A DNA stretch of 64,000 nucleotides, taken from the NCBI RefSeq assembly GCF_005860765.1, contig NZ_VCEI01000025.1:186001-250000 (forward strand), given 5' to 3'. The notes under the pieces are model-generated. The model saw only the letters and a list, made by a program, of their open reading frames with translations. It was not told the DNA's origin and searched no databases. Shown piece after piece: positions 1 through 64,000 of the stretch (position 1 is its first letter; every line of letters starts with the position of its first letter). Origin of the DNA: Dyadobacter sediminis (lineage in GTDB: Bacteria; Bacteroidota; Bacteroidia; Cytophagales; Spirosomataceae). A program made the position numbers and the translations under genes.

Positions 1-2
1 GT

Positions 3-71
3 GGCATTGGTTTTCCGGACACTGGCCGGGAGGCTGTTTCGGAGAATCTATTTCCGTACATGAATAAATAA
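3..71 (+). CDS. 3' end of an upstream gene (partial)
   Basis: An open frame enters from the left edge and encodes about 22 residues (GIGFPDTG...PYMNK) before a TAA. It is the only one of the three forward frames whose short peptide looks ordinary for this genome. It is too short to assign a family, and it may simply be a chance open frame. Confidence 0.25.
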   Translation, partial: GIGFPDTGREAVSENLFPYMNK

Positions 72-453
72 ACTATTTTTTAATAAAGGTAACAGTCTGC
101 TTTTATCGTCAGATAACCGGCCTGGGCGCAGAGCAATCCGGCGGTACGAATGAGCTATTGATTGATGAAACGATGCACACAAGATACGGGCATGAACTCA
201 CTTTGTGGAATAACAAGTATTTCAACAGGCCATACGAACAACAAAGGCGCTGCGGTTCAGGCAATTATTCTACAAATCAGAAACTATAAAGCTTGCAGTC
301 TATATCCATTCAGAAAGAAGAAGCCTTAAAATTATTTGTAAGTAAAGCCATAAATTGTAATTTCATTCCGATTTCTTCTACTTTTAAATAGTCCATCCCT
401 TTTGGCAATACACATATGCTGCTGGTGATTTTTTAAGTTTTAGTTAGTAAACA
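72..453. other. Intergenic stretch without a recognisable gene
   Basis: About 380 bases lie before the CheB/CheR kinase. A stop-free stretch on the plus strand reading ...ELLIDETMHTRYGHELT... ends near 288, but it has no clear start and no family I recognise. The last 100 bases are AT-rich and probably hold the promoter of the kinase. I see no convincing TAnnTTTG element and no terminator hairpin. Confidence 0.4.
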
Positions 454-3400
454 ATGTCAGAGAATAAAAACAAGCTTAAAAAAAAACAATCCGGCCAAAT
501 ACCTGGTTTTATTGTTGCCATCGGCGGTTCGACAGGAGCACTGGAAGCGTTGACGCAGATTCTGGAACTGCTTTCCACCACAACCGGACTTGCATTTATC
601 TATATACAGCATGCTTTTACGGAGCATGAAACCCGGCTGGAAACTACGCTGGATACGCTTACGTCCATGCCTGTGCTGAAAGCTGCCGAAGGGCTCAGGA
701 TTCTGCCGGATCATTTCTATATTGTTTATCCGGATTCCGGGCTGGAAGCAGTTGACGGGAAATTTGTGCTGGTTAACAGCAACTTGCCGTCTGAATCATA
801 TATGCCGGTTGACAGCTTTTTTATATCTTTATCTGAACATCAGAAAGACGGTATTATCGGCATTGTGCTATCCGGGATCGGAAGCGACGGCACACTGGGC
901 CTTAAAGCAATCAAGTCGGCGGGCGGCATAACGATTGTACAGGACGAAAGTGCCAAATTCCAAAGTATGCCGATGTCTGCAATTTCCGAGGAAGTTGTGG
1001 ACCTGATCCTTTCTCCCAAAGAAATTGCCATAGAATTACAAAGGCTAAGCAAGAATTCGGCCATTTTCAGGTCATTCGAGTTTAACGAAGAGCAGCAGGA
1101 GGCTGTTGATAAAGATCTTGTCCTGATTCTCAGATATCTTAAAAAATCACTCGGGGTAGATTTTGAAAATTATAAGATCACAACAATCAGAAGACGGATT
1201 ATAAGACGCATGCTGCTTTTCAAGCTGGAAACCTTTGCAAGTTATCTCCAGTACCTGAAACTGCATGCCTCGGAAGCTAACCTGCTTTACGGCGACCTGC
1301 TGATCAATGTAACCAATTTTTTCCGGGATACAGATACAATGGCGTACCTGAAAGATGAGCTGGTGCCGAAAATCATAGACAACAAGAGCCCTGGAGAAGC
1401 GATCAGGATATGGGTCGCAGGATGCTCCACCGGTCAGGAAGCATATTCGCTGGCAATCATCTTTCTGGAAGTAATCGGAACCCGGGCGGCAAACATTCAT
1501 ATTTTTGCAAGTGACCTCAGCGAAGCAGCCATCGCAAAGGCAAGGCTGGGCATTTACTCAGCAAGCGAAGTACAGGATATCTCGGCGGGACGGCTTGAAC
1601 GTTTTTTTGTAAAAGTGGACGGTACTTACCGGATTAACAAAGCAGTTCGTGACCTTTGCGTATTTGCGCCGCATAACCTGCTGAAAGATCCTCCCTTTTC
1701 AAGGCTTGATCTGGTAAGTTGCCGCAATGTTTTGATTTATTTTGACAATCAGTTACAGCAGCAGGCTTTGAAAAGCTTTCATTATGCGCTGAATCCGGAA
1801 GGACATTTGCTGCTGGGAAAATCGGAAGGAGCAAGCAGCGTTGCTTCCCTGTTTACCCAGACAGACAAAAATCACAAGGTTTTTACACGCAGAAACGGTT
1901 ATTCTGCCAAAATCCTTTATGATGTCGGTTCTTATACAAATGAAGCCAAACTACCCCAGATGCCACAAAAAAGGCCAGTATCGGGTAACTCACCCGTAAC
2001 TACAATCGATCTTGAACAAATCATTGACGACCTGCTGCTGACCCGTTATGTTCCGGCGAGCGTTGTCGTGGATCAGGATCTGGAAATTATACAACTGCGC
2101 GGTTCCACCGGACTTTTTCTTGAACCTTCGCCGGGCAAACCAAGTTTCAATCTGGCCCGGATGGCAAGGCCTGTGCTGGTTCTGGAACTACGGAATCTGG
2201 TTCATAAAGCCCGGAAAACAGGCCTGCCGGTTTCCCGGTCGGGACTGGAAATTCAGGTAAACGGCCAGACACATTACGTGAAAATTGAAGCCGTTCCAGT
2301 AAAGGGTCCTGCTGATCAGCTGCTTTGCCTTGTTCTTTTTCAGGAAATAATCCCTGAAAAACCTGCCTCGCTGCCTTACTCGGAAGCCGGTAGCCAGCGT
2401 ATCAGGGAACTGGAAGAGCAGCTTGCCGCTCTACGGGAAGACATGCATTCCATTATTGAAGAGCACGAGGCTACGAACGAGGAGCTTCAGTCGGCCAATG
2501 AAGAAATTGTGAGCAGCAATGAGGAACTTCAGAGTATCAATGAAGAGCTGGAAACGAGCAAGGAAGAGATAGAATCCACGAATGAAGAGCTGCTGACGAT
2601 CAATCAGGAACTTCAGGTCCGCAACGATCAGCTTACCGAGGCTTACGGCTATTCGGAGGCCATTCTGAATACCATTCATGAAGCTACGCTGGTACTTGAC
2701 AAAAACTTGCGGATCAAAGTCGCCAACAAGGCGTTTCATAAAATTTTCCGTATCCCGGAGCAGAATATCCGCGGAATGATGCTTTACGAGCTGGGCCAGC
2801 GACAATGGGATATTTCGGTATTACGGCAAATGCTCTCGAATGTCATCGTCAACGATGCCATCATCAATTCTTTTGAGGTTAGTCTTGCCTTTGAAGGTGT
2901 AGGAGATAAAATCATGCTGCTGCATGCACGTAAAGTGGTGCAACATCAGCGTCAGCAGGCAATTTTGCTCGTTATGGAAGATATTACCGAGCACCGCCGG
3001 GCTCAGAAATTGTTGCAGGAACGGCAAACGTGGTTTGTAAACCTGATCAACGATGCTCCGACACTGATCTGGGTTTCAAAATCCAGCGGCGAGATCAGCT
3101 TTCTGAACAAAGCATGGCAGGAGTTTACGGGTAACCAATCGGAAATGGATATCATCAAGCACATTCATCCCGAAGATCAGGAAAATTATCTTGCCCGTTA
3201 TTCACAGGCTTTTCTCGCGCGCAAGCCCCTGAATTTTGAATACCGCCTGCTGCGTGCAGACGGCGCTTACCGCTGGATGCTTGAAAATGCCAAACCGATG
3301 TTTGACAGTAACAATGCATTTACCGGCTACATCGGAAACTGCGTGGAAGTTCATCTGCAGAAAATGATGACGCAGGAACTGAACCGGCATGTGGACCAGC

Positions 3401-4635
3401 GCACACGGGAACTTCAGCATGTCAACACTGAACTTGAGAATGCCAATTACAAACTGACTGAAACTGCGGAAAGTCTTCAGGCCGTGCTGGACAGTTCGCC
3501 TGCATCCATCGGATTTTTCAAAACGCTTTTCAGCGATTCGAATAAAGTTGAAGACTTCAAGCTTCTGATCTATAATCACAAGTTCCGGAAGTATTTCCCT
3601 GAATTAAGCAACGGTACCGAGTACAAAATGGCGTCTGACCTTTATTCTGCCTTTGAGCTTGAGAAAATGAAGCATGTTGCACTGACTGCAACCAACCATT
3701 ATGAAGAAAAACTGCAGGAAAACGGCAAATGGCTCGGCATTTCCATTACCAAACACGATTCTGGAGTCGTTGTCACGCAGCTTAACATTACGGCTATAAA
3801 GGAGTCGGAAAAGAAGCAGTATGAACTGATACAGCAGCTGGAAGGAGCTGGGCAGACGCTGGCTGCACTCGAAAGCATGCGCCAGTATGTGCGGGACCGC
3901 GGGGAATTCCTTCGCTCCACTTCGCATGATCTGAGAGGAAGCTTCGGTATCATTGTAGGTGCCGCCAGCCTGCTGAATATGATTGATGTGGAAGAAGACC
4001 GCAGCAAAACGCTTGATATGCTGCAGCGCAGCCTGAAGCAGGTTACTTACATGATTAACCAGCTTCTGGATTATTCACGGCTGGAATCCGGGCAGGAGGA
4101 ATTGCAGATCGTATCATTCGATGTTTCGGAGCTGTTTACCGAATTATGTGAAACTTCATTTGCAATGGCACAGCACAAGAAACTGTTGCTGCCGTATTCC
4201 GGGCCGCAGGGCATGAAGATTGAAGGCGATGTGGTCAAAATCCGCCGCATAGCACAGAACCTGATTTTAAATGCAATCAAATACACCAGTCAGGGCGAAG
4301 TAAAAATAAGCTGGGGAAATGAAGAGGACGGAGAAGAACAGCGCTGGTTTTTGATGGTTCAGGATACCGGGCCGGGCATTCCGGATGAACTGATCAGCAA
4401 ACTCAACGACTCTGAACTGAAAGCAGACCATAACAAGGCAGACGGAACAAAAACGGAAGTTTCCCAGCATTCGGGTGGGGAAGGCATTGGCCTGTTTATT
4501 GTTAAAAAGCTTGTCAACATGCTCCATGCCCATATGCACATTGAAAGCCATCCTGAAAGAGGGACGATGTTCAGGGTTTCTTTTCCAGCTTCATATCCTT
4601 TTCTGGATTCCGGAATAATGCCCGCCGGTATATAA
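454..4635 (+). CDS. CheB-CheR-PAS hybrid sensor histidine kinase
   Basis: This 1393-residue fusion joins two chemotaxis-type enzymes to a sensor kinase. Residues about 17-200 are a CheB methylesterase with a visible Ser26/His53/Asp145 triad (GGSTG, IQHAF, GIGSDG). Residues about 218-485 are a CheR methyltransferase (NVTNFFRD and the SAM motif AGCSTGQEAYS). A PAS-like segment, a Glu-rich coiled coil (about 650-735, repeats of NEELQS type) and two or three more PAS domains follow. The C-terminus is a histidine kinase with His1158 (STSHDLRG), an N box (LNAIKY) and glycine boxes (DTGPGIP, GEGIGL). There is no receiver domain and no receptor or CheA/CheW gene beside it. The family is known in many bacteria. 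The cognate regulator and signal cannot be read from this window. The protein has no signal peptide and is probably cytosolic. Confidence 0.93.
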   Translation: MSENKNKLKKKQSGQIPGFIVAIGGSTGALEALTQILELLSTTTGLAFIYIQHAFTEHETRLETTLDTLTSMPVLKAAEGLRILPDHFYIVYPDSGLEAVDGKFVLVNSNLPSESYMPVDSFFISLSEHQKDGIIGIVLSGIGSDGTLGLKAIKSAGGITIVQDESAKFQSMPMSAISEEVVDLILSPKEIAIELQRLSKNSAIFRSFEFNEEQQEAVDKDLVLILRYLKKSLGVDFENYKITTIRRRIIRRMLLFKLETFASYLQYLKLHASEANLLYGDLLINVTNFFRDTDTMAYLKDELVPKIIDNKSPGEAIRIWVAGCSTGQEAYSLAIIFLEVIGTRAANIHIFASDLSEAAIAKARLGIYSASEVQDISAGRLERFFVKVDGTYRINKAVRDLCVFAPHNLLKDPPFSRLDLVSCRNVLIYFDNQLQQQALKSFHYALNPEGHLLLGKSEGASSVASLFTQTDKNHKVFTRRNGYSAKILYDVGSYTNEAKLPQMPQKRPVSGNSPVTTIDLEQIIDDLLLTRYVPASVVVDQDLEIIQLRGSTGLFLEPSPGKPSFNLARMARPVLVLELRNLVHKARKTGLPVSRSGLEIQVNGQTHYVKIEAVPVKGPADQLLCLVLFQEIIPEKPASLPYSEAGSQRIRELEEQLAALREDMHSIIEEHEATNEELQSANEEIVSSNEELQSINEELETSKEEIESTNEELLTINQELQVRNDQLTEAYGYSEAILNTIHEATLVLDKNLRIKVANKAFHKIFRIPEQNIRGMMLYELGQRQWDISVLRQMLSNVIVNDAIINSFEVSLAFEGVGDKIMLLHARKVVQHQRQQAILLVMEDITEHRRAQKLLQERQTWFVNLINDAPTLIWVSKSSGEISFLNKAWQEFTGNQSEMDIIKHIHPEDQENYLARYSQAFLARKPLNFEYRLLRADGAYRWMLENAKPMFDSNNAFTGYIGNCVEVHLQKMMTQELNRHVDQRTRELQHVNTELENANYKLTETAESLQAVLDSSPASIGFFKTLFSDSNKVEDFKLLIYNHKFRKYFPELSNGTEYKMASDLYSAFELEKMKHVALTATNHYEEKLQENGKWLGISITKHDSGVVVTQLNITAIKESEKKQYELIQQLEGAGQTLAALESMRQYVRDRGEFLRSTSHDLRGSFGIIVGAASLLNMIDVEEDRSKTLDMLQRSLKQVTYMINQLLDYSRLESGQEELQIVSFDVSELFTELCETSFAMAQHKKLLLPYSGPQGMKIEGDVVKIRRIAQNLILNAIKYTSQGEVKISWGNEEDGEEQRWFLMVQDTGPGIPDELISKLNDSELKADHNKADGTKTEVSQHSGGEGIGLFIVKKLVNMLHAHMHIESHPERGTMFRVSFPASYPFLDSGIMPAGI

Positions 4636-4769
4636 GCAGGTTGTTGTTTTGAATGGTATTCTGTAAATAACTAAATTGATTTTATTAATAAACTTCCTGA
4701 TTTTTCCGGACAAACAGAACATAAATCATTGCCAAACTTGTTACTCCGGAGAACACCACAATCCATAAG

Positions 4770-6014
4770 TTGAAAACAGTAACTTCACAAGATCCATACG
4801 CAGCGCTCCGCTATTCTGATTTCCGGTTTTATATTTCCAATACTTTTCTGTTTTCGGCAAGTATTCTTATTCAGGAAGTAATTGTTGCGTATGAACTGTA
4901 TAAAATGACACATGACCCGCTTGCCCTGGGACTGATCGGGCTTGCCGAGGTTATTCCATTTATCATTACTTCCCTTTTCGGAGGTTATATTGCCGATCAG
5001 AAAAATAAAATAACGATCATGCATATCAGTCTGGTTGTTATTCTGCTGGGTTCTGTGATTTTGTACACTGCTTTTCAGCCCGGAATTTACAACATGCTGT
5101 CTCAGTCGCAGCATCTGGTTGTAATTTATTCGGTTTTTGCTTTGATAGGCTTTGCAAAAGGATTTTATTCTCCTGCCTCCAGTTCGCTGAAACCCTTTCT
5201 GGTACCACGGGCTATTTACCACAATTCTTCTACATGGAGCAGTTCATTCTGGCAGGCGGGCTCCATAACCGGGCCGGCAATTGCAGGTTTTTTGTATGCT
5301 TATATGGGTCTTACCAATACGCTGCTGCTGGTTATCGCCAATTTTGTTGTCTGCTGGATATTGCTGGGCATGATCAAAACGCGGCCTGAACTGGCAAAAA
5401 TATCCCAGCCGATCCTCGAAAGTCTTAAAGAAGGATTTCGGTTCGTATTCCGGACCAGAATCGTCCTTTATGCCATTTCGCTTGATCTGTTTTCGGTGCT
5501 TTTCGGCGGCGTAGTGGCCATTTTACCGGTATTTGCAGAAGACATTCTGAAAGTAGGGCCCGAAGGACTTGGTTTGCTGCGGGCAGCACCTTCCATTGGT
5601 TCGCTGCTCACGATGTTTGCCATGGCGTACTTTCCGCCCACGCACAATGCCTGGCGGAACATGCTGATTGCGGTTGCGGGATTTGGCGTATTCACGATTG
5701 TTTTTGCACTTTCCACCAACTTTCTGCTGTCATGCGCGGCGCTTTTTGCCACCGGTGTTTTCGATAGTGTGAGTGTAATTGTCCGGCAGACAATCCTTCA
5801 GATTTATCCGCCGGATGAAATGCGCGGACGGGTTGCGGCAGTTAACGGCATGTTTGTAAGCTCTTCCAATGAGCTGGGCGCTTTTGAATCCGGTGCCATG
5901 GCCAAAGCGTTCGGTACGGTTCCTTCTGTGATGATCGGCGGCATTGTTACCATTGTTGTCGTTTCATGGATTTACCTGAATTCCAAAGATCTGTTTTCGA
6001 TAAGGCTGAGTTAA
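4770..6014 (+). CDS. MFS transporter (EntS/MFS_3-like exporter)
   Basis: This 414-residue protein has about 11-12 hydrophobic segments and the loop GGYIADQKNK between helices 2 and 3, typical of the MFS_3 group that includes the enterobactin exporter EntS. The conserved RGRVAAVNGMF stretch late in the protein also fits that group. It probably exports a small molecule by proton antiport in the inner membrane, but the substrate cannot be told from the sequence. The start used is a TTG; no ATG gives an intact first helix, and a GGAG stretch about 20 bases upstream is too far to be decisive. The gene stands alone, convergent with the ABC permease at 6115. Confidence 0.88.
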   Translation: MKTVTSQDPYAALRYSDFRFYISNTFLFSASILIQEVIVAYELYKMTHDPLALGLIGLAEVIPFIITSLFGGYIADQKNKITIMHISLVVILLGSVILYTAFQPGIYNMLSQSQHLVVIYSVFALIGFAKGFYSPASSSLKPFLVPRAIYHNSSTWSSSFWQAGSITGPAIAGFLYAYMGLTNTLLLVIANFVVCWILLGMIKTRPELAKISQPILESLKEGFRFVFRTRIVLYAISLDLFSVLFGGVVAILPVFAEDILKVGPEGLGLLRAAPSIGSLLTMFAMAYFPPTHNAWRNMLIAVAGFGVFTIVFALSTNFLLSCAALFATGVFDSVSVIVRQTILQIYPPDEMRGRVAAVNGMFVSSSNELGAFESGAMAKAFGTVPSVMIGGIVTIVVVSWIYLNSKDLFSIRLS

Positions 6015-6034
6015 AGCATTTGGTAAGTCAATGA

Positions 6035-6079
6035 CATCGTGCAAGAACGTGTGAGGACACACGTTCCATGCAGCTTGCT
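6035..6079 (+). repeat. Hairpin repeat, copy 1
   Basis: The element starts CATCGTGCAA, continues with the perfect inverted repeat AACGTGTG-AGGA-CACACGTT (6046-6065) and ends CCATGCAGCTTGCT. A second copy lies at 8671-8724, so the pair brackets the ABC permease gene. It sits between convergent genes and has no T-tract, so it does not look like a simple terminator. Confidence 0.8.
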
Positions 6080-6114
6080 AAAAAGTACGGTCACAAAGTC
6101 TCAAGTTAAACCTT

Positions 6115-8523
6115 TTACTCCGTTTTAAGGGACTTCACAGGGTTCATTAAAGCAGCCTTGTAAGTCTGCATGCAAACGATCAGGCTGATGATCATCCCGA
6201 AAAACATTCCTGTCCACACAAAAGTAGAAATGCCAATATCAATGCGGTAAGCATAATTCTGAAGCCATTTGCTCATGATGATGTAAATAAGCGGAAACGA
6301 TACAGCAATGGCAAATAAAAGAACAAGCAGAAATTCCTTGAGGAACAGTGCCACAATACTGATTCCCGTTGCGCCCAGAACCTTACGTATCCCGACTTCC
6401 CGTGTGCGCCGGGCAACATTCAGCGAAACCATTCCCAGAACGCCAAGCAATACGATGAGAACTGAAAGAATTGTAGCAAGCTGCGACGCTTTTTTCAGCT
6501 GAACTTCCGATTGATAAAGTTTCTGAAGCGTGTCGTCCATGAAAATGTATTCAAACGGCGCATCCGGCATGAGTTCCCGCCATTTTTGTTCAATAGCAGC
6601 TATGGATTTGCCTAAATCTGAAGGATTCAGCCGGAAAGTAAGGTATCTGTAAGCGCCGCTATTGCGCACATGAATTATAGCCAGTGGCTTGATAACCTTG
6701 TGCATGGATTCAAAATGAAAATTATGAATGACACCTTTGATTGACAGCGGTTTTGGGAAATAATGTACCCTGATCTGACGGCCAACTGCTTCATCCGCGC
6801 TTTTGTACCCTAGTACTTTCAGCGCTGCTTCATTAAAAATGATTTTATCCGTATAAAAAGATTCGCCCTGGCCGGATTGAAAGTACTTTCCCGCAATCAT
6901 TTTTAAACCGTACGTATCGGCATATTTTTCATCTGTTGCAAGAAACTGCGTATGAACAGCTTTCGTAGAATCCTGGCCTGTTTTGTAAATGCCGTAATGT
7001 CCGCCGTTGTTGCCATTCGGGATTTCGTAGGACAAACTGACCTGCTTTACTTCTTTAAGCCGTGAAAATTCATTTCTGACCGATTCCATTCTGGTCAGAC
7101 CTTCCGGCGTCCAATCGCGTGGAACAGCCAGAGAAACCAGTGATTCTTTCTGATAACCCAGATCTTTGCTGAAAAAGAAATTCACTTGCTGCGATACAAC
7201 GGCAGCACCGGCAAAAACAAACAGCGCCGTTATGAATTGTGAAGCAACAAGCAGCCTTCGGAACAGGATATTTTCTTTCAATGATTTCAGCTTTCCTTTC
7301 ATGGAATCAAGCGAAGGAACGCCGGAAAGCACAAAAGCCGGATAAATGCCAGCCAGCAAGCCGACGAGCAAAGCACTTGCAACCGGTATGAAGATGGAGT
7401 AAGGAAATAAATGAACCAATGAATCCAGCGGTTTTCCCAACAGGTTTCCGAATAATGTCCGGAATGCTTCATAGCAGGCAACAGACAGGATTACAGAACA
7501 AAATGCAAGTAAAACGGACTCGGCAAGAAATTGCCCGACAAGCTGTCGTTTAAGGCTTCCCAGTACTTTCCGGACACCAATTTCTTTTAACCTCGAAGAG
7601 GATTTACCGATAGAAATATTGACAAAATTGACGATGGCCATCAGCAAAATAAAAGCGGTAACTCCGGAAAGCGTCAAGATCATTTTTCTGACCAGACCGT
7701 CATTGGCCTCGCGATAGTAATCCGTCAGTGAAGTTAAATAGACCTGCAGATCAGCTTTTATATTTTCAGGTGCATGCGTCTCCAGTATTTGTGCAAGCGG
7801 TTTATTCAGTTTTTCCTTTTTTATGCCATCGCGGAGTTCTACATATGTGATCATGAACGGATTTTGCCAGTTGTTTTCTGAGCCTTTCCTTCCTTCCAGA
7901 CTGCTGAGCGGTATGAATAGCTCTGCCTGATTTTGTAATAAACGGCTTACCGAATTGTTGGAAAGCGTTTTCAGGACCGCCGAAACTTCATATTCCTGTT
8001 TTCCGCCAACGAAGTTATGCAGTGTAAGTGTTTCACCTACGGCATTGGTTTTCCCAAAGTATTTCAATGCTTTGTCTTCTGTAATAACGATGGCATTGGG
8101 CTTGCTCAGTGCGGAGCCTGCATTGCCTTCAGCAAGCGGAAAGCCGTACATGGAAAGCAGTGTGGAATCGCCTGTCTGTACTTCTTCGCGAAAATGTCTG
8201 TCGCCTTTGGAAACGGCCACGGTAATAGCATCATAACGGTAATAATTGGCGACCAGATCCGGATATTCTTCTTTGAGCGTTTTGCCAAGAGGTCCAAGTG
8301 TGGCTATGTCAATCCCCATATCCGGGTTTTTCCATTTGCTTCGGACAATGTACTGGTTTTCAATGTTCCTTAAATCCCGGTTGACGTTCAATTCACCCCA
8401 TATGTAGCTCATGATGAGAAAGCTGAATGTCATTCCGACCGACAGGCCGAAGATGGTCACAAACGAGTAAAACCTGCGTTTCAGGATATTTCGCCAGGCG
8501 ATTTTGAAATAATTTTTAAGCAT
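6115..8523 (-). CDS. MacB/FtsX-type ABC transporter permease
   Basis: This 802-residue protein has two repeats of an extracytoplasmic MacB_PCD-like domain followed by FtsX-type membrane helices. The first helix is near residues 20-45 and helix clusters lie near 285-420 and 680-800. The motif SSSRLKEIGVRKVLGS and its second copy (ARRTREVGIRKVLGA) are the hallmark cytosolic loops before the FtsX helices. Cytophagales genomes carry many such duplicated permeases without an adjacent ATPase, and no ATPase gene lies next to this one. It probably works by mechanotransmission on a periplasmic substrate, perhaps a peptide or antibiotic. The substrate is unknown. It is convergent with the MFS gene. Confidence 0.9.
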   Translation of the reverse strand: MLKNYFKIAWRNILKRRFYSFVTIFGLSVGMTFSFLIMSYIWGELNVNRDLRNIENQYIVRSKWKNPDMGIDIATLGPLGKTLKEEYPDLVANYYRYDAITVAVSKGDRHFREEVQTGDSTLLSMYGFPLAEGNAGSALSKPNAIVITEDKALKYFGKTNAVGETLTLHNFVGGKQEYEVSAVLKTLSNNSVSRLLQNQAELFIPLSSLEGRKGSENNWQNPFMITYVELRDGIKKEKLNKPLAQILETHAPENIKADLQVYLTSLTDYYREANDGLVRKMILTLSGVTAFILLMAIVNFVNISIGKSSSRLKEIGVRKVLGSLKRQLVGQFLAESVLLAFCSVILSVACYEAFRTLFGNLLGKPLDSLVHLFPYSIFIPVASALLVGLLAGIYPAFVLSGVPSLDSMKGKLKSLKENILFRRLLVASQFITALFVFAGAAVVSQQVNFFFSKDLGYQKESLVSLAVPRDWTPEGLTRMESVRNEFSRLKEVKQVSLSYEIPNGNNGGHYGIYKTGQDSTKAVHTQFLATDEKYADTYGLKMIAGKYFQSGQGESFYTDKIIFNEAALKVLGYKSADEAVGRQIRVHYFPKPLSIKGVIHNFHFESMHKVIKPLAIIHVRNSGAYRYLTFRLNPSDLGKSIAAIEQKWRELMPDAPFEYIFMDDTLQKLYQSEVQLKKASQLATILSVLIVLLGVLGMVSLNVARRTREVGIRKVLGATGISIVALFLKEFLLVLLFAIAVSFPLIYIIMSKWLQNYAYRIDIGISTFVWTGMFFGMIISLIVCMQTYKAALMNPVKSLKTE

Positions 8524-8670
8524 GTGTAACGGAGATCATTTGGGTGAGTAAGGCAAAACTAGCCCAAATGCGCTTTCAGAAAATACCGCAGATCCTGGTT
8601 TAACTATTTTTAACCTTTTACCCGATCTGCCGGATTGTTGCTGGATATCAGGAAGTCTGAAGTCGAACGG

Positions 8671-8724
8671 CATCGTGCAAAAACGTGTGAGGACACACGT
8701 TCACCCGTTCCATGCAGGTTTGCT
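8671..8724 (+). repeat. Hairpin repeat, copy 2
   Basis: This copy carries the same CATCGTGCAA lead-in, the same 20-base inverted repeat (8682-8701) and the same CCATGCAG...TTGCT tail as copy 1. It has a short extra segment (CACCCGTT) before the tail. The strict conservation of the hairpin, against an indel in the tail, suggests a structure-selected mobile or REP-like element. Confidence 0.8.
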
Positions 8725-8821
8725 TCATACCAGCAGCAAATTGATGCGGATCATTTATCATGAATTTCAATCCTCACAGGCAAAATTTAAGCATATCAAT
8801 GTTCCATGCCGTCAAAATTCC

Positions 8822-8829
8822 TATTTTTG
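8822..8829 (+). promoter_or_regulatory. Candidate -7 element for glyS
   Basis: TATTTTTG matches the Bacteroidota -7 consensus TAnnTTTG exactly and lies about 60 bases before the glyS start. No clear TTG is seen at the expected -33 position, so support is moderate. Confidence 0.45.
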
Positions 8830-8888
8830 CCAAATTCATGATTTTAATGGATTTACAGTCGTTTTCAATAGATTTTTAAACAAACAGA

Positions 8889-10373
8889 ATGAATCAAGCA
8901 CCTGCTACTTCTTTACAAGACATTGTTGGGCATGCCAAAGAATATGGCTTTGTATTCCCTTCTTCTGAAATATATGATGGACTGCAAGCCGTTTATGATT
9001 ACGGGCAAAATGGTGTTGAGCTGAAAAACAACCTGAAAGCAGCCTGGTGGAAAGCAATGACGCAGCTTCATGACAACATTGTCGGCATTGATGCGGCTAT
9101 TTTCATGCATCCGCTGACCTGGAAGGCTTCCGGCCACGTGGACGGGTTCAATGATCCGATGATCGACAACAAGGATTCCAAGAAAAGGTACCGTGCGGAT
9201 CAGTTGCTGGAAGGAAAAGCCGAACAGTATGAAGCAGAAGGGCAGTCTGAAAAAGCAAAGGCACTGCTTGCCGAAATGGGACGGCTGCTGAGCGCCGAAG
9301 ATCTGGCAGGCGTTCGCGAACTGATCATTTCTGAAAATATCAAATGCCCGGTTTCCGGTACGACCAACTGGACGGAAGTCCGTCAGTTTAACCTCATGTT
9401 CAGCACGCAGGTTGGTTCCGTAGCCGAAGATTCAAGTCTTATATACCTGCGTCCGGAAACGGCGCAGGGCATTTTTGTGAATTTCCTGAACGTGCAGAAA
9501 AGCGGAAGAATGAAGATTCCGTTCGGTATCGCGCAGATCGGAAAAGCGTTCCGGAACGAGATTGTGGCGCGTCAGTTTACGTTTCGTATGCGGGAATTCG
9601 AACAGATGGAAATGCAGTTTTTCATCCGCCCCGGCACCGAAATGGAATGGTATGAAAAGTGGAAAGAAGCCCGCATGAAATTCCATAAAGCCGTTGGCCT
9701 GCCCGCTGAAAAGCTGAAATTCCACGATCACGAAAAACTGGCGCATTACGCCAATGCAGCCGTGGATATTGAATATGAGTTCCCGTTCGGCTTCCGCGAA
9801 ATTGAAGGAATCCATTCCAGAACCGATTTTGACCTGAGAAATCATCAGGAACTTTCCAAAAAGAAGCAGCAGTATTTTGATTCGGACCTGGATGAAAACG
9901 GCAAGCCTTACGGTAATTATATTCCTTATGTCGTTGAAACTTCCGTAGGTGCAGACCGCCTTTTTCTGGCCGCCTTCTGCAATGCCTATACCGTCGAAAC
10001 AGTAGGCGAGGGCGACAGTCTGAAAGAGCGTACATATCTGAAGCTGCATCCAGCTTTGGCACCGTTCAAAGTAGCCGTGCTTCCGCTGGTTAAAAAAGAC
10101 GGACTTGCTGAAAAAGCGCAGGCTATTGCCAATTCGCTGAAATCGTCATTCCGCACGACGTATGACGACGGTGCTGCCATCGGAAAGCGTTATACGCGTC
10201 AGGACCTGATCGGAACGCCGTTCTGCATTGCCGTGGATTATCAGACGATGGAAGACGAAACCGTTACCATCCGTCACCGGGATACCATGGAACAGGAACG
10301 TGTGGCCATCAGCGAGCTGAAAGAAAAAATCGGTTACCAGGTTGCTATCGAAAGAATCCTTGAAGCGATCTGA
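8889..10373 (+). CDS. glyS: Glycine--tRNA ligase, eukaryote-like homodimeric type
   Basis: This 494-residue class II aminoacyl-tRNA synthetase charges tRNA-Gly with glycine. It is the single-chain alpha2 type (as in eukaryotes, archaea and Bacteroidota), not the alpha2beta2 bacterial type. Class II motif 2 is visible as KAFRNEI and motif 3 as VGADRLFLAAF, with the family signature EIEGIHSRTDFDL between them. The anticodon-binding domain occupies roughly the last 120 residues (from about KVAVLPLVKK). The length is normal for the family. It is monocistronic and ends in a strong terminator at 10457-10490. Confidence 0.97.
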   Translation: MNQAPATSLQDIVGHAKEYGFVFPSSEIYDGLQAVYDYGQNGVELKNNLKAAWWKAMTQLHDNIVGIDAAIFMHPLTWKASGHVDGFNDPMIDNKDSKKRYRADQLLEGKAEQYEAEGQSEKAKALLAEMGRLLSAEDLAGVRELIISENIKCPVSGTTNWTEVRQFNLMFSTQVGSVAEDSSLIYLRPETAQGIFVNFLNVQKSGRMKIPFGIAQIGKAFRNEIVARQFTFRMREFEQMEMQFFIRPGTEMEWYEKWKEARMKFHKAVGLPAEKLKFHDHEKLAHYANAAVDIEYEFPFGFREIEGIHSRTDFDLRNHQELSKKKQQYFDSDLDENGKPYGNYIPYVVETSVGADRLFLAAFCNAYTVETVGEGDSLKERTYLKLHPALAPFKVAVLPLVKKDGLAEKAQAIANSLKSSFRTTYDDGAAIGKRYTRQDLIGTPFCIAVDYQTMEDETVTIRHRDTMEQERVAISELKEKIGYQVAIERILEAI

Positions 10374-10456
10374 TTTATAAAGGTTTTTTGTAAAGTAATA
10401 AATGATCCGAATGATTCATAATCAGCATTTTAGTAAATAAATTTTTCGGAAGTGTA

Positions 10457-10490
10457 AAATTCCTGATTGTAAATGATCAGGAATTTTTTT
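10457..10490 (+). terminator. Rho-independent terminator after glyS
   Basis: An 11-bp perfect stem AAATTCCTGAT / ATCAGGAATTT with an 8-base loop is followed by a run of T. It lies between glyS and pncB, so the two are probably separate transcripts. Confidence 0.85.
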
Positions 10491-10525
10491 TAAATAGGTC
10501 TTTGGTATAAACAGTAAACAGAAAA

Positions 10526-12007
10526 ATGATCAACAAACTATACGGCACTTCACTGAGCCTGCTCACCGATCTGTACCAGCTCACGATGGCTTATGGCTAC
10601 TGGAAAGCAGGCAAGGCGGAACAGGAAGCGGTGTTTAACCTTTACTTCAGAAAACATCCTTTTCAGGGCGGCTTTACGATTGCATGCGGATTAAACAGCG
10701 TTATTGATTATCTGAATGAATACAAATTCCAAAAAGAAGATCTGGAATATATCGGTTCGCTGACGGGCAGCGACGGAAAAAAGCTGTTCGAGCCAGGATT
10801 TCTGACTTATCTGGAATCCATGGAATTCCAATGTAGTATAGATGCCATTCCGGAAGGAACCGTTGTCTTTCCAAATGAGCCGCTGCTGAGAGTTCAGGGC
10901 CCGATCCTGCAATGCCAGCTGCTGGAAACGCCTTTGCTGAACCTGATCAATTTTCAATCTTTGATCGCTACAAAAGCAGCCCGCATGCGCCTGGTTGCCA
11001 AAAACGATGCCTTGCTGGAATTTGGCTTGCGGCGTGCGCAAGGTCCGGATGGCGGCGTTACGGCAAGCCGCGCGGCATATATTGGCGGTTTTGATGCTAC
11101 GTCTAACGTGCTGGCGGGAAAACTTTATGACATACCCGTCAAAGGAACGCATGCGCATAGCTGGGTCATGTCGTTTGACAGCGAACTGGAATCCTTTGAA
11201 ACCTACGCCGAACACATGCCCAACAATGTAACGCTGCTTGTGGACACGTACGATTCGCTTCAGGGTGTCCGGAATGCCATAAAAGTCGGGCATCAGCTTC
11301 GCGAACGTGGTTATGAACTCGGCGGTATCCGGCTGGATTCCGGTGACCTTGCTTACCTCAGTATCGAAGCCAGAAAATTGCTGGATGAAGCCGGATTTGA
11401 AAAAACCGGCATTGTGGCCAGTAACGATCTGGACGAACATATTATGGACAGTCTTAAAAGACAGGGCGCACGCATCGGCATCTGGGGCGTTGGTACCAAG
11501 CTGATTACGGCTTATGACCAGCCTGCGCTGGGCGGCGTTTTCAAGCTTGCCGCCATCAAAAATCCGAATGGCGAATGGGATTACAAACTGAAATTGTCCG
11601 AACAGGCCATTAAGGTTTCCACGCCGGGCATTCAGCAGGTGCGCAGGTTCAGGGATTCCAAAGGTTTTGTCTCGGATATGATTTTCAATACAGAAACGGC
11701 TCTGATCGGAAAGTCGACGATGATTGACCCTTACGATTTTACCCGTAACCGCTCATTTTTCGAAACCATGCCGTATGAAGACTTGCTTGTTCCTGTGTTT
11801 GCCAAAGGTCAGCTTATCTATAATTTGCCATCAATTCACGAAACGCGTGAACGGGTAAAATCCCAGCTTGCCCACTTTCATGAAGGAACCAAAAGGTTTG
11901 TCAATCCGCATACATACCCGGTGGGTCTGGAAAAATCATTGTTTGATTTAAAGACGGATTTAATCCTTAAATTACGTGCAGACAGTGAAGCTGCAAATCA
12001 AAACTGA
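10526..12007 (+). CDS. pncB: Nicotinate phosphoribosyltransferase
   Basis: This 493-residue enzyme converts nicotinate and PRPP to nicotinate mononucleotide in the NAD salvage pathway. Family signatures are TDLYQLTMAYGYW at the N-terminus, FGLRRAQGPDGG in the middle and GTHAHSW at residues 207-213. The second histidine there (His211) corresponds to the residue that is phosphorylated in the ATP-coupled reaction. LDSGDLAYLS is the phosphoribosyl-binding region. The length fits the longer Bacteroidota/Firmicutes type. The gene ends 7 bases before the DUF3820 gene and is probably co-transcribed with it. Confidence 0.96.
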   Translation: MINKLYGTSLSLLTDLYQLTMAYGYWKAGKAEQEAVFNLYFRKHPFQGGFTIACGLNSVIDYLNEYKFQKEDLEYIGSLTGSDGKKLFEPGFLTYLESMEFQCSIDAIPEGTVVFPNEPLLRVQGPILQCQLLETPLLNLINFQSLIATKAARMRLVAKNDALLEFGLRRAQGPDGGVTASRAAYIGGFDATSNVLAGKLYDIPVKGTHAHSWVMSFDSELESFETYAEHMPNNVTLLVDTYDSLQGVRNAIKVGHQLRERGYELGGIRLDSGDLAYLSIEARKLLDEAGFEKTGIVASNDLDEHIMDSLKRQGARIGIWGVGTKLITAYDQPALGGVFKLAAIKNPNGEWDYKLKLSEQAIKVSTPGIQQVRRFRDSKGFVSDMIFNTETALIGKSTMIDPYDFTRNRSFFETMPYEDLLVPVFAKGQLIYNLPSIHETRERVKSQLAHFHEGTKRFVNPHTYPVGLEKSLFDLKTDLILKLRADSEAANQN

Positions 12008-12014
12008 AACAACC

Positions 12015-12257
12015 ATGCAAGAAATTTTATCGCCCGACTCTGAACTTCTGAAAGAACTGATTGTCTATAAAATGCCTTTTGGTAAATACAAGGATTCTCT
12101 GCTTACCGAACTGCCCATAACGTACCTCGAGTGGTTCCAGCGTCAGGGATTTCCTTCCGGCAAGCTCGGCATGATGCTGAGTACCCTTTATGAAATTCGC
12201 CTGAACGGACTGGAACATCTGTTGAAAGGACTTAAAAAGCTGCATTCAAAGTCATAA
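12015..12257 (+). CDS. DUF3820 family small protein
   Basis: This 80-residue protein carries the DUF3820 signature (MPFGKYKDSLLTELPITYLEW). A longer frame begins at 11976 inside pncB, but the ATG at 12015 gives the normal family length and removes the overlap. The protein is soluble, with no signal peptide. DUF3820 proteins are widespread and have no settled function. Its coupling to pncB is positional only. It is convergent with the M16 peptidase, whose stop is 1 base away. Confidence 0.85.
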   Translation: MQEILSPDSELLKELIVYKMPFGKYKDSLLTELPITYLEWFQRQGFPSGKLGMMLSTLYEIRLNGLEHLLKGLKKLHSKS

Positions 12258-12258
12258 A

Positions 12259-15069
12259 TTATTTGCTTTCCGGCATCAGCACTGCTTTAATGAAATCCGC
12301 ATCCTTGAAGTATTGCTGTGCCGCAGCTTTTGTGCTGGCTTCGGTAATGGAACCAAGCAGTTTTTCCTGCTGAAGAATTTCGTTCAGGTCGTCGCCCAGA
12401 TACATATTGTCGTCCAGATAATCCAGCCAGAAACTGTTTGTCTTAACGGCCGTTTCCATTTTGCGCCTTGTTTCTGCAACAAATTTTTCAATATCCTTTT
12501 TATCCGCGCCGTTCTGCCTGATTTTTTCAACTTCTTCCTGCGTGCGTTTTACCAGTTTTTCCACATTTTCCGGTGCACAGCCGAAGCTGATGCTGAAACG
12601 GTAATGTCCGGTCGGGAATTTATCCGTTCCTTCGGAAACGCTTACGCCGTAAACGCCGCTTTCTTCTTCGCGCAGCGCCTCAATGAGCTTGATCTGAAGT
12701 ACTTCCTGCAATGCCTCGATCTGAATGTTGTTTTCAGGGCTGTATTCAAATTCACCGCTGGAAATCAGCGTCACGCGGCTTTTCGGTTCCAGACCTTTGT
12801 AAATCGTTTTTTCAATGCGGCCATTTGGCGGAAAAATATTCGGATGATTAAAGTTATCGTCACGTTCCGTGGAAGGAAGTGCACCGATGTATTTTTCCAG
12901 CAAAGGCTTGATTTCTTCCGTTTTGAAAGCGCCTACAATCGTAAACACAAAATCGGAAGCATCTGAAAAACGGTCTTTGTAAATCTCCAGCGCACGATTC
13001 AGGCTGACTTTGTCGATACTTTCCGGTTTCAATGGCCGGCGTTTGGGATTGTGGCTCGTCAGTATGGCATTCAGCGAATCGGAAAAGACTTTTTCAGGCG
13101 TTAACGTTTTCTGAATGTTTTCAAGATACGATTTTTGATTGGCCAATATGCCGCTTACGACGGCCGTATCCTTGCGCGGAGCGGTAAAATAGGCATAAAT
13201 CAGCTGCAAAGCCGTTTCGAGATCTTTCGGGTTTGTATTTCCGGCAATACCTTCGGTAAGTTCGCTGATATACGGCCCGACGCTGGCCGTTTTTCCGGCC
13301 ATAAACTTCTGCAGCTGCGTCTGGTTATACGGCCCCACACCGCCCGATTCCACAAGGTAACTGGCAAAAATGCCGGTTTCACGTTCATTCGGGAAAAGGG
13401 AATAGCCACCTTTTGCCGTGGCTTTGATCAGGATTTCGTCATTCTTGAAATCCGTTGGTTTGAGCAGCACTTTGACGCCGTTTGATAATTTAAGTTCTGC
13501 AACGTCCAGTTCAGGCAATGTTTTTTCATTGGTGACTTTGCCGGCCTTCGGCTCGGAACTGAGCAGCGGTGAATCCACAGCCTCATCCACGTACGCCGTA
13601 ACGTCCTTTCCGGCAGTAGCCAGAAGTTTTCTTATTTCGGCCTCGGTCGGCAGTTCATCCTTGCTTTTTTCCGGACCCATGACGACAACCGCACGGTTTT
13701 TGTCCGTAATGTATTTCTTTGCAAGCGCATTGACTTCCGCCAGCGTAACGCCGCCAAGGTATTTTTTTACAAAGTCAAAATAGGCGTCGGCGCCCATGTA
13801 AGGTTTGTCCAGCAAAAAATGGTTCAGATATTCCTGAACATGGCTCGATGATTTCGTTTTGTCTTTTTCCTTGTAATACTGTTCTATTGCGTTCAGGAAA
13901 TCTTTTTTTGCACGGTCGAGTTCCGGCTGCGTAAAACCGAACTTCTGAACCCTTGCATTTTCTTCCAGCAAGGCTGTCAGCGCAGTTTTCATGGACAGTG
14001 CATCTTTGGCCAGCGCAATGGAAGTATACGAATCCAGATTTCCCATGAAATCACCGTACTGGCTTCCTCCGTACAGAAACGGCGGGTTTGCCGTTTGCGT
14101 AAGCTCCTGAACACGTTGCCCCATCATGGCATTATATAGCTCCTGCCCAAAGTTGTCACGCACATCTTTCAGCGATTTTTCTTTTTTGTTAGGTTGTTTG
14201 TAAATGAGCTGGATCAGGTTTTGCGGATATTCCGGATCGGTTACAATGGCTACTTTCGTGGTCCCGTCCAGCGGAATATCATACCTGATTCTTTTTTTAG
14301 GGTTAACGGGCGCCGGAATGGAACTGAATTTCTGAATAATGATCGCTTCCGTTTTGGCCACGTCAAAATCCCCGACTGCGATCACCGCCATCAGGTCCGG
14401 ACGGTACCAGTCTTTGTAAAACGAGCGGATGGCCTGCGGTTTGAAAACTTTCAGGATGCTGTCTTTCCCGATCGGCAGCCGCTCGGCATAGCGGGAATTG
14501 TTCAGGATCACTTTCAGGAACTGGTCACGCATTCTTTGCTGCGCGCCGCGGCCCATCCGCGATTCTTCCAGCACAACGCCTCTTTCTTTTTCGATTTCGG
14601 CAGAATCCAGCAATGCGCCATGCGCCCAGTCTTCCAGTACCTGAATGCCCTTTTCCAGCAATCCCGCAGAGTCGGTCGGGATCGGGAGCATGTATACGGT
14701 TTCATCAAATCCGGTATATGCATTCAGATCCGCACCAAAACGTACGCCGGTTTTCTGAAGAAAATTGACCAGTTCATTTTTAGGAAAATTCGTCGTGCCG
14801 TTGAAGTTCATATGCTCCATAAAATGGGCAAGTCCCTGCTGCTGATCCGTTTCCAGTACTGATCCGGCTTTTACCGCAAGGCGCAGTTCCGCACGGTTTT
14901 TAGGCTCGGCGTTTTTGCGGATGTAATAAGTGATTCCGTTTTTGAGCTTTCCGGTTTTAACATTCGGGTCAAGCGGTATTTTCCTGGCTGACAAATCCTG
15001 CGCAGAAGCAAATGGAACCGTACAGATTCCGGATACGGCAAAATATAAAGCTATAACAGCCTTTTTCAT
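12259..15069 (-). CDS. M16 family zinc peptidase (pitrilysin/PqqL-like), exported
   Basis: This 936-residue protein starts with a Sec signal peptide cut after about residue 23 (FASAQD). The inverted zinc motif HFMEH is at residues 82-86, and a downstream EKERGVVLEE helix should supply the third ligand. As in other M16 proteins, two further M16 domains follow and the second half lacks a metal site. It is likely a periplasmic peptidase that degrades unfolded peptides or peptides entering through the outer membrane. The gene is followed only by the convergent pncB operon. A lipoprotein gene lies about 90 bases upstream on the same strand and may be co-transcribed. Confidence 0.93.
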   Translation of the reverse strand: MKKAVIALYFAVSGICTVPFASAQDLSARKIPLDPNVKTGKLKNGITYYIRKNAEPKNRAELRLAVKAGSVLETDQQQGLAHFMEHMNFNGTTNFPKNELVNFLQKTGVRFGADLNAYTGFDETVYMLPIPTDSAGLLEKGIQVLEDWAHGALLDSAEIEKERGVVLEESRMGRGAQQRMRDQFLKVILNNSRYAERLPIGKDSILKVFKPQAIRSFYKDWYRPDLMAVIAVGDFDVAKTEAIIIQKFSSIPAPVNPKKRIRYDIPLDGTTKVAIVTDPEYPQNLIQLIYKQPNKKEKSLKDVRDNFGQELYNAMMGQRVQELTQTANPPFLYGGSQYGDFMGNLDSYTSIALAKDALSMKTALTALLEENARVQKFGFTQPELDRAKKDFLNAIEQYYKEKDKTKSSSHVQEYLNHFLLDKPYMGADAYFDFVKKYLGGVTLAEVNALAKKYITDKNRAVVVMGPEKSKDELPTEAEIRKLLATAGKDVTAYVDEAVDSPLLSSEPKAGKVTNEKTLPELDVAELKLSNGVKVLLKPTDFKNDEILIKATAKGGYSLFPNERETGIFASYLVESGGVGPYNQTQLQKFMAGKTASVGPYISELTEGIAGNTNPKDLETALQLIYAYFTAPRKDTAVVSGILANQKSYLENIQKTLTPEKVFSDSLNAILTSHNPKRRPLKPESIDKVSLNRALEIYKDRFSDASDFVFTIVGAFKTEEIKPLLEKYIGALPSTERDDNFNHPNIFPPNGRIEKTIYKGLEPKSRVTLISSGEFEYSPENNIQIEALQEVLQIKLIEALREEESGVYGVSVSEGTDKFPTGHYRFSISFGCAPENVEKLVKRTQEEVEKIRQNGADKKDIEKFVAETRRKMETAVKTNSFWLDYLDDNMYLGDDLNEILQQEKLLGSITEASTKAAAQQYFKDADFIKAVLMPESK

Positions 15070-15159
15070 TTTTCTGATTTTAATTTAAATAGGATTCACG
15101 AGGAACGAACTAGAAATTTAAAGATTGCGATTGCACAAGAGGAAATGAATGTTTTGCCG

Positions 15160-15882
15160 CTACTTGCACGGAATGCCTTTAAACGGCAATCCTTTTTTAA
15201 AGCTGATTTTCGTCCGGTCCCTGAAAGCCGTTGATCCCGCTTTTTCTTCTGTTTCGCCGAAGCCTTCGGTCCATGTGCTGCTGTTTTTCAGGAAAACAAC
15301 GTCGCGCGTGGAAAGCACGCCCTCGGATATGAAATGGTATTTGGCCAAAAGCGTGTCTCCACGCATTTTTCCGATGATTTTTCCCTGGTTTTTATCTTTT
15401 TCAAAAAACATGTAAACCAGATCGCCGGTTACAATGCTGTCGGCAACGTTGAGATGCATGAACGCAGAATCTTTTTTGTTGATGTAAGCAAAACATTCAT
15501 AGATCTCGAAATTATTGACAACCTTTTCCACTTCTGCCGTCTTGACATACTTTACTCTTTTGCCATCCGGTTTTTCCAGGATCAAAGTGCTGTCGGCCAC
15601 TGAAATAATTTTCAGTCTTTCCGTTATGCCGGAAGACTGTTTATTTTCCGGATTGCTGCCTTTTAGGATGAGCAGATCGCCTTGTTTTTCCCACTTTTCA
15701 TAGTTGAGGTTTTTCATGTTTATGGATGAAGCATTGCCGTCATCTTTCAGGCTGAACCCGTATTTGTGCTGCGGCTGGCCCGGCATTTCAGTTACCCAGT
15801 TGCCCGATATGGAGCCGGATTCCTTATTGCAGGCTTGTAAAATACAGAAGAGGACAATTAAAACAGGAATGTACTTTTTCAT
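15160..15882 (-). CDS. Hypothetical lipoprotein
   Basis: This 240-residue protein has a lipoprotein signal peptide with lipobox LQAC (Cys at about residue 18). The rest is a beta-rich soluble domain with two similar halves. The N-terminal part (GNWVTEMPGQPQHKYGFSL) resembles lipocalin-like or META-type lipoproteins that describe residual free energy in short strands. I do not recognise a named family. It lies upstream of the M16 peptidase on the same strand and may be its outer-membrane or periplasmic partner, but that is inference from position only. Confidence 0.75.
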   Translation of the reverse strand: MKKYIPVLIVLFCILQACNKESGSISGNWVTEMPGQPQHKYGFSLKDDGNASSINMKNLNYEKWEKQGDLLILKGSNPENKQSSGITERLKIISVADSTLILEKPDGKRVKYVKTAEVEKVVNNFEIYECFAYINKKDSAFMHLNVADSIVTGDLVYMFFEKDKNQGKIIGKMRGDTLLAKYHFISEGVLSTRDVVFLKNSSTWTEGFGETEEKAGSTAFRDRTKISFKKGLPFKGIPCK

Positions 15883-16003
15883 TAGCTGTTATTATTTGGT
15901 TGAGGCGCTTCTAAAGTGATCATTTTTTACTCAACTAAAAACGGATGGGCAAGGAAAAAGTATTTCAAAACGGTTAATAAATGTTTTTTTGATCAATCCT
16001 TTG

Positions 16004-18973
16004 TTACCGCGTCGCAGAATCCATGCGGGAAATTTCAGTGACTTCAATGCTCAGAAATCCGAATTCCTCCACAACGGTTCCGCAGATGCGGTAAATGCCT
16101 TTCACTGAAAAATTCGACTTGGCCGCTACTTCAGGAAAATGAACGGTATCGATAAAATGCCCTTTCTGATCCAGAAATGTTCCGAACTGCATGGTTTCTC
16201 CTTTTGATGTACGCGTGTTTTTAACAGCAACCATATAGCCGTACAATGTGACTTCATCATCAATATGCAAATCCAGATCTTCGGCCATGATGCTTTTGGG
16301 CAGCGCATTTTTCAGCAGGTTGAAAGGACTGCAGAGCGGAAAACCGAGCAGTTCAATCTGGTCATAAGCATCGTCGAGCGGTGTGGAATGGAAAGTCGGC
16401 AGTTTGTAATCTTTTATTTCAGAATGGAACAATCGTTTCTGCGGCACTTTGGCAGGACTTTTGGCAAGCTGGAAATGTGCTTTCCAGAGCAGCGTTTTCT
16501 TGTTGATGCCCGTAAACCGGAATGCGTCGATGCGGATCAGAATCGTGAGCTGCTCGATGGAAAGCGGCACGCGGTCCAGAAAATTGTTCAGGGACGTAAA
16601 TTCCCCTTCTGCTTCTCTCGCCTGAATGATTTTTAAAATGGTTTTTTCTTCGATTCCGTTCAGGAACTGCATGCCAATGTAAATGTCGGTACCTTCAATG
16701 ACCGTTTGTGCATAGCTGTGGTTTACGCACGGCGCCAGCACACTTGCGCCCAGCATACGCGCTTCGTGCACATACAGTTCGGTTGCGTAGAAACCGCCGC
16801 CGTTATTCAGCACGGCCACCATGTATTCCAGCGGATAATATGCTTTCAGAAAAAGCGTCTGATAACTTTCCACGGCATAGGAAGCGGAATGCCCTTTGGC
16901 AAAAGCAAAACTGGCAAAGCTGGAAATCTGCATCCAGATATCCTTGGCAAGATCCTCCGAGTAGCCTCTTGCCTTGCAGTTTTTGAAAAACTTTTTCCTG
17001 ACACGTTCAAATTCATCGCGCCCGCGAAATTTTCCGCTCATGCCGCGGCGCAGAATATCCGCTTCGCCCAGATCCAGACCGGCAAAGTAATGCGCAACCT
17101 TGATCACATCTTCCTGATAAACCATCACGCCGTAGGTATCTTTCATCAGTTCCAGCAGAATCGGATGTGCTTCTTTTCTTTTTTCAGGAATGCGGTGACG
17201 AAGAATGTATTCGCGCATCATGCCGCTTTTGGCAACGCCCGGACGGATAATGGAACTGGCAGCCACCAGACCGAGATAATTGTTCACTTCCAGTTTCCGC
17301 AAAAGCATGCGCATGGCAGGCGATTCAATATAAAAACAGCCGATGCATTGTGCCGCTTTGATCATATCATTGATCTTCGGGTCGGCCTTGAATTTTTTTA
17401 CATCATCAATATCGAATTCAGGCGCTTCAGGGCGGTTATAGCGGATGATTTCAATGGTTTCCTTGATTTTGGCCAAACCTCGCTGCCCGAGAATATCGTA
17501 TTTGTTAAGCCCGATATCTTCTGCAATGAGCATGTCAAACTGCGTGGTGGGAAAACCTTTCGGCGGCAGGTTCGTAGCAGAAAAATAGTTGATCGGCTTC
17601 TCCGAAATCAGGATTCCGCCGGCATGTATGCTCAGGTGATTAGGCTGGTTATTTTCCTGAAAATACTTTGCATACCGGATCACAAGCGTAGAAAACTGAT
17701 CCAGCTTTTTCGGATCAAATTTTCCTTCGCTGAGCAGATCAATTTCATGTGCCGCAAGGCCAAATACTTTTCCAAGTTCCCGCACAGCGGCACTGTGCTG
17801 AAACGTATTGTACGTTGCCAGCAAAGCCGTGCGCCCGTTTTTCCCATAGGTATCAAAAATGTATTTGGTAACGTCTTCACGGTCTCTCCACGAAAAGTCA
17901 ATGTCGAAATCCGGCGGGTTTTTCCGGTGCAGGTTTATGAAGCGTTCAAAGTACAGGTCCAGCTCAATCGGATCCACATTGGTAATATTCAGCAGGTATG
18001 CTACAATGCTGTTGGCGCCGCTTCCGCGTCCGACGTAATAGTAGCCTTTGCGGCGGGCATAGCTCACAATATCGTGATTGACCAAGAAAAAAGGCACAAA
18101 ATCCTGCTTCTGGATCATTTCCAGTTCCTTGGCGATCCTGTCAAAAATCTGGTCTGTAATGTTGTCGTCGTACCGGTAACCAAGCGCCTGATAACTCAGT
18201 GTGCTGAGTCGCTGGAAATCATCTTTTTCACTTTTTCCGAATATTTTCAGGTTCTGGTTTTCACGGCTGTCCCCAAAGCTGAAATGGATCTCACATTCTT
18301 CCATCAGCTTTGCGGTGTTGTAAAGAATTCTGTCAAATTCGTTATGCGTAAAATGATATTCCAGCACTTTCCACGGCACGATCTGCTCTGTTACGTCAGC
18401 GAATTCGGAAGGCAAAAGTTTGCCGAGCATGGAATTTTCATCAATGGCCCTCAGCAAACGGTGTGCATTGAAGTCGCGCTTGTTTCGGAAGCTCAGCGGC
18501 TGCAGCACGACAAATTTGTCTGTGTATTTTTTTAATGGTGAAATCCTTATTTTATCAAGATCCTTGATCGAAACGCCGATGTATTCGTTGGGAAACAGTT
18601 TTTGCTTTTTCAGTTTGAGCAGTTTTTCAAATGGATAGATGAAAACGGCATTGGCAAGCCTCGGTGCCTGGTCCGGAAAGTCCCTCTTGCAGTGCAGATG
18701 TTCTGATAAATAGGCATTCAGTTCCTGAAACCCTGCATTGTTTCGGGCAAGTCCCACAAACTGCTGCCGTATGCCGTTCCGGAAATCAATTCCAACAATG
18801 GGTTTGATGTTGTATCTGGGCGCCATGCGGATAAAACTCAGGCAGCCGGACGTATTGTTGATGTCTGTAAGAGCAATACAGCCGTAACCGTTGTCTCTGC
18901 TCATACGAAGCAATTCTTCTTCCGGGATCATTCCGAAACGAAGGCTGAAATAAGAGTGGCAGTTGAGTAGCAT
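16004..18973 (-). CDS. Short DnaE-like DNA polymerase III alpha subunit (DnaE2/ImuC-type role)
   Basis: This 989-residue C-family polymerase is clearly shorter than a replicative DnaE (about 1160-1200). The catalytic aspartates are present: Asp357 and Asp359 in PDFDIDF and Asp493 in KYDILG. The GRGSGANS motif before them is also conserved. The N-terminal PHP domain has lost canonical metal ligands: the usual ALTDH reads ALTDI, and only one His remains in NCHSYFS, so PHP proofreading is probably inactive. The C-terminus ends soon after an OB-fold and lacks a tau-binding extension. It lies 140 bases downstream of dinB on the same strand. By analogy with the imuB-dnaE2 cassettes, it probably extends DNA past lesions. 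I infer the role from size, damage to PHP and context. Confidence 0.85.
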   Translation of the reverse strand: MLLNCHSYFSLRFGMIPEEELLRMSRDNGYGCIALTDINNTSGCLSFIRMAPRYNIKPIVGIDFRNGIRQQFVGLARNNAGFQELNAYLSEHLHCKRDFPDQAPRLANAVFIYPFEKLLKLKKQKLFPNEYIGVSIKDLDKIRISPLKKYTDKFVVLQPLSFRNKRDFNAHRLLRAIDENSMLGKLLPSEFADVTEQIVPWKVLEYHFTHNEFDRILYNTAKLMEECEIHFSFGDSRENQNLKIFGKSEKDDFQRLSTLSYQALGYRYDDNITDQIFDRIAKELEMIQKQDFVPFFLVNHDIVSYARRKGYYYVGRGSGANSIVAYLLNITNVDPIELDLYFERFINLHRKNPPDFDIDFSWRDREDVTKYIFDTYGKNGRTALLATYNTFQHSAAVRELGKVFGLAAHEIDLLSEGKFDPKKLDQFSTLVIRYAKYFQENNQPNHLSIHAGGILISEKPINYFSATNLPPKGFPTTQFDMLIAEDIGLNKYDILGQRGLAKIKETIEIIRYNRPEAPEFDIDDVKKFKADPKINDMIKAAQCIGCFYIESPAMRMLLRKLEVNNYLGLVAASSIIRPGVAKSGMMREYILRHRIPEKRKEAHPILLELMKDTYGVMVYQEDVIKVAHYFAGLDLGEADILRRGMSGKFRGRDEFERVRKKFFKNCKARGYSEDLAKDIWMQISSFASFAFAKGHSASYAVESYQTLFLKAYYPLEYMVAVLNNGGGFYATELYVHEARMLGASVLAPCVNHSYAQTVIEGTDIYIGMQFLNGIEEKTILKIIQAREAEGEFTSLNNFLDRVPLSIEQLTILIRIDAFRFTGINKKTLLWKAHFQLAKSPAKVPQKRLFHSEIKDYKLPTFHSTPLDDAYDQIELLGFPLCSPFNLLKNALPKSIMAEDLDLHIDDEVTLYGYMVAVKNTRTSKGETMQFGTFLDQKGHFIDTVHFPEVAAKSNFSVKGIYRICGTVVEEFGFLSIEVTEISRMDSATR

Positions 18974-19113
18974 GTTAGTGGGAAAAATACTGGGTACTTG
19001 CTTTTAACGTTGGCAAAAAATGATCGATAGGAATTACTTTAAAGAGTCGGGTTTGAAGATAAAACATGCCGCTTGCCGAAAAATACAACTCGTAAAAGGG
19101 CCGCTCTGCCTTT

Positions 19114-20343
19114 TCACTGGTTGCGGTGCGCGGGAATAACGGGCGGTTCGCCGTTGAACGGATTTCCCATGCTGGCAATATTGGGTATGCCCAGCGTTGT
19201 GCCCCAGCTCAGGATCGCATTGCCGCGCTCGTCCGTTCCGTACTTGTTGCGGATATAATCCATGGCCTGATAAAGGTTCAGCCGTTCCTCGCAGTCGTCG
19301 AACATGTTGATCTGATAATTTCCGGTGACGAGATCGCTGAACGTGACGCCCACGAGGCGCACCATCATGCGGCGGTTATAAAGCTGATCAAACAGTTTTT
19401 CAACTTGCGGGATCAGCAGATGATCGGCGGAAGTGTAAGGGATTTTAATCTGTTTTGAAAAAGTGTTGAAGTCGGAATAACGGATTTTTACGGAAACGCA
19501 GGAAGTCAGTTTGTTGCCGTTGCGGAGTTGGAACGCAAGGTTTTCGGCCATGGCGCGGATCATTTCACGCATGCGGCGGACGTCGCCCGTATCTTTCCCG
19601 AAAGTACGTTCGTTGGAAATGGACTTGCGTTCATGAAACGGCACGATGGGCGTATCGTCGATGCCGTTGGCGCGGTTCCAGAGCACGATGCCATTTTTGC
19701 CCAGAACCCTTCCCATGACTTCCATAGGCATTTGCTGAACTGTTTTTACATATTTGATCCCGAGATTGTAAAGGATCTGGTTTGTCTTTTCGCCCACCAT
19801 GGGAATTTTACGGATGAGCATCGGCGCAAGGAACGGCTTTTCCTCGCCGGCTTCCACTTTCCGCTGATTGTCGGGCTTTGCAACGCCGGTGGCTACTTTG
19901 GAAACGATCTTGTTGGTCGAAAGTCCGAAGGAAATGGGAAGTCCGCTTTCACGCCTGATCCGGTTTCCGAGATTCGTCGCAATTTCATAGCAGCCAAAAA
20001 ACTTGTCCATGCCCGACAAATCCGCATAAAATTCATCAATACTCGCTTTTTCGAACAATGGTACTTCTTGCCGGATGATCTCTGTGACAGTTTTGGATTC
20101 CTTGGAGTAAGCGCCGGCATCGCCTTTGATAACCGTTGCTTCCGGGCAAAGTGCTTTTGCCATTTTCATGGGCATGCCGGAATGTACGCCGTAAGGCCGC
20201 GTTTCGTAGCTGCATGCGGCCACAACGCCGCGGTCTCCGATTCCTCCTACAAGCACAGGCCGGTTTTTAAGCCGGCTGTCATTTTTCCTTTCCACAGAGA
20301 CAAAAAATGTGTCCAGGTCCATGTGTAATATTGTTCGGTCCAT
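19114..20343 (-). CDS. dinB: DNA polymerase IV-like Y-family polymerase
   Basis: This 409-residue translesion polymerase has Asp9 (HMDLDTFF) and Asp103-Glu104 (SIDEFYAD), the three acidic catalytic residues of the Y family, so it is probably active rather than an ImuB-like inactive form. A likely beta-clamp-binding motif QINMF sits near the C-terminus. The frame extends to a TTG at 20382, but I chose the ATG at 20343: it gives the standard family start MDRTILHMDLD and leaves the promoter and operator 1 outside the gene. Its transcript would begin about 30 bases upstream. It heads the minus-strand operon with the DnaE-like gene and is divergent from the LexA-like repressor. Confidence 0.93.
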   Translation of the reverse strand: MDRTILHMDLDTFFVSVERKNDSRLKNRPVLVGGIGDRGVVAACSYETRPYGVHSGMPMKMAKALCPEATVIKGDAGAYSKESKTVTEIIRQEVPLFEKASIDEFYADLSGMDKFFGCYEIATNLGNRIRRESGLPISFGLSTNKIVSKVATGVAKPDNQRKVEAGEEKPFLAPMLIRKIPMVGEKTNQILYNLGIKYVKTVQQMPMEVMGRVLGKNGIVLWNRANGIDDTPIVPFHERKSISNERTFGKDTGDVRRMREMIRAMAENLAFQLRNGNKLTSCVSVKIRYSDFNTFSKQIKIPYTSADHLLIPQVEKLFDQLYNRRMMVRLVGVTFSDLVTGNYQINMFDDCEERLNLYQAMDYIRNKYGTDERGNAILSWGTTLGIPNIASMGNPFNGEPPVIPAHRNQ

Positions 20344-20369
20344 TGTGTTTGGAATTTTTACAAGTTTAT

Positions 20370-20421
20370 GGAATATTTCCAAATATATGGATGTTGTCCA
20401 AAATATGAAAGGAAATATTCC
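20370..20421. promoter_or_regulatory. Cluster of three 11-bp palindromic operators
   Basis: Three sites of the form GGAn-N3-nTCC occur in 52 bases: GGAATATTTCC (20370-20380), GGATGTTGTCC (20389-20399) and GGAAATATTCC (20411-20421). Sites 1 and 3 are exact reverse complements of each other. Sites 1 and 2 flank the dinB -7 element, and site 3 covers the -33 region of the repressor promoter. They are the obvious binding sites for the LexA/CI-like protein encoded alongside. The binding itself is inference. Confidence 0.75.
20380..20387 (-). promoter_or_regulatory. Candidate -7 element of the dinB-dnaE operon
   Basis: Read on the minus strand, these bases are TATATTTG, an exact TAnnTTTG match. 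The predicted start of transcription falls inside operator 1, about 30 bases before the dinB ATG at 20343. Confidence 0.6.
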
Positions 20422-20431
20422 AATTTTTTTG

Positions 20432-20439
20432 TATATTTG
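20432..20439 (+). promoter_or_regulatory. Candidate -7 element of the LexA-like repressor gene
   Basis: TATATTTG is an exact match to TAnnTTTG, 45 bases before the repressor ATG. Operator 3 lies about 20 bases upstream, over the expected -33 contact, which fits autorepression. Confidence 0.6.
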
Positions 20440-20483
20440 AATGTATTAAGAAAATCAAGGATTACGGATTTCATAAGCTGCAT

Positions 20484-21251
20484 ATGCTAATTGACGAAGA
20501 GTTCAGGCGCTTTAAGCAAGTAAGGGAAGAGTTGAATCTGACGCAGTCGGCATTTGCCGAAGAGCTGGGAATCAATGCGACTACGGCTGACATTGAAAGA
20601 GGCCGGACGCGCATACCCGGCCATGTTGTCAAAGAGCTTCTGAGAAAATACCATATCAACCCGTTATGGCTTTTTGGCGACAGCAAGCAGAAATACCTCT
20701 ATGCCGAAAAGATTCTGATGAGCCCCAAAGTAGTTACCGTGGACAGCTCGGGAAAGGAGAATATTGTAATGGTCAGTGCAAAAGCCGCGGCCGGCTATCC
20801 CAATAACATTGGCGATGCGCAGTGGTTTGAATCACTGCCCGCGTTCAGTATTCCGCTGCCCGAGTACCGCAACGCTACTTTCAGGGGTTTTCAGGTAGAT
20901 GGCGACAGTATGTCGCCCGTGCTGCATTCCGGTGAATGGATCGTCGGAAAGGCAGTTGAAGACTGGGAAAACCTGAACAACAAACAAATGTACGTTGTCG
21001 TGACGGTGGACAGTATTCTGGTGAAAAGGGTGCAGAAAGAAAATCAGGGCACGTTCATCAACCTTATTTCAATGAATCCGGAGTACGGCGCCATTCGTCT
21101 GGACCGCAGCGAAATCAGGGAAATATGGCTCGTGAACAGTAAGCTGACGTTTGACCTGGAAGCGGATGTGCAGCAGATAAGCCTGCAAAACTTGCATCAG
21201 GAAATGAAAGAGCTGAAAGAAGAAATGAAAAAGCTCGCAAAAGCCAAATGA
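20484..21251 (+). CDS. LexA/CI-like repressor (XRE HTH + S24 peptidase)
   Basis: This 255-residue protein joins an N-terminal XRE helix-turn-helix (about residues 8-60, LTQSAFAEELGINATTADIERG) to a C-terminal S24 autoprotease domain. The self-cleavage dipeptide is Ala103-Gly104 (AAAGYP), the nucleophile is Ser142 (GDSMSP) and the general base is Lys181 (ILVKRV). These are the residues needed for RecA-stimulated self-cleavage in LexA, UmuD and lambda CI. A short coiled coil ends the protein. Having an XRE rather than a LexA-type winged helix places it closer to phage CI. Divergent transcription from dinB-dnaE, with shared palindromes, suggests it represses both sides until DNA damage. Confidence 0.9.
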   Translation: MLIDEEFRRFKQVREELNLTQSAFAEELGINATTADIERGRTRIPGHVVKELLRKYHINPLWLFGDSKQKYLYAEKILMSPKVVTVDSSGKENIVMVSAKAAAGYPNNIGDAQWFESLPAFSIPLPEYRNATFRGFQVDGDSMSPVLHSGEWIVGKAVEDWENLNNKQMYVVVTVDSILVKRVQKENQGTFINLISMNPEYGAIRLDRSEIREIWLVNSKLTFDLEADVQQISLQNLHQEMKELKEEMKKLAKAK

Positions 21252-21289
21252 ACAGAAATTGGCGGCCGGGGGATTTTAATTCATAAAAA

Positions 21290-23071
21290 TTACACTTCCT
21301 CGGCCAGCAATTGTTTTTCGTAAAGTTCCTTGTAAGCTCCGTTGTGCGCCATCAACTCGGCATGCGTTCCCTGTTCCACAATTTTTCCGTCATCCAGCAC
21401 CACGATCCGGTCGGCCAGCTTGGCAGAAGACACGCGATGCGAAATGATCACGGAAGTCCGCTGATCCATAATCCGTTTGAGGTTATTGAGAATGATGTTT
21501 TCCGTATTGGTGTCCACCGCGGAAAGACAATCGTCCAGAACCAGGATTTTCGGATCGCGGGCAATGGCCCTTGCGATGGAAAGCCGCTGTTTCTGTCCGC
21601 CCGAAAGCGTAATGCCTCTTTCTCCGAGCGTCGTTTTATAGCCTTCCGGAAAATCAACTATGTTATTGTAAAGATCAGCGTCTTTGACAGCCTGTTCAAT
21701 CCGTTCAAAAGGCATGTCGAGCGTACCGAAGCGGACGTTGTTTTCAATGGAATCGGAAAACAGGAATACATCCTGCGGAACATAACCGATCTGCCGGCGG
21801 TAAGCATGCACGTCGTAATCCTTCATCGGAATGTTATCGATCAGGATTTCTCCTTGGGTCGGATCGTACAGGCGGCATAGCAAATGCGCCAACGTACTTT
21901 TTCCCGAACCCGTAGTTCCCAGAATGGCGACTGTTTCGCCCTGTTTTACCTCAAGATCAAAATTGTCCAGTGCCTGAATGCCGGAATCGGGATAAATGAA
22001 GCCCACGTTGCGGAACGAAATAGCCCCGTCCAGATTTTTAATAACGTTCTTTTCGGAAACAAGCGTGGTTTTTTCATCCAGAAATTCATTGATACGTGCC
22101 TGCGAAGTAGCGGCGCGCTGAATCTGGCTTGTGGTCCAGCCCAATGCCATAACCGGCCACGTAAGCATATTTACATAAAGAATAAACTCGGTGATATTTC
22201 CCGGCGTAAGGTTTCCGTTAATAATTTCCTGGCCGCCCACGTAAATAATCAGAATGTTGCTCAGCCCGATCAGCAGCAGAATAATCGGGTAAAAGAAAGC
22301 GTCCACTTTGGTAAGACTGAGCGATTTGTCCTTGAAATCTTCCGCTTCTTTCTGAAAGTTACTGAAAGAGTGATTTTCCTGAACAAACGATTTGATCACC
22401 CTGATTCCTGAAAAAGCTTCCTGAACGTAAGTCGAAAGTCCTGAAAGCTGTTTCTGAATGGCCTGCGAACGTTTCATGATCATGCTGTTGACAATGTAAA
22501 CGCTTACGGAAAGAACCGGAAGCGGCAGCAGCACGTAAAGCGTCAGTTTGCTGCTCACAGTCAGCATATAGGAAATAACCAGAAAGAAAAGTACGATCAG
22601 GTTGATGCCGTACATCAGCGCCGGCCCGAGATAAATCCGGACGTTGCTGACATCTTCTGAAATGCGCGCCATCAGGTCACCGGTATTATGGCGGCGGAAA
22701 AAGCTTGCGGGCAACGTCTGGTAATGGCTGTAAATATCGTTTTTAAGATCGAACTCGATATGCCTGGACATCACGATGATCGTTTGCCTTACAAGAAACA
22801 GGAATATGCCTTTCAGCAGCGCCATGGCAAGGATCAGCAGGCCGTAAAGCAAAATGCTGAAAGCGAAAATATCATACATTTCACTTTGCAGCGAAGCGCC
22901 GTCAAAAAGGTAATAGATATTCAGGGTCTCAATTACAAGGTCCAGCGCATAGCGCACAAGCTGAGCCGGAAGAATGCCGAAAAGGTTAGAAATAATCGTA
23001 AAAACGATACCAAGGATGAGGTACCATTTGTATTTCCACAAGTACTGATTGAGGTACTTTAATGCTTTCAC
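21290..23071 (-). CDS. ABC exporter half-transporter (MdlA-like)
   Basis: This 593-residue protein has six membrane helices (about residues 15-320) fused to an ATPase domain. Walker A is GTTGSGKST, the signature is LSGGQKQR and Walker B reads ILVLDDCLSAVD. The usual catalytic Glu after Walker B is Asp here, as in E. coli MdlA, which works as a heterodimer with a partner carrying the intact site. No partner gene is in the window. The likely job is export of a lipid, peptide or drug across the inner membrane. It stands alone on the minus strand, divergent from nusB. Confidence 0.9.
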   Translation of the reverse strand: MKALKYLNQYLWKYKWYLILGIVFTIISNLFGILPAQLVRYALDLVIETLNIYYLFDGASLQSEMYDIFAFSILLYGLLILAMALLKGIFLFLVRQTIIVMSRHIEFDLKNDIYSHYQTLPASFFRRHNTGDLMARISEDVSNVRIYLGPALMYGINLIVLFFLVISYMLTVSSKLTLYVLLPLPVLSVSVYIVNSMIMKRSQAIQKQLSGLSTYVQEAFSGIRVIKSFVQENHSFSNFQKEAEDFKDKSLSLTKVDAFFYPIILLLIGLSNILIIYVGGQEIINGNLTPGNITEFILYVNMLTWPVMALGWTTSQIQRAATSQARINEFLDEKTTLVSEKNVIKNLDGAISFRNVGFIYPDSGIQALDNFDLEVKQGETVAILGTTGSGKSTLAHLLCRLYDPTQGEILIDNIPMKDYDVHAYRRQIGYVPQDVFLFSDSIENNVRFGTLDMPFERIEQAVKDADLYNNIVDFPEGYKTTLGERGITLSGGQKQRLSIARAIARDPKILVLDDCLSAVDTNTENIILNNLKRIMDQRTSVIISHRVSSAKLADRIVVLDDGKIVEQGTHAELMAHNGAYKELYEKQLLAEEV

Positions 23072-23197
23072 CTAGATATAAAACTTTAAATTGCCGATGC
23101 CGTTACAGAACGTATGATTAACCAACATCCTATCTATTTAAAACGTTGCAAATTTAAAAGGCATGGTTTCATTTTTTCAATTCTAAACAAAATAGTC

Positions 23198-23205
23198 TAA
23201 TTTTG
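23198..23205 (+). promoter_or_regulatory. Candidate -7 element upstream of nusB
   Basis: TAATTTTG matches TAnnTTTG exactly, about 113 bases before the nusB start. No clear -33 TTG is present. If used, it would drive the nusB to coaE gene run with a long leader. Confidence 0.4.
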
Positions 23206-23317
23206 CGGTCAATTTTAAATCAGAAATGCGGGGTATATTAAATTGACAGCCTTGCCTTACATGCAAAAACGTTCTTTGATTTACTGTACCTTTTATCCCA
23301 ATTAGTAATTCCGGCTT

Positions 23318-24484
23318 ATGCTGAATAGAAGATTATTAAGAACAAAAGCAGTGCAGGCGCTGTACGCACGCCAGTTAACAGCAGATGCCAACCGTTTGCT
23401 TGCTCTTGACCATATTGACGAAGCTTTTGCTCCGGACCTGAACTCCATGGAACCTCAGGACCGCAAAAAACTGGCGGGAATGAAACGGCTCGCAAGCATT
23501 ACGCTGGACGAATTCATCAAGCACGGCAAACCGGCCGAAGACGAGGAGCTTCCGGCGCAGGTCCTGAAAGTGGCAAGAAGCGCATACGAAGCCTACAACC
23601 GGCAGACGGTGACCGACGGCGAAAAAATGGTTCGTCGGGTACTGAACGAAACGGAATCCATTTACGTGGATTTCATACGCGTGATTTCCATGATTATCGA
23701 ACTTTCACATCAGGCGAAAATTGATCGTGAAAGAAGATACGATGATCCCGAATTTCCTTTTCCGAAAGATTCCGGCCTGAACAGCAACAGAATAATCCAG
23801 GTGCTGGAAGAAGATGCAAGCCTTCAGGAAGAAATTATACGCAACGGCATCAGCTGGCAGAACGATATGAACCTCATTCGTAAAGTATACCGGGATGCGC
23901 TGCGGAAAGATGAAGTGTATGAAGCATACTGCAAAGAAAGCACGCATACGGTTGAAGAAGATCAGGCCATTATCCAGCACATTCTGCGGCAGGTGCTTTT
24001 CAAGCATGAAATTCCGCTTGAATACTTTGTCCAGCGGGACCTTTACTGGGACGATCATAGTGAACTGATCCGCAGTCTTGCGATAAAGACATTGAAATCC
24101 GCCGACAACAGCCATACGTTTCAGCTGGCGCCCTTTACAAAAGACTGGGAAGAAGACCGTTTTTTTGTGGAGGAGCTTTGCCGGATTGTCGTGCAGGAAA
24201 ATGATCAGTATGCCGTTTACCTGGACGAACAGCTGAAAAACTGGGAACTGGAAAGAATTGCACTTGTTGATCTGATCATCCTCAAAACGGCTTTGGCCGA
24301 ACTGATCCATTTTCCCGGAATCCCTGTGAAGGTGACCATAAACGAGTTTATTGAGATAGCCAAAAGGTATAGTACTCCAAAAAGTGGTAAGTTTGTGAAC
24401 GGCGTCCTGGATGTTCTTTCAGTCAAACTGGCCAAAGAAGGAATTATCAGAAAAAGCGGACGCGGATTGATCGATAACAAATAG
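23318..24484 (+). CDS. nusB: Transcription antitermination factor NusB, long form
   Basis: This 388-residue protein ends in a normal NusB domain: the last 130 residues contain ELERIALVDLIILKTALAEL and VTINEFIEIAKRYSTPKSGKFVNGVLD. Classical NusB is about 140 residues, so some 240 extra residues precede it. They include a second NusB-like start (NRRLLRTKAVQALYARQ). The long form is typical of Bacteroidota. NusB with NusE/S10 binds boxA RNA and promotes antitermination in rRNA operons. It leads a run of six same-strand genes ending with coaE. Confidence 0.93.
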   Translation: MLNRRLLRTKAVQALYARQLTADANRLLALDHIDEAFAPDLNSMEPQDRKKLAGMKRLASITLDEFIKHGKPAEDEELPAQVLKVARSAYEAYNRQTVTDGEKMVRRVLNETESIYVDFIRVISMIIELSHQAKIDRERRYDDPEFPFPKDSGLNSNRIIQVLEEDASLQEEIIRNGISWQNDMNLIRKVYRDALRKDEVYEAYCKESTHTVEEDQAIIQHILRQVLFKHEIPLEYFVQRDLYWDDHSELIRSLAIKTLKSADNSHTFQLAPFTKDWEEDRFFVEELCRIVVQENDQYAVYLDEQLKNWELERIALVDLIILKTALAELIHFPGIPVKVTINEFIEIAKRYSTPKSGKFVNGVLDVLSVKLAKEGIIRKSGRGLIDNK

Positions 24485-24533
24485 GTTGCAGAAGGAATAG
24501 TTTTTTTGGACAGCAATTACAGTATCAATATAA

Positions 24534-24555
24534 AGCCTCGGCGCAAGCTGAGGCT
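24534..24555 (+). other. Hairpin in the nusB-ytxH gap
   Basis: AGCCTC / GAGGCT pair around a 10-base GC-rich loop, 15 bases before the next ATG. It is followed by A rather than T, so it is not a normal terminator. It may stabilise or attenuate the downstream message. Confidence 0.35.
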
Positions 24556-24570
24556 AAAAACTTAAAAGTC

Positions 24571-24873
24571 ATGAGTAAAACCACTAACACTTTAATTGCA
24601 TTTCTGACAGGCTGTGTGACGGGCGCTGCTGTGGGCATTCTGTATGCTCCGGACAAAGGAAGAGTGCTGCGTACACAATTGACATACAGATTATCCAAGT
24701 ACCGTGAAAAACTGGAAGAAGTTGTTCACGATCTGGTTGATAAAAAAGATCAGCCTGACAGCTCCGCAAGAACCGAAGGCAAAAGAGTTGTAAACGACGC
24801 ACGCGAAAAAGCAGAAAAGTTACTCGAAGATGTAGACAGGCTGATGGCGCAGATCAAAGGGCAGACCAACTGA
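24571..24873 (+). CDS. YtxH domain protein
   Basis: This 100-residue protein opens with a membrane-anchor helix (TLIAFLTGCVTGAAVGILYAP) that carries the YtxH glycine-zipper and the following APDKGR motif. The rest is a charged amphipathic helix. Members are associated with envelope stress in Gram-positives, but no molecular function is established. It ends 7 bases before the DUF1573 lipoprotein and probably shares its transcript. Confidence 0.85.
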   Translation: MSKTTNTLIAFLTGCVTGAAVGILYAPDKGRVLRTQLTYRLSKYREKLEEVVHDLVDKKDQPDSSARTEGKRVVNDAREKAEKLLEDVDRLMAQIKGQTN

Positions 24874-24880
24874 TACTTCC

Positions 24881-25324
24881 ATGAAAAAAAGATCCGTTTG
24901 TGTGTTGCTGGGAATTGTAATGGCTTTTTCCAGCTGCTCAAAGGTTAAAGATAAGGACAGTGCAGAACAGGCAGATTCAAAAATGCCTGTTTTTGCTTTG
25001 ATTGACAGTTCGTCTTATGATTTTGGCACAATCCGGGAAGGCGAAGTCATAGAACATGATTTCAAATTCCGGAACGACGGGGAATATCCTCTGATCCTCA
25101 ACAACATTACAACTTCCTGTGGCTGTACTACACCCGAATGGCCCAAAGAACCCATCGGGCCGAAGCAGACTTCGAATATCAAAGTCCGCTTTGACAGCAA
25201 GAACAAGTCGGGGCCGCAGGTTAAAACGATAACCGTTTATGCCAACACAGAACCGGCGTATTCGGAGCTGAGACTGAGGGGAATTGTTAACTCGGTTCCT
25301 GAGACACAGTCGAAAAGCAATTAA
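24881..25324 (+). CDS. DUF1573 lipoprotein
   Basis: This 147-residue protein has a signal peptide with lipobox FSSC (Cys at about residue 19). It carries a single DUF1573 immunoglobulin-like domain marked by YDFGTIREGEVIEHDFKF and the TTSCGCTTPEWP box. DUF1573 proteins are abundant in Bacteroidota, sit in the periplasm or outer membrane, and have no proven function. The two Cys in the CGC box are conserved. It lies in the nusB-yajC gene run. Confidence 0.88.
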   Translation: MKKRSVCVLLGIVMAFSSCSKVKDKDSAEQADSKMPVFALIDSSSYDFGTIREGEVIEHDFKFRNDGEYPLILNNITTSCGCTTPEWPKEPIGPKQTSNIKVRFDSKNKSGPQVKTITVYANTEPAYSELRLRGIVNSVPETQSKSN

Positions 25325-25376
25325 GATCACAATTATTCCTTAACGGGACCTATATTTTACTAATCCATCTATTACA

Positions 25377-25679
25377 ATGAAGTTTTCTCTTTTAGCACAA
25401 GCAGCAGCGGGCGGTTCCGAAGCCATGATTTATCAGGTTGTCATGTGGGTTGGAATTATCGGTGTGTTTTACTTTTTCATGATCCGTCCGCAGCAAAAGA
25501 AACAGAAGGAGCAGAAAGAGCTTTTGAACAATCTTAAAAAAGGAGACCAGGTCGTAACGATAGGAGGGATCCACGCTCGGATTTACACCGTAGAAGAAAA
25601 TACGGTAACGCTGGAACTGGATAAAGGCGTCAAACTGACTGTTGATAAATCCGCAGTATCACGTACCATAGCAGGCTAA
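25377..25679 (+). CDS. yajC: Preprotein translocase subunit YajC
   Basis: This 100-residue protein has one membrane helix (VVMWVGIIGVFYFFMIRPQQ) and the YajC cytosolic domain with LKKGDQVVTIGGIHARI. It associates with SecDF and the SecYEG translocon in the inner membrane. SecD and SecF are not next to it here. Length and motifs are normal for the family. Confidence 0.95.
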   Translation: MKFSLLAQAAAGGSEAMIYQVVMWVGIIGVFYFFMIRPQQKKQKEQKELLNNLKKGDQVVTIGGIHARIYTVEENTVTLELDKGVKLTVDKSAVSRTIAG

Positions 25680-25780
25680 TTGCCTGTTATCAGTATTTGT
25701 TTGTTACTTTAAGGTTTTAATAAGTAATAAGTAAATAAAGAACGGCATACATTTTGAAGTGTGTGTAAATCAATAATGCT

Positions 25781-26473
25781 GTGAGTAACGTTCCACCAAA
25801 CCAAAACAAAATCAAAACTTTCCTGGGATGCTTTCTGGCAGCATCATTCTTTTGGTTAATGAACGTCCTGAACAAGGACAATTACTCTATAAAGCTTAAT
25901 TATCCGCTTGCCATAGAGTACGATAATTCTGCATTTGTACCCATGCAGCCTTTGCCGAAAAGGATTTCGGTAAATGTTTCCGGCGATGGATGGAGCCTGC
26001 TCCAGAAGTCCTGGCTGAATTTCAATGCCAATCCGGTAGTGTACAAGGTACTGAATCCCAATGAAGCCAGTTTTATCAATTCGACGACACTGACGGATCA
26101 GATCACTGAACTGTTTCCAAACCTGCATGTCAATTACGTTGTAGCCGATACCTTTGAACTGAACTTTGAGCGCAAGATCCGGAAAATCATTCCAATCCGC
26201 GTGGACAGCGCAGGAATCAACATCCGTGAAGGTTACGTTATTTCCAGTATTATCAATGTTTCGCCATCGCTGATTTCCGTGGACGGGCCTGTTTCGCTGA
26301 TCCGGTCCTATCCGGATACCATCCGCATTTCCGTTCCTGTTCCGAAAATCCAGAACAACTTTGACGAGAGTCTGCCCATTCCTTTGCCGGTTTCGCCTCT
26401 GGTGGAAGTAAGCCACAGGGATGTTTACATCAGTTTTGAGGTCGCACAGTACCTGAATGCCATTCCTCAGTAA
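25781..26473 (+). CDS. YbbR-domain membrane protein
   Basis: This 230-residue protein starts with GTG; no in-frame ATG lies close upstream. One membrane helix near the N-terminus (FLGCFLAASFFWLMNVL) is followed by a YbbR-like beta domain outside the membrane (LIRSYPDTIRISVPVPKI region). YbbR proteins in Firmicutes (CdaR) regulate the di-adenylate cyclase CdaA. There is no cyclase here, so I do not transfer that role. It lies between yajC and coaE, a neighbourhood common in Bacteroidota. Confidence 0.85.
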   Translation: MSNVPPNQNKIKTFLGCFLAASFFWLMNVLNKDNYSIKLNYPLAIEYDNSAFVPMQPLPKRISVNVSGDGWSLLQKSWLNFNANPVVYKVLNPNEASFINSTTLTDQITELFPNLHVNYVVADTFELNFERKIRKIIPIRVDSAGINIREGYVISSIINVSPSLISVDGPVSLIRSYPDTIRISVPVPKIQNNFDESLPIPLPVSPLVEVSHRDVYISFEVAQYLNAIPQ

Positions 26474-26514
26474 TCAATCATAAAATTTATTTAAATACAT
26501 TCATTGCCAGGCTG

Positions 26515-27123
26515 ATGTCACAAGCTCTTCAGATCGGGGTTACCGGAGGAATCGGTTCAGGTAAAAGCATGGTTTGCCGGCTGTTTTCCTGTCTGGATAT
26601 TCCTGTTTACAGTGCTGACAGCCGTGCAAAATGGCTGACCAATCACGATCCGGTTATCCGGGAGAAAATAACCGCACTGCTCGGCCCGCAGGCTTATAAT
26701 GAATCGGGCATTTACAATACGGCATATGTAGCGTCGCTGGTTTTCAATAATGAAACTTTGCTTAAAGAACTGAATGCCATTATACATCCGGTTGTCATGA
26801 GCGATACTGAAAGCTGGGTTTATCAGCACTCCGATTCACCGTACGTGATCAAGGAAGCGGCCATCATGAATGCGGCAGGAGATAAAAATACACTGGATTA
26901 CGTCATTGTTGTGGAAGCACCGGTTTCGTTAAGAATCAGCCGGATATTAAGCCGGGACAACCGCAGTGAAAAGGAAATCCGGGCTATTATAGAAAGACAG
27001 GTTTCGGACGAAAAGCGCAGGGAAATTGCTGATTTTACGATCATCAATGACGAAACAACCGCTTTGATACCGCAGGTCATGAAACTGCACCGTTCTTTTA
27101 TAAGTGGCAAAAACGCCGGTTAA
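26515..27123 (+). CDS. coaE: Dephospho-CoA kinase
   Basis: This 202-residue enzyme phosphorylates the 3'-hydroxyl of the ribose of dephospho-CoA, the last step of coenzyme A synthesis. The P-loop is GGIGSGKS near residue 11, and the CoA-binding and lid region includes RISRILSRDNRS. The length is normal. The last bases overlap the stop of the convergent dnaX gene by 4 bases, so the two transcripts end against each other. Confidence 0.95.
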   Translation: MSQALQIGVTGGIGSGKSMVCRLFSCLDIPVYSADSRAKWLTNHDPVIREKITALLGPQAYNESGIYNTAYVASLVFNNETLLKELNAIIHPVVMSDTESWVYQHSDSPYVIKEAAIMNAAGDKNTLDYVIVVEAPVSLRISRILSRDNRSEKEIRAIIERQVSDEKRREIADFTIINDETTALIPQVMKLHRSFISGKNAG

Positions 27124-28895
27124 AAATCTACATCCAGGCCCAGTGCCTGCTTTAATTCCAGTAAATACGGATTCTTTTCAGCCATATAATTGAATTTTTC
27201 AGCCGGCGTGTAAGGTAGTCTGTTTACTTCCTGCGGAGCTACACGCGGGTTTATATCCAGATCAGGCGCATCCAGCCTGCTTTTCAGAAAACCCATCAGA
27301 TCATAACGGGCATTTTGAAGTGCTTCCAGCTGATGCGTATTGTCCAGCGCAATTTCAATCGTTTTTCCATTCAGCGAAAATCCCTTGTTCAACGTGATTT
27401 CTTCGGTCGTTGAATTTCCGGCCTGTTTTCGCTTCTCTGCAAACTGAAACCATGCAGCCTGCAGATTTTCCAGCGTAAGTGCTTCTTTTCTTGCGTTGCT
27501 GACGGGTGTTTCTGCTTGTGGTTTGGCCGCTGTTTCCTTTGCCGGGCCGGAAACCGGAGCGGTCATGCTGAGCGGAACAGTATTCTTCAGCCGGGAAGGC
27601 GCAGATGCAATCTGAGAAGGCTGGGCCGCAATCGGCTGGGCCGCAAATGCTTGGGCCGTACCCGGCTGGGTGTTTCCGTTTGAAGCAATTTCATTGCTTT
27701 TATTTTCAGAATTGACCGGAGTTGCTGTCGTTACAGGCTGTGGCTCAACTTTTTTTTTTGCCGTTTCATCAACGGCTGCCAGCGAATCAAGATGAAGAAT
27801 TCCGGGCAAATTGGCAAGCTTCATCAGGCAAAGCTCAACGTGCAGCCGCTGGTTTTTGGCCGATTTATAATTGATATCGCATTGGCCGGCAATACTGAGC
27901 GCAGACAGCAAAAAACTCATTTCGGACAAAGCGGATTGCTCCACATATTTCCTTTCGGCAGATTCTGAAACCTGTAAAAGCGTAACTGTCGCAGGATCTT
28001 TGCAAACCAGCAGATTCCGGAAATGTTCCAGAAGCCCGACAACAAACAAATGCCCGTCAAAACCTTTTCTCAGGATTTCATCAAAAAGGATCAGCGAACG
28101 CGCAATGCTGCCCGAAGTAAGCGCATCCGTTATTTTGAAATAATAGTCATAATCCAGAATATGCAGATTTTCAAGTACGGCTTCGTAAGTAAGCCGGCTA
28201 TCCGTTGAAAACGTCACATTCAGATCGAACATGGAAAGTGCATCGCGCAAACCGCCATCGGCTTTTTGTCCGATCAGTTCCAATGCTTCTTTTTCCGTTG
28301 CAATGCCTTCTTTCCTTGCAATATCGGCCAGATGATGCACGATGTCTTTGGGCTGAATGCGGTTGAAGTCAAAAATCTGGCAGCGTGATAAAATCGTCGG
28401 CAGGATTTTGTGCTTTTCCGTTGTAGCCAGAATAAAAATGGCGTATCCCGGCGGTTCTTCCAGCGTTTTCAGGAAAGCGTTGAAAGCCGCCTGCGAAAGC
28501 ATGTGAACCTCGTCGATAATATAAATTTTGTATTTTCCGGTCTGCGGCGGATAACGTACCTGATCGATCAGGTTCCGGATATCTTCTACCGAGTTGTTGG
28601 AAGCCGCATCCAGTTCATGGATATTAAAAGATGCGTTGTTCTGGAAACTGATGCAGGATTCGCATTCTCCGCACGCTTCCACATCGTCGCCCAGGTTCTG
28701 GCAGTTGATCGTTTTGGCAAGAATCCGGGCACAGGTTGTTTTGCCAACTCCGCGCGGTCCGCAGAAAAGGAAAGCCTGTGCAAGGTGATTGGTTCTTATT
28801 GCATTTTTTAAAGTAGTCGTAATGTGTGATTGTCCAACCACCGAATCAAAGGTGACTGGGCGGTACTTCCTGGCCGAAACAACAAAATTATCCAT
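27120..28895 (-). CDS. dnaX: DNA polymerase III gamma/tau subunit
   Basis: This 591-residue clamp-loader subunit starts at MDNFVVSARKYRP; a longer frame to 28928 adds 11 residues that are not in the family. It has Walker A GPRGVGKTT, a four-Cys zinc site (CQNLG...CGECESC), Walker B DEVHML and the sensor SRC motif. After about residue 370 comes a low-complexity Pro/Ala/Gln linker and then a tau-like C-terminal domain. It loads the beta clamp and ties the polymerases to DnaB. A poly-Lys/Ala spacer is seen, but I cannot judge whether a programmed frameshift makes gamma. Confidence 0.95.
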   Translation of the reverse strand: MDNFVVSARKYRPVTFDSVVGQSHITTTLKNAIRTNHLAQAFLFCGPRGVGKTTCARILAKTINCQNLGDDVEACGECESCISFQNNASFNIHELDAASNNSVEDIRNLIDQVRYPPQTGKYKIYIIDEVHMLSQAAFNAFLKTLEEPPGYAIFILATTEKHKILPTILSRCQIFDFNRIQPKDIVHHLADIARKEGIATEKEALELIGQKADGGLRDALSMFDLNVTFSTDSRLTYEAVLENLHILDYDYYFKITDALTSGSIARSLILFDEILRKGFDGHLFVVGLLEHFRNLLVCKDPATVTLLQVSESAERKYVEQSALSEMSFLLSALSIAGQCDINYKSAKNQRLHVELCLMKLANLPGILHLDSLAAVDETAKKKVEPQPVTTATPVNSENKSNEIASNGNTQPGTAQAFAAQPIAAQPSQIASAPSRLKNTVPLSMTAPVSGPAKETAAKPQAETPVSNARKEALTLENLQAAWFQFAEKRKQAGNSTTEEITLNKGFSLNGKTIEIALDNTHQLEALQNARYDLMGFLKSRLDAPDLDINPRVAPQEVNRLPYTPAEKFNYMAEKNPYLLELKQALGLDVDF

Positions 28896-28930
28896 GGTGC
28901 AAGTTACTTCCATGCACTGGAATTTCAAAG

Positions 28931-29770
28931 CTACTTTTTCTGCACAAGCGGGTAAACACGGACGTAATCGACTTCCATTTTCTGCGGGAAAATACTGTCG
29001 TCCACGCCTTTCTGTCCGCCCCAGCCGCCTCCGACGGCAATATTCAGAATGAGGTGAAAAGGTTTGTCAAAAGGCCATTCCTGCCATTGGTACGCATTTT
29101 CCTTTGTGAATCTGAAATATTCCTTTCCGTCTGCCAGGATGGAAATGTAGTCCGGCGTCCACTCGCATGCATAAATGTGAAAAGCCCCGGATGCGTTTTC
29201 GATCATGACATTATTGCCTTTATTGGTGCCGATGGAATGATTGAAAGCTTTGGTATGAATGTTGCCGTGAACCCGGTTCTGGTCAAACCCGACGTGTTCC
29301 ATAATGTCGATTTCGCCGTTATCCGGCCAGCCTTTGTTCCCGTAATTATTTTCGCTCGCCAGCATCCAGATCGCAGGCCACGTGCCGCGGCCTTTTGGCA
29401 ATCTGGCTTTTATCTCGAATTTTCCATAAAGAAAGTCGCCTTTGCCTTTTGAAACCAGCCGGGCCGAACTGTAATCCGCCTTTCCGGATTTTTTCTTCAA
29501 TGCCTCAATAACAAGCTGTCCGTTTTCAACTCTTGCATTTTCTGTTTTATCTGTATAATCTTCCAGTTCCTTGTTGCCCCAGCCGTGATCGCCCAGGTTG
29601 TAGCTCCACTTTGCCGGATCGGGTTTTCCTGAGTAGTCAAATTCATCCTGCCAGGAAGGCGTGGTTGCAAATTTATATTGCGGAGCAGCCGGCATACTTT
29701 GCGAGCAACCCGAAAATGCAATGAAAAACACATACAGGAAAGATGCAAAAAAGGGCGCGGTTCTAGGCAT
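28931..29770 (-). CDS. Glycoside hydrolase family 16 lipoprotein (beta-glucanase type)
   Basis: This 279-residue protein has a lipoprotein signal peptide ending FSGC (Cys22) and a GH16 jelly-roll domain. The catalytic signature ExDxxE is present as EIDIME, with Glu153, Asp155 and Glu158. The extra residue between Asp and the second Glu is the laminarinase/beta-1,3-glucanase form. It should cleave beta-1,3 or mixed beta-glucans at the cell surface or in the periplasm. It lies 35 bases upstream of dnaX on the same strand with no SusC/D gene near by, so it is not part of an obvious polysaccharide utilisation locus. Confidence 0.93.
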   Translation of the reverse strand: MPRTAPFFASFLYVFFIAFSGCSQSMPAAPQYKFATTPSWQDEFDYSGKPDPAKWSYNLGDHGWGNKELEDYTDKTENARVENGQLVIEALKKKSGKADYSSARLVSKGKGDFLYGKFEIKARLPKGRGTWPAIWMLASENNYGNKGWPDNGEIDIMEHVGFDQNRVHGNIHTKAFNHSIGTNKGNNVMIENASGAFHIYACEWTPDYISILADGKEYFRFTKENAYQWQEWPFDKPFHLILNIAVGGGWGGQKGVDDSIFPQKMEVDYVRVYPLVQKK

Positions 29771-29851
29771 TTCAGGTCCGGATTAAAATTTAAACACATA
29801 TTATTATCAATATTACCACTTTCTGCGGATTTTCGAAATCGTAACAAGTGC

Positions 29852-29877
29852 TTGACTGCTTAATTCCGTTAATTTTG
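29852..29877 (+). promoter_or_regulatory. Promoter of the GSCFA gene
   Basis: TTG at 29852-29854 and TAATTTTG at 29870-29877 match the -33 and -7 boxes of Bacteroidota promoters with suitable spacing (18 bases between box starts). The start codon is 26 bases further on. Confidence 0.65.
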
Positions 29878-29903
29878 TATTACCCATTTTTTTAATGAAT
29901 TGA

Positions 29904-30908
29904 ATGAAGCAGATTAAATTAAGTACCGAAGTCAGCATAATTCCCTCCGAATGGAAGATCAGTCATAATTCAAAAGTACTTACCATAGGCTCCTGTTTTG
30001 CGGATGTACTTGGCAGGCAGCTAAGCAATTATAAATTTCCCGTTCTCAATAATCCGCTCGGGAACATATTCAACCCGCTGGCGATCACACGCATACTCGA
30101 CAGTGCGCTGGACGGAAAACTGCCGAATCCGGCTTTGTATATCCAGGATTCCGATCACATCTGGTTTCATCATGATTTCCATTCGTCGCAATGGAGCCAT
30201 GACCGGAAAGATCTGGAAATGAAACTGATAGGAAAGCTGAACACCGTCAGGGAATTTCTGAAAAGTTCGGATATCCTGGTCATTACGCTGGGAACAGCTT
30301 ATGCTTACAGGCACCGCCAGTCGAACATGATCGTAGGCAATTGTCATAAGATGCCGGGCGATAGTTTTGTGAAGGAACTTCTGCATCCTGATCAGGTGAA
30401 TATGGCGCTGGAACAGCTTATTCTCAAACTGCAGCCTTTTCAGAGGAACCTCCGGATTGTTCTTACCGTAAGCCCGGTTCGTCATACGCGGGATACCTTG
30501 CCGCTGAATCAGGTCAGCAAATCCACTCTAAGGCTCGTTTGTCACAGGTTATCGGAAAAGTTCAAACAGGTCGAATACTTTCCTTCCTACGAAATCATGA
30601 TTGACGAACTGCGCGATTACCGGTTTTATGAAGAAGATCTTATCCATCCGAACCGAACTGCAGAGGATATCATCCTGAATGCTTTTGCACGCGCTTTTAT
30701 TGATACCGGCTCACTTGCTTTCATGAAGGAGTGGGATGCCATCCGCCAGATGATGCTGCACCGGCCCATGCACGGTCCGACAAAAAGCCAGCTGCGCCTG
30801 CTGCAATCCATTCATGCCAAACTGCGGGCTATTTCGGAAAATACAGACGTTTCCTCTGAACTGCGTGAAATTGAGAAGAGAATTCAGGAATTTTCGGACC
30901 TGCAATAA
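29904..30908 (+). CDS. GSCFA domain protein
   Basis: This 334-residue protein carries the family-naming motif GSCFADVLGRQL near residue 32. Other conserved segments are ITLGTAYAYRH and VSPVRHTRD. GSCFA proteins are SGNH-like esterases or hydrolases. The Ser in GSCFA, with the Asp and His in DLIHPN (near residue 250), could form the active site. The substrate is unknown. No signal peptide is seen. It has its own promoter at 29852 and is followed, 114 bases on, by mrp. Confidence 0.88.
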   Translation: MKQIKLSTEVSIIPSEWKISHNSKVLTIGSCFADVLGRQLSNYKFPVLNNPLGNIFNPLAITRILDSALDGKLPNPALYIQDSDHIWFHHDFHSSQWSHDRKDLEMKLIGKLNTVREFLKSSDILVITLGTAYAYRHRQSNMIVGNCHKMPGDSFVKELLHPDQVNMALEQLILKLQPFQRNLRIVLTVSPVRHTRDTLPLNQVSKSTLRLVCHRLSEKFKQVEYFPSYEIMIDELRDYRFYEEDLIHPNRTAEDIILNAFARAFIDTGSLAFMKEWDAIRQMMLHRPMHGPTKSQLRLLQSIHAKLRAISENTDVSSELREIEKRIQEFSDLQ

Positions 30909-31022
30909 ACTCATTGAGGATATTTGGTGTTGAAAACATATAACAGTTCAAGGTATTTTTAAGTAAGGCAATCGGGATTAAGGCATGGCCGCAAATCATT
31001 TAAATTGCCCAAATCCGCTACA

Positions 31023-32129
31023 ATGGGAGAATTTACAATCAATAAGGAAAAAGTACTGCAGGCCCTGAGCACTGTGGAAGAACCCGATCTGAAAAGGGAT
31101 CTGGTGACACTCGGTATGATTCAGGATATTGAAATAGGAATAAATCAGGTCAGTTTTACAGTTGTGCTTACAACGCCGGCCTGTCCCCTGAAAGAATTGA
31201 TCAGAAGAAATTGTGAAGCCGCCATTCATGAACATCTGAGCCCGGATGTGGAAGTGAACATCAAGCTGATCGCCAATGTGACGTCAACGCGGGACGCCGG
31301 CCCGATGATTCCGGGCGTGAAAAACGTAATTGCCATTTCGTCCGGAAAAGGCGGAGTCGGCAAATCGACCGTAACGGCAAATCTGGCCATGGCATTGCAC
31401 CGTTCAGGCGCCAAAGTAGGGATTATTGATGCGGATATTTCAGGACCTTCGATACCCGTTATGTTCGGTGCGGAAAACATGCAGCCGACCATTACACCGA
31501 AAGACGGCAAAAACTACATTAACCCGATTCGACAGTACGGAATCAAGATGATTTCCATTGGCTTTCTTACGCCGCCGGACAGCGCAATCGTATGGCGTGG
31601 TCCGATGGCAAGCCAGGCCTTGAAGCAGTTTTTCGGAGATACGGACTGGGGTGAACTGGATTATCTGTTGATTGACCTTCCGCCCGGAACCAGCGATATT
31701 CATCTTACGCTGGTGCAAACGGTGCCCGTAACCGGCGCAGTGATCGTGACAACGCCTCAAAAAGTTGCGCTTGCCGATGCGTCCAAAGGAATGGCGATGT
31801 TCAGGCAACCGCAAATCAATGTTCCGATTCTGGGTGTCGTGGAAAATATGTCATGGTTTACTCCGGAGGAATTGCCGGAACATCAGTATTTTATTTTCGG
31901 CAAAGGCGGCGGCCAGTCACTGGCGGACAAATTTGACGTTCCTTTACTGGGCCAGATACCTTTGGTTCAGGGAATACGCGAATCCGGGGATGAAGGCCGC
32001 CCGGCCGTTATGGACGTAAATCCGATTGTCAATGACGCTTTCCGGGACGCAGCCGAATCGCTTGCGCAGCAGGTAGCCATCCGAAATGCTTCCAGGGAAA
32101 AAACCCGGCCGGTAGAAATTCAGGTTTGA
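31023..32129 (+). CDS. Mrp/NBP35-type iron-sulfur carrier ATPase
   Basis: This 368-residue protein has an N-terminal MIP18/DUF59 domain (about 1-85, with TTPACPLKELI) and a C-terminal deviant Walker P-loop ATPase (GKGGVGKST near residue 107). This is the ApbC/Mrp family that transfers Fe-S clusters to apoproteins. The frame opens with a TTG at 31005, but the ATG at 31023 fits the family start and is used. A NifU-type scaffold gene follows 66 bases later on the same strand, which supports an Fe-S role. Confidence 0.92.
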   Translation: MGEFTINKEKVLQALSTVEEPDLKRDLVTLGMIQDIEIGINQVSFTVVLTTPACPLKELIRRNCEAAIHEHLSPDVEVNIKLIANVTSTRDAGPMIPGVKNVIAISSGKGGVGKSTVTANLAMALHRSGAKVGIIDADISGPSIPVMFGAENMQPTITPKDGKNYINPIRQYGIKMISIGFLTPPDSAIVWRGPMASQALKQFFGDTDWGELDYLLIDLPPGTSDIHLTLVQTVPVTGAVIVTTPQKVALADASKGMAMFRQPQINVPILGVVENMSWFTPEELPEHQYFIFGKGGGQSLADKFDVPLLGQIPLVQGIRESGDEGRPAVMDVNPIVNDAFRDAAESLAQQVAIRNASREKTRPVEIQV

Positions 32130-32195
32130 TATAACTGGCAAAAGATTTGATTTTTTGAACATAATCTTGCATCTTAGCGAACATACTTTTTTATA

Positions 32196-32453
32196 ATGGA
32201 TTCAAAAGAAAAAACAATAGAACTTATCGAGCAGGCACTCGATTCGGTACGTCCTTACTTGCATGCAGATGGCGGAGATGTCAAATTCATTGAACTGACT
32301 GATGATCTGACTGTGAAGCTGGAACTGCAGGGATCTTGCCAAAGCTGCCCAATGAGTGCAATGACTTTCCGCGCCGGTCTTGAAGAATCGATCCGCAAGG
32401 CAGTTCCTCATGTCAACCGCGTCGTGTCGGTCAATGTACCCGCTCTTGCCTGA
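32196..32453 (+). CDS. NifU C-terminal domain Fe-S scaffold
   Basis: This 85-residue protein is a free-standing NifU C-terminal (Nfu) domain. The motif VRPYLHADGGDVKFIE and the cluster-binding CxxC in GSCQSCPMS are both present. It should assemble or hold a 4Fe-4S cluster as a dimer. It follows mrp and ends in a terminator at 32483-32514, so the two form a small Fe-S pair. Confidence 0.93.
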   Translation: MDSKEKTIELIEQALDSVRPYLHADGGDVKFIELTDDLTVKLELQGSCQSCPMSAMTFRAGLEESIRKAVPHVNRVVSVNVPALA

Positions 32454-32482
32454 TTCAGCATCGTATCATACCAATTTCAATC

Positions 32483-32514
32483 AAAGCAGTTTTCTTCCCG
32501 GAAACTGCTTTTTT
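32483..32514 (+). terminator. Rho-independent terminator after the NifU-type gene
   Basis: A 10-bp perfect stem AAAGCAGTTT / AAACTGCTTT with a 9-base loop runs into a T-tract. Confidence 0.85.
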
Positions 32515-32611
32515 GTTTAAAAACGGGCCGTACTTTTTACAGAAATTGATTCCTCCCGTTTAGTGCCTTATATTGCGGGTAAGATTGGAATGCATTAATC
32601 AGGATTAAAAC

Positions 32612-34330
32612 ATGCGTATCGGGATTTTTTTTGGTGGCCCTTCCCGTGAAAGGGAGATTTCATTTGCAGGCGGAAAAACAGCTTTTGAGTATTTGGACAA
32701 GTCACTTTTTGAGCCCGTCCCCATTTTCGTTGACAGCTTCGGCCGGTTTGTCAGGATTCAGGAAGATTTAATGTATGCCAGTGAAATAAGGGATTTTTAT
32801 CCTGCAAAAAACCATTTTCAGGATGGTTTCAGGACCTATATTGAATCTTTTCCCACGCTGGAAAATGAGCCTCTGCCGCCTGAAACCGGCGTTCTGATTT
32901 CACCTTCGGAATTTAAACAGCATTTTGACTTTGCTTTTTTGGCCATGCATGGCCCGGATTGTGAAGATGGTGCCATTCAGGGTTTGCTGGAATGGTATAA
33001 AATTCCGTATAGCGGTCCGGGATTAATGGGCTCGGCCGTCGGAATTGATAAAATACTTCAGAATGAAATGATTGCGCTTGTTAACGCGCAGCAGAAAAAA
33101 AGCTGGACGCTTCGCTTCGATCAGTGGGTTCCGAACGAATATGCCCTTCTTTTTCAGGTATTGAAAAAGCATCTCGGTCTGCCGCTTGTCATCAAGGCTC
33201 CGCATCAGGGTTCGTCCATCGGCGTTGCCATTGTAAAGGAAGATTCGCTGGAAGAATTCGTATATGCAGTCAATCAATGCTTTTTTCAGGTGGAGCTGGA
33301 AAGCACAACCTGGAATGCAATGGACCCTGCGCAGAAACAGGCATGGGGGCAAAAAATGGCAAATCTGGACGAAGGAATCGGTTTTCCGGTTCTGTTCCAT
33401 GGTCAAACTGTTTTTCATCCGGCTGCGCTCATCGCTGAACTGGATACTTACTTTTTACAGGATGAGGCAACGGCTTTTATCAGCAGTGCCAATGCCGAAG
33501 ATCAGGTGCTTGTTGAAGAATTTATCGAAGGTCAGGAGTTTTCATGCGGCTGCATTCAGTTTGACAACGGAAAACCTTTGGCATTGCCGCCAAGTGAGGT
33601 CATCAAAATGGTCAGGGTTTTTGATTTTAATGCCAAATACAAGCCCGGAGCAAGCCGCAAGCGCATTCCGGTGGACACAACACTTGAAATAAACCAGGAA
33701 ATCCAGCGGGTCATTGCCGATGTTTTCCAGCAACTCGGCATCAACGTATGTGTACGGATTGACGGTTTTCTGACGCCGGAAGGAACCATCGTGCTGCATG
33801 ATCCGAATACGATCCCGGGTATGTCGCCGACTTCGTTCATTTTCAAGCAAATGGCTGAAATCGGCCTGAATGTAACGCAGGCACTCACTTACCTGATCCG
33901 GCAATCGCTGCGTGAAAGAATTCGTTCGGGCAAGCATACATGGCAGCTGCGCAGTCTGCTTGCTTCACTGGATGAAAAAATCAGGCAGCATAATTCCGTT
34001 TTAAAACCAAAAGAACTGATCGTTTTTGAATCTACGGATGAGCAATATGCGGCTGCCCGGCTGAAATACGGCAGCATGCATGCAGCAGGCAAGTCGGTAC
34101 CGGTTCCGGTTCTGCATGCAAAGGACGGCAAATATTACAAGCTGACCAATCCGCTGATGTTTAAGGAATTTGTAGCTGATATAGAAGATTTATTACATGC
34201 AGAACGACATGCGTTACTGACTGAAACTTCCCGGAAAGCGGCTGAGATTACGTCTTTTTACGGAGGAAATCCGGATTTCGGAATCAGCGTATATACAAGT
34301 CTGACAGAACTGGAAGGTTCGGTTTTGTAA
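32612..34330 (+). CDS. D-alanine--D-alanine ligase-like ATP-grasp enzyme (enlarged)
   Basis: This 572-residue protein is far longer than Ddl (about 310-360). The Ddl motifs are clear: GGPSREREIS at the N-terminus, MHGPDCEDGAIQGLLE, and APHQGSSIGVA. An insertion of about 100 residues (near residues 230-300) interrupts the ATP-grasp fold, and about 110 extra residues follow it. The metal-binding signature that reads ExNxxPG in Ddl is HDPNTIPGMSPTSF here, so the leading Glu is replaced. It probably ligates a carboxylate to an amine with ATP, but not necessarily D-Ala. No mur or other cell-wall gene is adjacent. Proteins of this long type occur in Bacteroidota. Confidence 0.85.
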   Translation: MRIGIFFGGPSREREISFAGGKTAFEYLDKSLFEPVPIFVDSFGRFVRIQEDLMYASEIRDFYPAKNHFQDGFRTYIESFPTLENEPLPPETGVLISPSEFKQHFDFAFLAMHGPDCEDGAIQGLLEWYKIPYSGPGLMGSAVGIDKILQNEMIALVNAQQKKSWTLRFDQWVPNEYALLFQVLKKHLGLPLVIKAPHQGSSIGVAIVKEDSLEEFVYAVNQCFFQVELESTTWNAMDPAQKQAWGQKMANLDEGIGFPVLFHGQTVFHPAALIAELDTYFLQDEATAFISSANAEDQVLVEEFIEGQEFSCGCIQFDNGKPLALPPSEVIKMVRVFDFNAKYKPGASRKRIPVDTTLEINQEIQRVIADVFQQLGINVCVRIDGFLTPEGTIVLHDPNTIPGMSPTSFIFKQMAEIGLNVTQALTYLIRQSLRERIRSGKHTWQLRSLLASLDEKIRQHNSVLKPKELIVFESTDEQYAAARLKYGSMHAAGKSVPVPVLHAKDGKYYKLTNPLMFKEFVADIEDLLHAERHALLTETSRKAAEITSFYGGNPDFGISVYTSLTELEGSVL

Positions 34331-34470
34331 CCTTGTTTTGAATCTGGTTAGTTTTTTTTATTGTATCTGATTGTTATGATTTCTATCAGATTATATAGTT
34401 TTTGGAAACCTGCATCTTAATTTTTGTAGATTTACAATGAATTTCATTCCTTTCAGAAAATAAAAATATA

Positions 34471-37161
34471 ATGGCACACGGCGCTGAAAAAGTTAGATTA
34501 AGCCTTCAGAAAGAAAATACGGGATGGAAAAAGTGGGGCCCTTATTTGTCCGAACGTCAATGGGGAACGGTCAGAGAAGATTATAGCGGAAATGGCGATG
34601 CATGGAACTACATAACCCATGAAATGGCACTTTCCAAAGCCTATCGCTGGGGTGAAGACGGAATCGGAGGTTTTTCTGACAATAAACAGCATATATGTCT
34701 GTCGTTCGCATTCTGGAATCACAAGGATAAACTGATCAAGGAAAGAATATTCGGTCTTACAAACCGGGAATCCAATCATGGCGAGGATGTAAAGGAAATG
34801 TATTATTATCTGGATAGTACGCCTACGCATTCCTATACGAAGATGTTGTACAAATATCCTCAGCAGCCTTTCCCGTACGAAAAGATCCGTCAGGAAAATG
34901 CCCGCAGAGGCAAACAGGATCCGGAATACGAAATCATGGATACCGGAGTGTTTGAAAATGACGAGTACTTTGACATTTTCATCGAGCATGCGAAAGCGGA
35001 TGAAGAAGATATTCTGATGAAAGTCACCGTTTTCAACAGGGGTCCGAAAGATGCTCCGATAACCGTTCTGCCTACGATCCTGTTTCGCAATACGTGGTCC
35101 TGGGGTTACGAGGCTTTCAATTACAAGCCGATCATGAACGGCATTTCAAACCGTCTGATCGAAGTGACGCACCGGAAACATGGCAAGTATAATCTGTATC
35201 TGGATAATGCGGATGAGCTGCTGTTCTGTGAAAACGAGACCAATTTTAAAAAGCTTTACGGAACTTCCAATAATACTTCTTACCCGAAAGACGGGATCAA
35301 CGACCATGTTGTAAGCGGAGGAAAGTCAGGAACGATCAATCCGAACAGCATCGGTACCAAGGCATCTGCACGATTTACGAAAACCATAAAAGCCGGCGAA
35401 AGCGCCACCTTCAAGCTGCGATTTGTGAATCATACCATTTCGGAGCCGTTCGGAGGTTTTGAAGATCTTTTCAGCAAAAGAATCCGGGAAGCGGACGAAT
35501 TTTATGACGACCTGCAGAAAGAAGTTTCCGATCCTGACCTTAAATCCATTCAGCGCCAGTCGTATGCGGGCATGTTATGGAGCAAACAGTTTTATTACTA
35601 CAACGTTTATGAATGGCTGAAAGGCGACCCCGCGCAGCCCGGACCCAATCAGGGGCGAAAATGGGGGCGGAATTCGGGATGGAAACATCTGTATGCCGCC
35701 AATATCATTTCGATGCCGGATAAATGGGAATATCCGTGGTTTGCGGCGTGGGACCTTGCATTTCACTGTGTTCCGCTGGCGCGCGTGGATGCAGGTTTTG
35801 CAAAAAGGCAGCTTGAAATTCTGCTGCGCGAATATTACATGCACCCGAACGGGCAGATTCCTGCCTACGAATGGAATTTCTCGGACGTCAACCCGCCTGT
35901 ACACGGCTGGGCGACATGGAAAGTATACGAAATTGATCAGGAACAGAATAACGGCGTAGGCGACATCGAGTTTCTGGAAAAAATATTCCACAAGTTGCTT
36001 CTGAACTTTACGTGGTGGGTAAATCAGAAAGATGATACCGGAAACAATATTTTCAGCGGCGGATTTCTAGGTCTGGACAATATCGGTGTTTTTGACCGGT
36101 CCACGCCGATGCCGTTCGGTGGAAAGCTGCAACAGGCGGATGCAACAGGCTGGATGGCCATGTACACGCTGAATATGCTGCGGATTTCGGTTGAAGTGTC
36201 GCTGGTCCATCCGGTTTATCAGGATATGGCTTCCAAGTTCTTTGAGCATTTTCTGCACATTGCAGGTGCCATGGAATCGATCGGCGGCAAGAATTCCTCG
36301 ATCAGCCTTTGGGATGAGGAAGACCAGTTTTATTACGATGTTATCCATATTCCGAACGGACAAAGCATTCTGCTGAAAGTGCGTTCCATTGTCGGGCTTA
36401 TTCCGTTGTTTGCCGTTGAAATTCTTGATCCGCAAAATCTCGACAAACTGCCTGTTTTCAAACGGCGCGTGGAATGGGTACTTGCCAACCGGCCGGACCT
36501 TGCACGTCTGATTTCAAGATGGTTTGAATCCGGAAAAGGAGAAAACCGCCTGCTTTCGATCCTGCGCGGACACCGTATGAAAATGATTATGAAACGCATG
36601 CTGGATGAAAGCGAGTTTTTGTCCGATTTCGGCGTGCGGGCGTTGTCCAAGTACCATGAAGCAAATCCTTACAAGTTTTATATAAACGGAGAAGTTCTTC
36701 AGGTTGATTATACGCCTGCGGAGGCGCTTACGGATATCATGGGAGGAAATTCGAACTGGCGCGGGCCCATCTGGTTTCCGCTGAATTACCTTGTATTTGA
36801 TTCGTTGATGAAATTTCATGCGTATTATGGCGAAGATTTCCTGATCGAATATCCGACCAATTCGGGCAACCTGACAACGATTAAAGATGCTGCCGTTGGA
36901 ATAGCCTGCCGCCTTATTGATATATTCAAAAAGGACACTGAAGGTAACCGCGCTGTATACGGCCACGATGAGAAAATGCAAAAAGATCCGCATTTTAATG
37001 AACACGTTTTATTTTATGAATATTTTCATGGCGATAACGGGCGCGGATGCGGTGCAAGTCACCAGACAGGCTGGACAGGGCTGGTGGCTGAGCTGATCCA
37101 TAAAACAGCTCATGAACAGGTAAAACAACTTGAAAAAGAGGAACTGGAAATAAGTAAATAA
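34471..37161 (+). CDS. GH63-like alpha-glucosidase/glycerate hydrolase
   Basis: This 896-residue protein has no signal peptide and is probably cytosolic. The GH63 (MGH1-like) alpha/alpha barrel takes up its second half, with PWFAAWDLAFHC near residue 425 and GNSNWRGPIWFPLNYL near residue 765 as family signatures. The N-terminal half is a beta-sandwich (residues 1-340). GH63 relatives hydrolyse alpha-glucosides such as glucosylglycerate, mannosylglycerate or trimmed oligosaccharides; the exact substrate cannot be told. A phosphohexomutase follows 48 bases later on the same strand, which suggests that the released sugar feeds sugar-phosphate metabolism. Confidence 0.85.
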   Translation: MAHGAEKVRLSLQKENTGWKKWGPYLSERQWGTVREDYSGNGDAWNYITHEMALSKAYRWGEDGIGGFSDNKQHICLSFAFWNHKDKLIKERIFGLTNRESNHGEDVKEMYYYLDSTPTHSYTKMLYKYPQQPFPYEKIRQENARRGKQDPEYEIMDTGVFENDEYFDIFIEHAKADEEDILMKVTVFNRGPKDAPITVLPTILFRNTWSWGYEAFNYKPIMNGISNRLIEVTHRKHGKYNLYLDNADELLFCENETNFKKLYGTSNNTSYPKDGINDHVVSGGKSGTINPNSIGTKASARFTKTIKAGESATFKLRFVNHTISEPFGGFEDLFSKRIREADEFYDDLQKEVSDPDLKSIQRQSYAGMLWSKQFYYYNVYEWLKGDPAQPGPNQGRKWGRNSGWKHLYAANIISMPDKWEYPWFAAWDLAFHCVPLARVDAGFAKRQLEILLREYYMHPNGQIPAYEWNFSDVNPPVHGWATWKVYEIDQEQNNGVGDIEFLEKIFHKLLLNFTWWVNQKDDTGNNIFSGGFLGLDNIGVFDRSTPMPFGGKLQQADATGWMAMYTLNMLRISVEVSLVHPVYQDMASKFFEHFLHIAGAMESIGGKNSSISLWDEEDQFYYDVIHIPNGQSILLKVRSIVGLIPLFAVEILDPQNLDKLPVFKRRVEWVLANRPDLARLISRWFESGKGENRLLSILRGHRMKMIMKRMLDESEFLSDFGVRALSKYHEANPYKFYINGEVLQVDYTPAEALTDIMGGNSNWRGPIWFPLNYLVFDSLMKFHAYYGEDFLIEYPTNSGNLTTIKDAAVGIACRLIDIFKKDTEGNRAVYGHDEKMQKDPHFNEHVLFYEYFHGDNGRGCGASHQTGWTGLVAELIHKTAHEQVKQLEKEELEISK

Positions 37162-37209
37162 TTCCGGTATATATATTTACACTATAAATCAATTCTACTA
37201 AGCTTTATT

Positions 37210-38973
37210 ATGACCGCAAAATTGGAACCGAATGTAATGACCAAGGTAAGTAGCTGGCTTACCGGAGATTACGATATCGATACAAAACAATCCATTCAAC
37301 AGTTAATTGATGAAGGAAATGACACCGAACTGACGGATGCATTTTACAAAGACCTGGAATTCGGAACAGGCGGTTTGCGCGGATTGATCGGAATAGGTTC
37401 CAATCGCATGAACCGGTATACCGTAGGCACTGCTACACAAGGACTTGCCAATTACCTGAACAAGGCATTTCCGAATGAAGAAAAGAAAGTGGCCATTGCT
37501 TATGACAGCCGCATTAAATCGGACGAATTTGCACGGATTATAGCGGATATCTTTTCTGCAAACGGTATCTCGGTTTATCTTTTTGAGGCATTGCGCCCGA
37601 CGCCTGAATTGTCGTTTGCCATTCGTCTTCTGGGATGTAAAAGTGGGGTTGTGGTGACAGCCTCGCATAATCCGAAAGAATACAACGGTTACAAGGCTTA
37701 CTGGGATGACGGCTCGCAGGTGGTTGCTCCGCATGATTCCAACATCATTGATGAGGTAAATGCGATCCAATCCATTGATGAAGTAAAATTTGAAGGAGAC
37801 AATTCGAGAATCACCAAAATCGGTGCGGAAGTAGACGAAAAATACATTAACCATATTCTTTCGCTTTCTATTTCCAAAGGCGCACTCGAACGTCAGAAAA
37901 ACCTAAAAATCGTATATACGCCGTTGCATGGAACGGGTGTGACACTGGTTCCGGCTTTGCTTTCCAAAATGGGATTTGAAGCCGTTACGGTCATTGAAGA
38001 ACAGGCTGAGCCAAAAGGCAACGGACAGTTCCCGACCGTTGTTTATCCGAATCCGGAGGAAAGTGAAGCCATGTCGAAAGCAGTTGCAAAAGCCCGCGAA
38101 ATCGATGCGGACCTTGTACTTGGAACAGATCCGGATGCAGACCGGGTCGGGATCGCCGTTAAAAATCATCATGGCGAAATTCAGTTACTGAACGGAAACC
38201 AGACGGCAAGCGTGCTGATTTACTATCTGCTGAATGCGTGGAAAGATGCCGGCAAGCTTACAGGAACGCAGTTCGTTTGCAAAACCATTGTAACAACGGA
38301 CCTGATCGATAAAATGGCAGCTGCTTATGATGTAAACTGTTACAATACATTAACGGGTTTCAAATACATTGCGCAGGTTATCCGTGAAAAAGAAGGCGTT
38401 GAGCAATTTATCGGCGGAGGCGAAGAAAGCTACGGTTATCTGATCGGTGATGCAGTTCGTGACAAGGATGCTATTGCTTCCTGCGCCATGATTGCGGAGT
38501 TAACGGCTTATGCCAAAGATAAAGGGCTGAGTCTGTTTGATATGCTGATGGAAATTTACAAGCAGTTCGGCTTTTATTATGAAGGTTTGATCTCGCTGAC
38601 CAAAAAGGGCAAATCCGGTGCAGATGAAATTCAGCAGATGATGGCAGATTTCCGTGCCAATCCGCCAAAGACGCTTGCAGGTTCGCCGGTAATCCGGATG
38701 GATGATTACAAAGCTTTGACAACCACTGATTTTACAAGCGGCACAACCAGTCAGATTCCATCCGGTGAAATGGGTATCGAAACGTCCAACGTGCTTCAGT
38801 TTTTTACCGAAGACGGAACGAAGTTCACATGTCGTCCATCCGGAACAGAGCCGAAGATCAAATTCTATGTTGGTGTAAGAGCCGCTCTGGAAAAGAATGA
38901 GGATTTTGATGCTGTTTATGCTGCCTTGAAGGATAAGGTTAAGTCAATCGGCGAAGAGCTTGAATTGAAATAG
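37210..38973 (+). CDS. Phosphoglucomutase/phosphomannomutase
   Basis: This 587-residue alpha-D-phosphohexomutase interconverts hexose 1- and 6-phosphates (probably glucose; pentose phosphates are possible, as in the PGM2-type branch). The phosphoserine loop is TASHNPKEYNG with Ser152. The metal loop is GTDPDADRVG, the sugar-binding loop GGGEESYGY and the phosphate-binding C-terminal loop CRPSGTEPKIKFY. The length matches PGM2-type enzymes. The gene is downstream of the GH63-like hydrolase and ends in a terminator at 38997. Confidence 0.95.
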   Translation: MTAKLEPNVMTKVSSWLTGDYDIDTKQSIQQLIDEGNDTELTDAFYKDLEFGTGGLRGLIGIGSNRMNRYTVGTATQGLANYLNKAFPNEEKKVAIAYDSRIKSDEFARIIADIFSANGISVYLFEALRPTPELSFAIRLLGCKSGVVVTASHNPKEYNGYKAYWDDGSQVVAPHDSNIIDEVNAIQSIDEVKFEGDNSRITKIGAEVDEKYINHILSLSISKGALERQKNLKIVYTPLHGTGVTLVPALLSKMGFEAVTVIEEQAEPKGNGQFPTVVYPNPEESEAMSKAVAKAREIDADLVLGTDPDADRVGIAVKNHHGEIQLLNGNQTASVLIYYLLNAWKDAGKLTGTQFVCKTIVTTDLIDKMAAAYDVNCYNTLTGFKYIAQVIREKEGVEQFIGGGEESYGYLIGDAVRDKDAIASCAMIAELTAYAKDKGLSLFDMLMEIYKQFGFYYEGLISLTKKGKSGADEIQQMMADFRANPPKTLAGSPVIRMDDYKALTTTDFTSGTTSQIPSGEMGIETSNVLQFFTEDGTKFTCRPSGTEPKIKFYVGVRAALEKNEDFDAVYAALKDKVKSIGEELELK

Positions 38974-38996
38974 TTTTATGTTTCTTTTTAATCAAG

Positions 38997-39026
38997 GGCT
39001 GCTCTTTGTAAAGAGTGGCCTTTTTT
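38997..39026 (+). terminator. Rho-independent terminator after the phosphohexomutase
   Basis: A GC-rich stem from GGCTGCTCTT to AAGAGTGGCC (two wobble pairs, 4-base loop) is followed by six T. Confidence 0.8.
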
Positions 39027-39040
39027 GTTTGAAAAATTTG

Positions 39041-39308
39041 TCTGGAAACAGGCAACTCCTTCTCCGGAGCAGAATGGAGCGCCTCGGTGGAGTATCCTGT
39101 TTGTAGCAAATTTGTTTTTACATGTGGTTTTGGCTCCGGAGGAGCCTTCTGGAAACAGGCAATTTCTCCGGATTTTTACAATTGTGTTTCAATTCTCATG
39201 TTTTTTCTACAAACAGAATGCTCTTCCGGAGCAGAATGGATCGCCCCGGAGGGGCATCCTGTTTGTAGCAAATTTGTTTTTACATGTGGTTTTGGCTCCG
39301 GAGGAGCC
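39041..39308 (+). repeat. Tandem intergenic repeat, two imperfect long units with GGCTCCGGAGGAGCC hairpins
   Basis: A unit of about 80 bases (AGCAGAATGGA ... TCCTGTTTGTAGCAAATTTG ... GGCTCCGGAGGAGCC) occurs at about 39067-39146 and again at about 39228-39307. The two copies are nearly identical from TCCTGTTTGTAG to the end, and differ in the Cys/Gly-rich hairpin before it (GCGCCTCGGTGGAGT versus TCGCCCCGGAGGGGC). A second short repeat, TCTGGAAACAGGCAA, is at 39041-39055 and 39148-39162. GGCTCC-GGA-GGAGCC is a perfect 6-bp stem. Open frames through it (such as 39025-39438) are translations of the repeat and not genes. Confidence 0.85.
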
Positions 39309-39403
39309 GCCTTTGTTTACGATTATGCAACAAATCATGTACATATCCAGCAGATTACAAAACCCTACTTTATATTTGGGTCAAAAAGCTTTGAATTTCG
39401 TTT

Positions 39404-40546
39404 ATGTGTCTGATTTTAACACGCCATTTCATTTGTAATCTGCAATTCATTGCCTTTCTACTGCTATTTGCCATAACTCAAACCTTTGCCCAGCAAAGTA
39501 CTTCCGTCACATTAACCGGAAAGGTTACTGACGAAAAAACCGGCAAGCCACTGCCTTTCGCCAACGTTTTTATCAATAATTCTTCCATTGGAACCAATGC
39601 TGATGAAAATGGTAACTACAAACTGCCTGACCTTTCCATTGGAAACATTGAAATTGCCGTCTCGTTTCTGGGATACGAAACCATCAAACAGACGCTTCGT
39701 TTCGAGCAGCCGGGCCTGAAAACGGTGCTGTTCAAATTGAAAGAAGGAATGGAACTTCAGGGTGTTACCGTTTATGCCAGAAAAAACAAGAAAAGAGAAA
39801 AACATTTAAAAATAATTACCCGTGAGTTGCTGGGAAACAGCCAGTTTAGCAAGCAATGCAGAATTGTAAATCCGGAAGTACTGCGTATTTCGGAAGATGA
39901 TGACGGCCATCTGGGAGCACAGACAACCAAGCCGCTGATTATTGAAAATAATGCACTGGGATACCGTATTCATCAGGATCTGGATGACTTTGATTATTTT
40001 AACGGAAAAGTTTATTATGGAGGCAGCACGCGCTTTGAGTTGCTTGCACCGAAAGACAGTCTCCAGAAGAAATCGTGGCGCTTAAATCAGAAGATCGCTT
40101 ATCAGGGTTCGTTGAAGCATTTACTGGCCAGTATGGTTGCCGACAGCTTACAGGAACAAGGCTTTAAAGTATACCAGGTTATTCCGGATTCCTTGCGTAT
40201 GTTCAAATCGGTGCGGTCTGTCAATGGTGTTAATACGCTTGCTAATCATTTGCATAACCGGATTGAGGCCATAAGAGGAATGAGGCTGATCCAGCCCGGC
40301 GAACTGATTACAGAGCGGCTTGTCATTTCGCGTACGCAGCTCGAAATCTTCAATACTAAGAAAAGAGGAAGGTCGCCCTATTCGGATATGCCGTATGCTT
40401 ACTCGCAGATTACATTTCCTCAGGGTTACATGATTATTACGCCGCAAGGCTGGGTATCGATGCCAATGGGCTTTGAAATTGCAGGCGAACTGGCAAATGA
40501 CCGTTTTTCAACCCTTTTGCCTGCAGACTGGAAAAGAGACAATTAG
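39404..40546 (+). CDS. CarboxypepD_reg-domain exported protein
   Basis: This 380-residue protein has a signal peptide (IAFLLLFAITQTFAQ) and a carboxypeptidase-regulatory-like beta-sandwich (about residues 40-115: LTGKVTDEKTGKPLPFANVFI and GYETIKQTL), the domain found at the start of SusC. No TonB plug or beta-barrel follows. The remaining 260 residues are not recognised. It probably sits in the outer membrane or periplasm. The long repeat lies directly upstream, so its promoter may be inside or just after it. It is convergent with the c-heme lipoprotein gene, 28 bases away. Confidence 0.8.
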   Translation: MCLILTRHFICNLQFIAFLLLFAITQTFAQQSTSVTLTGKVTDEKTGKPLPFANVFINNSSIGTNADENGNYKLPDLSIGNIEIAVSFLGYETIKQTLRFEQPGLKTVLFKLKEGMELQGVTVYARKNKKREKHLKIITRELLGNSQFSKQCRIVNPEVLRISEDDDGHLGAQTTKPLIIENNALGYRIHQDLDDFDYFNGKVYYGGSTRFELLAPKDSLQKKSWRLNQKIAYQGSLKHLLASMVADSLQEQGFKVYQVIPDSLRMFKSVRSVNGVNTLANHLHNRIEAIRGMRLIQPGELITERLVISRTQLEIFNTKKRGRSPYSDMPYAYSQITFPQGYMIITPQGWVSMPMGFEIAGELANDRFSTLLPADWKRDN

Positions 40547-40574
40547 CTGCTGGCTTGAATTTAACTTTCAGCGG

Positions 40575-42101
40575 TTATTTATTCTTTTTATTCAAAATGT
40601 TGTTTTCCAGTACGACAAAAGGAGTGTGTATATTCCAGCTTGGCTTTACATTTTCTTGATTCAGAAAGCCTTTTGAATAATTTCCCAGGACGATATCTAT
40701 ATCGCCGTCATTGTCGTAATCGCTTGCATCCATACAAATCCAGCGGCCGCTTGCCGCAACAGGAACATTATGTGGCTTGAATGTTATGCCTTCATTAACG
40801 TGTTCAAAATACAAAAATGTTTGGGCCGGATTGCTTTTGAAATCTGCGAAAAAAGCAATTACGGCAACATCAATATCTCCGTCTTTGTCAAAATCGGCGG
40901 CAATAGCCTTTGTACAGCCATTTACCGGGTAAAAGTATGATTTTTCAAAATGTAGGTTGCCTGTATTTTTATAAATGTAAATGCCATGATAAGGTTTCAG
41001 GATTCTGGAATAATCGCTGTTGTCGCCGGCTGTATATACAATGTCTTCTTTCCCATCTTTATCCATATCGATCAGTTGAAAGCTGCTGGAACCAGATGAA
41101 GGCGGAAAACGCAGGATGTTTTTTGTAGTAAATCCGCCATGCTGATTATTCAGGAACAGCCATATTCCCTCGTCGCCATGTGCAAACAAAGTCATGATAT
41201 CCGGCCAGCCGTCATGGTTGAAATCCTGTACAACACTTTGTGTCGCGCCCGGAACTTCCCGGACCGGCACTTTTTCAAAAGTATGATCCGCATCTTGTTT
41301 TAGAATATACAAACCTCCGCGGTTGTGCCCGAAAGCACATACGACATAATCCTGCAATCCATCCTTATTATAATCCAGCGGCCGGGTTTGTATCGGTCGG
41401 ATCAGGTCCGATGACAGTAGATTAGCTTTGCTGTCTTTTTGTCTGTATTCTAATATTTGCCCTTTGGTATGATCGGCTGCCTGCATTCCGCCCATGCACG
41501 TTATGATATCTTCCTGGCTGGTTTGTTGTGCAAATGAAATGTCGATTGCAGCGGAAGGCAAGTCTGAGCTGAGAATTATTTCGAGGTTTGAACTGTATTC
41601 ATATATAGCAGAGCGTTCAGAACTACTTGTTACAATCTGGTGTCTTTTTTCATCGATGGCAACCATTGTCGTGCTGCTGACTGCATCCGGATTTTCTGCA
41701 GGTTTCTTCAATGTAAAATTGCACCAGTCATCTGAGGCAACAACTGGAACAGTTGCTTTTTGCAGTGTATCCGGTGCCAGTGTCTTGTAATACTCGACCA
41801 ATCTGGACCATTCTTTACCTGTGAGTACCGATTTCTTGTCTGTCAGATAAACATTTCCCTGTAATACTTCAATGCCCAGCTGGCCGGCCATTGCAGGCAA
41901 CACACCATTAATCCACGTTTTTTTATCAAGTAAGGCCGGTTCCGGAAACAAATGGCAGCTGCTGCAGTACTTCCCGGCCAGTAATTTGCCTTCTGTCAAG
42001 GCAGATTCTTTTTCAAACTGACAAGAAAGTACAAGAATGTATGTGACTATTATTAAAAACGTACGTCTAACAAGAAATAAATAGTGATACAAATTTATCA
42101 T
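40575..42101 (-). CDS. FG-GAP/VCBS-repeat lipoprotein with one c-heme motif
   Basis: This 508-residue protein has a lipobox LVLSC (Cys27) and, just after it, a single CSSCH heme-c site (Cys46, Cys49, His50) in a short cytochrome-like segment (about residues 35-115). A seven-bladed propeller made of FG-GAP/VCBS-like repeats follows (DYNKDGLQDYV, DFNHDGWPDIM, DMDKDGKEDIV, DFDKDGDIDVA, DYDNDGDIDIV); each has the Asp-rich calcium-binding motif. It is probably surface-exposed or periplasmic and could pass electrons or bind a ligand next to the SusC/D pair. It is divergent from susC with 229 bases between them. Confidence 0.85.
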   Translation of the reverse strand: MINLYHYLFLVRRTFLIIVTYILVLSCQFEKESALTEGKLLAGKYCSSCHLFPEPALLDKKTWINGVLPAMAGQLGIEVLQGNVYLTDKKSVLTGKEWSRLVEYYKTLAPDTLQKATVPVVASDDWCNFTLKKPAENPDAVSSTTMVAIDEKRHQIVTSSSERSAIYEYSSNLEIILSSDLPSAAIDISFAQQTSQEDIITCMGGMQAADHTKGQILEYRQKDSKANLLSSDLIRPIQTRPLDYNKDGLQDYVVCAFGHNRGGLYILKQDADHTFEKVPVREVPGATQSVVQDFNHDGWPDIMTLFAHGDEGIWLFLNNQHGGFTTKNILRFPPSSGSSSFQLIDMDKDGKEDIVYTAGDNSDYSRILKPYHGIYIYKNTGNLHFEKSYFYPVNGCTKAIAADFDKDGDIDVAVIAFFADFKSNPAQTFLYFEHVNEGITFKPHNVPVAASGRWICMDASDYDNDGDIDIVLGNYSKGFLNQENVKPSWNIHTPFVVLENNILNKKNK

Positions 42102-42289
42102 TCAATTATAAGGAAATAAAAAGTTGCTATCGGTTACAAACATTATGTTTTTACAAATTTTGGCTACAAAATGGTAACAAGTACCTTAAAATCCAATTTG
42201 AGTGACATTATTTTATCCTTTTATAATACTATTTTTTCACTACAAAAAAATATTAGCAGGTATGAGACAAAATTATGTTCAAATAATTA

Positions 42290-42297
42290 TAAATTTG
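42290..42297 (+). promoter_or_regulatory. Candidate -7 element for the susC-susD operon
   Basis: TAAATTTG is an exact TAnnTTTG match 33 bases before the susC start. There is no clear TTG at -33, which is common where an activator is needed. Confidence 0.55.
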
Positions 42298-42330
42298 GTT
42301 GCTTAAAGATTATTAACCTAATAGAAAATT

Positions 42331-45300
42331 ATGAAAAGAATTTACAGGAATCCTGCGAGGTACCTTGTCTTCTCTCTTGTGCTCAGCCTTTTCTCGTTGG
42401 CGGCATTTGCACAGGAAAGAAAGGTAACCGGAAAAGTTACAGATGTTGCGGGAGTGGGGATCCCGGGTGCAACCGTTGTCCTGAAAGGAACACAGACCGG
42501 AACCAACACCAATGGTGACGGTGAATTTTCACTTACTGTAAGATCGGGGAACGATGCACTGGTTGTCAGTTTTGTTGGCTACAAAACAATTGAAGTACCG
42601 GTCGGCAATCAGAGCGTTGTCGATATTAAAATGGAAGACGACATTTCCAGTCTTGAAGAGGTGATTGTTACGGGTTACACCGTTGACAGCCGGCGCGAAA
42701 CTACAGGTGCCGTTGCGACCGTAAAATCCAAGGACCTTACTGCCACACCGTCCGGTAACGTTGAGCAGCAGCTTCAGGGACGCGTTGCGGGTGTAACGGT
42801 GATTACCAACGGGCAGCCCGGAACAACCAGCCAGATCCGTGTAAGAGGATTCGGTGCATTTGGCGGTAACGAGCCTTTGTACGTTGTGGACGGTGTCCCT
42901 ACCGGCTCCACCGACTTCCTTAACCCGGATGATATTGAGTCAACAACGGTTTTGAAAGATGCTGCTGCTGCTTCAATCTATGGAGCACGTGCTGCAAACG
43001 GTGTAATCGTTTACACCACTAAAAAAGGTACCAAAAAAGCTAAAAAGCTGAGCATTACTTATGATGGTCTGTTTGGTATCACAACACCCGGAAAGGGCCA
43101 GAAAATGCTTACGCCGCAGGAACAGGCTGACTGGACTTGGCAGGCCATCCGTAATGATGCTTTCCAGGGTGACTCGCTTCCTAAATTCACCAACGTAGCA
43201 AGCGGACAATACGGAAACGGCGACACACCTGTACTTCCGGATTATATCAATGTCGGTGGTGCAACAGGCGTACGCGGAACATTGGATCTTGCCGCAGAAA
43301 AACTGAAATACAATGTGAATCCTGCTGCGGGTGCTATTTATCAGGTTGTTCGTGCCAATAAGGAGGGAACGGACTGGTATGATGCCATTACACGCAACGC
43401 ACCGCTTCAGCGCCATACCCTGGGCTTTTCAGGCGGTGGTGACAACAGCCGTGTTTATGCGGGCTTCAGTGTCCAGGATCAGAAAGGTATTTTGCTGAAC
43501 AACAGCTTTAAACGTTATGCTTTCCGGATCAATTCTGAATTCGATGTGCTGAAAAACCTTAGAATCGGCCAGAATGCACAGTTTACTTATCTGCAGGTGC
43601 TGGGCCAGGGCGGCGGCGGCGGCGGACAAGGTGTTTCTGCAGATGAAAATGATATTCTTTCCGCATTCCGTATGCCTTCCATTATTCCGGTATATGACGA
43701 ATTCGGCGGATATGCAGGAACAGCTGCAAAAGGCTTTAACAATCCCCGCAACCCGGTTGCAAGCCGTGACGGACTGGCCAATAACAGCGCTTTCGCTGGT
43801 AACGGTTTTGGTAATTTCTATGTTGAACTGGACGTGATTCCGGGACTGACACTTCGTTCAAGCATTGGCGGACAATTCAACAATTACAGCAACAGAGGTT
43901 TCAACAGGCTGCAATATGAAAACTCTGAAAACAATTCTGCATTTGGTTACAACGAAGGCTCAGGCCATCGTTTCGCCTGGACTTTGACCAACACTCTGAA
44001 TTTTAAAAAACAGTTTGGTTTGCATGCACTGGATGTAATTGTTGGTCAGGAAGCACTAAACAGCGGAGCCGGTAAAAACCAGAACTCCTCTGGTCTGAAC
44101 CCGTTTTCAACGGACGTCAACTACATCAATATGAACAATGTCAGTTCTAAGATCGTTGGCAGCGAGTTCTATAAAGGGGTGAATTTCTACTCTTTGTTTG
44201 GCCGTGCCAATTATACCTTTAACGACAAATACATTGTTACCGGGGTTGTAAGAAGGGACGGATCTTCCAGGTTCGGATCAAACAACCGCTACGGTGTATT
44301 TCCTGCATTCTCGGCAGCATGGCGTCTGTCATCGGAAAACTTTATGAAAGGTATTCCGTTCATCACCGAAATGAAGATCCGCGGAGGTTATGGTTTGATG
44401 GGTAATTCCAATAACGTGGATCCGAACAACCAGTACAGCTTGTACGGAGCCAATCTCGGTGAATCGTCGTATGACCTTAACGGAACAAATTCCAGTGCAC
44501 TGGAAGGTTACTATCGTACCCGTATCGGGAACAGAAGTGCCAAATGGGAAACCAGTATTACCAAAAACATTGGTATTGATGCGACCTTCTTCAAAGGAAA
44601 GCTGGACGTAATTCTTGATTTCTGGCAAAAAGATACCAAAGACTTGTTGTTCCAGGTTCCGGTTACAGCTACTGCAGGTTATAAGGCATCTGCACCTTCT
44701 GTTAACGTGGGCAAAATGTCCAACAAAGGTATCGACCTGCAAATCATTACAAGGGGCCGGTTCAGCGACGATCTTGGTTATGAATTCAACTTCACAGCCG
44801 GCGTTCTTAAAAACAAAATAGAATCACTGGCACCGGGACTTGATTACCTTACTTCTGTAAATCCCGGTTTCCGCGGCATTAATCCGATCCGGAACCAGAG
44901 AGGATACTCCATTTCTTCTTTTTACGGCTACAAGGTAATGGGCCTTTTCAAAGACCAATCCGAAGTGGACAGCGCACCTGATCAGGATGGAGCAGCACCG
45001 GGCCGTTTCCGCTATGAAGATGTGAACGGTGACGGCGTAATCAACACCAATGACCGTGCTTACCTTGGCAGCCCGGTTCCGAAATTTACCGGCGGTGTCA
45101 ACCTTCGCTTTACTTACAAAGGCTTTGATCTTGAAACATATATGTATACATCCATTGGCAACAAGATTTTCAATGTTTCCAAATGGTTTACTGACTTCTA
45201 TCCGTCTTTCACAGGCGCGGCTGTTAGTGCGAGAGTTAAAGATTCCTGGCTGCCAGATCACACGAATACAAATACCCCGATCTTCGAAAGCACATCCAAT

Positions 45301-45582
45301 TTCAGCACAAACACGCAGTCGAACTCGTTCTATGTTGAAGACGGCTCGTTTTTCAGAATGCAGAATATCACATTGGGCTATACGCTTCCGGGAAATCTGC
45401 TGAGCAAGATCAAAATGCAGAAACTCAGAGTATTTGCTTCAACAAATAACCTGTTTACGGTAACGAAATATCAAGGTCTTGATCCGGGCGTTGGCGGTAA
45501 TGCGGATACAAACTTCGGTATTGACGTAGGTAACTATCCGATCACAAGAAGCTACACAGTAGGGATCAACCTTGGATTCTGA
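42331..45582 (+). CDS. SusC/RagA family TonB-linked outer membrane transporter
   Basis: This 1083-residue protein has a signal peptide (SLFSLAAFAQ), a CarboxypepD_reg domain (about residues 30-105), the TonB box EEVIVTGYTV, a plug domain (about 120-240, RGFGAFGGNEPLYVVDGVP) and a 22-strand barrel ending in Phe (GINLGF). It imports a glycan or peptide across the outer membrane, with SusD as the lid. The substrate cannot be told: no glycoside hydrolase lies in this operon. A stretch coding GGGGGG sits at 43611-43625. The gene is followed 63 bases later by susD. Confidence 0.95.
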   Translation: MKRIYRNPARYLVFSLVLSLFSLAAFAQERKVTGKVTDVAGVGIPGATVVLKGTQTGTNTNGDGEFSLTVRSGNDALVVSFVGYKTIEVPVGNQSVVDIKMEDDISSLEEVIVTGYTVDSRRETTGAVATVKSKDLTATPSGNVEQQLQGRVAGVTVITNGQPGTTSQIRVRGFGAFGGNEPLYVVDGVPTGSTDFLNPDDIESTTVLKDAAAASIYGARAANGVIVYTTKKGTKKAKKLSITYDGLFGITTPGKGQKMLTPQEQADWTWQAIRNDAFQGDSLPKFTNVASGQYGNGDTPVLPDYINVGGATGVRGTLDLAAEKLKYNVNPAAGAIYQVVRANKEGTDWYDAITRNAPLQRHTLGFSGGGDNSRVYAGFSVQDQKGILLNNSFKRYAFRINSEFDVLKNLRIGQNAQFTYLQVLGQGGGGGGQGVSADENDILSAFRMPSIIPVYDEFGGYAGTAAKGFNNPRNPVASRDGLANNSAFAGNGFGNFYVELDVIPGLTLRSSIGGQFNNYSNRGFNRLQYENSENNSAFGYNEGSGHRFAWTLTNTLNFKKQFGLHALDVIVGQEALNSGAGKNQNSSGLNPFSTDVNYINMNNVSSKIVGSEFYKGVNFYSLFGRANYTFNDKYIVTGVVRRDGSSRFGSNNRYGVFPAFSAAWRLSSENFMKGIPFITEMKIRGGYGLMGNSNNVDPNNQYSLYGANLGESSYDLNGTNSSALEGYYRTRIGNRSAKWETSITKNIGIDATFFKGKLDVILDFWQKDTKDLLFQVPVTATAGYKASAPSVNVGKMSNKGIDLQIITRGRFSDDLGYEFNFTAGVLKNKIESLAPGLDYLTSVNPGFRGINPIRNQRGYSISSFYGYKVMGLFKDQSEVDSAPDQDGAAPGRFRYEDVNGDGVINTNDRAYLGSPVPKFTGGVNLRFTYKGFDLETYMYTSIGNKIFNVSKWFTDFYPSFTGAAVSARVKDSWLPDHTNTNTPIFESTSNFSTNTQSNSFYVEDGSFFRMQNITLGYTLPGNLLSKIKMQKLRVFASTNNLFTVTKYQGLDPGVGGNADTNFGIDVGNYPITRSYTVGINLGF

Positions 45583-45645
45583 AATTGAAACCCGTAAAAA
45601 TTGATTTCACAACTTCGGTTAAGATTTTGACAAAAATTAAATAAA

Positions 45646-47388
45646 ATGGAAAAAATAATATCTAAAGGAGGATTGGCTGTTTTAATGGTAATCATGCTGA
45701 TCGGTTACTCCTGTAAAGAAAGTTTTCTTGAAATCCCGGCAACCGGCCAGCTTGATGAAGGCCAGCTTTCTACCAAAAAGGGGATTGAAGGCGTGCTGGT
45801 TTCTGTTTACGGCCAGCTTAACGGACGTGCCAACCGGATGGCCAGCGCCAGCAACTGGGTTTGGGGAAGTATCCGCGGCGGCGATGCAAACAAAGGTACC
45901 GATCCGGGCGATTTCAGTGATATCAACCCGATCCAGCGATTTGAATATCTTACAACACAGGGTGTTATTGCGGATAAATGGACCGGAAATTACGAAGGCG
46001 TTGCACGTGCCAATCTGGTGATCAAACTGCTGGGAATAGCCAAGGAAGACGTGACTGAAAATGACAAGAAACGCATTGGCGGTGAAGCAAAATTCTTGCG
46101 TGCCCACTATTATTTCGAGCTGAAAAGAGGTTTTAACAACACGCCTTACGTGGATGAAACCAAGGATTACGGCACGGACATTGAAAAGGTATCCAATAAT
46201 GTGGACTTGTATCCTTTCATTGAAGCCGACCTTAAATATGCCTATGAAAACCTGCCTGAAACGCAAACTGCCGTTGGACGGGTGAACAAGTGGGGCGCTG
46301 CGGCATACCTTGCAAAAGTATACATGTACCAGAAGAAGTTTGCCGAAGCAAAGGCTTTGTATGATCTGATCATTGCCAGTGGAAAAACGACAAACGGTAA
46401 AAAGTACGGCCTTGTTGCCCGGTATCAGGATGCATTCAAAGCTTCCAACGATAACAACGAAGAATCGGTATTTGCCATTCAGGCGGCTGCCAATACGGGA
46501 AGTGTAAACAATGCAAACCCCGATTTTGACTTGAACTGGCCATACAATACAGGTCCGAACGGTCCCGGAAACTGCTGCGGTTTCTTTGCGCCGAGCTTTG
46601 AACTGGGCAACTCTTTCAGAACAGATGCAACGGGGCTGCCTTTGCTGGACGGTTCTTACAATGCCGCTGCCAATGAGCTTAAAACGGATATGGGTTTGAA
46701 ATCAAAAGATGCATTTACGCCAGATGCAAAACCGGTTGATCCGCGTCTTGACCATTCCATCGGCCGCAGAGGTATTCCGTATCTGGACTGGATTGATCAT
46801 CCGGGTAACGACTGGATCAGAAATCAGGCTAATGCCGGTCCTTATTCAAGTAAAAAATATGCGTATTACAGAACGGACGTAGGTTCTTTGCAGGATAACA
46901 GCTCATGGACGCCGGGCTATACTGCTATTAACGTAAACATCATTCGTTATGCAGATGTTTTATTGATGGCTGCAGAAGCCGAAATCGAAGTAGGATCGCT
47001 GGAAAAGGCAAGAGAATATACCAACCTTGTCCGTCAGCGTGCAGCCAATCCTGCCAGTTTTGTAAAACGTGCCAATGGCGAAAATGCTGCCAATTATGTA
47101 ATCAGCACGTATAAAACGCCTTGGACTTCCAAAGATGTAGCTCGTACTGCCGTTCGTTTTGAGAGAAAGCTGGAACTTTCAGGAGAAGGCCACCGCTTTT
47201 TTGACCTTGTTCGCTGGGGAACCGCAGAAAAGGAAATCAATGCTTATCTGGCTTACGAAAGCAAAAAGCTGAGCGGTGCGCTGGGTGGCGCGAAATTTAC
47301 TCCCAACAAAAACGAGTATCTTCCACTGCCGCAGGATCAGGTCGATTTGCTTGGTAAAGATGTGCTTATCCAAAATCCGGGTTACTGA
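45646..47388 (+). CDS. SusD/RagB family outer membrane lipoprotein
   Basis: This 580-residue lipoprotein (lipobox GYSC, Cys at about 23) is the substrate-binding lid of the SusC pore. It has the usual SusD features: a helical TPR-like core (ANLVIKLLGIAKED, AKFLRAHYYFELKRGFN, KWGAAAYLAKVYMYQKKFAEA) and the late RFERKLELSGEGHRFFDLVRWG signature, then a C-terminal LPLPQDQVD segment. A hairpin terminator sits 24 bases after the stop (47413-47445). Confidence 0.95.
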   Translation: MEKIISKGGLAVLMVIMLIGYSCKESFLEIPATGQLDEGQLSTKKGIEGVLVSVYGQLNGRANRMASASNWVWGSIRGGDANKGTDPGDFSDINPIQRFEYLTTQGVIADKWTGNYEGVARANLVIKLLGIAKEDVTENDKKRIGGEAKFLRAHYYFELKRGFNNTPYVDETKDYGTDIEKVSNNVDLYPFIEADLKYAYENLPETQTAVGRVNKWGAAAYLAKVYMYQKKFAEAKALYDLIIASGKTTNGKKYGLVARYQDAFKASNDNNEESVFAIQAAANTGSVNNANPDFDLNWPYNTGPNGPGNCCGFFAPSFELGNSFRTDATGLPLLDGSYNAAANELKTDMGLKSKDAFTPDAKPVDPRLDHSIGRRGIPYLDWIDHPGNDWIRNQANAGPYSSKKYAYYRTDVGSLQDNSSWTPGYTAINVNIIRYADVLLMAAEAEIEVGSLEKAREYTNLVRQRAANPASFVKRANGENAANYVISTYKTPWTSKDVARTAVRFERKLELSGEGHRFFDLVRWGTAEKEINAYLAYESKKLSGALGGAKFTPNKNEYLPLPQDQVDLLGKDVLIQNPGY

Positions 47389-47412
47389 TCTTTTTCAATA
47401 CAGGTGACAAAA

Positions 47413-47445
47413 GGAGATGGTATTGATTTGCCATCTCCTTTTATT
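47413..47445 (+). terminator. Terminator between susD and the VCBS lipoprotein gene
   Basis: GGAGATGG / CCATCTCC form a perfect 8-bp stem around a 10-base loop, followed by TTTTATT. It lies before the true start at 47488, so it would reduce read-through from susCD into the VCBS gene. The longest frame runs through it from 47404, which is another reason to place the start downstream. Confidence 0.8.
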
Positions 47446-47487
47446 AATTTCGAGGTATCCGTTCCTATCTTTTCATTGCATTACACA

Positions 47488-50400
47488 ATGTTCTTAAAGT
47501 ACTTACTTTCTGCACTCTCCGCAGTTATTTTCCTGATTTCCTGTAAAAAGGACCTTAAAACGTTTACCCAGCTCGACAGTGAAGAAACCGGCATTCAGTT
47601 TGCCAACCGAATTGCTGAAAATGATACGATGAACATTCTTTCGTTCGAGTACGTGTACAATGGCGGGGGCGTAGCTTTGGGTGACTTTAACAATGACAGT
47701 CTGCCGGATGTTTATTTTACCGGAAATTCGGTGGATAACAAACTGTATCTGAACAAAGGTGATTTCAAATTTGAAGATATCACCAAAACAGCAGGCGTGG
47801 AAGCATCGAACAAATGGTCGACAGGTGTTGCGCTTGTGGATATAAACAATGACAATCTGCTGGATATTTATGTCTGTTCCTCCGTGCGCAAAGTACCGCA
47901 GGAACGTGAAAACCTGCTTTATGTAAATCAGGGACTTGATAAAAACAAGGTTCCTGTTTTCAGGGAAATGGGAAAAGAATACGGCATTGCCGACACGACG
48001 CACACCACAAACGCTGCTTTCCTGGATTATGACAATGATGGCGACCTCGATCTGTTTCTGGTTGTCAATGAAATGGATGATAACAATTTTCCGAACAAGT
48101 ACCACAAAAAGATTACAGACGGGTCTTCGCGGAGAACCGACCGGCTTTACAGAAATGACTGGGATGAGAAGCTGAAACATCCTGTTTTTACCAATGTTTC
48201 CAGAGAAGCCGGCATACTCATTGAAGGTTACGGGCTGGGTGTGAATGTAACCGATGTAAATCAGGACGGCTGGAAGGATATTTACGTGACCAATGATTAT
48301 CTCACGAATGATTTGCTATACATCAACAACGGTAACGGCACATTTACGGACAAAGCGCCATCCTATTTCAAGCATACGTCGCATTCTGCGATGGGCAACG
48401 ATGTGGCCGATATAAACAATGACGGATTGATGGATGTTATTGCCGTTGATATGATGCCGGCTACCAATCGCCGCAAGAAAATGATGACGCCTGCAAACAG
48501 TTACGTAACGTATCAGAATAACGAACTCTTTGGTTATCAGTATCAGGTGGCACGCAATACGTTGCAGCTGAATCTTGGAAACCTGAACGGTAAAGGCAAA
48601 GATCCGGTTTTCAGCGAAATAGGGTTGCTGAGCGGAATTGCCGAAACGGACTGGAGCTGGACGCCTATGGTTACGGATTTTGATAATGACGGATTTCGCG
48701 ACGTGATCATTACAAACGGTTTTCCGCGTGATATTACAGACCTTGATTTTATAGCTTACCGCAACGAAGTTTCCAGCGTTATGGAACCCATGATGATGCT
48801 CGATTATATTCCGACGGTCAAAATCCGGAACTTTGCTTTCAAAAATAAAGGCGGTCTGCAGTTTGAGGATGTTACGGACGACTGGGGCATTGAACTGCCA
48901 AGCTTTTCAAACGGCGCCGCTTATGCCGATCTGGACAATGACGGCGATCTGGACTATGTGGTCAACAACATCAATGATTCCGCTTTTGTGTGCCGGAACA
49001 ACAGCATTCAGCTCAAACCGGAAGAAAGCAATTACCTCCGGATCGAATTTAAAGGCGAAAGAAGCAATCATGCCGGAATTGGCGCCGTTGCAGAAATAAC
49101 TTACGCAAATGGCCAGAAACAGATTTCAGAAAATTCTCCTTACCGCGGATATTTATCAACGATTGAGCCGGTTGTGCATTTTGGACTGGGTAAAAACAAA
49201 AAAGTCGATCAGCTGAAAGTCACGTGGCCAGGCGGAAAAAGCCAGGTTATTAAAAATATTTCTGCAAATCAGGTTGTTGCTGTTTCTGAAAAAAATGCTG
49301 CTTTTATTTCGGAAGAAAAAGAAGATGTTGTTGAGAATACCCTTTTTACAGACATTACTTCAAAGCTGAACGTTGGTTACAAGCATGAAGAAACAGATGC
49401 CATTGATTTTAATCTTCAAAAACTGCTGCCGCACAAACTGTCGCAGTTCGGGCCGGCAATGGCTGCAGGTGATGTAAATGGCGACGGGCTTGATGATGTT
49501 TTTGTCGGAGGCGCATTTCAGCATAAAGGTCGTTTCATGTTGCAGCAGCCTGACGGAAAATTCAGGGTTGCAGACCTTCTTCCCGGTGCCGACGGTCCGG
49601 AAAAAATAACAGAAGACATGGGCGTTTTGCTTTTTGATGCGGATAATGACAAGGATCTGGACCTGTATATTGTAAGCGGAAGTTACGAACTGCAGACCGG
49701 TTCGCAGGGCTTGAAAAGCATGCTGTACCTCAATGACGGAAAAGGAAAATTTGTAAACGATACGGCTGCGTTGCCGCCGTTTCTGGTTAACGGCTCCTGT
49801 GTAAAAGCAGTTGATTATGACCGCGACGGCGATCTGGACCTTTTTGTTGGCGGCAGAGTGGAATCCGGTGCATATCCGAAGGCAGTTTCCAGTTATGTGC
49901 TCCGCAATGATACGCAGAACCATGTAGCCAAGTTTTCAGATGTTACGGCCAAAGCCGCGCCGGAACTGGCCAATATCGGCATGATCTGTGACGCATTATG
50001 GACCGATTTCGATAACGATGGCTGGACAGACCTGATTCTTGCCGGCGAATGGATGCCGCTTACTTTTCTGAAAAATGAAAACGGGAAATTGAAGAAAATC
50101 ACTTCCGGGCTGGAAGGGAAAAAAGGTTGGTGGGGAAGTCTGCTTGCAGGTGATTTTGACAATGACGGGGATATGGATTATATCGCAGGAAATCTGGGTA
50201 TGAACTCATTAAGCCGGGCTTCAGAAAGCAGGCCTGTGAGCATGTATGCAAAGGATTTTAACAATGACGGTTATTTTGATGCTATACCAACTGTTTTTTA
50301 CAAAGCAAAAGACAATTCATACAAGGAATTTCCGTACAATACCCGCGACGACATGGGCAAACAGATCATTCAGGTTCGCCAGCGTTTTCAGGAATACGGG

Positions 50401-51045
50401 AAATTTGCAGAGGCTTCGTTAACGGATATTTTAAAACCTGAAGAACTGAAAGATGCCTTGCATGTAAGCGTAAATTGGATGAAAAGCAGCTATGTTGAAA
50501 ACCTAGGCAATGGAAAGTTCGCTATGCATGAATTGCCCGTTGAAGCGCAGTTTGCACCCATTTTTGGTATGATCGCGGATGATTTTGATCAGGATGGAAA
50601 CCTGGATGTCATGCTTTCGGGAAATGATTACGGATCGGAAGTTTCCGTTGGAAGATATGACGCGTTTTATGGCCTTATCTTAAAAGGAAACGGTAACGGA
50701 AAATTTCAGGCATTAAGTCCTTCGCAAAGCGGATATGCCGCTTCCGGCAATGCAAAAGGCTTGATAAAACTTCCGGCTTCGGGCAACAAGTGGATTGCTG
50801 TCACTTCGCAGAACCGCGACTCGCTGCGCTTCCATGAAATCCGGAAAGAAATGAAGAAAGTAAAGCTGGCGCCGATGGAAACAACGGCATTGCTGAAACT
50901 GAAAAACGGTAAAACCCGACGCGAGGAAATCAGTTACGGCTCTTCTTTTCTTTCACAATCCACACATACGCTTTTTTTACCGGCGAATACGGATGAAGTT
51001 GTTATCATGGATTCAAAAGGCACAAAAAGAGTCGTTAAAGAATAA
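47488..51045 (+). CDS. VCBS/FG-GAP lipoprotein with ASPIC/UnbV domain
   Basis: This 1185-residue lipoprotein (MFLKYLLSALSAVIFLISCKK, lipobox LISC) has two arrays of FG-GAP/VCBS repeats, rich in DxNxDGxxD motifs, separated by an ASPIC/UnbV domain at about residues 518-590 (GIGAVAEITYANGQ, HFGLGKNKKVDQLKVTWPGG). Proteins of this type often follow SusC/D pairs in Bacteroidota. They are thought to be surface-exposed glycan- or protein-binding propellers. It starts at the ATG at 47488 and not in the 47404 frame, which runs through a terminator. It ends in a strong bidirectional terminator at 51069. Confidence 0.9.
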   Translation: MFLKYLLSALSAVIFLISCKKDLKTFTQLDSEETGIQFANRIAENDTMNILSFEYVYNGGGVALGDFNNDSLPDVYFTGNSVDNKLYLNKGDFKFEDITKTAGVEASNKWSTGVALVDINNDNLLDIYVCSSVRKVPQERENLLYVNQGLDKNKVPVFREMGKEYGIADTTHTTNAAFLDYDNDGDLDLFLVVNEMDDNNFPNKYHKKITDGSSRRTDRLYRNDWDEKLKHPVFTNVSREAGILIEGYGLGVNVTDVNQDGWKDIYVTNDYLTNDLLYINNGNGTFTDKAPSYFKHTSHSAMGNDVADINNDGLMDVIAVDMMPATNRRKKMMTPANSYVTYQNNELFGYQYQVARNTLQLNLGNLNGKGKDPVFSEIGLLSGIAETDWSWTPMVTDFDNDGFRDVIITNGFPRDITDLDFIAYRNEVSSVMEPMMMLDYIPTVKIRNFAFKNKGGLQFEDVTDDWGIELPSFSNGAAYADLDNDGDLDYVVNNINDSAFVCRNNSIQLKPEESNYLRIEFKGERSNHAGIGAVAEITYANGQKQISENSPYRGYLSTIEPVVHFGLGKNKKVDQLKVTWPGGKSQVIKNISANQVVAVSEKNAAFISEEKEDVVENTLFTDITSKLNVGYKHEETDAIDFNLQKLLPHKLSQFGPAMAAGDVNGDGLDDVFVGGAFQHKGRFMLQQPDGKFRVADLLPGADGPEKITEDMGVLLFDADNDKDLDLYIVSGSYELQTGSQGLKSMLYLNDGKGKFVNDTAALPPFLVNGSCVKAVDYDRDGDLDLFVGGRVESGAYPKAVSSYVLRNDTQNHVAKFSDVTAKAAPELANIGMICDALWTDFDNDGWTDLILAGEWMPLTFLKNENGKLKKITSGLEGKKGWWGSLLAGDFDNDGDMDYIAGNLGMNSLSRASESRPVSMYAKDFNNDGYFDAIPTVFYKAKDNSYKEFPYNTRDDMGKQIIQVRQRFQEYGKFAEASLTDILKPEELKDALHVSVNWMKSSYVENLGNGKFAMHELPVEAQFAPIFGMIADDFDQDGNLDVMLSGNDYGSEVSVGRYDAFYGLILKGNGNGKFQALSPSQSGYAASGNAKGLIKLPASGNKWIAVTSQNRDSLRFHEIRKEMKKVKLAPMETTALLKLKNGKTRREEISYGSSFLSQSTHTLFLPANTDEVVIMDSKGTKRVVKE

Positions 51046-51068
51046 TCTGTTCGTTCTTTTGAATACAA

Positions 51069-51103
51069 AAAAGCCGCTGCAAATTGTTGCAGCGGCTTTT
51101 TTA
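51069..51103. terminator. Bidirectional terminator between VCBS gene and hsp20
   Basis: AAAAAGCCGCTGCAA / TTGCAGCGGCTTTTT form a long perfect stem with an ATTG loop; A- and T-runs at the two ends let it serve both converging genes. Confidence 0.9.
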
Positions 51104-51120
51104 TATTTGTAATGCTGCTT

Positions 51121-51522
51121 TCAGGCAACGTTAATCTCCTGCGCCGGCTTTTCCGAGCCGGGTATAACCGGCAAAATAAGCTGTAAAATGCCATTTACGT
51201 ATTCGGCGCGGATATTTTCCGTATCCACGGTTTCATCAATGATGAAAGTCCTTTCAAACGATGCCTTGCTGAACTCATGCCGTATCCAGTTTCTTTTTTC
51301 GCGCAGGTCATTTTTGAGTTCGTAGGAAACCGTTAGTTCATGGCCTTTGATGCTGATCCGGAAGTCGTCCTTGGACCGGTCGGGAGCAAAAACCAGCAGT
51401 TCGTAATTGTTCTCGTTTTTCACAATATTTACCGGAACACGGTAATAGCGGCTTTCGCCGAATTGTTTCCCAAAATGATCATGGCGCATTCCATAGCCAC
51501 GATTTCCATATCTGTTGCACAT
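51121..51522 (-). CDS. Hsp20/alpha-crystallin small heat-shock protein
   Basis: This 133-residue protein has an alpha-crystallin domain (about residues 28-115). Its GYGMRHDHFGKQ N-terminus is short and polar and it has the C-terminal LILPVIPG motif. It is an ATP-independent holdase chaperone that binds unfolding proteins. The region upstream of its start (51537-51948) is repetitive, so the promoter must lie close to the repeat. Confidence 0.9.
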   Translation of the reverse strand: MCNRYGNRGYGMRHDHFGKQFGESRYYRVPVNIVKNENNYELLVFAPDRSKDDFRISIKGHELTVSYELKNDLREKRNWIRHEFSKASFERTFIIDETVDTENIRAEYVNGILQLILPVIPGSEKPAQEINVA

Positions 51523-51536
51523 GTTTAATTTACGTT

Positions 51537-51568
51537 TTTTAGCTGTCAGCGATTGGCTTTTAGCTGTT
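51537..51568 (-). repeat. TTTTAGCTG-type short repeat
   Basis: TTTTTAGCTGTCAGCGATTGGCTTTTAGCTGTTG belongs to the same TTTTAGC(C/T) family that forms two inverted arms at 61196-61328. This is a typical Cytophagales intergenic low-complexity element. Confidence 0.5.
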
Positions 51569-51600
51569 GAAAAAATTTATTTAATAAAAATGCTCATTTC

Positions 51601-51948
51601 CCAGAACCAGCCATTTCAACTCATGACTTCATTTCAAAAAATGCCAATTTTCCAGAACCAGCCATTTCAATCCATGACTTCATTTCTAATAATGCTAATT
51701 TTCCAGAACCCGCCATCTCAACACATTTCAATCCATGTCAATCCATGACTTCATTTCTAACAATGCTGATTTACTGGAACGAGCAATTTCAACTCATGTC
51801 AATCCATGACTTCATTTCAAAAAGTGCTACTTTTCCAGAACCCGCCATCTCAACACATTTCAACTCATGTCAATCCATGGCTTCATTTCTAACAATGCCG
51901 ATCTACTGGAACGAGCCATTTCAACCCATTTCAACTCATGACTTTATT
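51601..51948. repeat. Imperfect 51/61/71-bp tandem repeat
   Basis: Six copies start at 51601, 51652, 51703, 51774, 51835 and 51906 with CCAGAACC(A/C)GCCAT-like or CTGGAACGAGC heads. The first five lengths are 51, 51, 71, 61 and 71 bases. The extra length comes in exact 10-base steps, because each unit carries 1, 1, 3, 2, 3 and 2 decamers of the type TTCAA(C/T)YCAT. Two 77-residue open frames cover it, but their sequences simply follow the repeat. It lies between hsp20 and the small membrane proteins. Confidence 0.85.
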
Positions 51949-51957
51949 ACTGACTAT

Positions 51958-52143
51958 TCACTGCAAAGGTTGGTTTAAAGTTGGTTTTTCGCTGTAACCA
52001 TGCCAGTTGTGTCCGCATCCTTCATACCCGTAACGTCCGAAATAGGCTCTTTCATGAAAGCGGGAACCGACTGTATAATGCAGGCCGGCTGCGGTAAGCA
52101 AGGCAATGCTTGCACCCAGAATAAATCGTGTGCTTCTTTTCAT
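51958..52143 (-). CDS. Small single-pass membrane or exported protein
   Basis: This 61-residue protein has an N-terminal hydrophobic helix (FILGASIALLTAAGLHYTV) and then a short tail rich in Tyr, His and Gly (GRYGYEGCGHNWHGY). No family is recognised. It lies 3 bases downstream of the next small membrane protein on the same strand, so it is probably translated with it. The ATG is convincing because it starts the hydrophobic segment. Coding status is moderate. Confidence 0.5.
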   Translation of the reverse strand: MKRSTRFILGASIALLTAAGLHYTVGSRFHERAYFGRYGYEGCGHNWHGYSEKPTLNQPLQ

Positions 52144-52146
52144 ACC

Positions 52147-52407
52147 TTATATGTTTTTAGGATTTTCATTCAAATAATCTCTTAATCTTTCCTTGCCTTC
52201 ATAAGGCCGGAATCTTTGGTAATCGTCAAAATCGAAATCAAACCGCCTTGGTCTGCGGAATCCGGAAAACCTTCCTGCAAACAGTCTGAAAACGAGCCCG
52301 AGAAACAGAAAAAAGAACAGAGCCTTGAAAAGGAAAAAGGGAACTGCAAAAAGTAAAATGCCGCCCAGAATTCCTGCAATTACTACTTTGACAACTTGTA
52401 AGAACAT
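52147..52407 (-). CDS. Small membrane protein
   Basis: This 86-residue protein has a long hydrophobic stretch (VVKVVIAGILGGILLFAVPF then FLFKALFFFLFLGLVF) and a charged C-terminus with RPRRFDFDFDDYQRF and GKERLRDYL. The frame is open to 52509, but the extra 34 residues are Arg-rich and atypical; the ATG at 52407 is used. No family is recognised. Together with the 61-residue neighbour and the sigma operon upstream it forms a run of small envelope genes, though a terminator (52508-52535) separates it from that operon. Confidence 0.6.
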   Translation of the reverse strand: MFLQVVKVVIAGILGGILLFAVPFFLFKALFFFLFLGLVFRLFAGRFSGFRRPRRFDFDFDDYQRFRPYEGKERLRDYLNENPKNI

Positions 52408-52507
52408 GGCTTTTGATTTTAAAGGTGAAAACCGGATGCATGGATATGCTGTATATAATCGCAGACGGCGTGCAGCAGAAAATACTTTAAAAGATCTGTA
52501 TAAAAGC

Positions 52508-52535
52508 AAAAAAAATCCGGCTGCATGGCCGGATT
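52508..52535 (-). terminator. Terminator after the sigma factor operon
   Basis: On the minus strand an AATCCGGC / GCCGGATT stem with a 6-base loop is followed by a run of T. It sits just after the stop of the gene at 52539. Confidence 0.8.
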
Positions 52536-52538
52536 CGT

Positions 52539-52925
52539 TTATAAGTCATTTTCTGGCGGCTTTCCGCAGCGCCGCCGCATTTCCTGGCGAAATTTGCTGC
52601 GTTCCGCTTCGGTCATTTCCATCCATTTGTTTTTCCACGGCGGACCGAAACCACGCTTGTCATCTTTTGAACTTTCGCGGCTGAAACGCGGTTGGCCTCT
52701 CCATCGGCCCGGACCGCCCCTGCGTCCGCCGAAGTTCCCGAACAGCAGCCGGCATAATGCGAGCAACCCGACGGACTGCCAGTACGAAATGGGATTTACA
52801 TTCAGCAAATCAGGCAAAATGGCATTCCATAACCAGCGTATGATATTTCCCAGTAAAAGTATTGCAGCCAGTGCGAAAAACGGGAACATCCAGAAACGCC
52901 TTCTATATGTATGTCGCTGATTCAT
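52539..52925 (-). CDS. Single-pass membrane protein downstream of the sigma factor
   Basis: This 128-residue protein has one hydrophobic segment (FWMFPFFALAAILLLGNII). A Gly/Arg-rich linker and then a helical stretch WMEMTEAERSKFRQEMRRR follow. The ATG at 52925 is used because the upstream start at 52934 is a TTG. The gene is 11 bases after the sigma factor stop, so they share an operon. Position suggests an anti-sigma or a sigma-regulated envelope protein. I see no zinc-binding anti-sigma motif, so this remains open. Confidence 0.7.
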   Translation of the reverse strand: MNQRHTYRRRFWMFPFFALAAILLLGNIIRWLWNAILPDLLNVNPISYWQSVGLLALCRLLFGNFGGRRGGPGRWRGQPRFSRESSKDDKRGFGPPWKNKWMEMTEAERSKFRQEMRRRCGKPPENDL

Positions 52926-52936
52926 GATTGACAAAT

Positions 52937-53527
52937 TTAATAATTTACAAATTCCTGATAAAATGTTTCCAGGCGTTCCCGAAGATGACGTACGGCATAC
53001 CGTTTTCTGGAAATAAGGGTTTTGATATTTTCTCCCGTCCGGTCCGAGATCTCCTGGAAAGTCTGGTCTTCCAGTTCATTCCAGATAAAAACCTGGCGCT
53101 GGCTTTCAGGAAGTTCCTGTAAGGCAAGCGTCAGTTGTTCCCAGAAAAGTTCTTTCATGTACACCGTTTCCGGCGTACCGTCGTCGGCCAGAAGTATGTC
53201 TTTGAAGTAAAATTCTCCGTCTTCATCTTCATAGCCGTAATCTTCCAGCGAATCCGGTTTCTGCTTGCGGTACTTGTCAATAATGCGGTTGCGCGCCACG
53301 CGGTACAGCCAGCTTCCGATCTGTTCAATGGCTTCGATTTCGGGCACGCTGCTGAGCTGATACCAGACGTCCTGCAGAATATCTTCGGCATCTTCATCCG
53401 TATTCACGCGCTGCCGGATAAACCCCAGCAGTTGCTTGCTGTAAGATGCGACAGTCTGAATGATATTTGGCCTTTTCTGCGACAAAATGAAGGGAAAACA
53501 GGTAACAAAGTAACAGACGGGCTGCAA
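52937..53527 (-). CDS. ECF RNA polymerase sigma factor
   Basis: This protein of up to 196 residues has sigma region 2 (DAEDILQDVWYQL and SWLYRVARNRIIDKYRK) and region 4 (LPESQRQVFIWNELEDQTFQEISDRTGENIKTLISRKRYAVRHLRERL). The longest frame begins with TTG, and the hydrophobic MQPVCYFVTCFPF start is odd for a sigma factor. A TTG at 53485 (before SQKRPNII) is an alternative start. No ATG is available near either place. It heads an operon with the membrane protein at 52539 and ends in the 52508 terminator. The target promoters are unknown. Confidence 0.85.
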   Translation of the reverse strand: MQPVCYFVTCFPFILSQKRPNIIQTVASYSKQLLGFIRQRVNTDEDAEDILQDVWYQLSSVPEIEAIEQIGSWLYRVARNRIIDKYRKQKPDSLEDYGYEDEDGEFYFKDILLADDGTPETVYMKELFWEQLTLALQELPESQRQVFIWNELEDQTFQEISDRTGENIKTLISRKRYAVRHLRERLETFYQEFVNY

Positions 53528-54002
53528 ACGAAATTACTTTAAATCAAACAGATTATTTTCAGCAACAGGCTGAAAAAGCATGTATGATCCGGGGGTTTCC
53601 GGAGGTGAGAATGCAGTTTGATCCTTTACCGGATTCCTTATTTTTAATGACCGGAAACCAGCCGGCTTTGTATACGCTGTTTATCAATGCTATATCTATG
53701 TAAAGTACAACAAAATAGGGATTGCACTATTTCCATACAGGTGGCAAATTTCAAACTACTTATTGCACTTTTGCTATAATCATAGGATTATTTTAATATT
53801 TATGCATAACAGGAAAAAGAACTTTAACTTCCTGAAAACTTGGCTATTGTTTTGTATTTGTATTGTGATGTACATTTGAATCATCAAACAGAGAGATAAG
53901 GGAACGAAAATCGCTGTTTGCCGGAATTAGACTATAATGTTGACGAAATATCTGAAAAGTACAATTTGTAAATCCGAACAAGACATTAAATTTCACAACA
54001 CA
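53528..54002. other. Intergenic region with a long leader
   Basis: This 475-base gap lies between the sigma factor (minus) and the small exported protein (plus). Apart from the promoter at 53851-53878 I see no gene and no other clear signal. The predicted leader of about 120 bases after the promoter has no recognisable riboswitch. Confidence 0.5.
53851..53878 (+). promoter_or_regulatory. Promoter of the small exported protein gene
   Basis: TTTG at 53851-53854 and TACATTTG at 53871-53878 match both boxes of the Bacteroidota promoter with 19-20 bases between box starts. It is the best-formed promoter in the window. Confidence 0.7.
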
Positions 54003-54371
54003 ATGAAAAAGACAATTTTGACACTTGCAGTTTTGATGGGAGTATCTGCTGCAAACCTTTCTATCGCTGCTGATAAAGTAAAAGAAAACAACGCTGCCAT
54101 TGAGCTTGTTTCCAAAGGCGAACTGAAATTCAAACTGACGCTTGAAAATGTAAAAGATAAGTCTTCTCTTGTGATCAAAGATTTCGGCGGAGATATCGTT
54201 TACAGCACTGCACTTCCAAAATCAGAAAATTATTCCAAGATTTTTGATTTGTCCAACCTTGCAGACGGTCAGTACAGCTTTATTGTGAACAACGGAAACG
54301 AAGTTTCTTCCAAGCCATTTGTAATCACAACGGAAACAAAACGTCAGGTTACAGCGGCAGCAATCAACTAA
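54003..54371 (+). CDS. Small exported protein of unknown function
   Basis: This 122-residue protein has a clear signal peptide (MKKTILTLAVLMGVSAANLSIA) and a compact beta-sandwich-like domain (KFKLTLENVKDKSSLVIKD, DGQYSFIVNNGNEVSSKPFVI). The fold resembles Por-type sorting or Ig-like domains, but I cannot name a family. A longer frame to 53937 gives a non-family N-terminus; the ATG at 54003 precedes the signal peptide directly. It has a strong promoter about 125-150 bases upstream and its own terminator, so it is a single-gene transcript that may be highly expressed. Confidence 0.8.
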   Translation: MKKTILTLAVLMGVSAANLSIAADKVKENNAAIELVSKGELKFKLTLENVKDKSSLVIKDFGGDIVYSTALPKSENYSKIFDLSNLADGQYSFIVNNGNEVSSKPFVITTETKRQVTAAAIN

Positions 54372-54398
54372 TCTGCAGCATACCGATTGGTTATAAAA

Positions 54399-54432
54399 AA
54401 AGGCAGCCCTGAATTTCAAGGCTGCCTTTTTT
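54399..54432. terminator. Bidirectional terminator
   Basis: AAGGCAGCC / GGCTGCCTT form a 9-bp perfect stem with A-run before and T-run after, serving the small exported protein and the convergent oxidoreductase gene. Confidence 0.85.
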
Positions 54433-54443
54433 GGAAAAAATAC

Positions 54444-55481
54444 TTAGTATTTCATTACTTTCTTTTCTCTGCTGCTCTCAAAAGCAAGGTCAATGACGCG
54501 GGTGGTGCGGATAATTTCTTCCGGCTTTACGGCCAGCTCTGCACCGTCGACAATCGCATCATAAACGTTCTGATAAAACGGGGCATAATCGCCGGCTTCA
54601 CTTTCGATAATTCCTGTATATTCTTCACTGAACATCCTTCCCCAGCGGTTCTCAGGTTCCACGCCCCAGGGTTTGGTGGTAGGTAAAATATTTTGGCGCA
54701 GCGTTTCTTCCTGCGGGTCCAGCCCACCTTTGATGAATGAACCTTTTGTGCCGTGCAGGTTATAGCGCAGGAAATTTTCATAAACCAGCAGGCTTGACTT
54801 GATGATAACCATTTTATCTGCATAGCCAAGCCGCACGTCAAAATAGTCATCGATTTCACTGTTTGGTCTGATTGTTCGGATTTCCGCGGTAACCGTCTGC
54901 GGCTCGCCGAAAAGCACCAGTGCCTGATCAATCAGGTGCGGGCCGAGGTTATAAAGGTTTCCGCCTACCGGAACGCTTTTTTCTTTCCAGGATTCGGTCG
55001 GGACCACGGGCCGGAAGCGGTCGTAATGGCATTCGTATTCAATGATATCGCCCAGCTTGTTTTCAGCAATCAGTTTTTTAACCGTCAGAAAATCAGAGTC
55101 CCAGCGCCGGTTCTGGTATGCAGTCAGAATCAATCCTTTTTCCTCGGCAAGTGCAACGAGCTGTCTGGCTTCCTCTTCGGTTGCAGCAAAAGGTTTTTCA
55201 ATGACAACATGCTTTCCGTTTTCAAGCGCATCCATGGCATATGGAAAGTGCGTGTCATTGGGCGTACATATGAATACAACATCTATTTCTTCGTCGCTCA
55301 AAAGTTCATCGACTGATCTTGCATTGCCGATGGACGGATCAAATTCCTGTGCTTCGTTCTTGCTTCTTTCGACCACCGTTTTGATTTTAAATCCGGGGTT
55401 CGTACTTAAAAATGGAGAATGGAAATAACGTCCGGACAAACCAAAACCAATTAATCCGACATTGAGAATTTTTGAAGACAT
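54444..55481 (-). CDS. Gfo/Idh/MocA family oxidoreductase
   Basis: This 345-residue protein has an N-terminal Rossmann domain for NAD(P) (VGLIGFGLSGRYFHSPFL) and a C-terminal alpha/beta substrate domain. The conserved EKPFAATEEEARQL (Lys-Pro for catalysis) and GGNLYNLGPHLIDQAL segments are both present. Members oxidise or reduce sugars or inositols. The substrate is not determined. It starts with ATG and is alone on its strand. Confidence 0.93.
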   Translation of the reverse strand: MSSKILNVGLIGFGLSGRYFHSPFLSTNPGFKIKTVVERSKNEAQEFDPSIGNARSVDELLSDEEIDVVFICTPNDTHFPYAMDALENGKHVVIEKPFAATEEEARQLVALAEEKGLILTAYQNRRWDSDFLTVKKLIAENKLGDIIEYECHYDRFRPVVPTESWKEKSVPVGGNLYNLGPHLIDQALVLFGEPQTVTAEIRTIRPNSEIDDYFDVRLGYADKMVIIKSSLLVYENFLRYNLHGTKGSFIKGGLDPQEETLRQNILPTTKPWGVEPENRWGRMFSEEYTGIIESEAGDYAPFYQNVYDAIVDGAELAVKPEEIIRTTRVIDLAFESSREKKVMKY

Positions 55482-55620
55482 ACAGTTGAATTTAGACTTT
55501 TCACAAAGGTAACTTTTGACTGCAAACTGACAAGTGCAACGACTTTGGGAAGCAGTTCGGCGTGCATTTTAACATTTAAATTACTGACATTATATTTGAC
55601 GTGCATCAGAACTTTCTGCC

Positions 55621-55818
55621 ATGACGACGAAGGAAAAGAAATTGGATATCATTGAAAAAATTGTTCATCTTGAGAATGATGAATTAATCAATAAGGTTAA
55701 TGAAATCTTAAAAGATCAGCAGAATCCGCCAGTGTCCAGAAAGCCGGGCTGGGGAAAAGGTATGATCAACGGAATTTCAGAAGATTTTGATGATTTTGTT
55801 CCATCAGGATTTTCTTAA
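55621..55818 (+). CDS. Antitoxin of a VapC-type pair (putative)
   Basis: This 65-residue acidic protein (KLDIIEKIVHLENDELINKVNEIL) forms a helical N-terminus and a short C-terminus with GKGMINGISEDFDDF, the shape of small DUF2281-type antitoxins. It ends 5 bases before the PIN toxin, typical of type II pairs, where the antitoxin masks the toxin and represses the operon. The pair is AT-rich compared with its neighbours, so it may be acquired. The family assignment is tentative. Confidence 0.75.
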   Translation: MTTKEKKLDIIEKIVHLENDELINKVNEILKDQQNPPVSRKPGWGKGMINGISEDFDDFVPSGFS

Positions 55819-55823
55819 AACAA

Positions 55824-56216
55824 ATGAATTATTTATTAGACACACACATCTTAATTTGGCATTCAGACGATAATCAAAAACTTTCTGACAAGGTTCTTTC
55901 AATATTTAACTCTGCTTATACAGATCTGTATGTAAGTCATGCAACTTTTTGGGAAATGACTATCAAGAAAGGATTGGGAAAATTGGATCTGAGCGTTTCA
56001 GTGTCAAAATTTTATGAGGCTGTGATTGAGAATTCGTTTTGTGAATTGTTTTTTAATAGGGATCATTATGAAATTCTTGAAAATCTTCCCTTATTTCATT
56101 CGGATCCTTTTGACAGAATGATTATTGCACAGGCAATTACTGAAAATTTGACCATTATAACACAGGATAAAAAATTCAGGCTTTATCAGCAGTTAGTTCC
56201 TATTTTATGGAATTAA
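55824..56216 (+). CDS. vapC: PIN-domain toxin, VapC family
   Basis: This 130-residue protein is a PIN ribonuclease. Its four acidic residues are in place: Asp6 (LLDTHILIW), Glu44 (TFWEMTIK), Asp97 (PFDRMI) and Asp115 (ITQDKKF). PIN toxins cut tRNA or rRNA when the antitoxin is lost. The sequence is of the Sll0205-like subgroup. It is the second gene of a two-gene unit, and AT content is higher than in the neighbours. Confidence 0.9.
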   Translation: MNYLLDTHILIWHSDDNQKLSDKVLSIFNSAYTDLYVSHATFWEMTIKKGLGKLDLSVSVSKFYEAVIENSFCELFFNRDHYEILENLPLFHSDPFDRMIIAQAITENLTIITQDKKFRLYQQLVPILWN

Positions 56217-56224
56217 TCCATTCA

Positions 56225-58303
56225 CTAAGGCAATGCAAAAGCAACAAATTGATCTCCTGACTTTGTATTGAGCTTTCCGCCTCCGCAGGCAATGACGACA
56301 AACTGTTTGCCATTCACGGAATAAGTACTCGGCGAGGCATACCCGGCGGCCGGCAGTTCGGCTTGCCATACTGTTTTTCCGGTACGTTTGTCAATGGCTC
56401 TGAATTGTTCGTCGCGGCTTGCAGCAATAAATAACAATTCGCCCGCTGTAACCAGCGGCCCGCCATAATTATCCGTTCCGGTTATCGGAATACCCTTTTC
56501 AGTCAATTCCTTGTATTCGCCCAGCGGCGCCTGCCAGCGGTGTTTTCCCGTGTTCAGATCAACGGCGGTAAGTGTTCCCCATGGCGGCTGACTCACCGGA
56601 TAACCGTTTTTATCATACCAGCGATTGTAACCTGTATGCTGATACGGAACCTGCGACGTGTTTGTGGCTGCGATTTGCTCTGCTAAATTCCTGTTATATA
56701 GAAAATCAACAATTGCATCTTTTTCAGCTCTGGAAATATGTGAAAAGGAAGGCATCATGCCTTTGCCTTTTTCAAGAATGGAATGTATCTGTGAGGTTGT
56801 AAGCCTTTTATCAATGCCGGCCAGAGAAGGATACGATCCGTCGTGGTTTCCGGTTCTGTCGGCTCCGTGACAGGAAGCGCAGTTGCTTTTATATAGATCG
56901 GCGCCGGTTATGCTTTGATTGTCTGTTTTTAAATCTTTTTTAATTAATGAAGTATAAACCGGGATTTCCTTTGCCGGCACGTACAGGATGCCGCCCGGAT
57001 CGGTAGCGGCGCCGCCCCATTGTGCACCGCCGTCTGTGCCGGGATAAAAAATGGTCATCTGTGATGTTACAGGAATGTAAGCCTGTCCGGTGCGGGCATG
57101 AAGCAGCAGGCTTTCCATGGAATCACGGTCGGCAACAAAAGAATTTAGGTCTTTTACAGTAAAACTTTGACGTGTAAACGGAACCGGCAACTCCGGAACT
57201 GGCTGCGTAGCACTTGGTTTTTCACCGGAAATGGCATCCAAAGGAAAAGACACTTCCTTTACCGGAAAAAGCGGTTTTCCTGTAACCCGGTCAAAAATAA
57301 AGATATAGCCTTGTTTGGTAATCTGTGCAACGGCATCAATGCGCTTTCCGTTGTGCATAACGGTAACCAGATTGGGCGGTGCCGGAAGGTCCCGGTCCCA
57401 GATGTCATGATGAACAAACTGAAAATGCCATAGCCGTCTGCCCGTTGCGGCATCCAGCGCAAGGAGACAGTTGGCAAACAAATTATTCCCCGGCCTGTTT
57501 CCGCCGTAAAAATCGTAAGCGGCAGAACCGGTCGGAACGTAAACGATGCCTCTTTTCCTGTCGATTGCCATTCCTGCCCATGCATTTGCCCCGCCGAATT
57601 TTTTTCTTGCAGGCTGCGCGAGCCAGGTTTCAGAACCGAATTCACCTTTGTCCGGGATCGTTTTGAAAGTCCATGCAAGTTTTCCGGTAAGTACATGATA
57701 AGCCCTTACATCGCCCAGAAGAGCAGTTTCGGATTCGGCAACGCGCGTCCCGACAATGATCAGGTTTTTATAGATTGTATTCGGCGTGTTGGAAGTGACA
57801 AAATCATCCGCTCCCGGCCGTTCAATGCCGTTTTTAAGATTGATCCTGCCATTTTCGCCGAAAGAACGGATTGCCAATCCGGTTTCCGCATCCAGCGCAT
57901 AAAGCCATTGGCCGGCACCGAAAAAAATGCGTTTATCCTGTTTGTCAGCCCAGTATGTCACACCTCGGCTTATGGTTCCGCCTACATCCGGAACGTTTGA
58001 TTTCCAGATTTCCTTCCCGGTTTCCGCATTGACGGCAAAAGCCTGTGTAGCTGCGGACACTGCATAAAGAACGCCATTGACAATGATCGGATTGCTTTGT
58101 ATCTGGCTGCGGTTCCGGATCGTATCGGCACCGCCGGAAGCGTAGGTCCAGGCCACTTTCAGCTGACTTACATTCTTTGTATTGATCTGATTCAAATGCG
58201 AGTAATGGCTTCTTGCACCGTCGCCGTTGTATTCGGGCCAGTCTGTATCGGGCAGAAAAGATGCAAGTGCAACGCCCGTTAAAATCAGGATCAGTCTGAT
58301 CAT
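56225..58303 (-). CDS. PQQ-dependent dehydrogenase-type propeller with inserted cytochrome c domain
   Basis: This 692-residue exported protein begins with a signal segment (LILILTGVALASFLP) and a PQQ-type eight-bladed propeller (DWPEYNGDGARSHYSHL, and GKEIWKSNVPDVGGTISRGVTYW). A c-type cytochrome domain with CASCH near residue 471-475 (ADLYKSNCASCHGADRTGNHDG) is inserted before the last propeller blades. This is the arrangement of quinoprotein glucose dehydrogenase-like enzymes that pass electrons directly to the heme. It is periplasmic and oxidises an alcohol or sugar. Its start overlaps the TIM-barrel stop by 4 bases (ATGA), so the two are translationally coupled. Confidence 0.9.
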   Translation of the reverse strand: MIRLILILTGVALASFLPDTDWPEYNGDGARSHYSHLNQINTKNVSQLKVAWTYASGGADTIRNRSQIQSNPIIVNGVLYAVSAATQAFAVNAETGKEIWKSNVPDVGGTISRGVTYWADKQDKRIFFGAGQWLYALDAETGLAIRSFGENGRINLKNGIERPGADDFVTSNTPNTIYKNLIIVGTRVAESETALLGDVRAYHVLTGKLAWTFKTIPDKGEFGSETWLAQPARKKFGGANAWAGMAIDRKRGIVYVPTGSAAYDFYGGNRPGNNLFANCLLALDAATGRRLWHFQFVHHDIWDRDLPAPPNLVTVMHNGKRIDAVAQITKQGYIFIFDRVTGKPLFPVKEVSFPLDAISGEKPSATQPVPELPVPFTRQSFTVKDLNSFVADRDSMESLLLHARTGQAYIPVTSQMTIFYPGTDGGAQWGGAATDPGGILYVPAKEIPVYTSLIKKDLKTDNQSITGADLYKSNCASCHGADRTGNHDGSYPSLAGIDKRLTTSQIHSILEKGKGMMPSFSHISRAEKDAIVDFLYNRNLAEQIAATNTSQVPYQHTGYNRWYDKNGYPVSQPPWGTLTAVDLNTGKHRWQAPLGEYKELTEKGIPITGTDNYGGPLVTAGELLFIAASRDEQFRAIDKRTGKTVWQAELPAAGYASPSTYSVNGKQFVVIACGGGKLNTKSGDQFVAFALP

Positions 58304-59253
58304 GCTTCCTGCCAGAGTTCTTTTGCTCTTTGCAAATCCCTTTTCATCGCGTCAAATACAACCTTTTCGTCCACGGTAATTTTGTCGGCGCCCTGGTCTG
58401 CGCCGCCCAGCGGATATTCAAGGTGCAGGCAGATCGGCACTTCGGTTTTTGTGTCTTTGAGCAGTTTGAAATAAGTTTTGAAATCGACCATTCCTTCACC
58501 GAGCGGCACGCTTTTCGGTGCCCATTTTCCATTGGTCTTTTCCCACATGAAATCCTTCAGCACAATGGTTTTAATGTTTGGCCGGATAAGGTTAAAGCCG
58601 GTTTGCCAGGAAAGGCCGCCTTCCAGCGTGGCGTGGCGTATATCATACTGCGCACCCATATTTCCGGGATTTGCTTTCTGAAGTATTTCCCAGATTTCGA
58701 ACATGGATGCACCTACCATTCTGCCCGCATGGTTCTGGTAGCAGCCAATGAGGCCGAGTTTGTCATTCAGCTTGCTCAGCCCGGCCATTTTATTCTTGTA
58801 TTCATCCAGCAGCTGCGGGATTGTTTTCTGGTCATTGTATTTGTACCAGTTCATCCGGTAATATCTGAAGCCCAGCTTTGCAGCCGTTTCCAGCAGTTTT
58901 TTATCCATGGCATTGTTCGCATCTTCCACAGCCGTACAGAACATGGAAGGCGCAAAGCCGGCTTTTTTCATGGCATCCACTGCTTTGGGAAGGTCCGTTT
59001 CTACATTTTCCGGAACAACATGTCCTTTGGGACGCACCGTAAGATCAATGCCGTCAAACCCGATTTCCTTGGCTGCTGCGCACATATCCGTATAATTCAG
59101 AAACTGCAGGTGTTTTGAAAAGATATTGATCTTAAGAGGTTCTGCTGCGGTTATAGTCTTTCCGGAAAAGACCTCGCCTGCCATTGCGGGGATTACGGCG
59201 CCGGCCAAGGCGGTATGAACAAGAAAGTCACGGCGTGATAGGGATTTGGGCAT
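58300..59253 (-). CDS. Sugar phosphate isomerase/epimerase-like TIM barrel, Tat-exported
   Basis: This 317-residue protein has a twin-arginine signal (SRRDFLVHTALAGAVIPAMAGE) and an AP-endonuclease-2/xylose isomerase-like TIM barrel (GFDGIDLTVRPKGHV, YRMNWYKYNDQ, GCYQNHAG, HLEYPLGGADQG). Glu and His metal ligands of the family are visible in these segments. Tat export suggests that it folds with a metal in the cytoplasm. It lies 5' of and overlaps the PQQ dehydrogenase gene, which implies that the two act on the same sugar in the periplasm. Confidence 0.9.
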   Translation of the reverse strand: MPKSLSRRDFLVHTALAGAVIPAMAGEVFSGKTITAAEPLKINIFSKHLQFLNYTDMCAAAKEIGFDGIDLTVRPKGHVVPENVETDLPKAVDAMKKAGFAPSMFCTAVEDANNAMDKKLLETAAKLGFRYYRMNWYKYNDQKTIPQLLDEYKNKMAGLSKLNDKLGLIGCYQNHAGRMVGASMFEIWEILQKANPGNMGAQYDIRHATLEGGLSWQTGFNLIRPNIKTIVLKDFMWEKTNGKWAPKSVPLGEGMVDFKTYFKLLKDTKTEVPICLHLEYPLGGADQGADKITVDEKVVFDAMKRDLQRAKELWQEA

Positions 59254-59469
59254 ATTATATTCGCCATTTTTTGGCTTTACTGTTTTAGGAATATTTTAGA
59301 ATCATAAGATCGTACAGGTCCTTTTTTACCGGCATAATGTCAGATCATTTTCGGGATTATCCGGAGATTTGTCAAAATAGTAATTCCGGGAAATGAAAAA
59401 AGTTTTCAGCAGAAGTCAGGTGCGGACCTCGGCCCATGATAAAAATGCGATGTATTTTTCCAAATTGTG

Positions 59470-59477
59470 TATTTTTG
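59470..59477 (+). promoter_or_regulatory. Candidate -7 element just before tsaE
   Basis: TATTTTTG ends only 4 bases before the tsaE ATG at 59482. If it is used, the transcript would begin at or within a few bases of the start codon, giving a leaderless message. No -33 TTG is clear. Confidence 0.35.
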
Positions 59478-59481
59478 TAAT

Positions 59482-59913
59482 ATGATTGAACAGCCTGCCA
59501 CGATATATTTCAGGGATGAGGAGGAATTGGCGGCAGTCTCGGCCAAACTCCTGCAAATGGGCAGCGGCATGCAGGTCTGGCTTTTTGAAGGTCATATGGG
59601 CGCCGGTAAAACCACACTGATCAAGGCTGTTTGCAAGCAGCTTGGTGTGAAATCACATGTTCAAAGTCCTACTTTCTCACTTGTAAATGAGTACGAAGCA
59701 CAAAACGGCTGCGTATATCATTTTGATTTTTACAGGATTAAAGATGAAACGGAAGCGTTGGATATGGGTATAGAAGAGTATTTCGATTCCGGTTGCTTCT
59801 GCTTTGTGGAATGGCCGGGCAAAATTGAAATCTTGTGGCCTGAAAAGTATATGCTGCTCAATCTGCAGGCAGATGAAACTGGCATGAGAATATTAGAAAT
59901 AAAGAAGATATAA
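59482..59913 (+). CDS. tsaE: tRNA threonylcarbamoyladenosine biosynthesis ATPase TsaE
   Basis: This 143-residue P-loop protein drives the TsaBDE cycle that makes the t6A base at position 37 of ANN-decoding tRNAs. The P-loop is GHMGAGKTTLIKAV; SPTFSLVNEY and HFDFYRIKD are family marks. The ATG at 59482 is chosen; five residues of the longer frame from 59467 are not in the family. It precedes ald by 47 bases. Confidence 0.95.
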   Translation: MIEQPATIYFRDEEELAAVSAKLLQMGSGMQVWLFEGHMGAGKTTLIKAVCKQLGVKSHVQSPTFSLVNEYEAQNGCVYHFDFYRIKDETEALDMGIEEYFDSGCFCFVEWPGKIEILWPEKYMLLNLQADETGMRILEIKKI

Positions 59914-59960
59914 AGGGTTTACATAATCAGTATTTTTCACTTTCATTTTTTTGGTAGTAA

Positions 59961-61187
59961 ATGGCACAACCTCAGATAACCGGTTTTGAAGAGCTCGCTA
60001 AACAGTCCGTGCTGTATCCGCAAGAATCTTTAATGGCTGTGCGGAAAAATCAAAACTCGTTGCATATCGGATTGCCGAAAGAAGTTTCATTGCAGGAAAA
60101 CAGGATTGCGCTTACACCAGACGCTGTCGGAATACTGGTCAGGAACGGACATGAAGTCTGGGTTGAAAAAGATGCGGGCAAAGGCGCCAATCTTTCGGAT
60201 CATGAGTACAGTGAGGCCGGAGCCAGAATCGTGCAAAGTGCCAAGGAAGTTTATCAGGCCAATGTCATACTGAAAGTGGAGCCTTTGGTGGAGGAAGAAT
60301 TTGGCTACATCAAGTCCGGAACCACACTGATTTCCGTTCTGAACCTTCCGGTTCTTCAGAAAAGGTATTTTGAGAAACTGAACGAGCTTAAAATCACCGG
60401 TATCAGTTATGAACTGATCGAGGACAAAGTAGGAGGGAAGCCGATCATACGCGCAATGGGCGAAATTGCCGGAAGCACCGTGCTGCTCATTGCGGCGGAA
60501 TATTTATCGACACCAAACGGCGGAAGGGGAATTATCCTCGGCGGAATAACCGGCGTGCCGCCAACCAAAATCGTCATCATCGGAGCCGGAACGGTTGCCG
60601 AATATGCCACGCGGGCAGCGATCAGCGTCGGAGCGGATGTGAAGGTGTTTGATAAGCATATTTACCGTTTGCAAAGGCTGAAATATTCCATCGGACAAAA
60701 TATCTACACGTCCATTATAGATTCGGATACGCTTGGCGAAGCCATTGCGCGTGCCGATGTGGTGATAGGCACCATGCGTGCAGAAAACGGCTCCAGCCCG
60801 TTGATAGTAACCAAAGAAATGGTTTCCCAGATGAAGCCCGGTTCAGTAATTATTGACGTCAGTATTGATCAGGGCGGATCATTTGAAACTTCGCGCATGA
60901 CGACGCATAAAAACCCGACTTTCAAATATAATGACATTATCCATTACTGTGTGCCCAATATTCCTTCGCGCGTTGCGCATACGGCGAGTACGGCATTAAG
61001 CAATGTTTTTCTGCCTTTTTTACTCCAGACGGGTACAATCGGCGGAATTGAAGAAATGATTTATGCAAACAAATGGTTTATGAAAGGTGTTTACTGTCAC
61101 AAAGGAACATTGACCAATTCGCACATTGCCAGAAGCTTCAACATGCGTTACAAAGACCTGACACTGCTGCTGGCTGCGAGAATGTGA
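59961..61187 (+). CDS. ald: Alanine dehydrogenase
   Basis: This 408-residue NAD-dependent enzyme interconverts alanine and pyruvate plus ammonia. GLPKEVSLQENRIALTPDAVGILV opens the catalytic domain and GGITGVPPTKIVIIGAGTVAEYA is the NAD-binding Rossmann region. His and Lys in the N-terminal part and MKPGSVIIDVSIDQGGSFE are conserved. About 40 residues precede the usual start, as in other Bacteroidota enzymes. It is downstream of tsaE. Confidence 0.95.
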   Translation: MAQPQITGFEELAKQSVLYPQESLMAVRKNQNSLHIGLPKEVSLQENRIALTPDAVGILVRNGHEVWVEKDAGKGANLSDHEYSEAGARIVQSAKEVYQANVILKVEPLVEEEFGYIKSGTTLISVLNLPVLQKRYFEKLNELKITGISYELIEDKVGGKPIIRAMGEIAGSTVLLIAAEYLSTPNGGRGIILGGITGVPPTKIVIIGAGTVAEYATRAAISVGADVKVFDKHIYRLQRLKYSIGQNIYTSIIDSDTLGEAIARADVVIGTMRAENGSSPLIVTKEMVSQMKPGSVIIDVSIDQGGSFETSRMTTHKNPTFKYNDIIHYCVPNIPSRVAHTASTALSNVFLPFLLQTGTIGGIEEMIYANKWFMKGVYCHKGTLTNSHIARSFNMRYKDLTLLLAARM

Positions 61188-61195
61188 AGAGCCTT

Positions 61196-61328
61196 TGGCT
61201 TTTAGCCGTTAGCTAATAGCCGAAAACAGCTTGCATTTTACGAAAAGCGACAGCAATAAACACATTTTACTATTTCACAAAAATCCAAGAGCCAATAGCT
61301 AAAAGCCAGCTGCTAAAAGCTAAAAGCC
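61196..61328. repeat. Inverted pair of TTTTAGCC-type repeats after ald
   Basis: TGGCTTTTAGCCGTTAGCTAATAGCC (61196-61221) is followed 68 bases later by the inverted form AGAGCCAATAGCTAAAAGCC and AGCTAAAAGCC at 61289-61328. They can pair into a long imperfect hairpin between ald and the next gene. The same family occurs at 51537. Confidence 0.6.
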
Positions 61329-61342
61329 AACAACCAAAAACC

Positions 61343-61747
61343 ATGATCAACAACAGCAATGAAAACGCTCTGATGGATGATGCCAATTCTCCGGAATTGA
61401 ATCAGAAACTGATGGGGTATATATCCGAAGATTTTATAAAAGTTGCCGATCAGCTTAAAGAAGCTTCTTACCAGATCAGGAAACGAGGCTTTTCCGACAA
61501 TCCTATTTTTGTGGTTACCAATAATGAACTGGAACTGGGCGTTCTGCTGATCGATGCTACGGAACTTGCCAATAATTATTCGTACCGCGCTTCTTACATG
61601 CAGGAATTTGTTGACCGTAAGCTGATCGGAGAAGAATCCGTATTGCTGTTTCAGGAAAATTACAAGAATGCGGACGAGTTTTGCTGTCTTTTTGCGTTGA
61701 TCGGCGATTTCTCCGGGTTTGTATTTGTACCTTATCCGGAAGACTGA
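61343..61747 (+). CDS. Conserved hypothetical protein
   Basis: This 134-residue soluble protein has no signal peptide or membrane helix. It has an acidic N-terminus, a helical segment (DFIKVADQLKEASYQIRKRGF) and a beta-rich C-terminus (PIFVVTNNELELGVLLIDATE, FALIGDFSGFVFVPYPED). I do not recognise a named family, though the composition looks like a conserved Bacteroidota protein. It is next to the TTTTAGCC repeats and followed by a small membrane protein. Confidence 0.75.
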   Translation: MINNSNENALMDDANSPELNQKLMGYISEDFIKVADQLKEASYQIRKRGFSDNPIFVVTNNELELGVLLIDATELANNYSYRASYMQEFVDRKLIGEESVLLFQENYKNADEFCCLFALIGDFSGFVFVPYPED

Positions 61748-61897
61748 GTCCTGTGCAGCTCCCAACAGGTTACCGGATAAAGGTAATATCCTGCCGGCAG
61801 CTAAATGAGTAGGGTATGTTTGCGTAACATTCCAAGCGGTTTGAGAAAATTAATTTAGTTTTATTGAACATTAACTGACTTACGTAAACATCCCGAT

Positions 61898-62332
61898 ATG
61901 GAATCAAAATTACCTTTGGAGCGAGAACTGGAACCTGTCTTTTTACAAAAATTTCCTCCGTTTTCAGAGCAAGTCAAGGAGTTTGTGGTTCAGTACGGGC
62001 CTTATTTTATTCTGATCCTGTCCGTTCTGGGTCTTGTGGGATTGTTTACTGCATTCGGGATCATGGGGGCTGTTTCGGGAATGGGCAGTGTTTCAACGGC
62101 ATTCGGAATCAGTTTTTATCTCAATATCGCACTCGGGGTTTTTGTGCTGATTATGTACCTCATGGCGTTTTCACCATTGAGAGCACGTAAACGGTCGGGC
62201 TGGAACCTGCTTTATTATGCACTGCTCATCGGATTGATCAGTAACATGGTGCAGCTCAATATTCTGGTAGCCATTGTAAGCGGTGTGCTTGGATTCTGGA
62301 TCCTGTTTCAGATACGCGAAAAGTACATCTGA
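61898..62332 (+). CDS. Small polytopic membrane protein
   Basis: This 144-residue protein has about four membrane helices (FILILSVLGLVGLFTAFGI, FYLNIALGVFVLIMYLMAF, LLYYALLIGLISNMVQL, ILVAIVSGVLGFWILF) and a charged N-terminus. No family is recognised. It ends in a strong terminator at 62360. Confidence 0.7.
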   Translation: MESKLPLERELEPVFLQKFPPFSEQVKEFVVQYGPYFILILSVLGLVGLFTAFGIMGAVSGMGSVSTAFGISFYLNIALGVFVLIMYLMAFSPLRARKRSGWNLLYYALLIGLISNMVQLNILVAIVSGVLGFWILFQIREKYI

Positions 62333-62359
62333 CAAATATTCCTAAATTTGGAACTGAAT

Positions 62360-62396
62360 AAAATAGCGAACGGGCATCCGTCCGCTATTTTATTTT
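62360..62396 (+). terminator. Rho-independent terminator
   Basis: AAAATAGCG / CGCTATTTT with an inner ACGG / CCGT pair forms one long hairpin followed by T-rich sequence, after the small membrane protein gene. Confidence 0.85.
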
Positions 62397-62539
62397 ACCA
62401 TTAATCCGGCATTTAATGCTTTGATACTTGTAACTTTAATCCGGCCTTCTGAAATTTTGCATCTTTACCGCCGCAACCAAGCAGAACGTCCGCTTTTACA
62501 AACAGCGGCACAGAACGAATCACAGACCCTTTCACAAGT

Positions 62540-63454
62540 ATGAACATTATAGAAGTCCGGAATGTAACGAAGGAATATGCAAACCATGTAGCGCTGGACG
62601 ATGTAAGCCTTTCCATTCCAAAAGGATGTATCTTCGGATTGCTCGGGCCGAACGGGGCCGGAAAAACTTCACTGATCAGAATCATCAATCAGATTACCGG
62701 GCCGGACAAAGGCGAAATCCTGTTTGACGGACAGCATCTTGACCAGAGCCATATTTCCAGAATTGGTTATTTGCCTGAAGAAAGAGGACTTTATAAAAAG
62801 ATGAAGGTCGGCGAGCAGCTGCTTTATCTGGCGCAGCTGAAAGGATTGTCGCAGAAACAGGCGATGGAAAAGCTGAAAAGCTGGTTTATTAAATTTGATA
62901 TCAAAACCTGGTGGGACAAAAGCGTTTCGGATCTTTCCAAAGGCATGCAGCAGAAAGTGCAGTTTGTGTCCACCGTTTTGCATGAGCCCGACCTGATCAT
63001 TCTGGATGAACCTTTCTCGGGATTTGACCCGATCAATGCCAATCTGATCCGTGACGAAATCCTTGAACTTAAAAAAAAGGGAAGTACGATCATTTTCTCC
63101 ACGCACCGGATGGAAACCGTGGAAGAACTTTGTGACAATATCGCACTGATCCACAAGGCAAAAAAGGTCCTGGACGGCCCCAAGCTGCTGATCAAGGAAC
63201 AATTCAAAACGCATACCTACTTTGTCGAATACAGAGGAAACCTGGCCGATCTGGGCGAATTGTATGAACTTGGGCAGGAGAAAAACCTTGAAAATGATTA
63301 CAAGCGCATCCATATTCATCTGGCAAACCATGTAAGTCCGAATGAATTATTATCCGGTTTACTGCAAAGGGTTGAAATCCGTTCTTTCGGCGAAAACATT
63401 CCGAGTATGAGCGACATTTTCATGCGTTCAGTTAATGAAGTGCCGGAATCATAA
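62540..63454 (+). CDS. ABC transporter ATPase (NatA-like)
   Basis: This 304-residue ATPase has Walker A GPNGAGKT, signature LSKGMQQKVQ and Walker B LIILDEPFSGFDP with the catalytic Glu. The C-terminal 90 residues are an extra domain typical of NatA/Ccm-type ATPases of ABC-2 exporters. Its partner is the permease that starts 35 bases later. Together they probably export sodium or a hydrophobic compound. Confidence 0.92.
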   Translation: MNIIEVRNVTKEYANHVALDDVSLSIPKGCIFGLLGPNGAGKTSLIRIINQITGPDKGEILFDGQHLDQSHISRIGYLPEERGLYKKMKVGEQLLYLAQLKGLSQKQAMEKLKSWFIKFDIKTWWDKSVSDLSKGMQQKVQFVSTVLHEPDLIILDEPFSGFDPINANLIRDEILELKKKGSTIIFSTHRMETVEELCDNIALIHKAKKVLDGPKLLIKEQFKTHTYFVEYRGNLADLGELYELGQEKNLENDYKRIHIHLANHVSPNELLSGLLQRVEIRSFGENIPSMSDIFMRSVNEVPES

Positions 63455-63489
63455 CTACTCAGCCGTTTCAACCTTAAAATCATTATTCA

Positions 63490-64000
63490 ATGCGTAATAT
63501 ATTACTAGTTATCAGAAGGGAATATCTGGTGAGGGTAAAGAAGAAATCCTTTCTCATCATGACCTTGCTTGCGCCGGTGCTTTTTGTAGCCTTTTATGCA
63601 ACCGTCATCTGGGTGGCAATCGAATCGGTTGATACCAAAACAGTTCAGGTTCTGGACGAAAGCGGATTGTTCAGCAAGGAATTCAAGGATACGGAAGCGC
63701 TGAAATTCATGTATATCGCTTCTTCCATTGATTCGGCCAAAACGGGATTCAAAAAAAGCGATGCGAATGCGCTGGTCTACATTCCTGCCGACATCATACG
63801 CGATCCGAAAGGCGTCCGGATTTATGCAGAAAAGAACGTGAGTATGGACCTGAAATCGCAAATTGAAAAAGTCATTGAAAAACAGATTGAAGACATAAAA
63901 CTTTCGGAAGCAGGCATCACGCACAAAATTCTCGAAGATTCAAGGGTGAATGTAAGTTCGGAAACGATCAGCCTCAGCGAAGAAGGTGAAAAAACAAGCA
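63490..64000 (+). CDS. ABC-2 type permease (NatB-like), cut by the window end
   Basis: This gene begins with ATG and runs off the right edge with 170 residues visible. A first membrane helix (SFLIMTLLAPVLFVAFYATVIWV) and a large extracytoplasmic domain start as in NatB/YhgE-type permeases. It is the partner of the NatA-like ATPase 35 bases upstream. The rest of the protein is outside the window. Confidence 0.9.
   Translation, partial: MRNILLVIRREYLVRVKKKSFLIMTLLAPVLFVAFYATVIWVAIESVDTKTVQVLDESGLFSKEFKDTEALKFMYIASSIDSAKTGFKKSDANALVYIPADIIRDPKGVRIYAEKNVSMDLKSQIEKVIEKQIEDIKLSEAGITHKILEDSRVNVSSETISLSEEGEKTS

Follow-up and report, generated by a model that had tools for sequence, protein, structure and literature searches.

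The three divergent genes described here very probably form the SOS-control locus of Dyadobacter, under a non-canonical LexA repressor of the GGA-N5-TCC type of Bacteroidota. This assignment is based on the genes and their intact motifs, on orthology, and on conserved operators that overlap the promoters of the repressor gene and of a dinB-dnaE operon. The locus lies in a window of 64,000 nucleotides within contig C22 of the 6.2-Mb genome of Dyadobacter sediminis, and its features are collected in Table 1.

A cleavage-type repressor divergent from two polymerase genes

When ORF positions and residues were re-read, the three genes were found with the strands, sizes and coordinates claimed in an earlier sequence-only reading of this stretch. 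The longest ORF for dinB begins at TTG 20382; the ATG at 20343 is the better start, and is preferred because the numbering of Asp9 is then correct. The region shared between this ATG and the start of the repressor gene at 20484 is 140 bp long. Direct reading confirmed that the residues claimed for self-cleavage (Ala103-Gly104, Ser142, Lys181) are all present in the repressor, as are the catalytic acids Asp9, Asp103 and Glu104 in DinB.

RecA-independent LexA-like proteins such as IrvR exist, and the repressor might answer a signal other than RecA-ssDNA. We consider this very unlikely, given that A103, G104, S142 and K181 are invariant across 23 aligned repressor homologues, and that genes of this family are induced by mitomycin C (PMC8565304).

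Table 1. Coordinates of genes, candidate operators and putative promoter boxes, numbered from the first letter of the window.
Feature	Position	Strand	Remark
C-family polymerase dnaE, 989 aa	16004-18973	-	DnaE2-like size
Y-family polymerase dinB, 409 aa	19114-20343	-	catalytic acids intact
Candidate operator A, TGGAATATTTCCA	20369-20381	.	equivalent site in 24/24 named Dyadobacter loci of the best-80 list
Putative dinB -7 box, TATATTTG	20380-20387	-	shares two bases with operator A, abuts B
Candidate operator B, TGGATGTTGTCCA	20388-20400	.	equivalent site in 24/24 named Dyadobacter loci of the best-80 list
Candidate operator C, AGGAAATATTCCA	20410-20422	.	equivalent site in 24/24 named Dyadobacter loci of the best-80 list
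Putative repressor -7 box, TATATTTG	20432-20439	+	22 bp after start of operator C
Non-canonical LexA (CI/XRE-type HTH and S24 autoprotease), 255 aa	20484-21251	+	cleavage site Ala103-Gly104, dyad Ser142/Lys181

Pfam analysis of the repressor identified HTH_3 (PF01381, 34.5 bits against a cut-off of 23) and Peptidase_S24 (PF00717, 43.4 bits against a cut-off of 23.3). Besides Peptidase_S24, only HTH_3, HTH_19 and HTH_31 were returned and LexA_DNA_bind (PF01726), the accession of the LexA winged-helix DNA-binding domain (PMC8565304), was not, in keeping with the earlier statement that an XRE domain takes the place of a LexA-type one. An AlphaFold model of the repressor built from 23 sequences was poor (mean pLDDT 63) and adds little. 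DinB carries IMS and IMS_C, and DnaE carries PHP, DNA_pol3_alpha, DNA_pol3_finger and HHH_6, with the motifs PDFDIDF (354) and KYDILG (491) aligning with the corresponding stretches of the solved Pol III alpha chain 2hpi_A. The sequence-only picture therefore stands: a cleavage-type S24 repressor faces two polymerase genes that both appear active, and the whole is very probably an SOS circuit.

The reported absence of imuA holds at the locus, where no gene, and so neither imuA nor imuB, lies in the 140-bp gap between dinB and dnaE. There are three Y-family genes in the genome, none of which resembles a dead ImuB; of the other two, one keeps the acidic motifs and the other shows the UmuD pairing. 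By eye, an INMFDD stretch at the C-terminus of DinB recalls a clamp-binding motif, and the helix-like segment that follows it is a candidate for a RecA-N-terminus-like motif.

Conserved operators in the shared promoter region

The 140-bp shared region also contains three palindromes of the form GGA-N5-TCC (operators A to C in Table 1), which the sequence-only reading had overlooked. This motif is expected 0.019 times per region, and three copies were seen in 0/20,000 first-order Markov resamplings. Both -7 boxes were called by TAnnTTTG, a flavobacterial consensus, being that of the -7 element for the housekeeping sigma factor of flavobacteria (PMC9723704). Given the positions of the boxes relative to the sites, occupancy of A and B should block dinB, and occupancy of C should block transcription of the repressor gene itself; with its start 22 bp ahead of the repressor box, operator C should cover the -33 region.

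Repressor loci were collected by searching one-genome-per-species contigs with nine aligned repressors, and the best 80 loci comprised 24 from named Dyadobacter and 56 from Flavobacteriales. The closest among the matches listed was that of D. flavalbus NS28 (98%). Three sites spaced by 19 and 22/23 bp, a divergent dinB and dnaE beyond it were present at all 24 Dyadobacter loci. At each of these, the TAnnTTTG box on the dinB strand lies ten bases past the start of the GGA of site A, and that on the repressor strand 20-23 bases past the start of the GGA of site C. The same divergent three-gene order, which the sequence-only reading had proposed to look for in other Bacteroidota, was seen among the best 80 loci in 2/56 Flavobacteriales, a group in which no fewer than two loci (L119, L137) have too little flank for a decision. 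The two with this order are Gillisia lutea (L130) and a Flavobacteriaceae MAG (L143), whose sites are spaced by 19 and 23 bp.

With its N-terminal HTH and its S24 domain the repressor gives matches to phage repressor families (phrog_4, E 2.4e-22), and the family it belongs to is thought to be derived from phage repressors (PMC8565304), as would fit a CI-type repressor of a prophage or mobile element that came to lie beside dinB-dnaE by chance. Such an origin is extremely improbable for a locus that lies among ordinary genes of the chromosome (ABC transporter, lipocalin-like, M16-like peptidase) and whose arrangement is kept in every one of the 24 named Dyadobacter loci of the best-80 list.

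Within the best 80, the 200 bp upstream of the repressor hold at least three sites at 24/24 Dyadobacter loci (72 sites vs 0.94 expected) and at least two at 54/55 Flavobacteriales loci, L137 being skipped as its flank is missing. The motif was absent from the 200 bp upstream of distant repressors (0/43 loci, with the gene start extrapolated from a partial match in about ten). Ten Dyadobacter loci from a family genome set, which overlap with the named 24, have three sites each. Of the 121 genomes in the family, 25 gave any repressor match at 1e-20, and close matches were confined to the ten Dyadobacter and G045 (43%). Outside Dyadobacter, GGA-N5-TCC was found at 4/49 dinB loci (G250, G353, G254 and G045, all of which carry this repressor type), and the remaining 45, from other genera or families, were without it. 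Two genomes with the repressor depart from this: the closest dinB of the flavobacterial genome G302 is without a site, which weighs against the SOS reading, and G173 gave no dinB at threshold.

Targets beyond the locus

The description of the module as self-contained does not survive a search of the same genome and its relatives. In the own genome, the longest umuD ORF is preceded by one GGA-N5-TCC site, the end of which is 37 bp away, and paired sites precede umuD in G434, G426, G429 and G420, the last three of which also have SRAP next to them; the motif also precedes a small protein gene in other Dyadobacter genomes, as described below. These sites argue against a local cassette in which the repressor controls only the divergent polymerase operon and general SOS is run by another regulator, for example a second S24-XRE protein encoded at C1:1535034. 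Divergent repressor-dinB pairs with unrelated motifs do recur in other Bacteroidota, including the Elizabethkingia case in PMC8565304, and the palindrome GATAT-N5-ATATC lies upstream at 4/5 Dyadobacter loci of the S24-XRE paralogue. No GGA-N5-TCC was found within 400 bp of the own recA and other dinB. This weighs against the preferred reading, although the published recA of Salegentibacter agarivorans was not induced either (PMC8565304). Within this distance recA likewise has neither CTAA-N5-TTAG nor GATAT-N5-ATATC, which counts against the local cassette. We regard that cassette as unlikely, although the second S24-XRE protein may have part or all of the damage response under its control.

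For the preferred SOS-control locus, we propose that repressor dimers on the three operators would block both the repressor's own promoter and that of dinB-dnaE. Upon DNA damage, RecA filaments should trigger self-cleavage of the repressor at Ala103-Gly104 via Ser142/Lys181, and expression of dinB-dnaE, umuD and a small number of further genes would follow. The Y-family polymerase, perhaps recruited by RecA, would then bypass lesions jointly with DnaE, in the absence of ImuA and ImuB.

A paired-site pattern had matches in all of 41 Dyadobacter genomes, with 181 forward and 22 for the reversed control (table sums), of which two per genome can stem from the module itself. Twenty paired loci outside the module were inspected. 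Ten precede an ORF of ~60 residues and one a degenerate relative of it, three precede umuD (with SRAP on the other side in two), three lie near a GDSL-type hydrolase, one precedes another ORF and two precede nothing assignable.

Single sites are also in excess in the own genome, where TGGA-N5-TCCA gives 116 sites per strand and its reversed control 34, and an AT-restricted form gives 56 against 7. By rough codon-usage gene calls, 42 of these 56 lie inside genes and 14 outside, and ORF lists for 12 loci place several of the 14 within longer ORFs. A large regulon deduced from the raw motif excess was rejected on these grounds: single sites are mostly intragenic, and counts alone therefore do not define the regulon. 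One single site lies 41 bp before an MnmE-like ORF (L263).

Alignable copies of the ~60-residue protein were found at 13 loci in 11 Dyadobacter genomes, two degenerate copies being set aside. As these loci were found via paired sites, the sites are present by construction; the recurrence of the same ORF is not. In 78/78 pairs pN was lower than pS, with an uncorrected median ratio of 0.39. At 13/13 loci a TAnnTTTG box lies 12-13 bases past the start of the second site. The protein matched no family at cut-off in Pfam or NCBIfam, the best sub-threshold family matches having E 0.02-0.08, and gave no PHROGs match at E 1. When 395 genomes from the class were searched with a profile, it was detected in the own genome only, the sole Dyadobacter sampled. 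That it acts as a damage checkpoint factor is a guess from analogy. The literature covered names no SOS cell-cycle factors of this phylum, for which a small protein behind paired operators offers a concrete new target.

Ancestry and relation to known systems

Quick trees were built for each of the three proteins. The repressors of Dyadobacter, G045 and flavobacteria form a clade with support of 100 (24 rows, including L136), with G045, the sole other Spirosomataceae carrier, outside on a long branch. DinB of Dyadobacter falls together with eight rows from other Spirosomataceae (support 92, not starred), and the first 480 residues of DnaE with six Spirosomataceae rows (support 96), two of the eight having been dropped as there was no DnaE in the locus. 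Forcing DinB of Dyadobacter together with the GGA-type flavobacteria cost 12.6 log units, with a p-AU of 0.047, a borderline value for a grouping chosen with the tree already in view. BLAST, in which Dyadobacter DinB is 68% identical to that of flavobacteria, had hinted that all three genes came together from Flavobacteriaceae, but the trees did not uphold this.

The placement of the repressor with Flavobacteriaceae and of the polymerases with Spirosomataceae suggests, with moderate support, that the repressor was the part that moved, and that Dyadobacter acquired it horizontally; either direction of transfer fits. A fuller account is tentative, namely that the repressor came from a Flavobacteriaceae-type lineage, while Dyadobacter kept its own polymerase operon and exchanged the operators, and that its regulon includes the genus-restricted ~60-residue protein as a possible SOS-controlled checkpoint factor.

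According to the sequence-only reading, no well-characterised LexA regulon is known in Bacteroidota. This is contradicted by work that describes exactly this repressor family and reports the motif, EMSA results and induction by mitomycin C (Sanchez-Osuna 2021; PMC8565304). The kind of repressor was thus published in 2021, and the present locus is most likely a clear case outside the main known family. What is new here is modest, namely the occurrence in Cytophagales, the mosaic ancestry of the locus and the ~60-residue protein. Our literature search found no paper joining Dyadobacter, SOS response and LexA, and no description of the present locus or small protein; the main text of PMC8565304 does not contain 'Dyadobacter', and its supplement or Figure 7 may list the genus. 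The 2021 survey could assign no motif group to Cytophagaceae homologues (PMC8565304). Sequence, motif and promoter layout together place Dyadobacter in the GGA-N5-TCC group, which would answer for this genus the question of which motif Cytophagaceae SOS repressors use. Its compact divergent promoter is also a convenient test object.

The reference for this group is the repressor of Salegentibacter agarivorans, which binds GGA-N5-TCC in EMSA, with RT-qPCR after mitomycin C in the same strain showing that repressor and target genes rise and recA does not (PMC8565304). Our repressor is 55% identical over 248 residues without gaps to the protein of S. agarivorans DSM 23515 (L136), which was matched by strain and may differ from accession WP_075324850.1. 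Both have S24 and a CI-type HTH, conserved Ala-Gly and Ser/Lys and a terminal helix, and in both systems operators lie at the repressor's own promoter and at dinB-dnaE, with umuD and SRAP among the targets; dinB and a gene for DNA polymerase III alpha often form one operon under GGA-N5-TCC (PMC8565304). The present system differs in belonging to Cytophagales (Dyadobacter, Spirosomataceae) rather than Flavobacteriaceae, and in placing three operators within one shared divergent promoter, whereas adjacent polymerases are rare at the flavobacterial repressor loci (2/56 of the best-80 list).

The likeness to lexA-imuA-imuB-dnaE2 cassettes proposed earlier is loose: a LexA-controlled Y-family gene lies beside a second dnaE, but here there is no imuA at the locus and no inactive ImuB, and the repressor is not of the PF01726 type. 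PolY2 and DnaE2, both apparently active and without ImuA or ImuB, are a named Bacteroidetes variant described in 2019 (PMC6511836). Its representative in Cellulophaga algicola shares with the present locus an operon of adjacent, apparently active Y-family and DnaE2-like genes; our operon stands head-to-head with the repressor gene, and the likeness is by description rather than against the set of PMC6511836. Taken together, the two halves given in PMC8565304 and PMC6511836 describe the present locus. In Elizabethkingia anophelis the SOS regulator is also divergent from an error-prone polymerase gene, and both are induced by mitomycin C, but that regulator is a CTAA-group paralogue with the motif TTAC-N5-GTAA (PMC8565304). 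Closely related polymerase operons can, it appears, sit under unrelated LexA-type repressors.

A second repressor and other operator-like sites

The genome carries a second S24-XRE repressor gene, divergent from a gene for a MerR-like regulator and preceded, at four of the five Dyadobacter paralogue loci, by a separate palindrome, GATAT-N5-ATATC. Among matches to the module repressor, the search reported one TGA within the match at each of two loci, L009 (genome G104) and L038 (G353).

Two GGA-N5-TCC sites, 19 bp apart, lie ahead of a conserved ORF of about 60 residues, of which 13 alignable copies were found in 11 Dyadobacter genomes and which matched no curated family in Pfam, NCBIfam or PHROGs. 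In four Dyadobacter genomes (loci L320, L327, L328, L340), paired SOS-type sites also occur near a GDSL-type hydrolase whose start is twin-arginine-like. The position of TGGAATTAATCCA is unlike that of a promoter site; by eye, the ORF that ends there looks like a PIN-domain protein.

Features discussed in this section and the next
Feature	Location	Strand	Remark
Second S24-XRE repressor (L033, L285)	own genome, C1:1535034-1535789		38% identical to module repressor
~60-residue conserved ORF (MEILHFTIVSEEMVWIWYYDSLGSKHLKELL...)	own genome, C1 about 172852-173022; L237 1344-1523	(-) both	
TGGAATTAATCCA	window 56208-56220		at end of 130-aa ORF
LNCHS, DnaE N-terminus	window 18973-18938	(-)	

The dinB-dnaE gap and the DnaE N-terminus

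Across 24 Dyadobacter loci the gap between dinB and dnaE ranges from 21 to 1308 bp. In some species (loci L096, L103, L114) HigBA-like toxin-antitoxin ORFs are inserted between the two genes on the opposite strand.

The DnaE of the module appears to have Asn in place of the first PHP histidine, because in the alignment LNCHS occupies the position of LHQHT in the solved Pol III alpha chain (2hpi_A).
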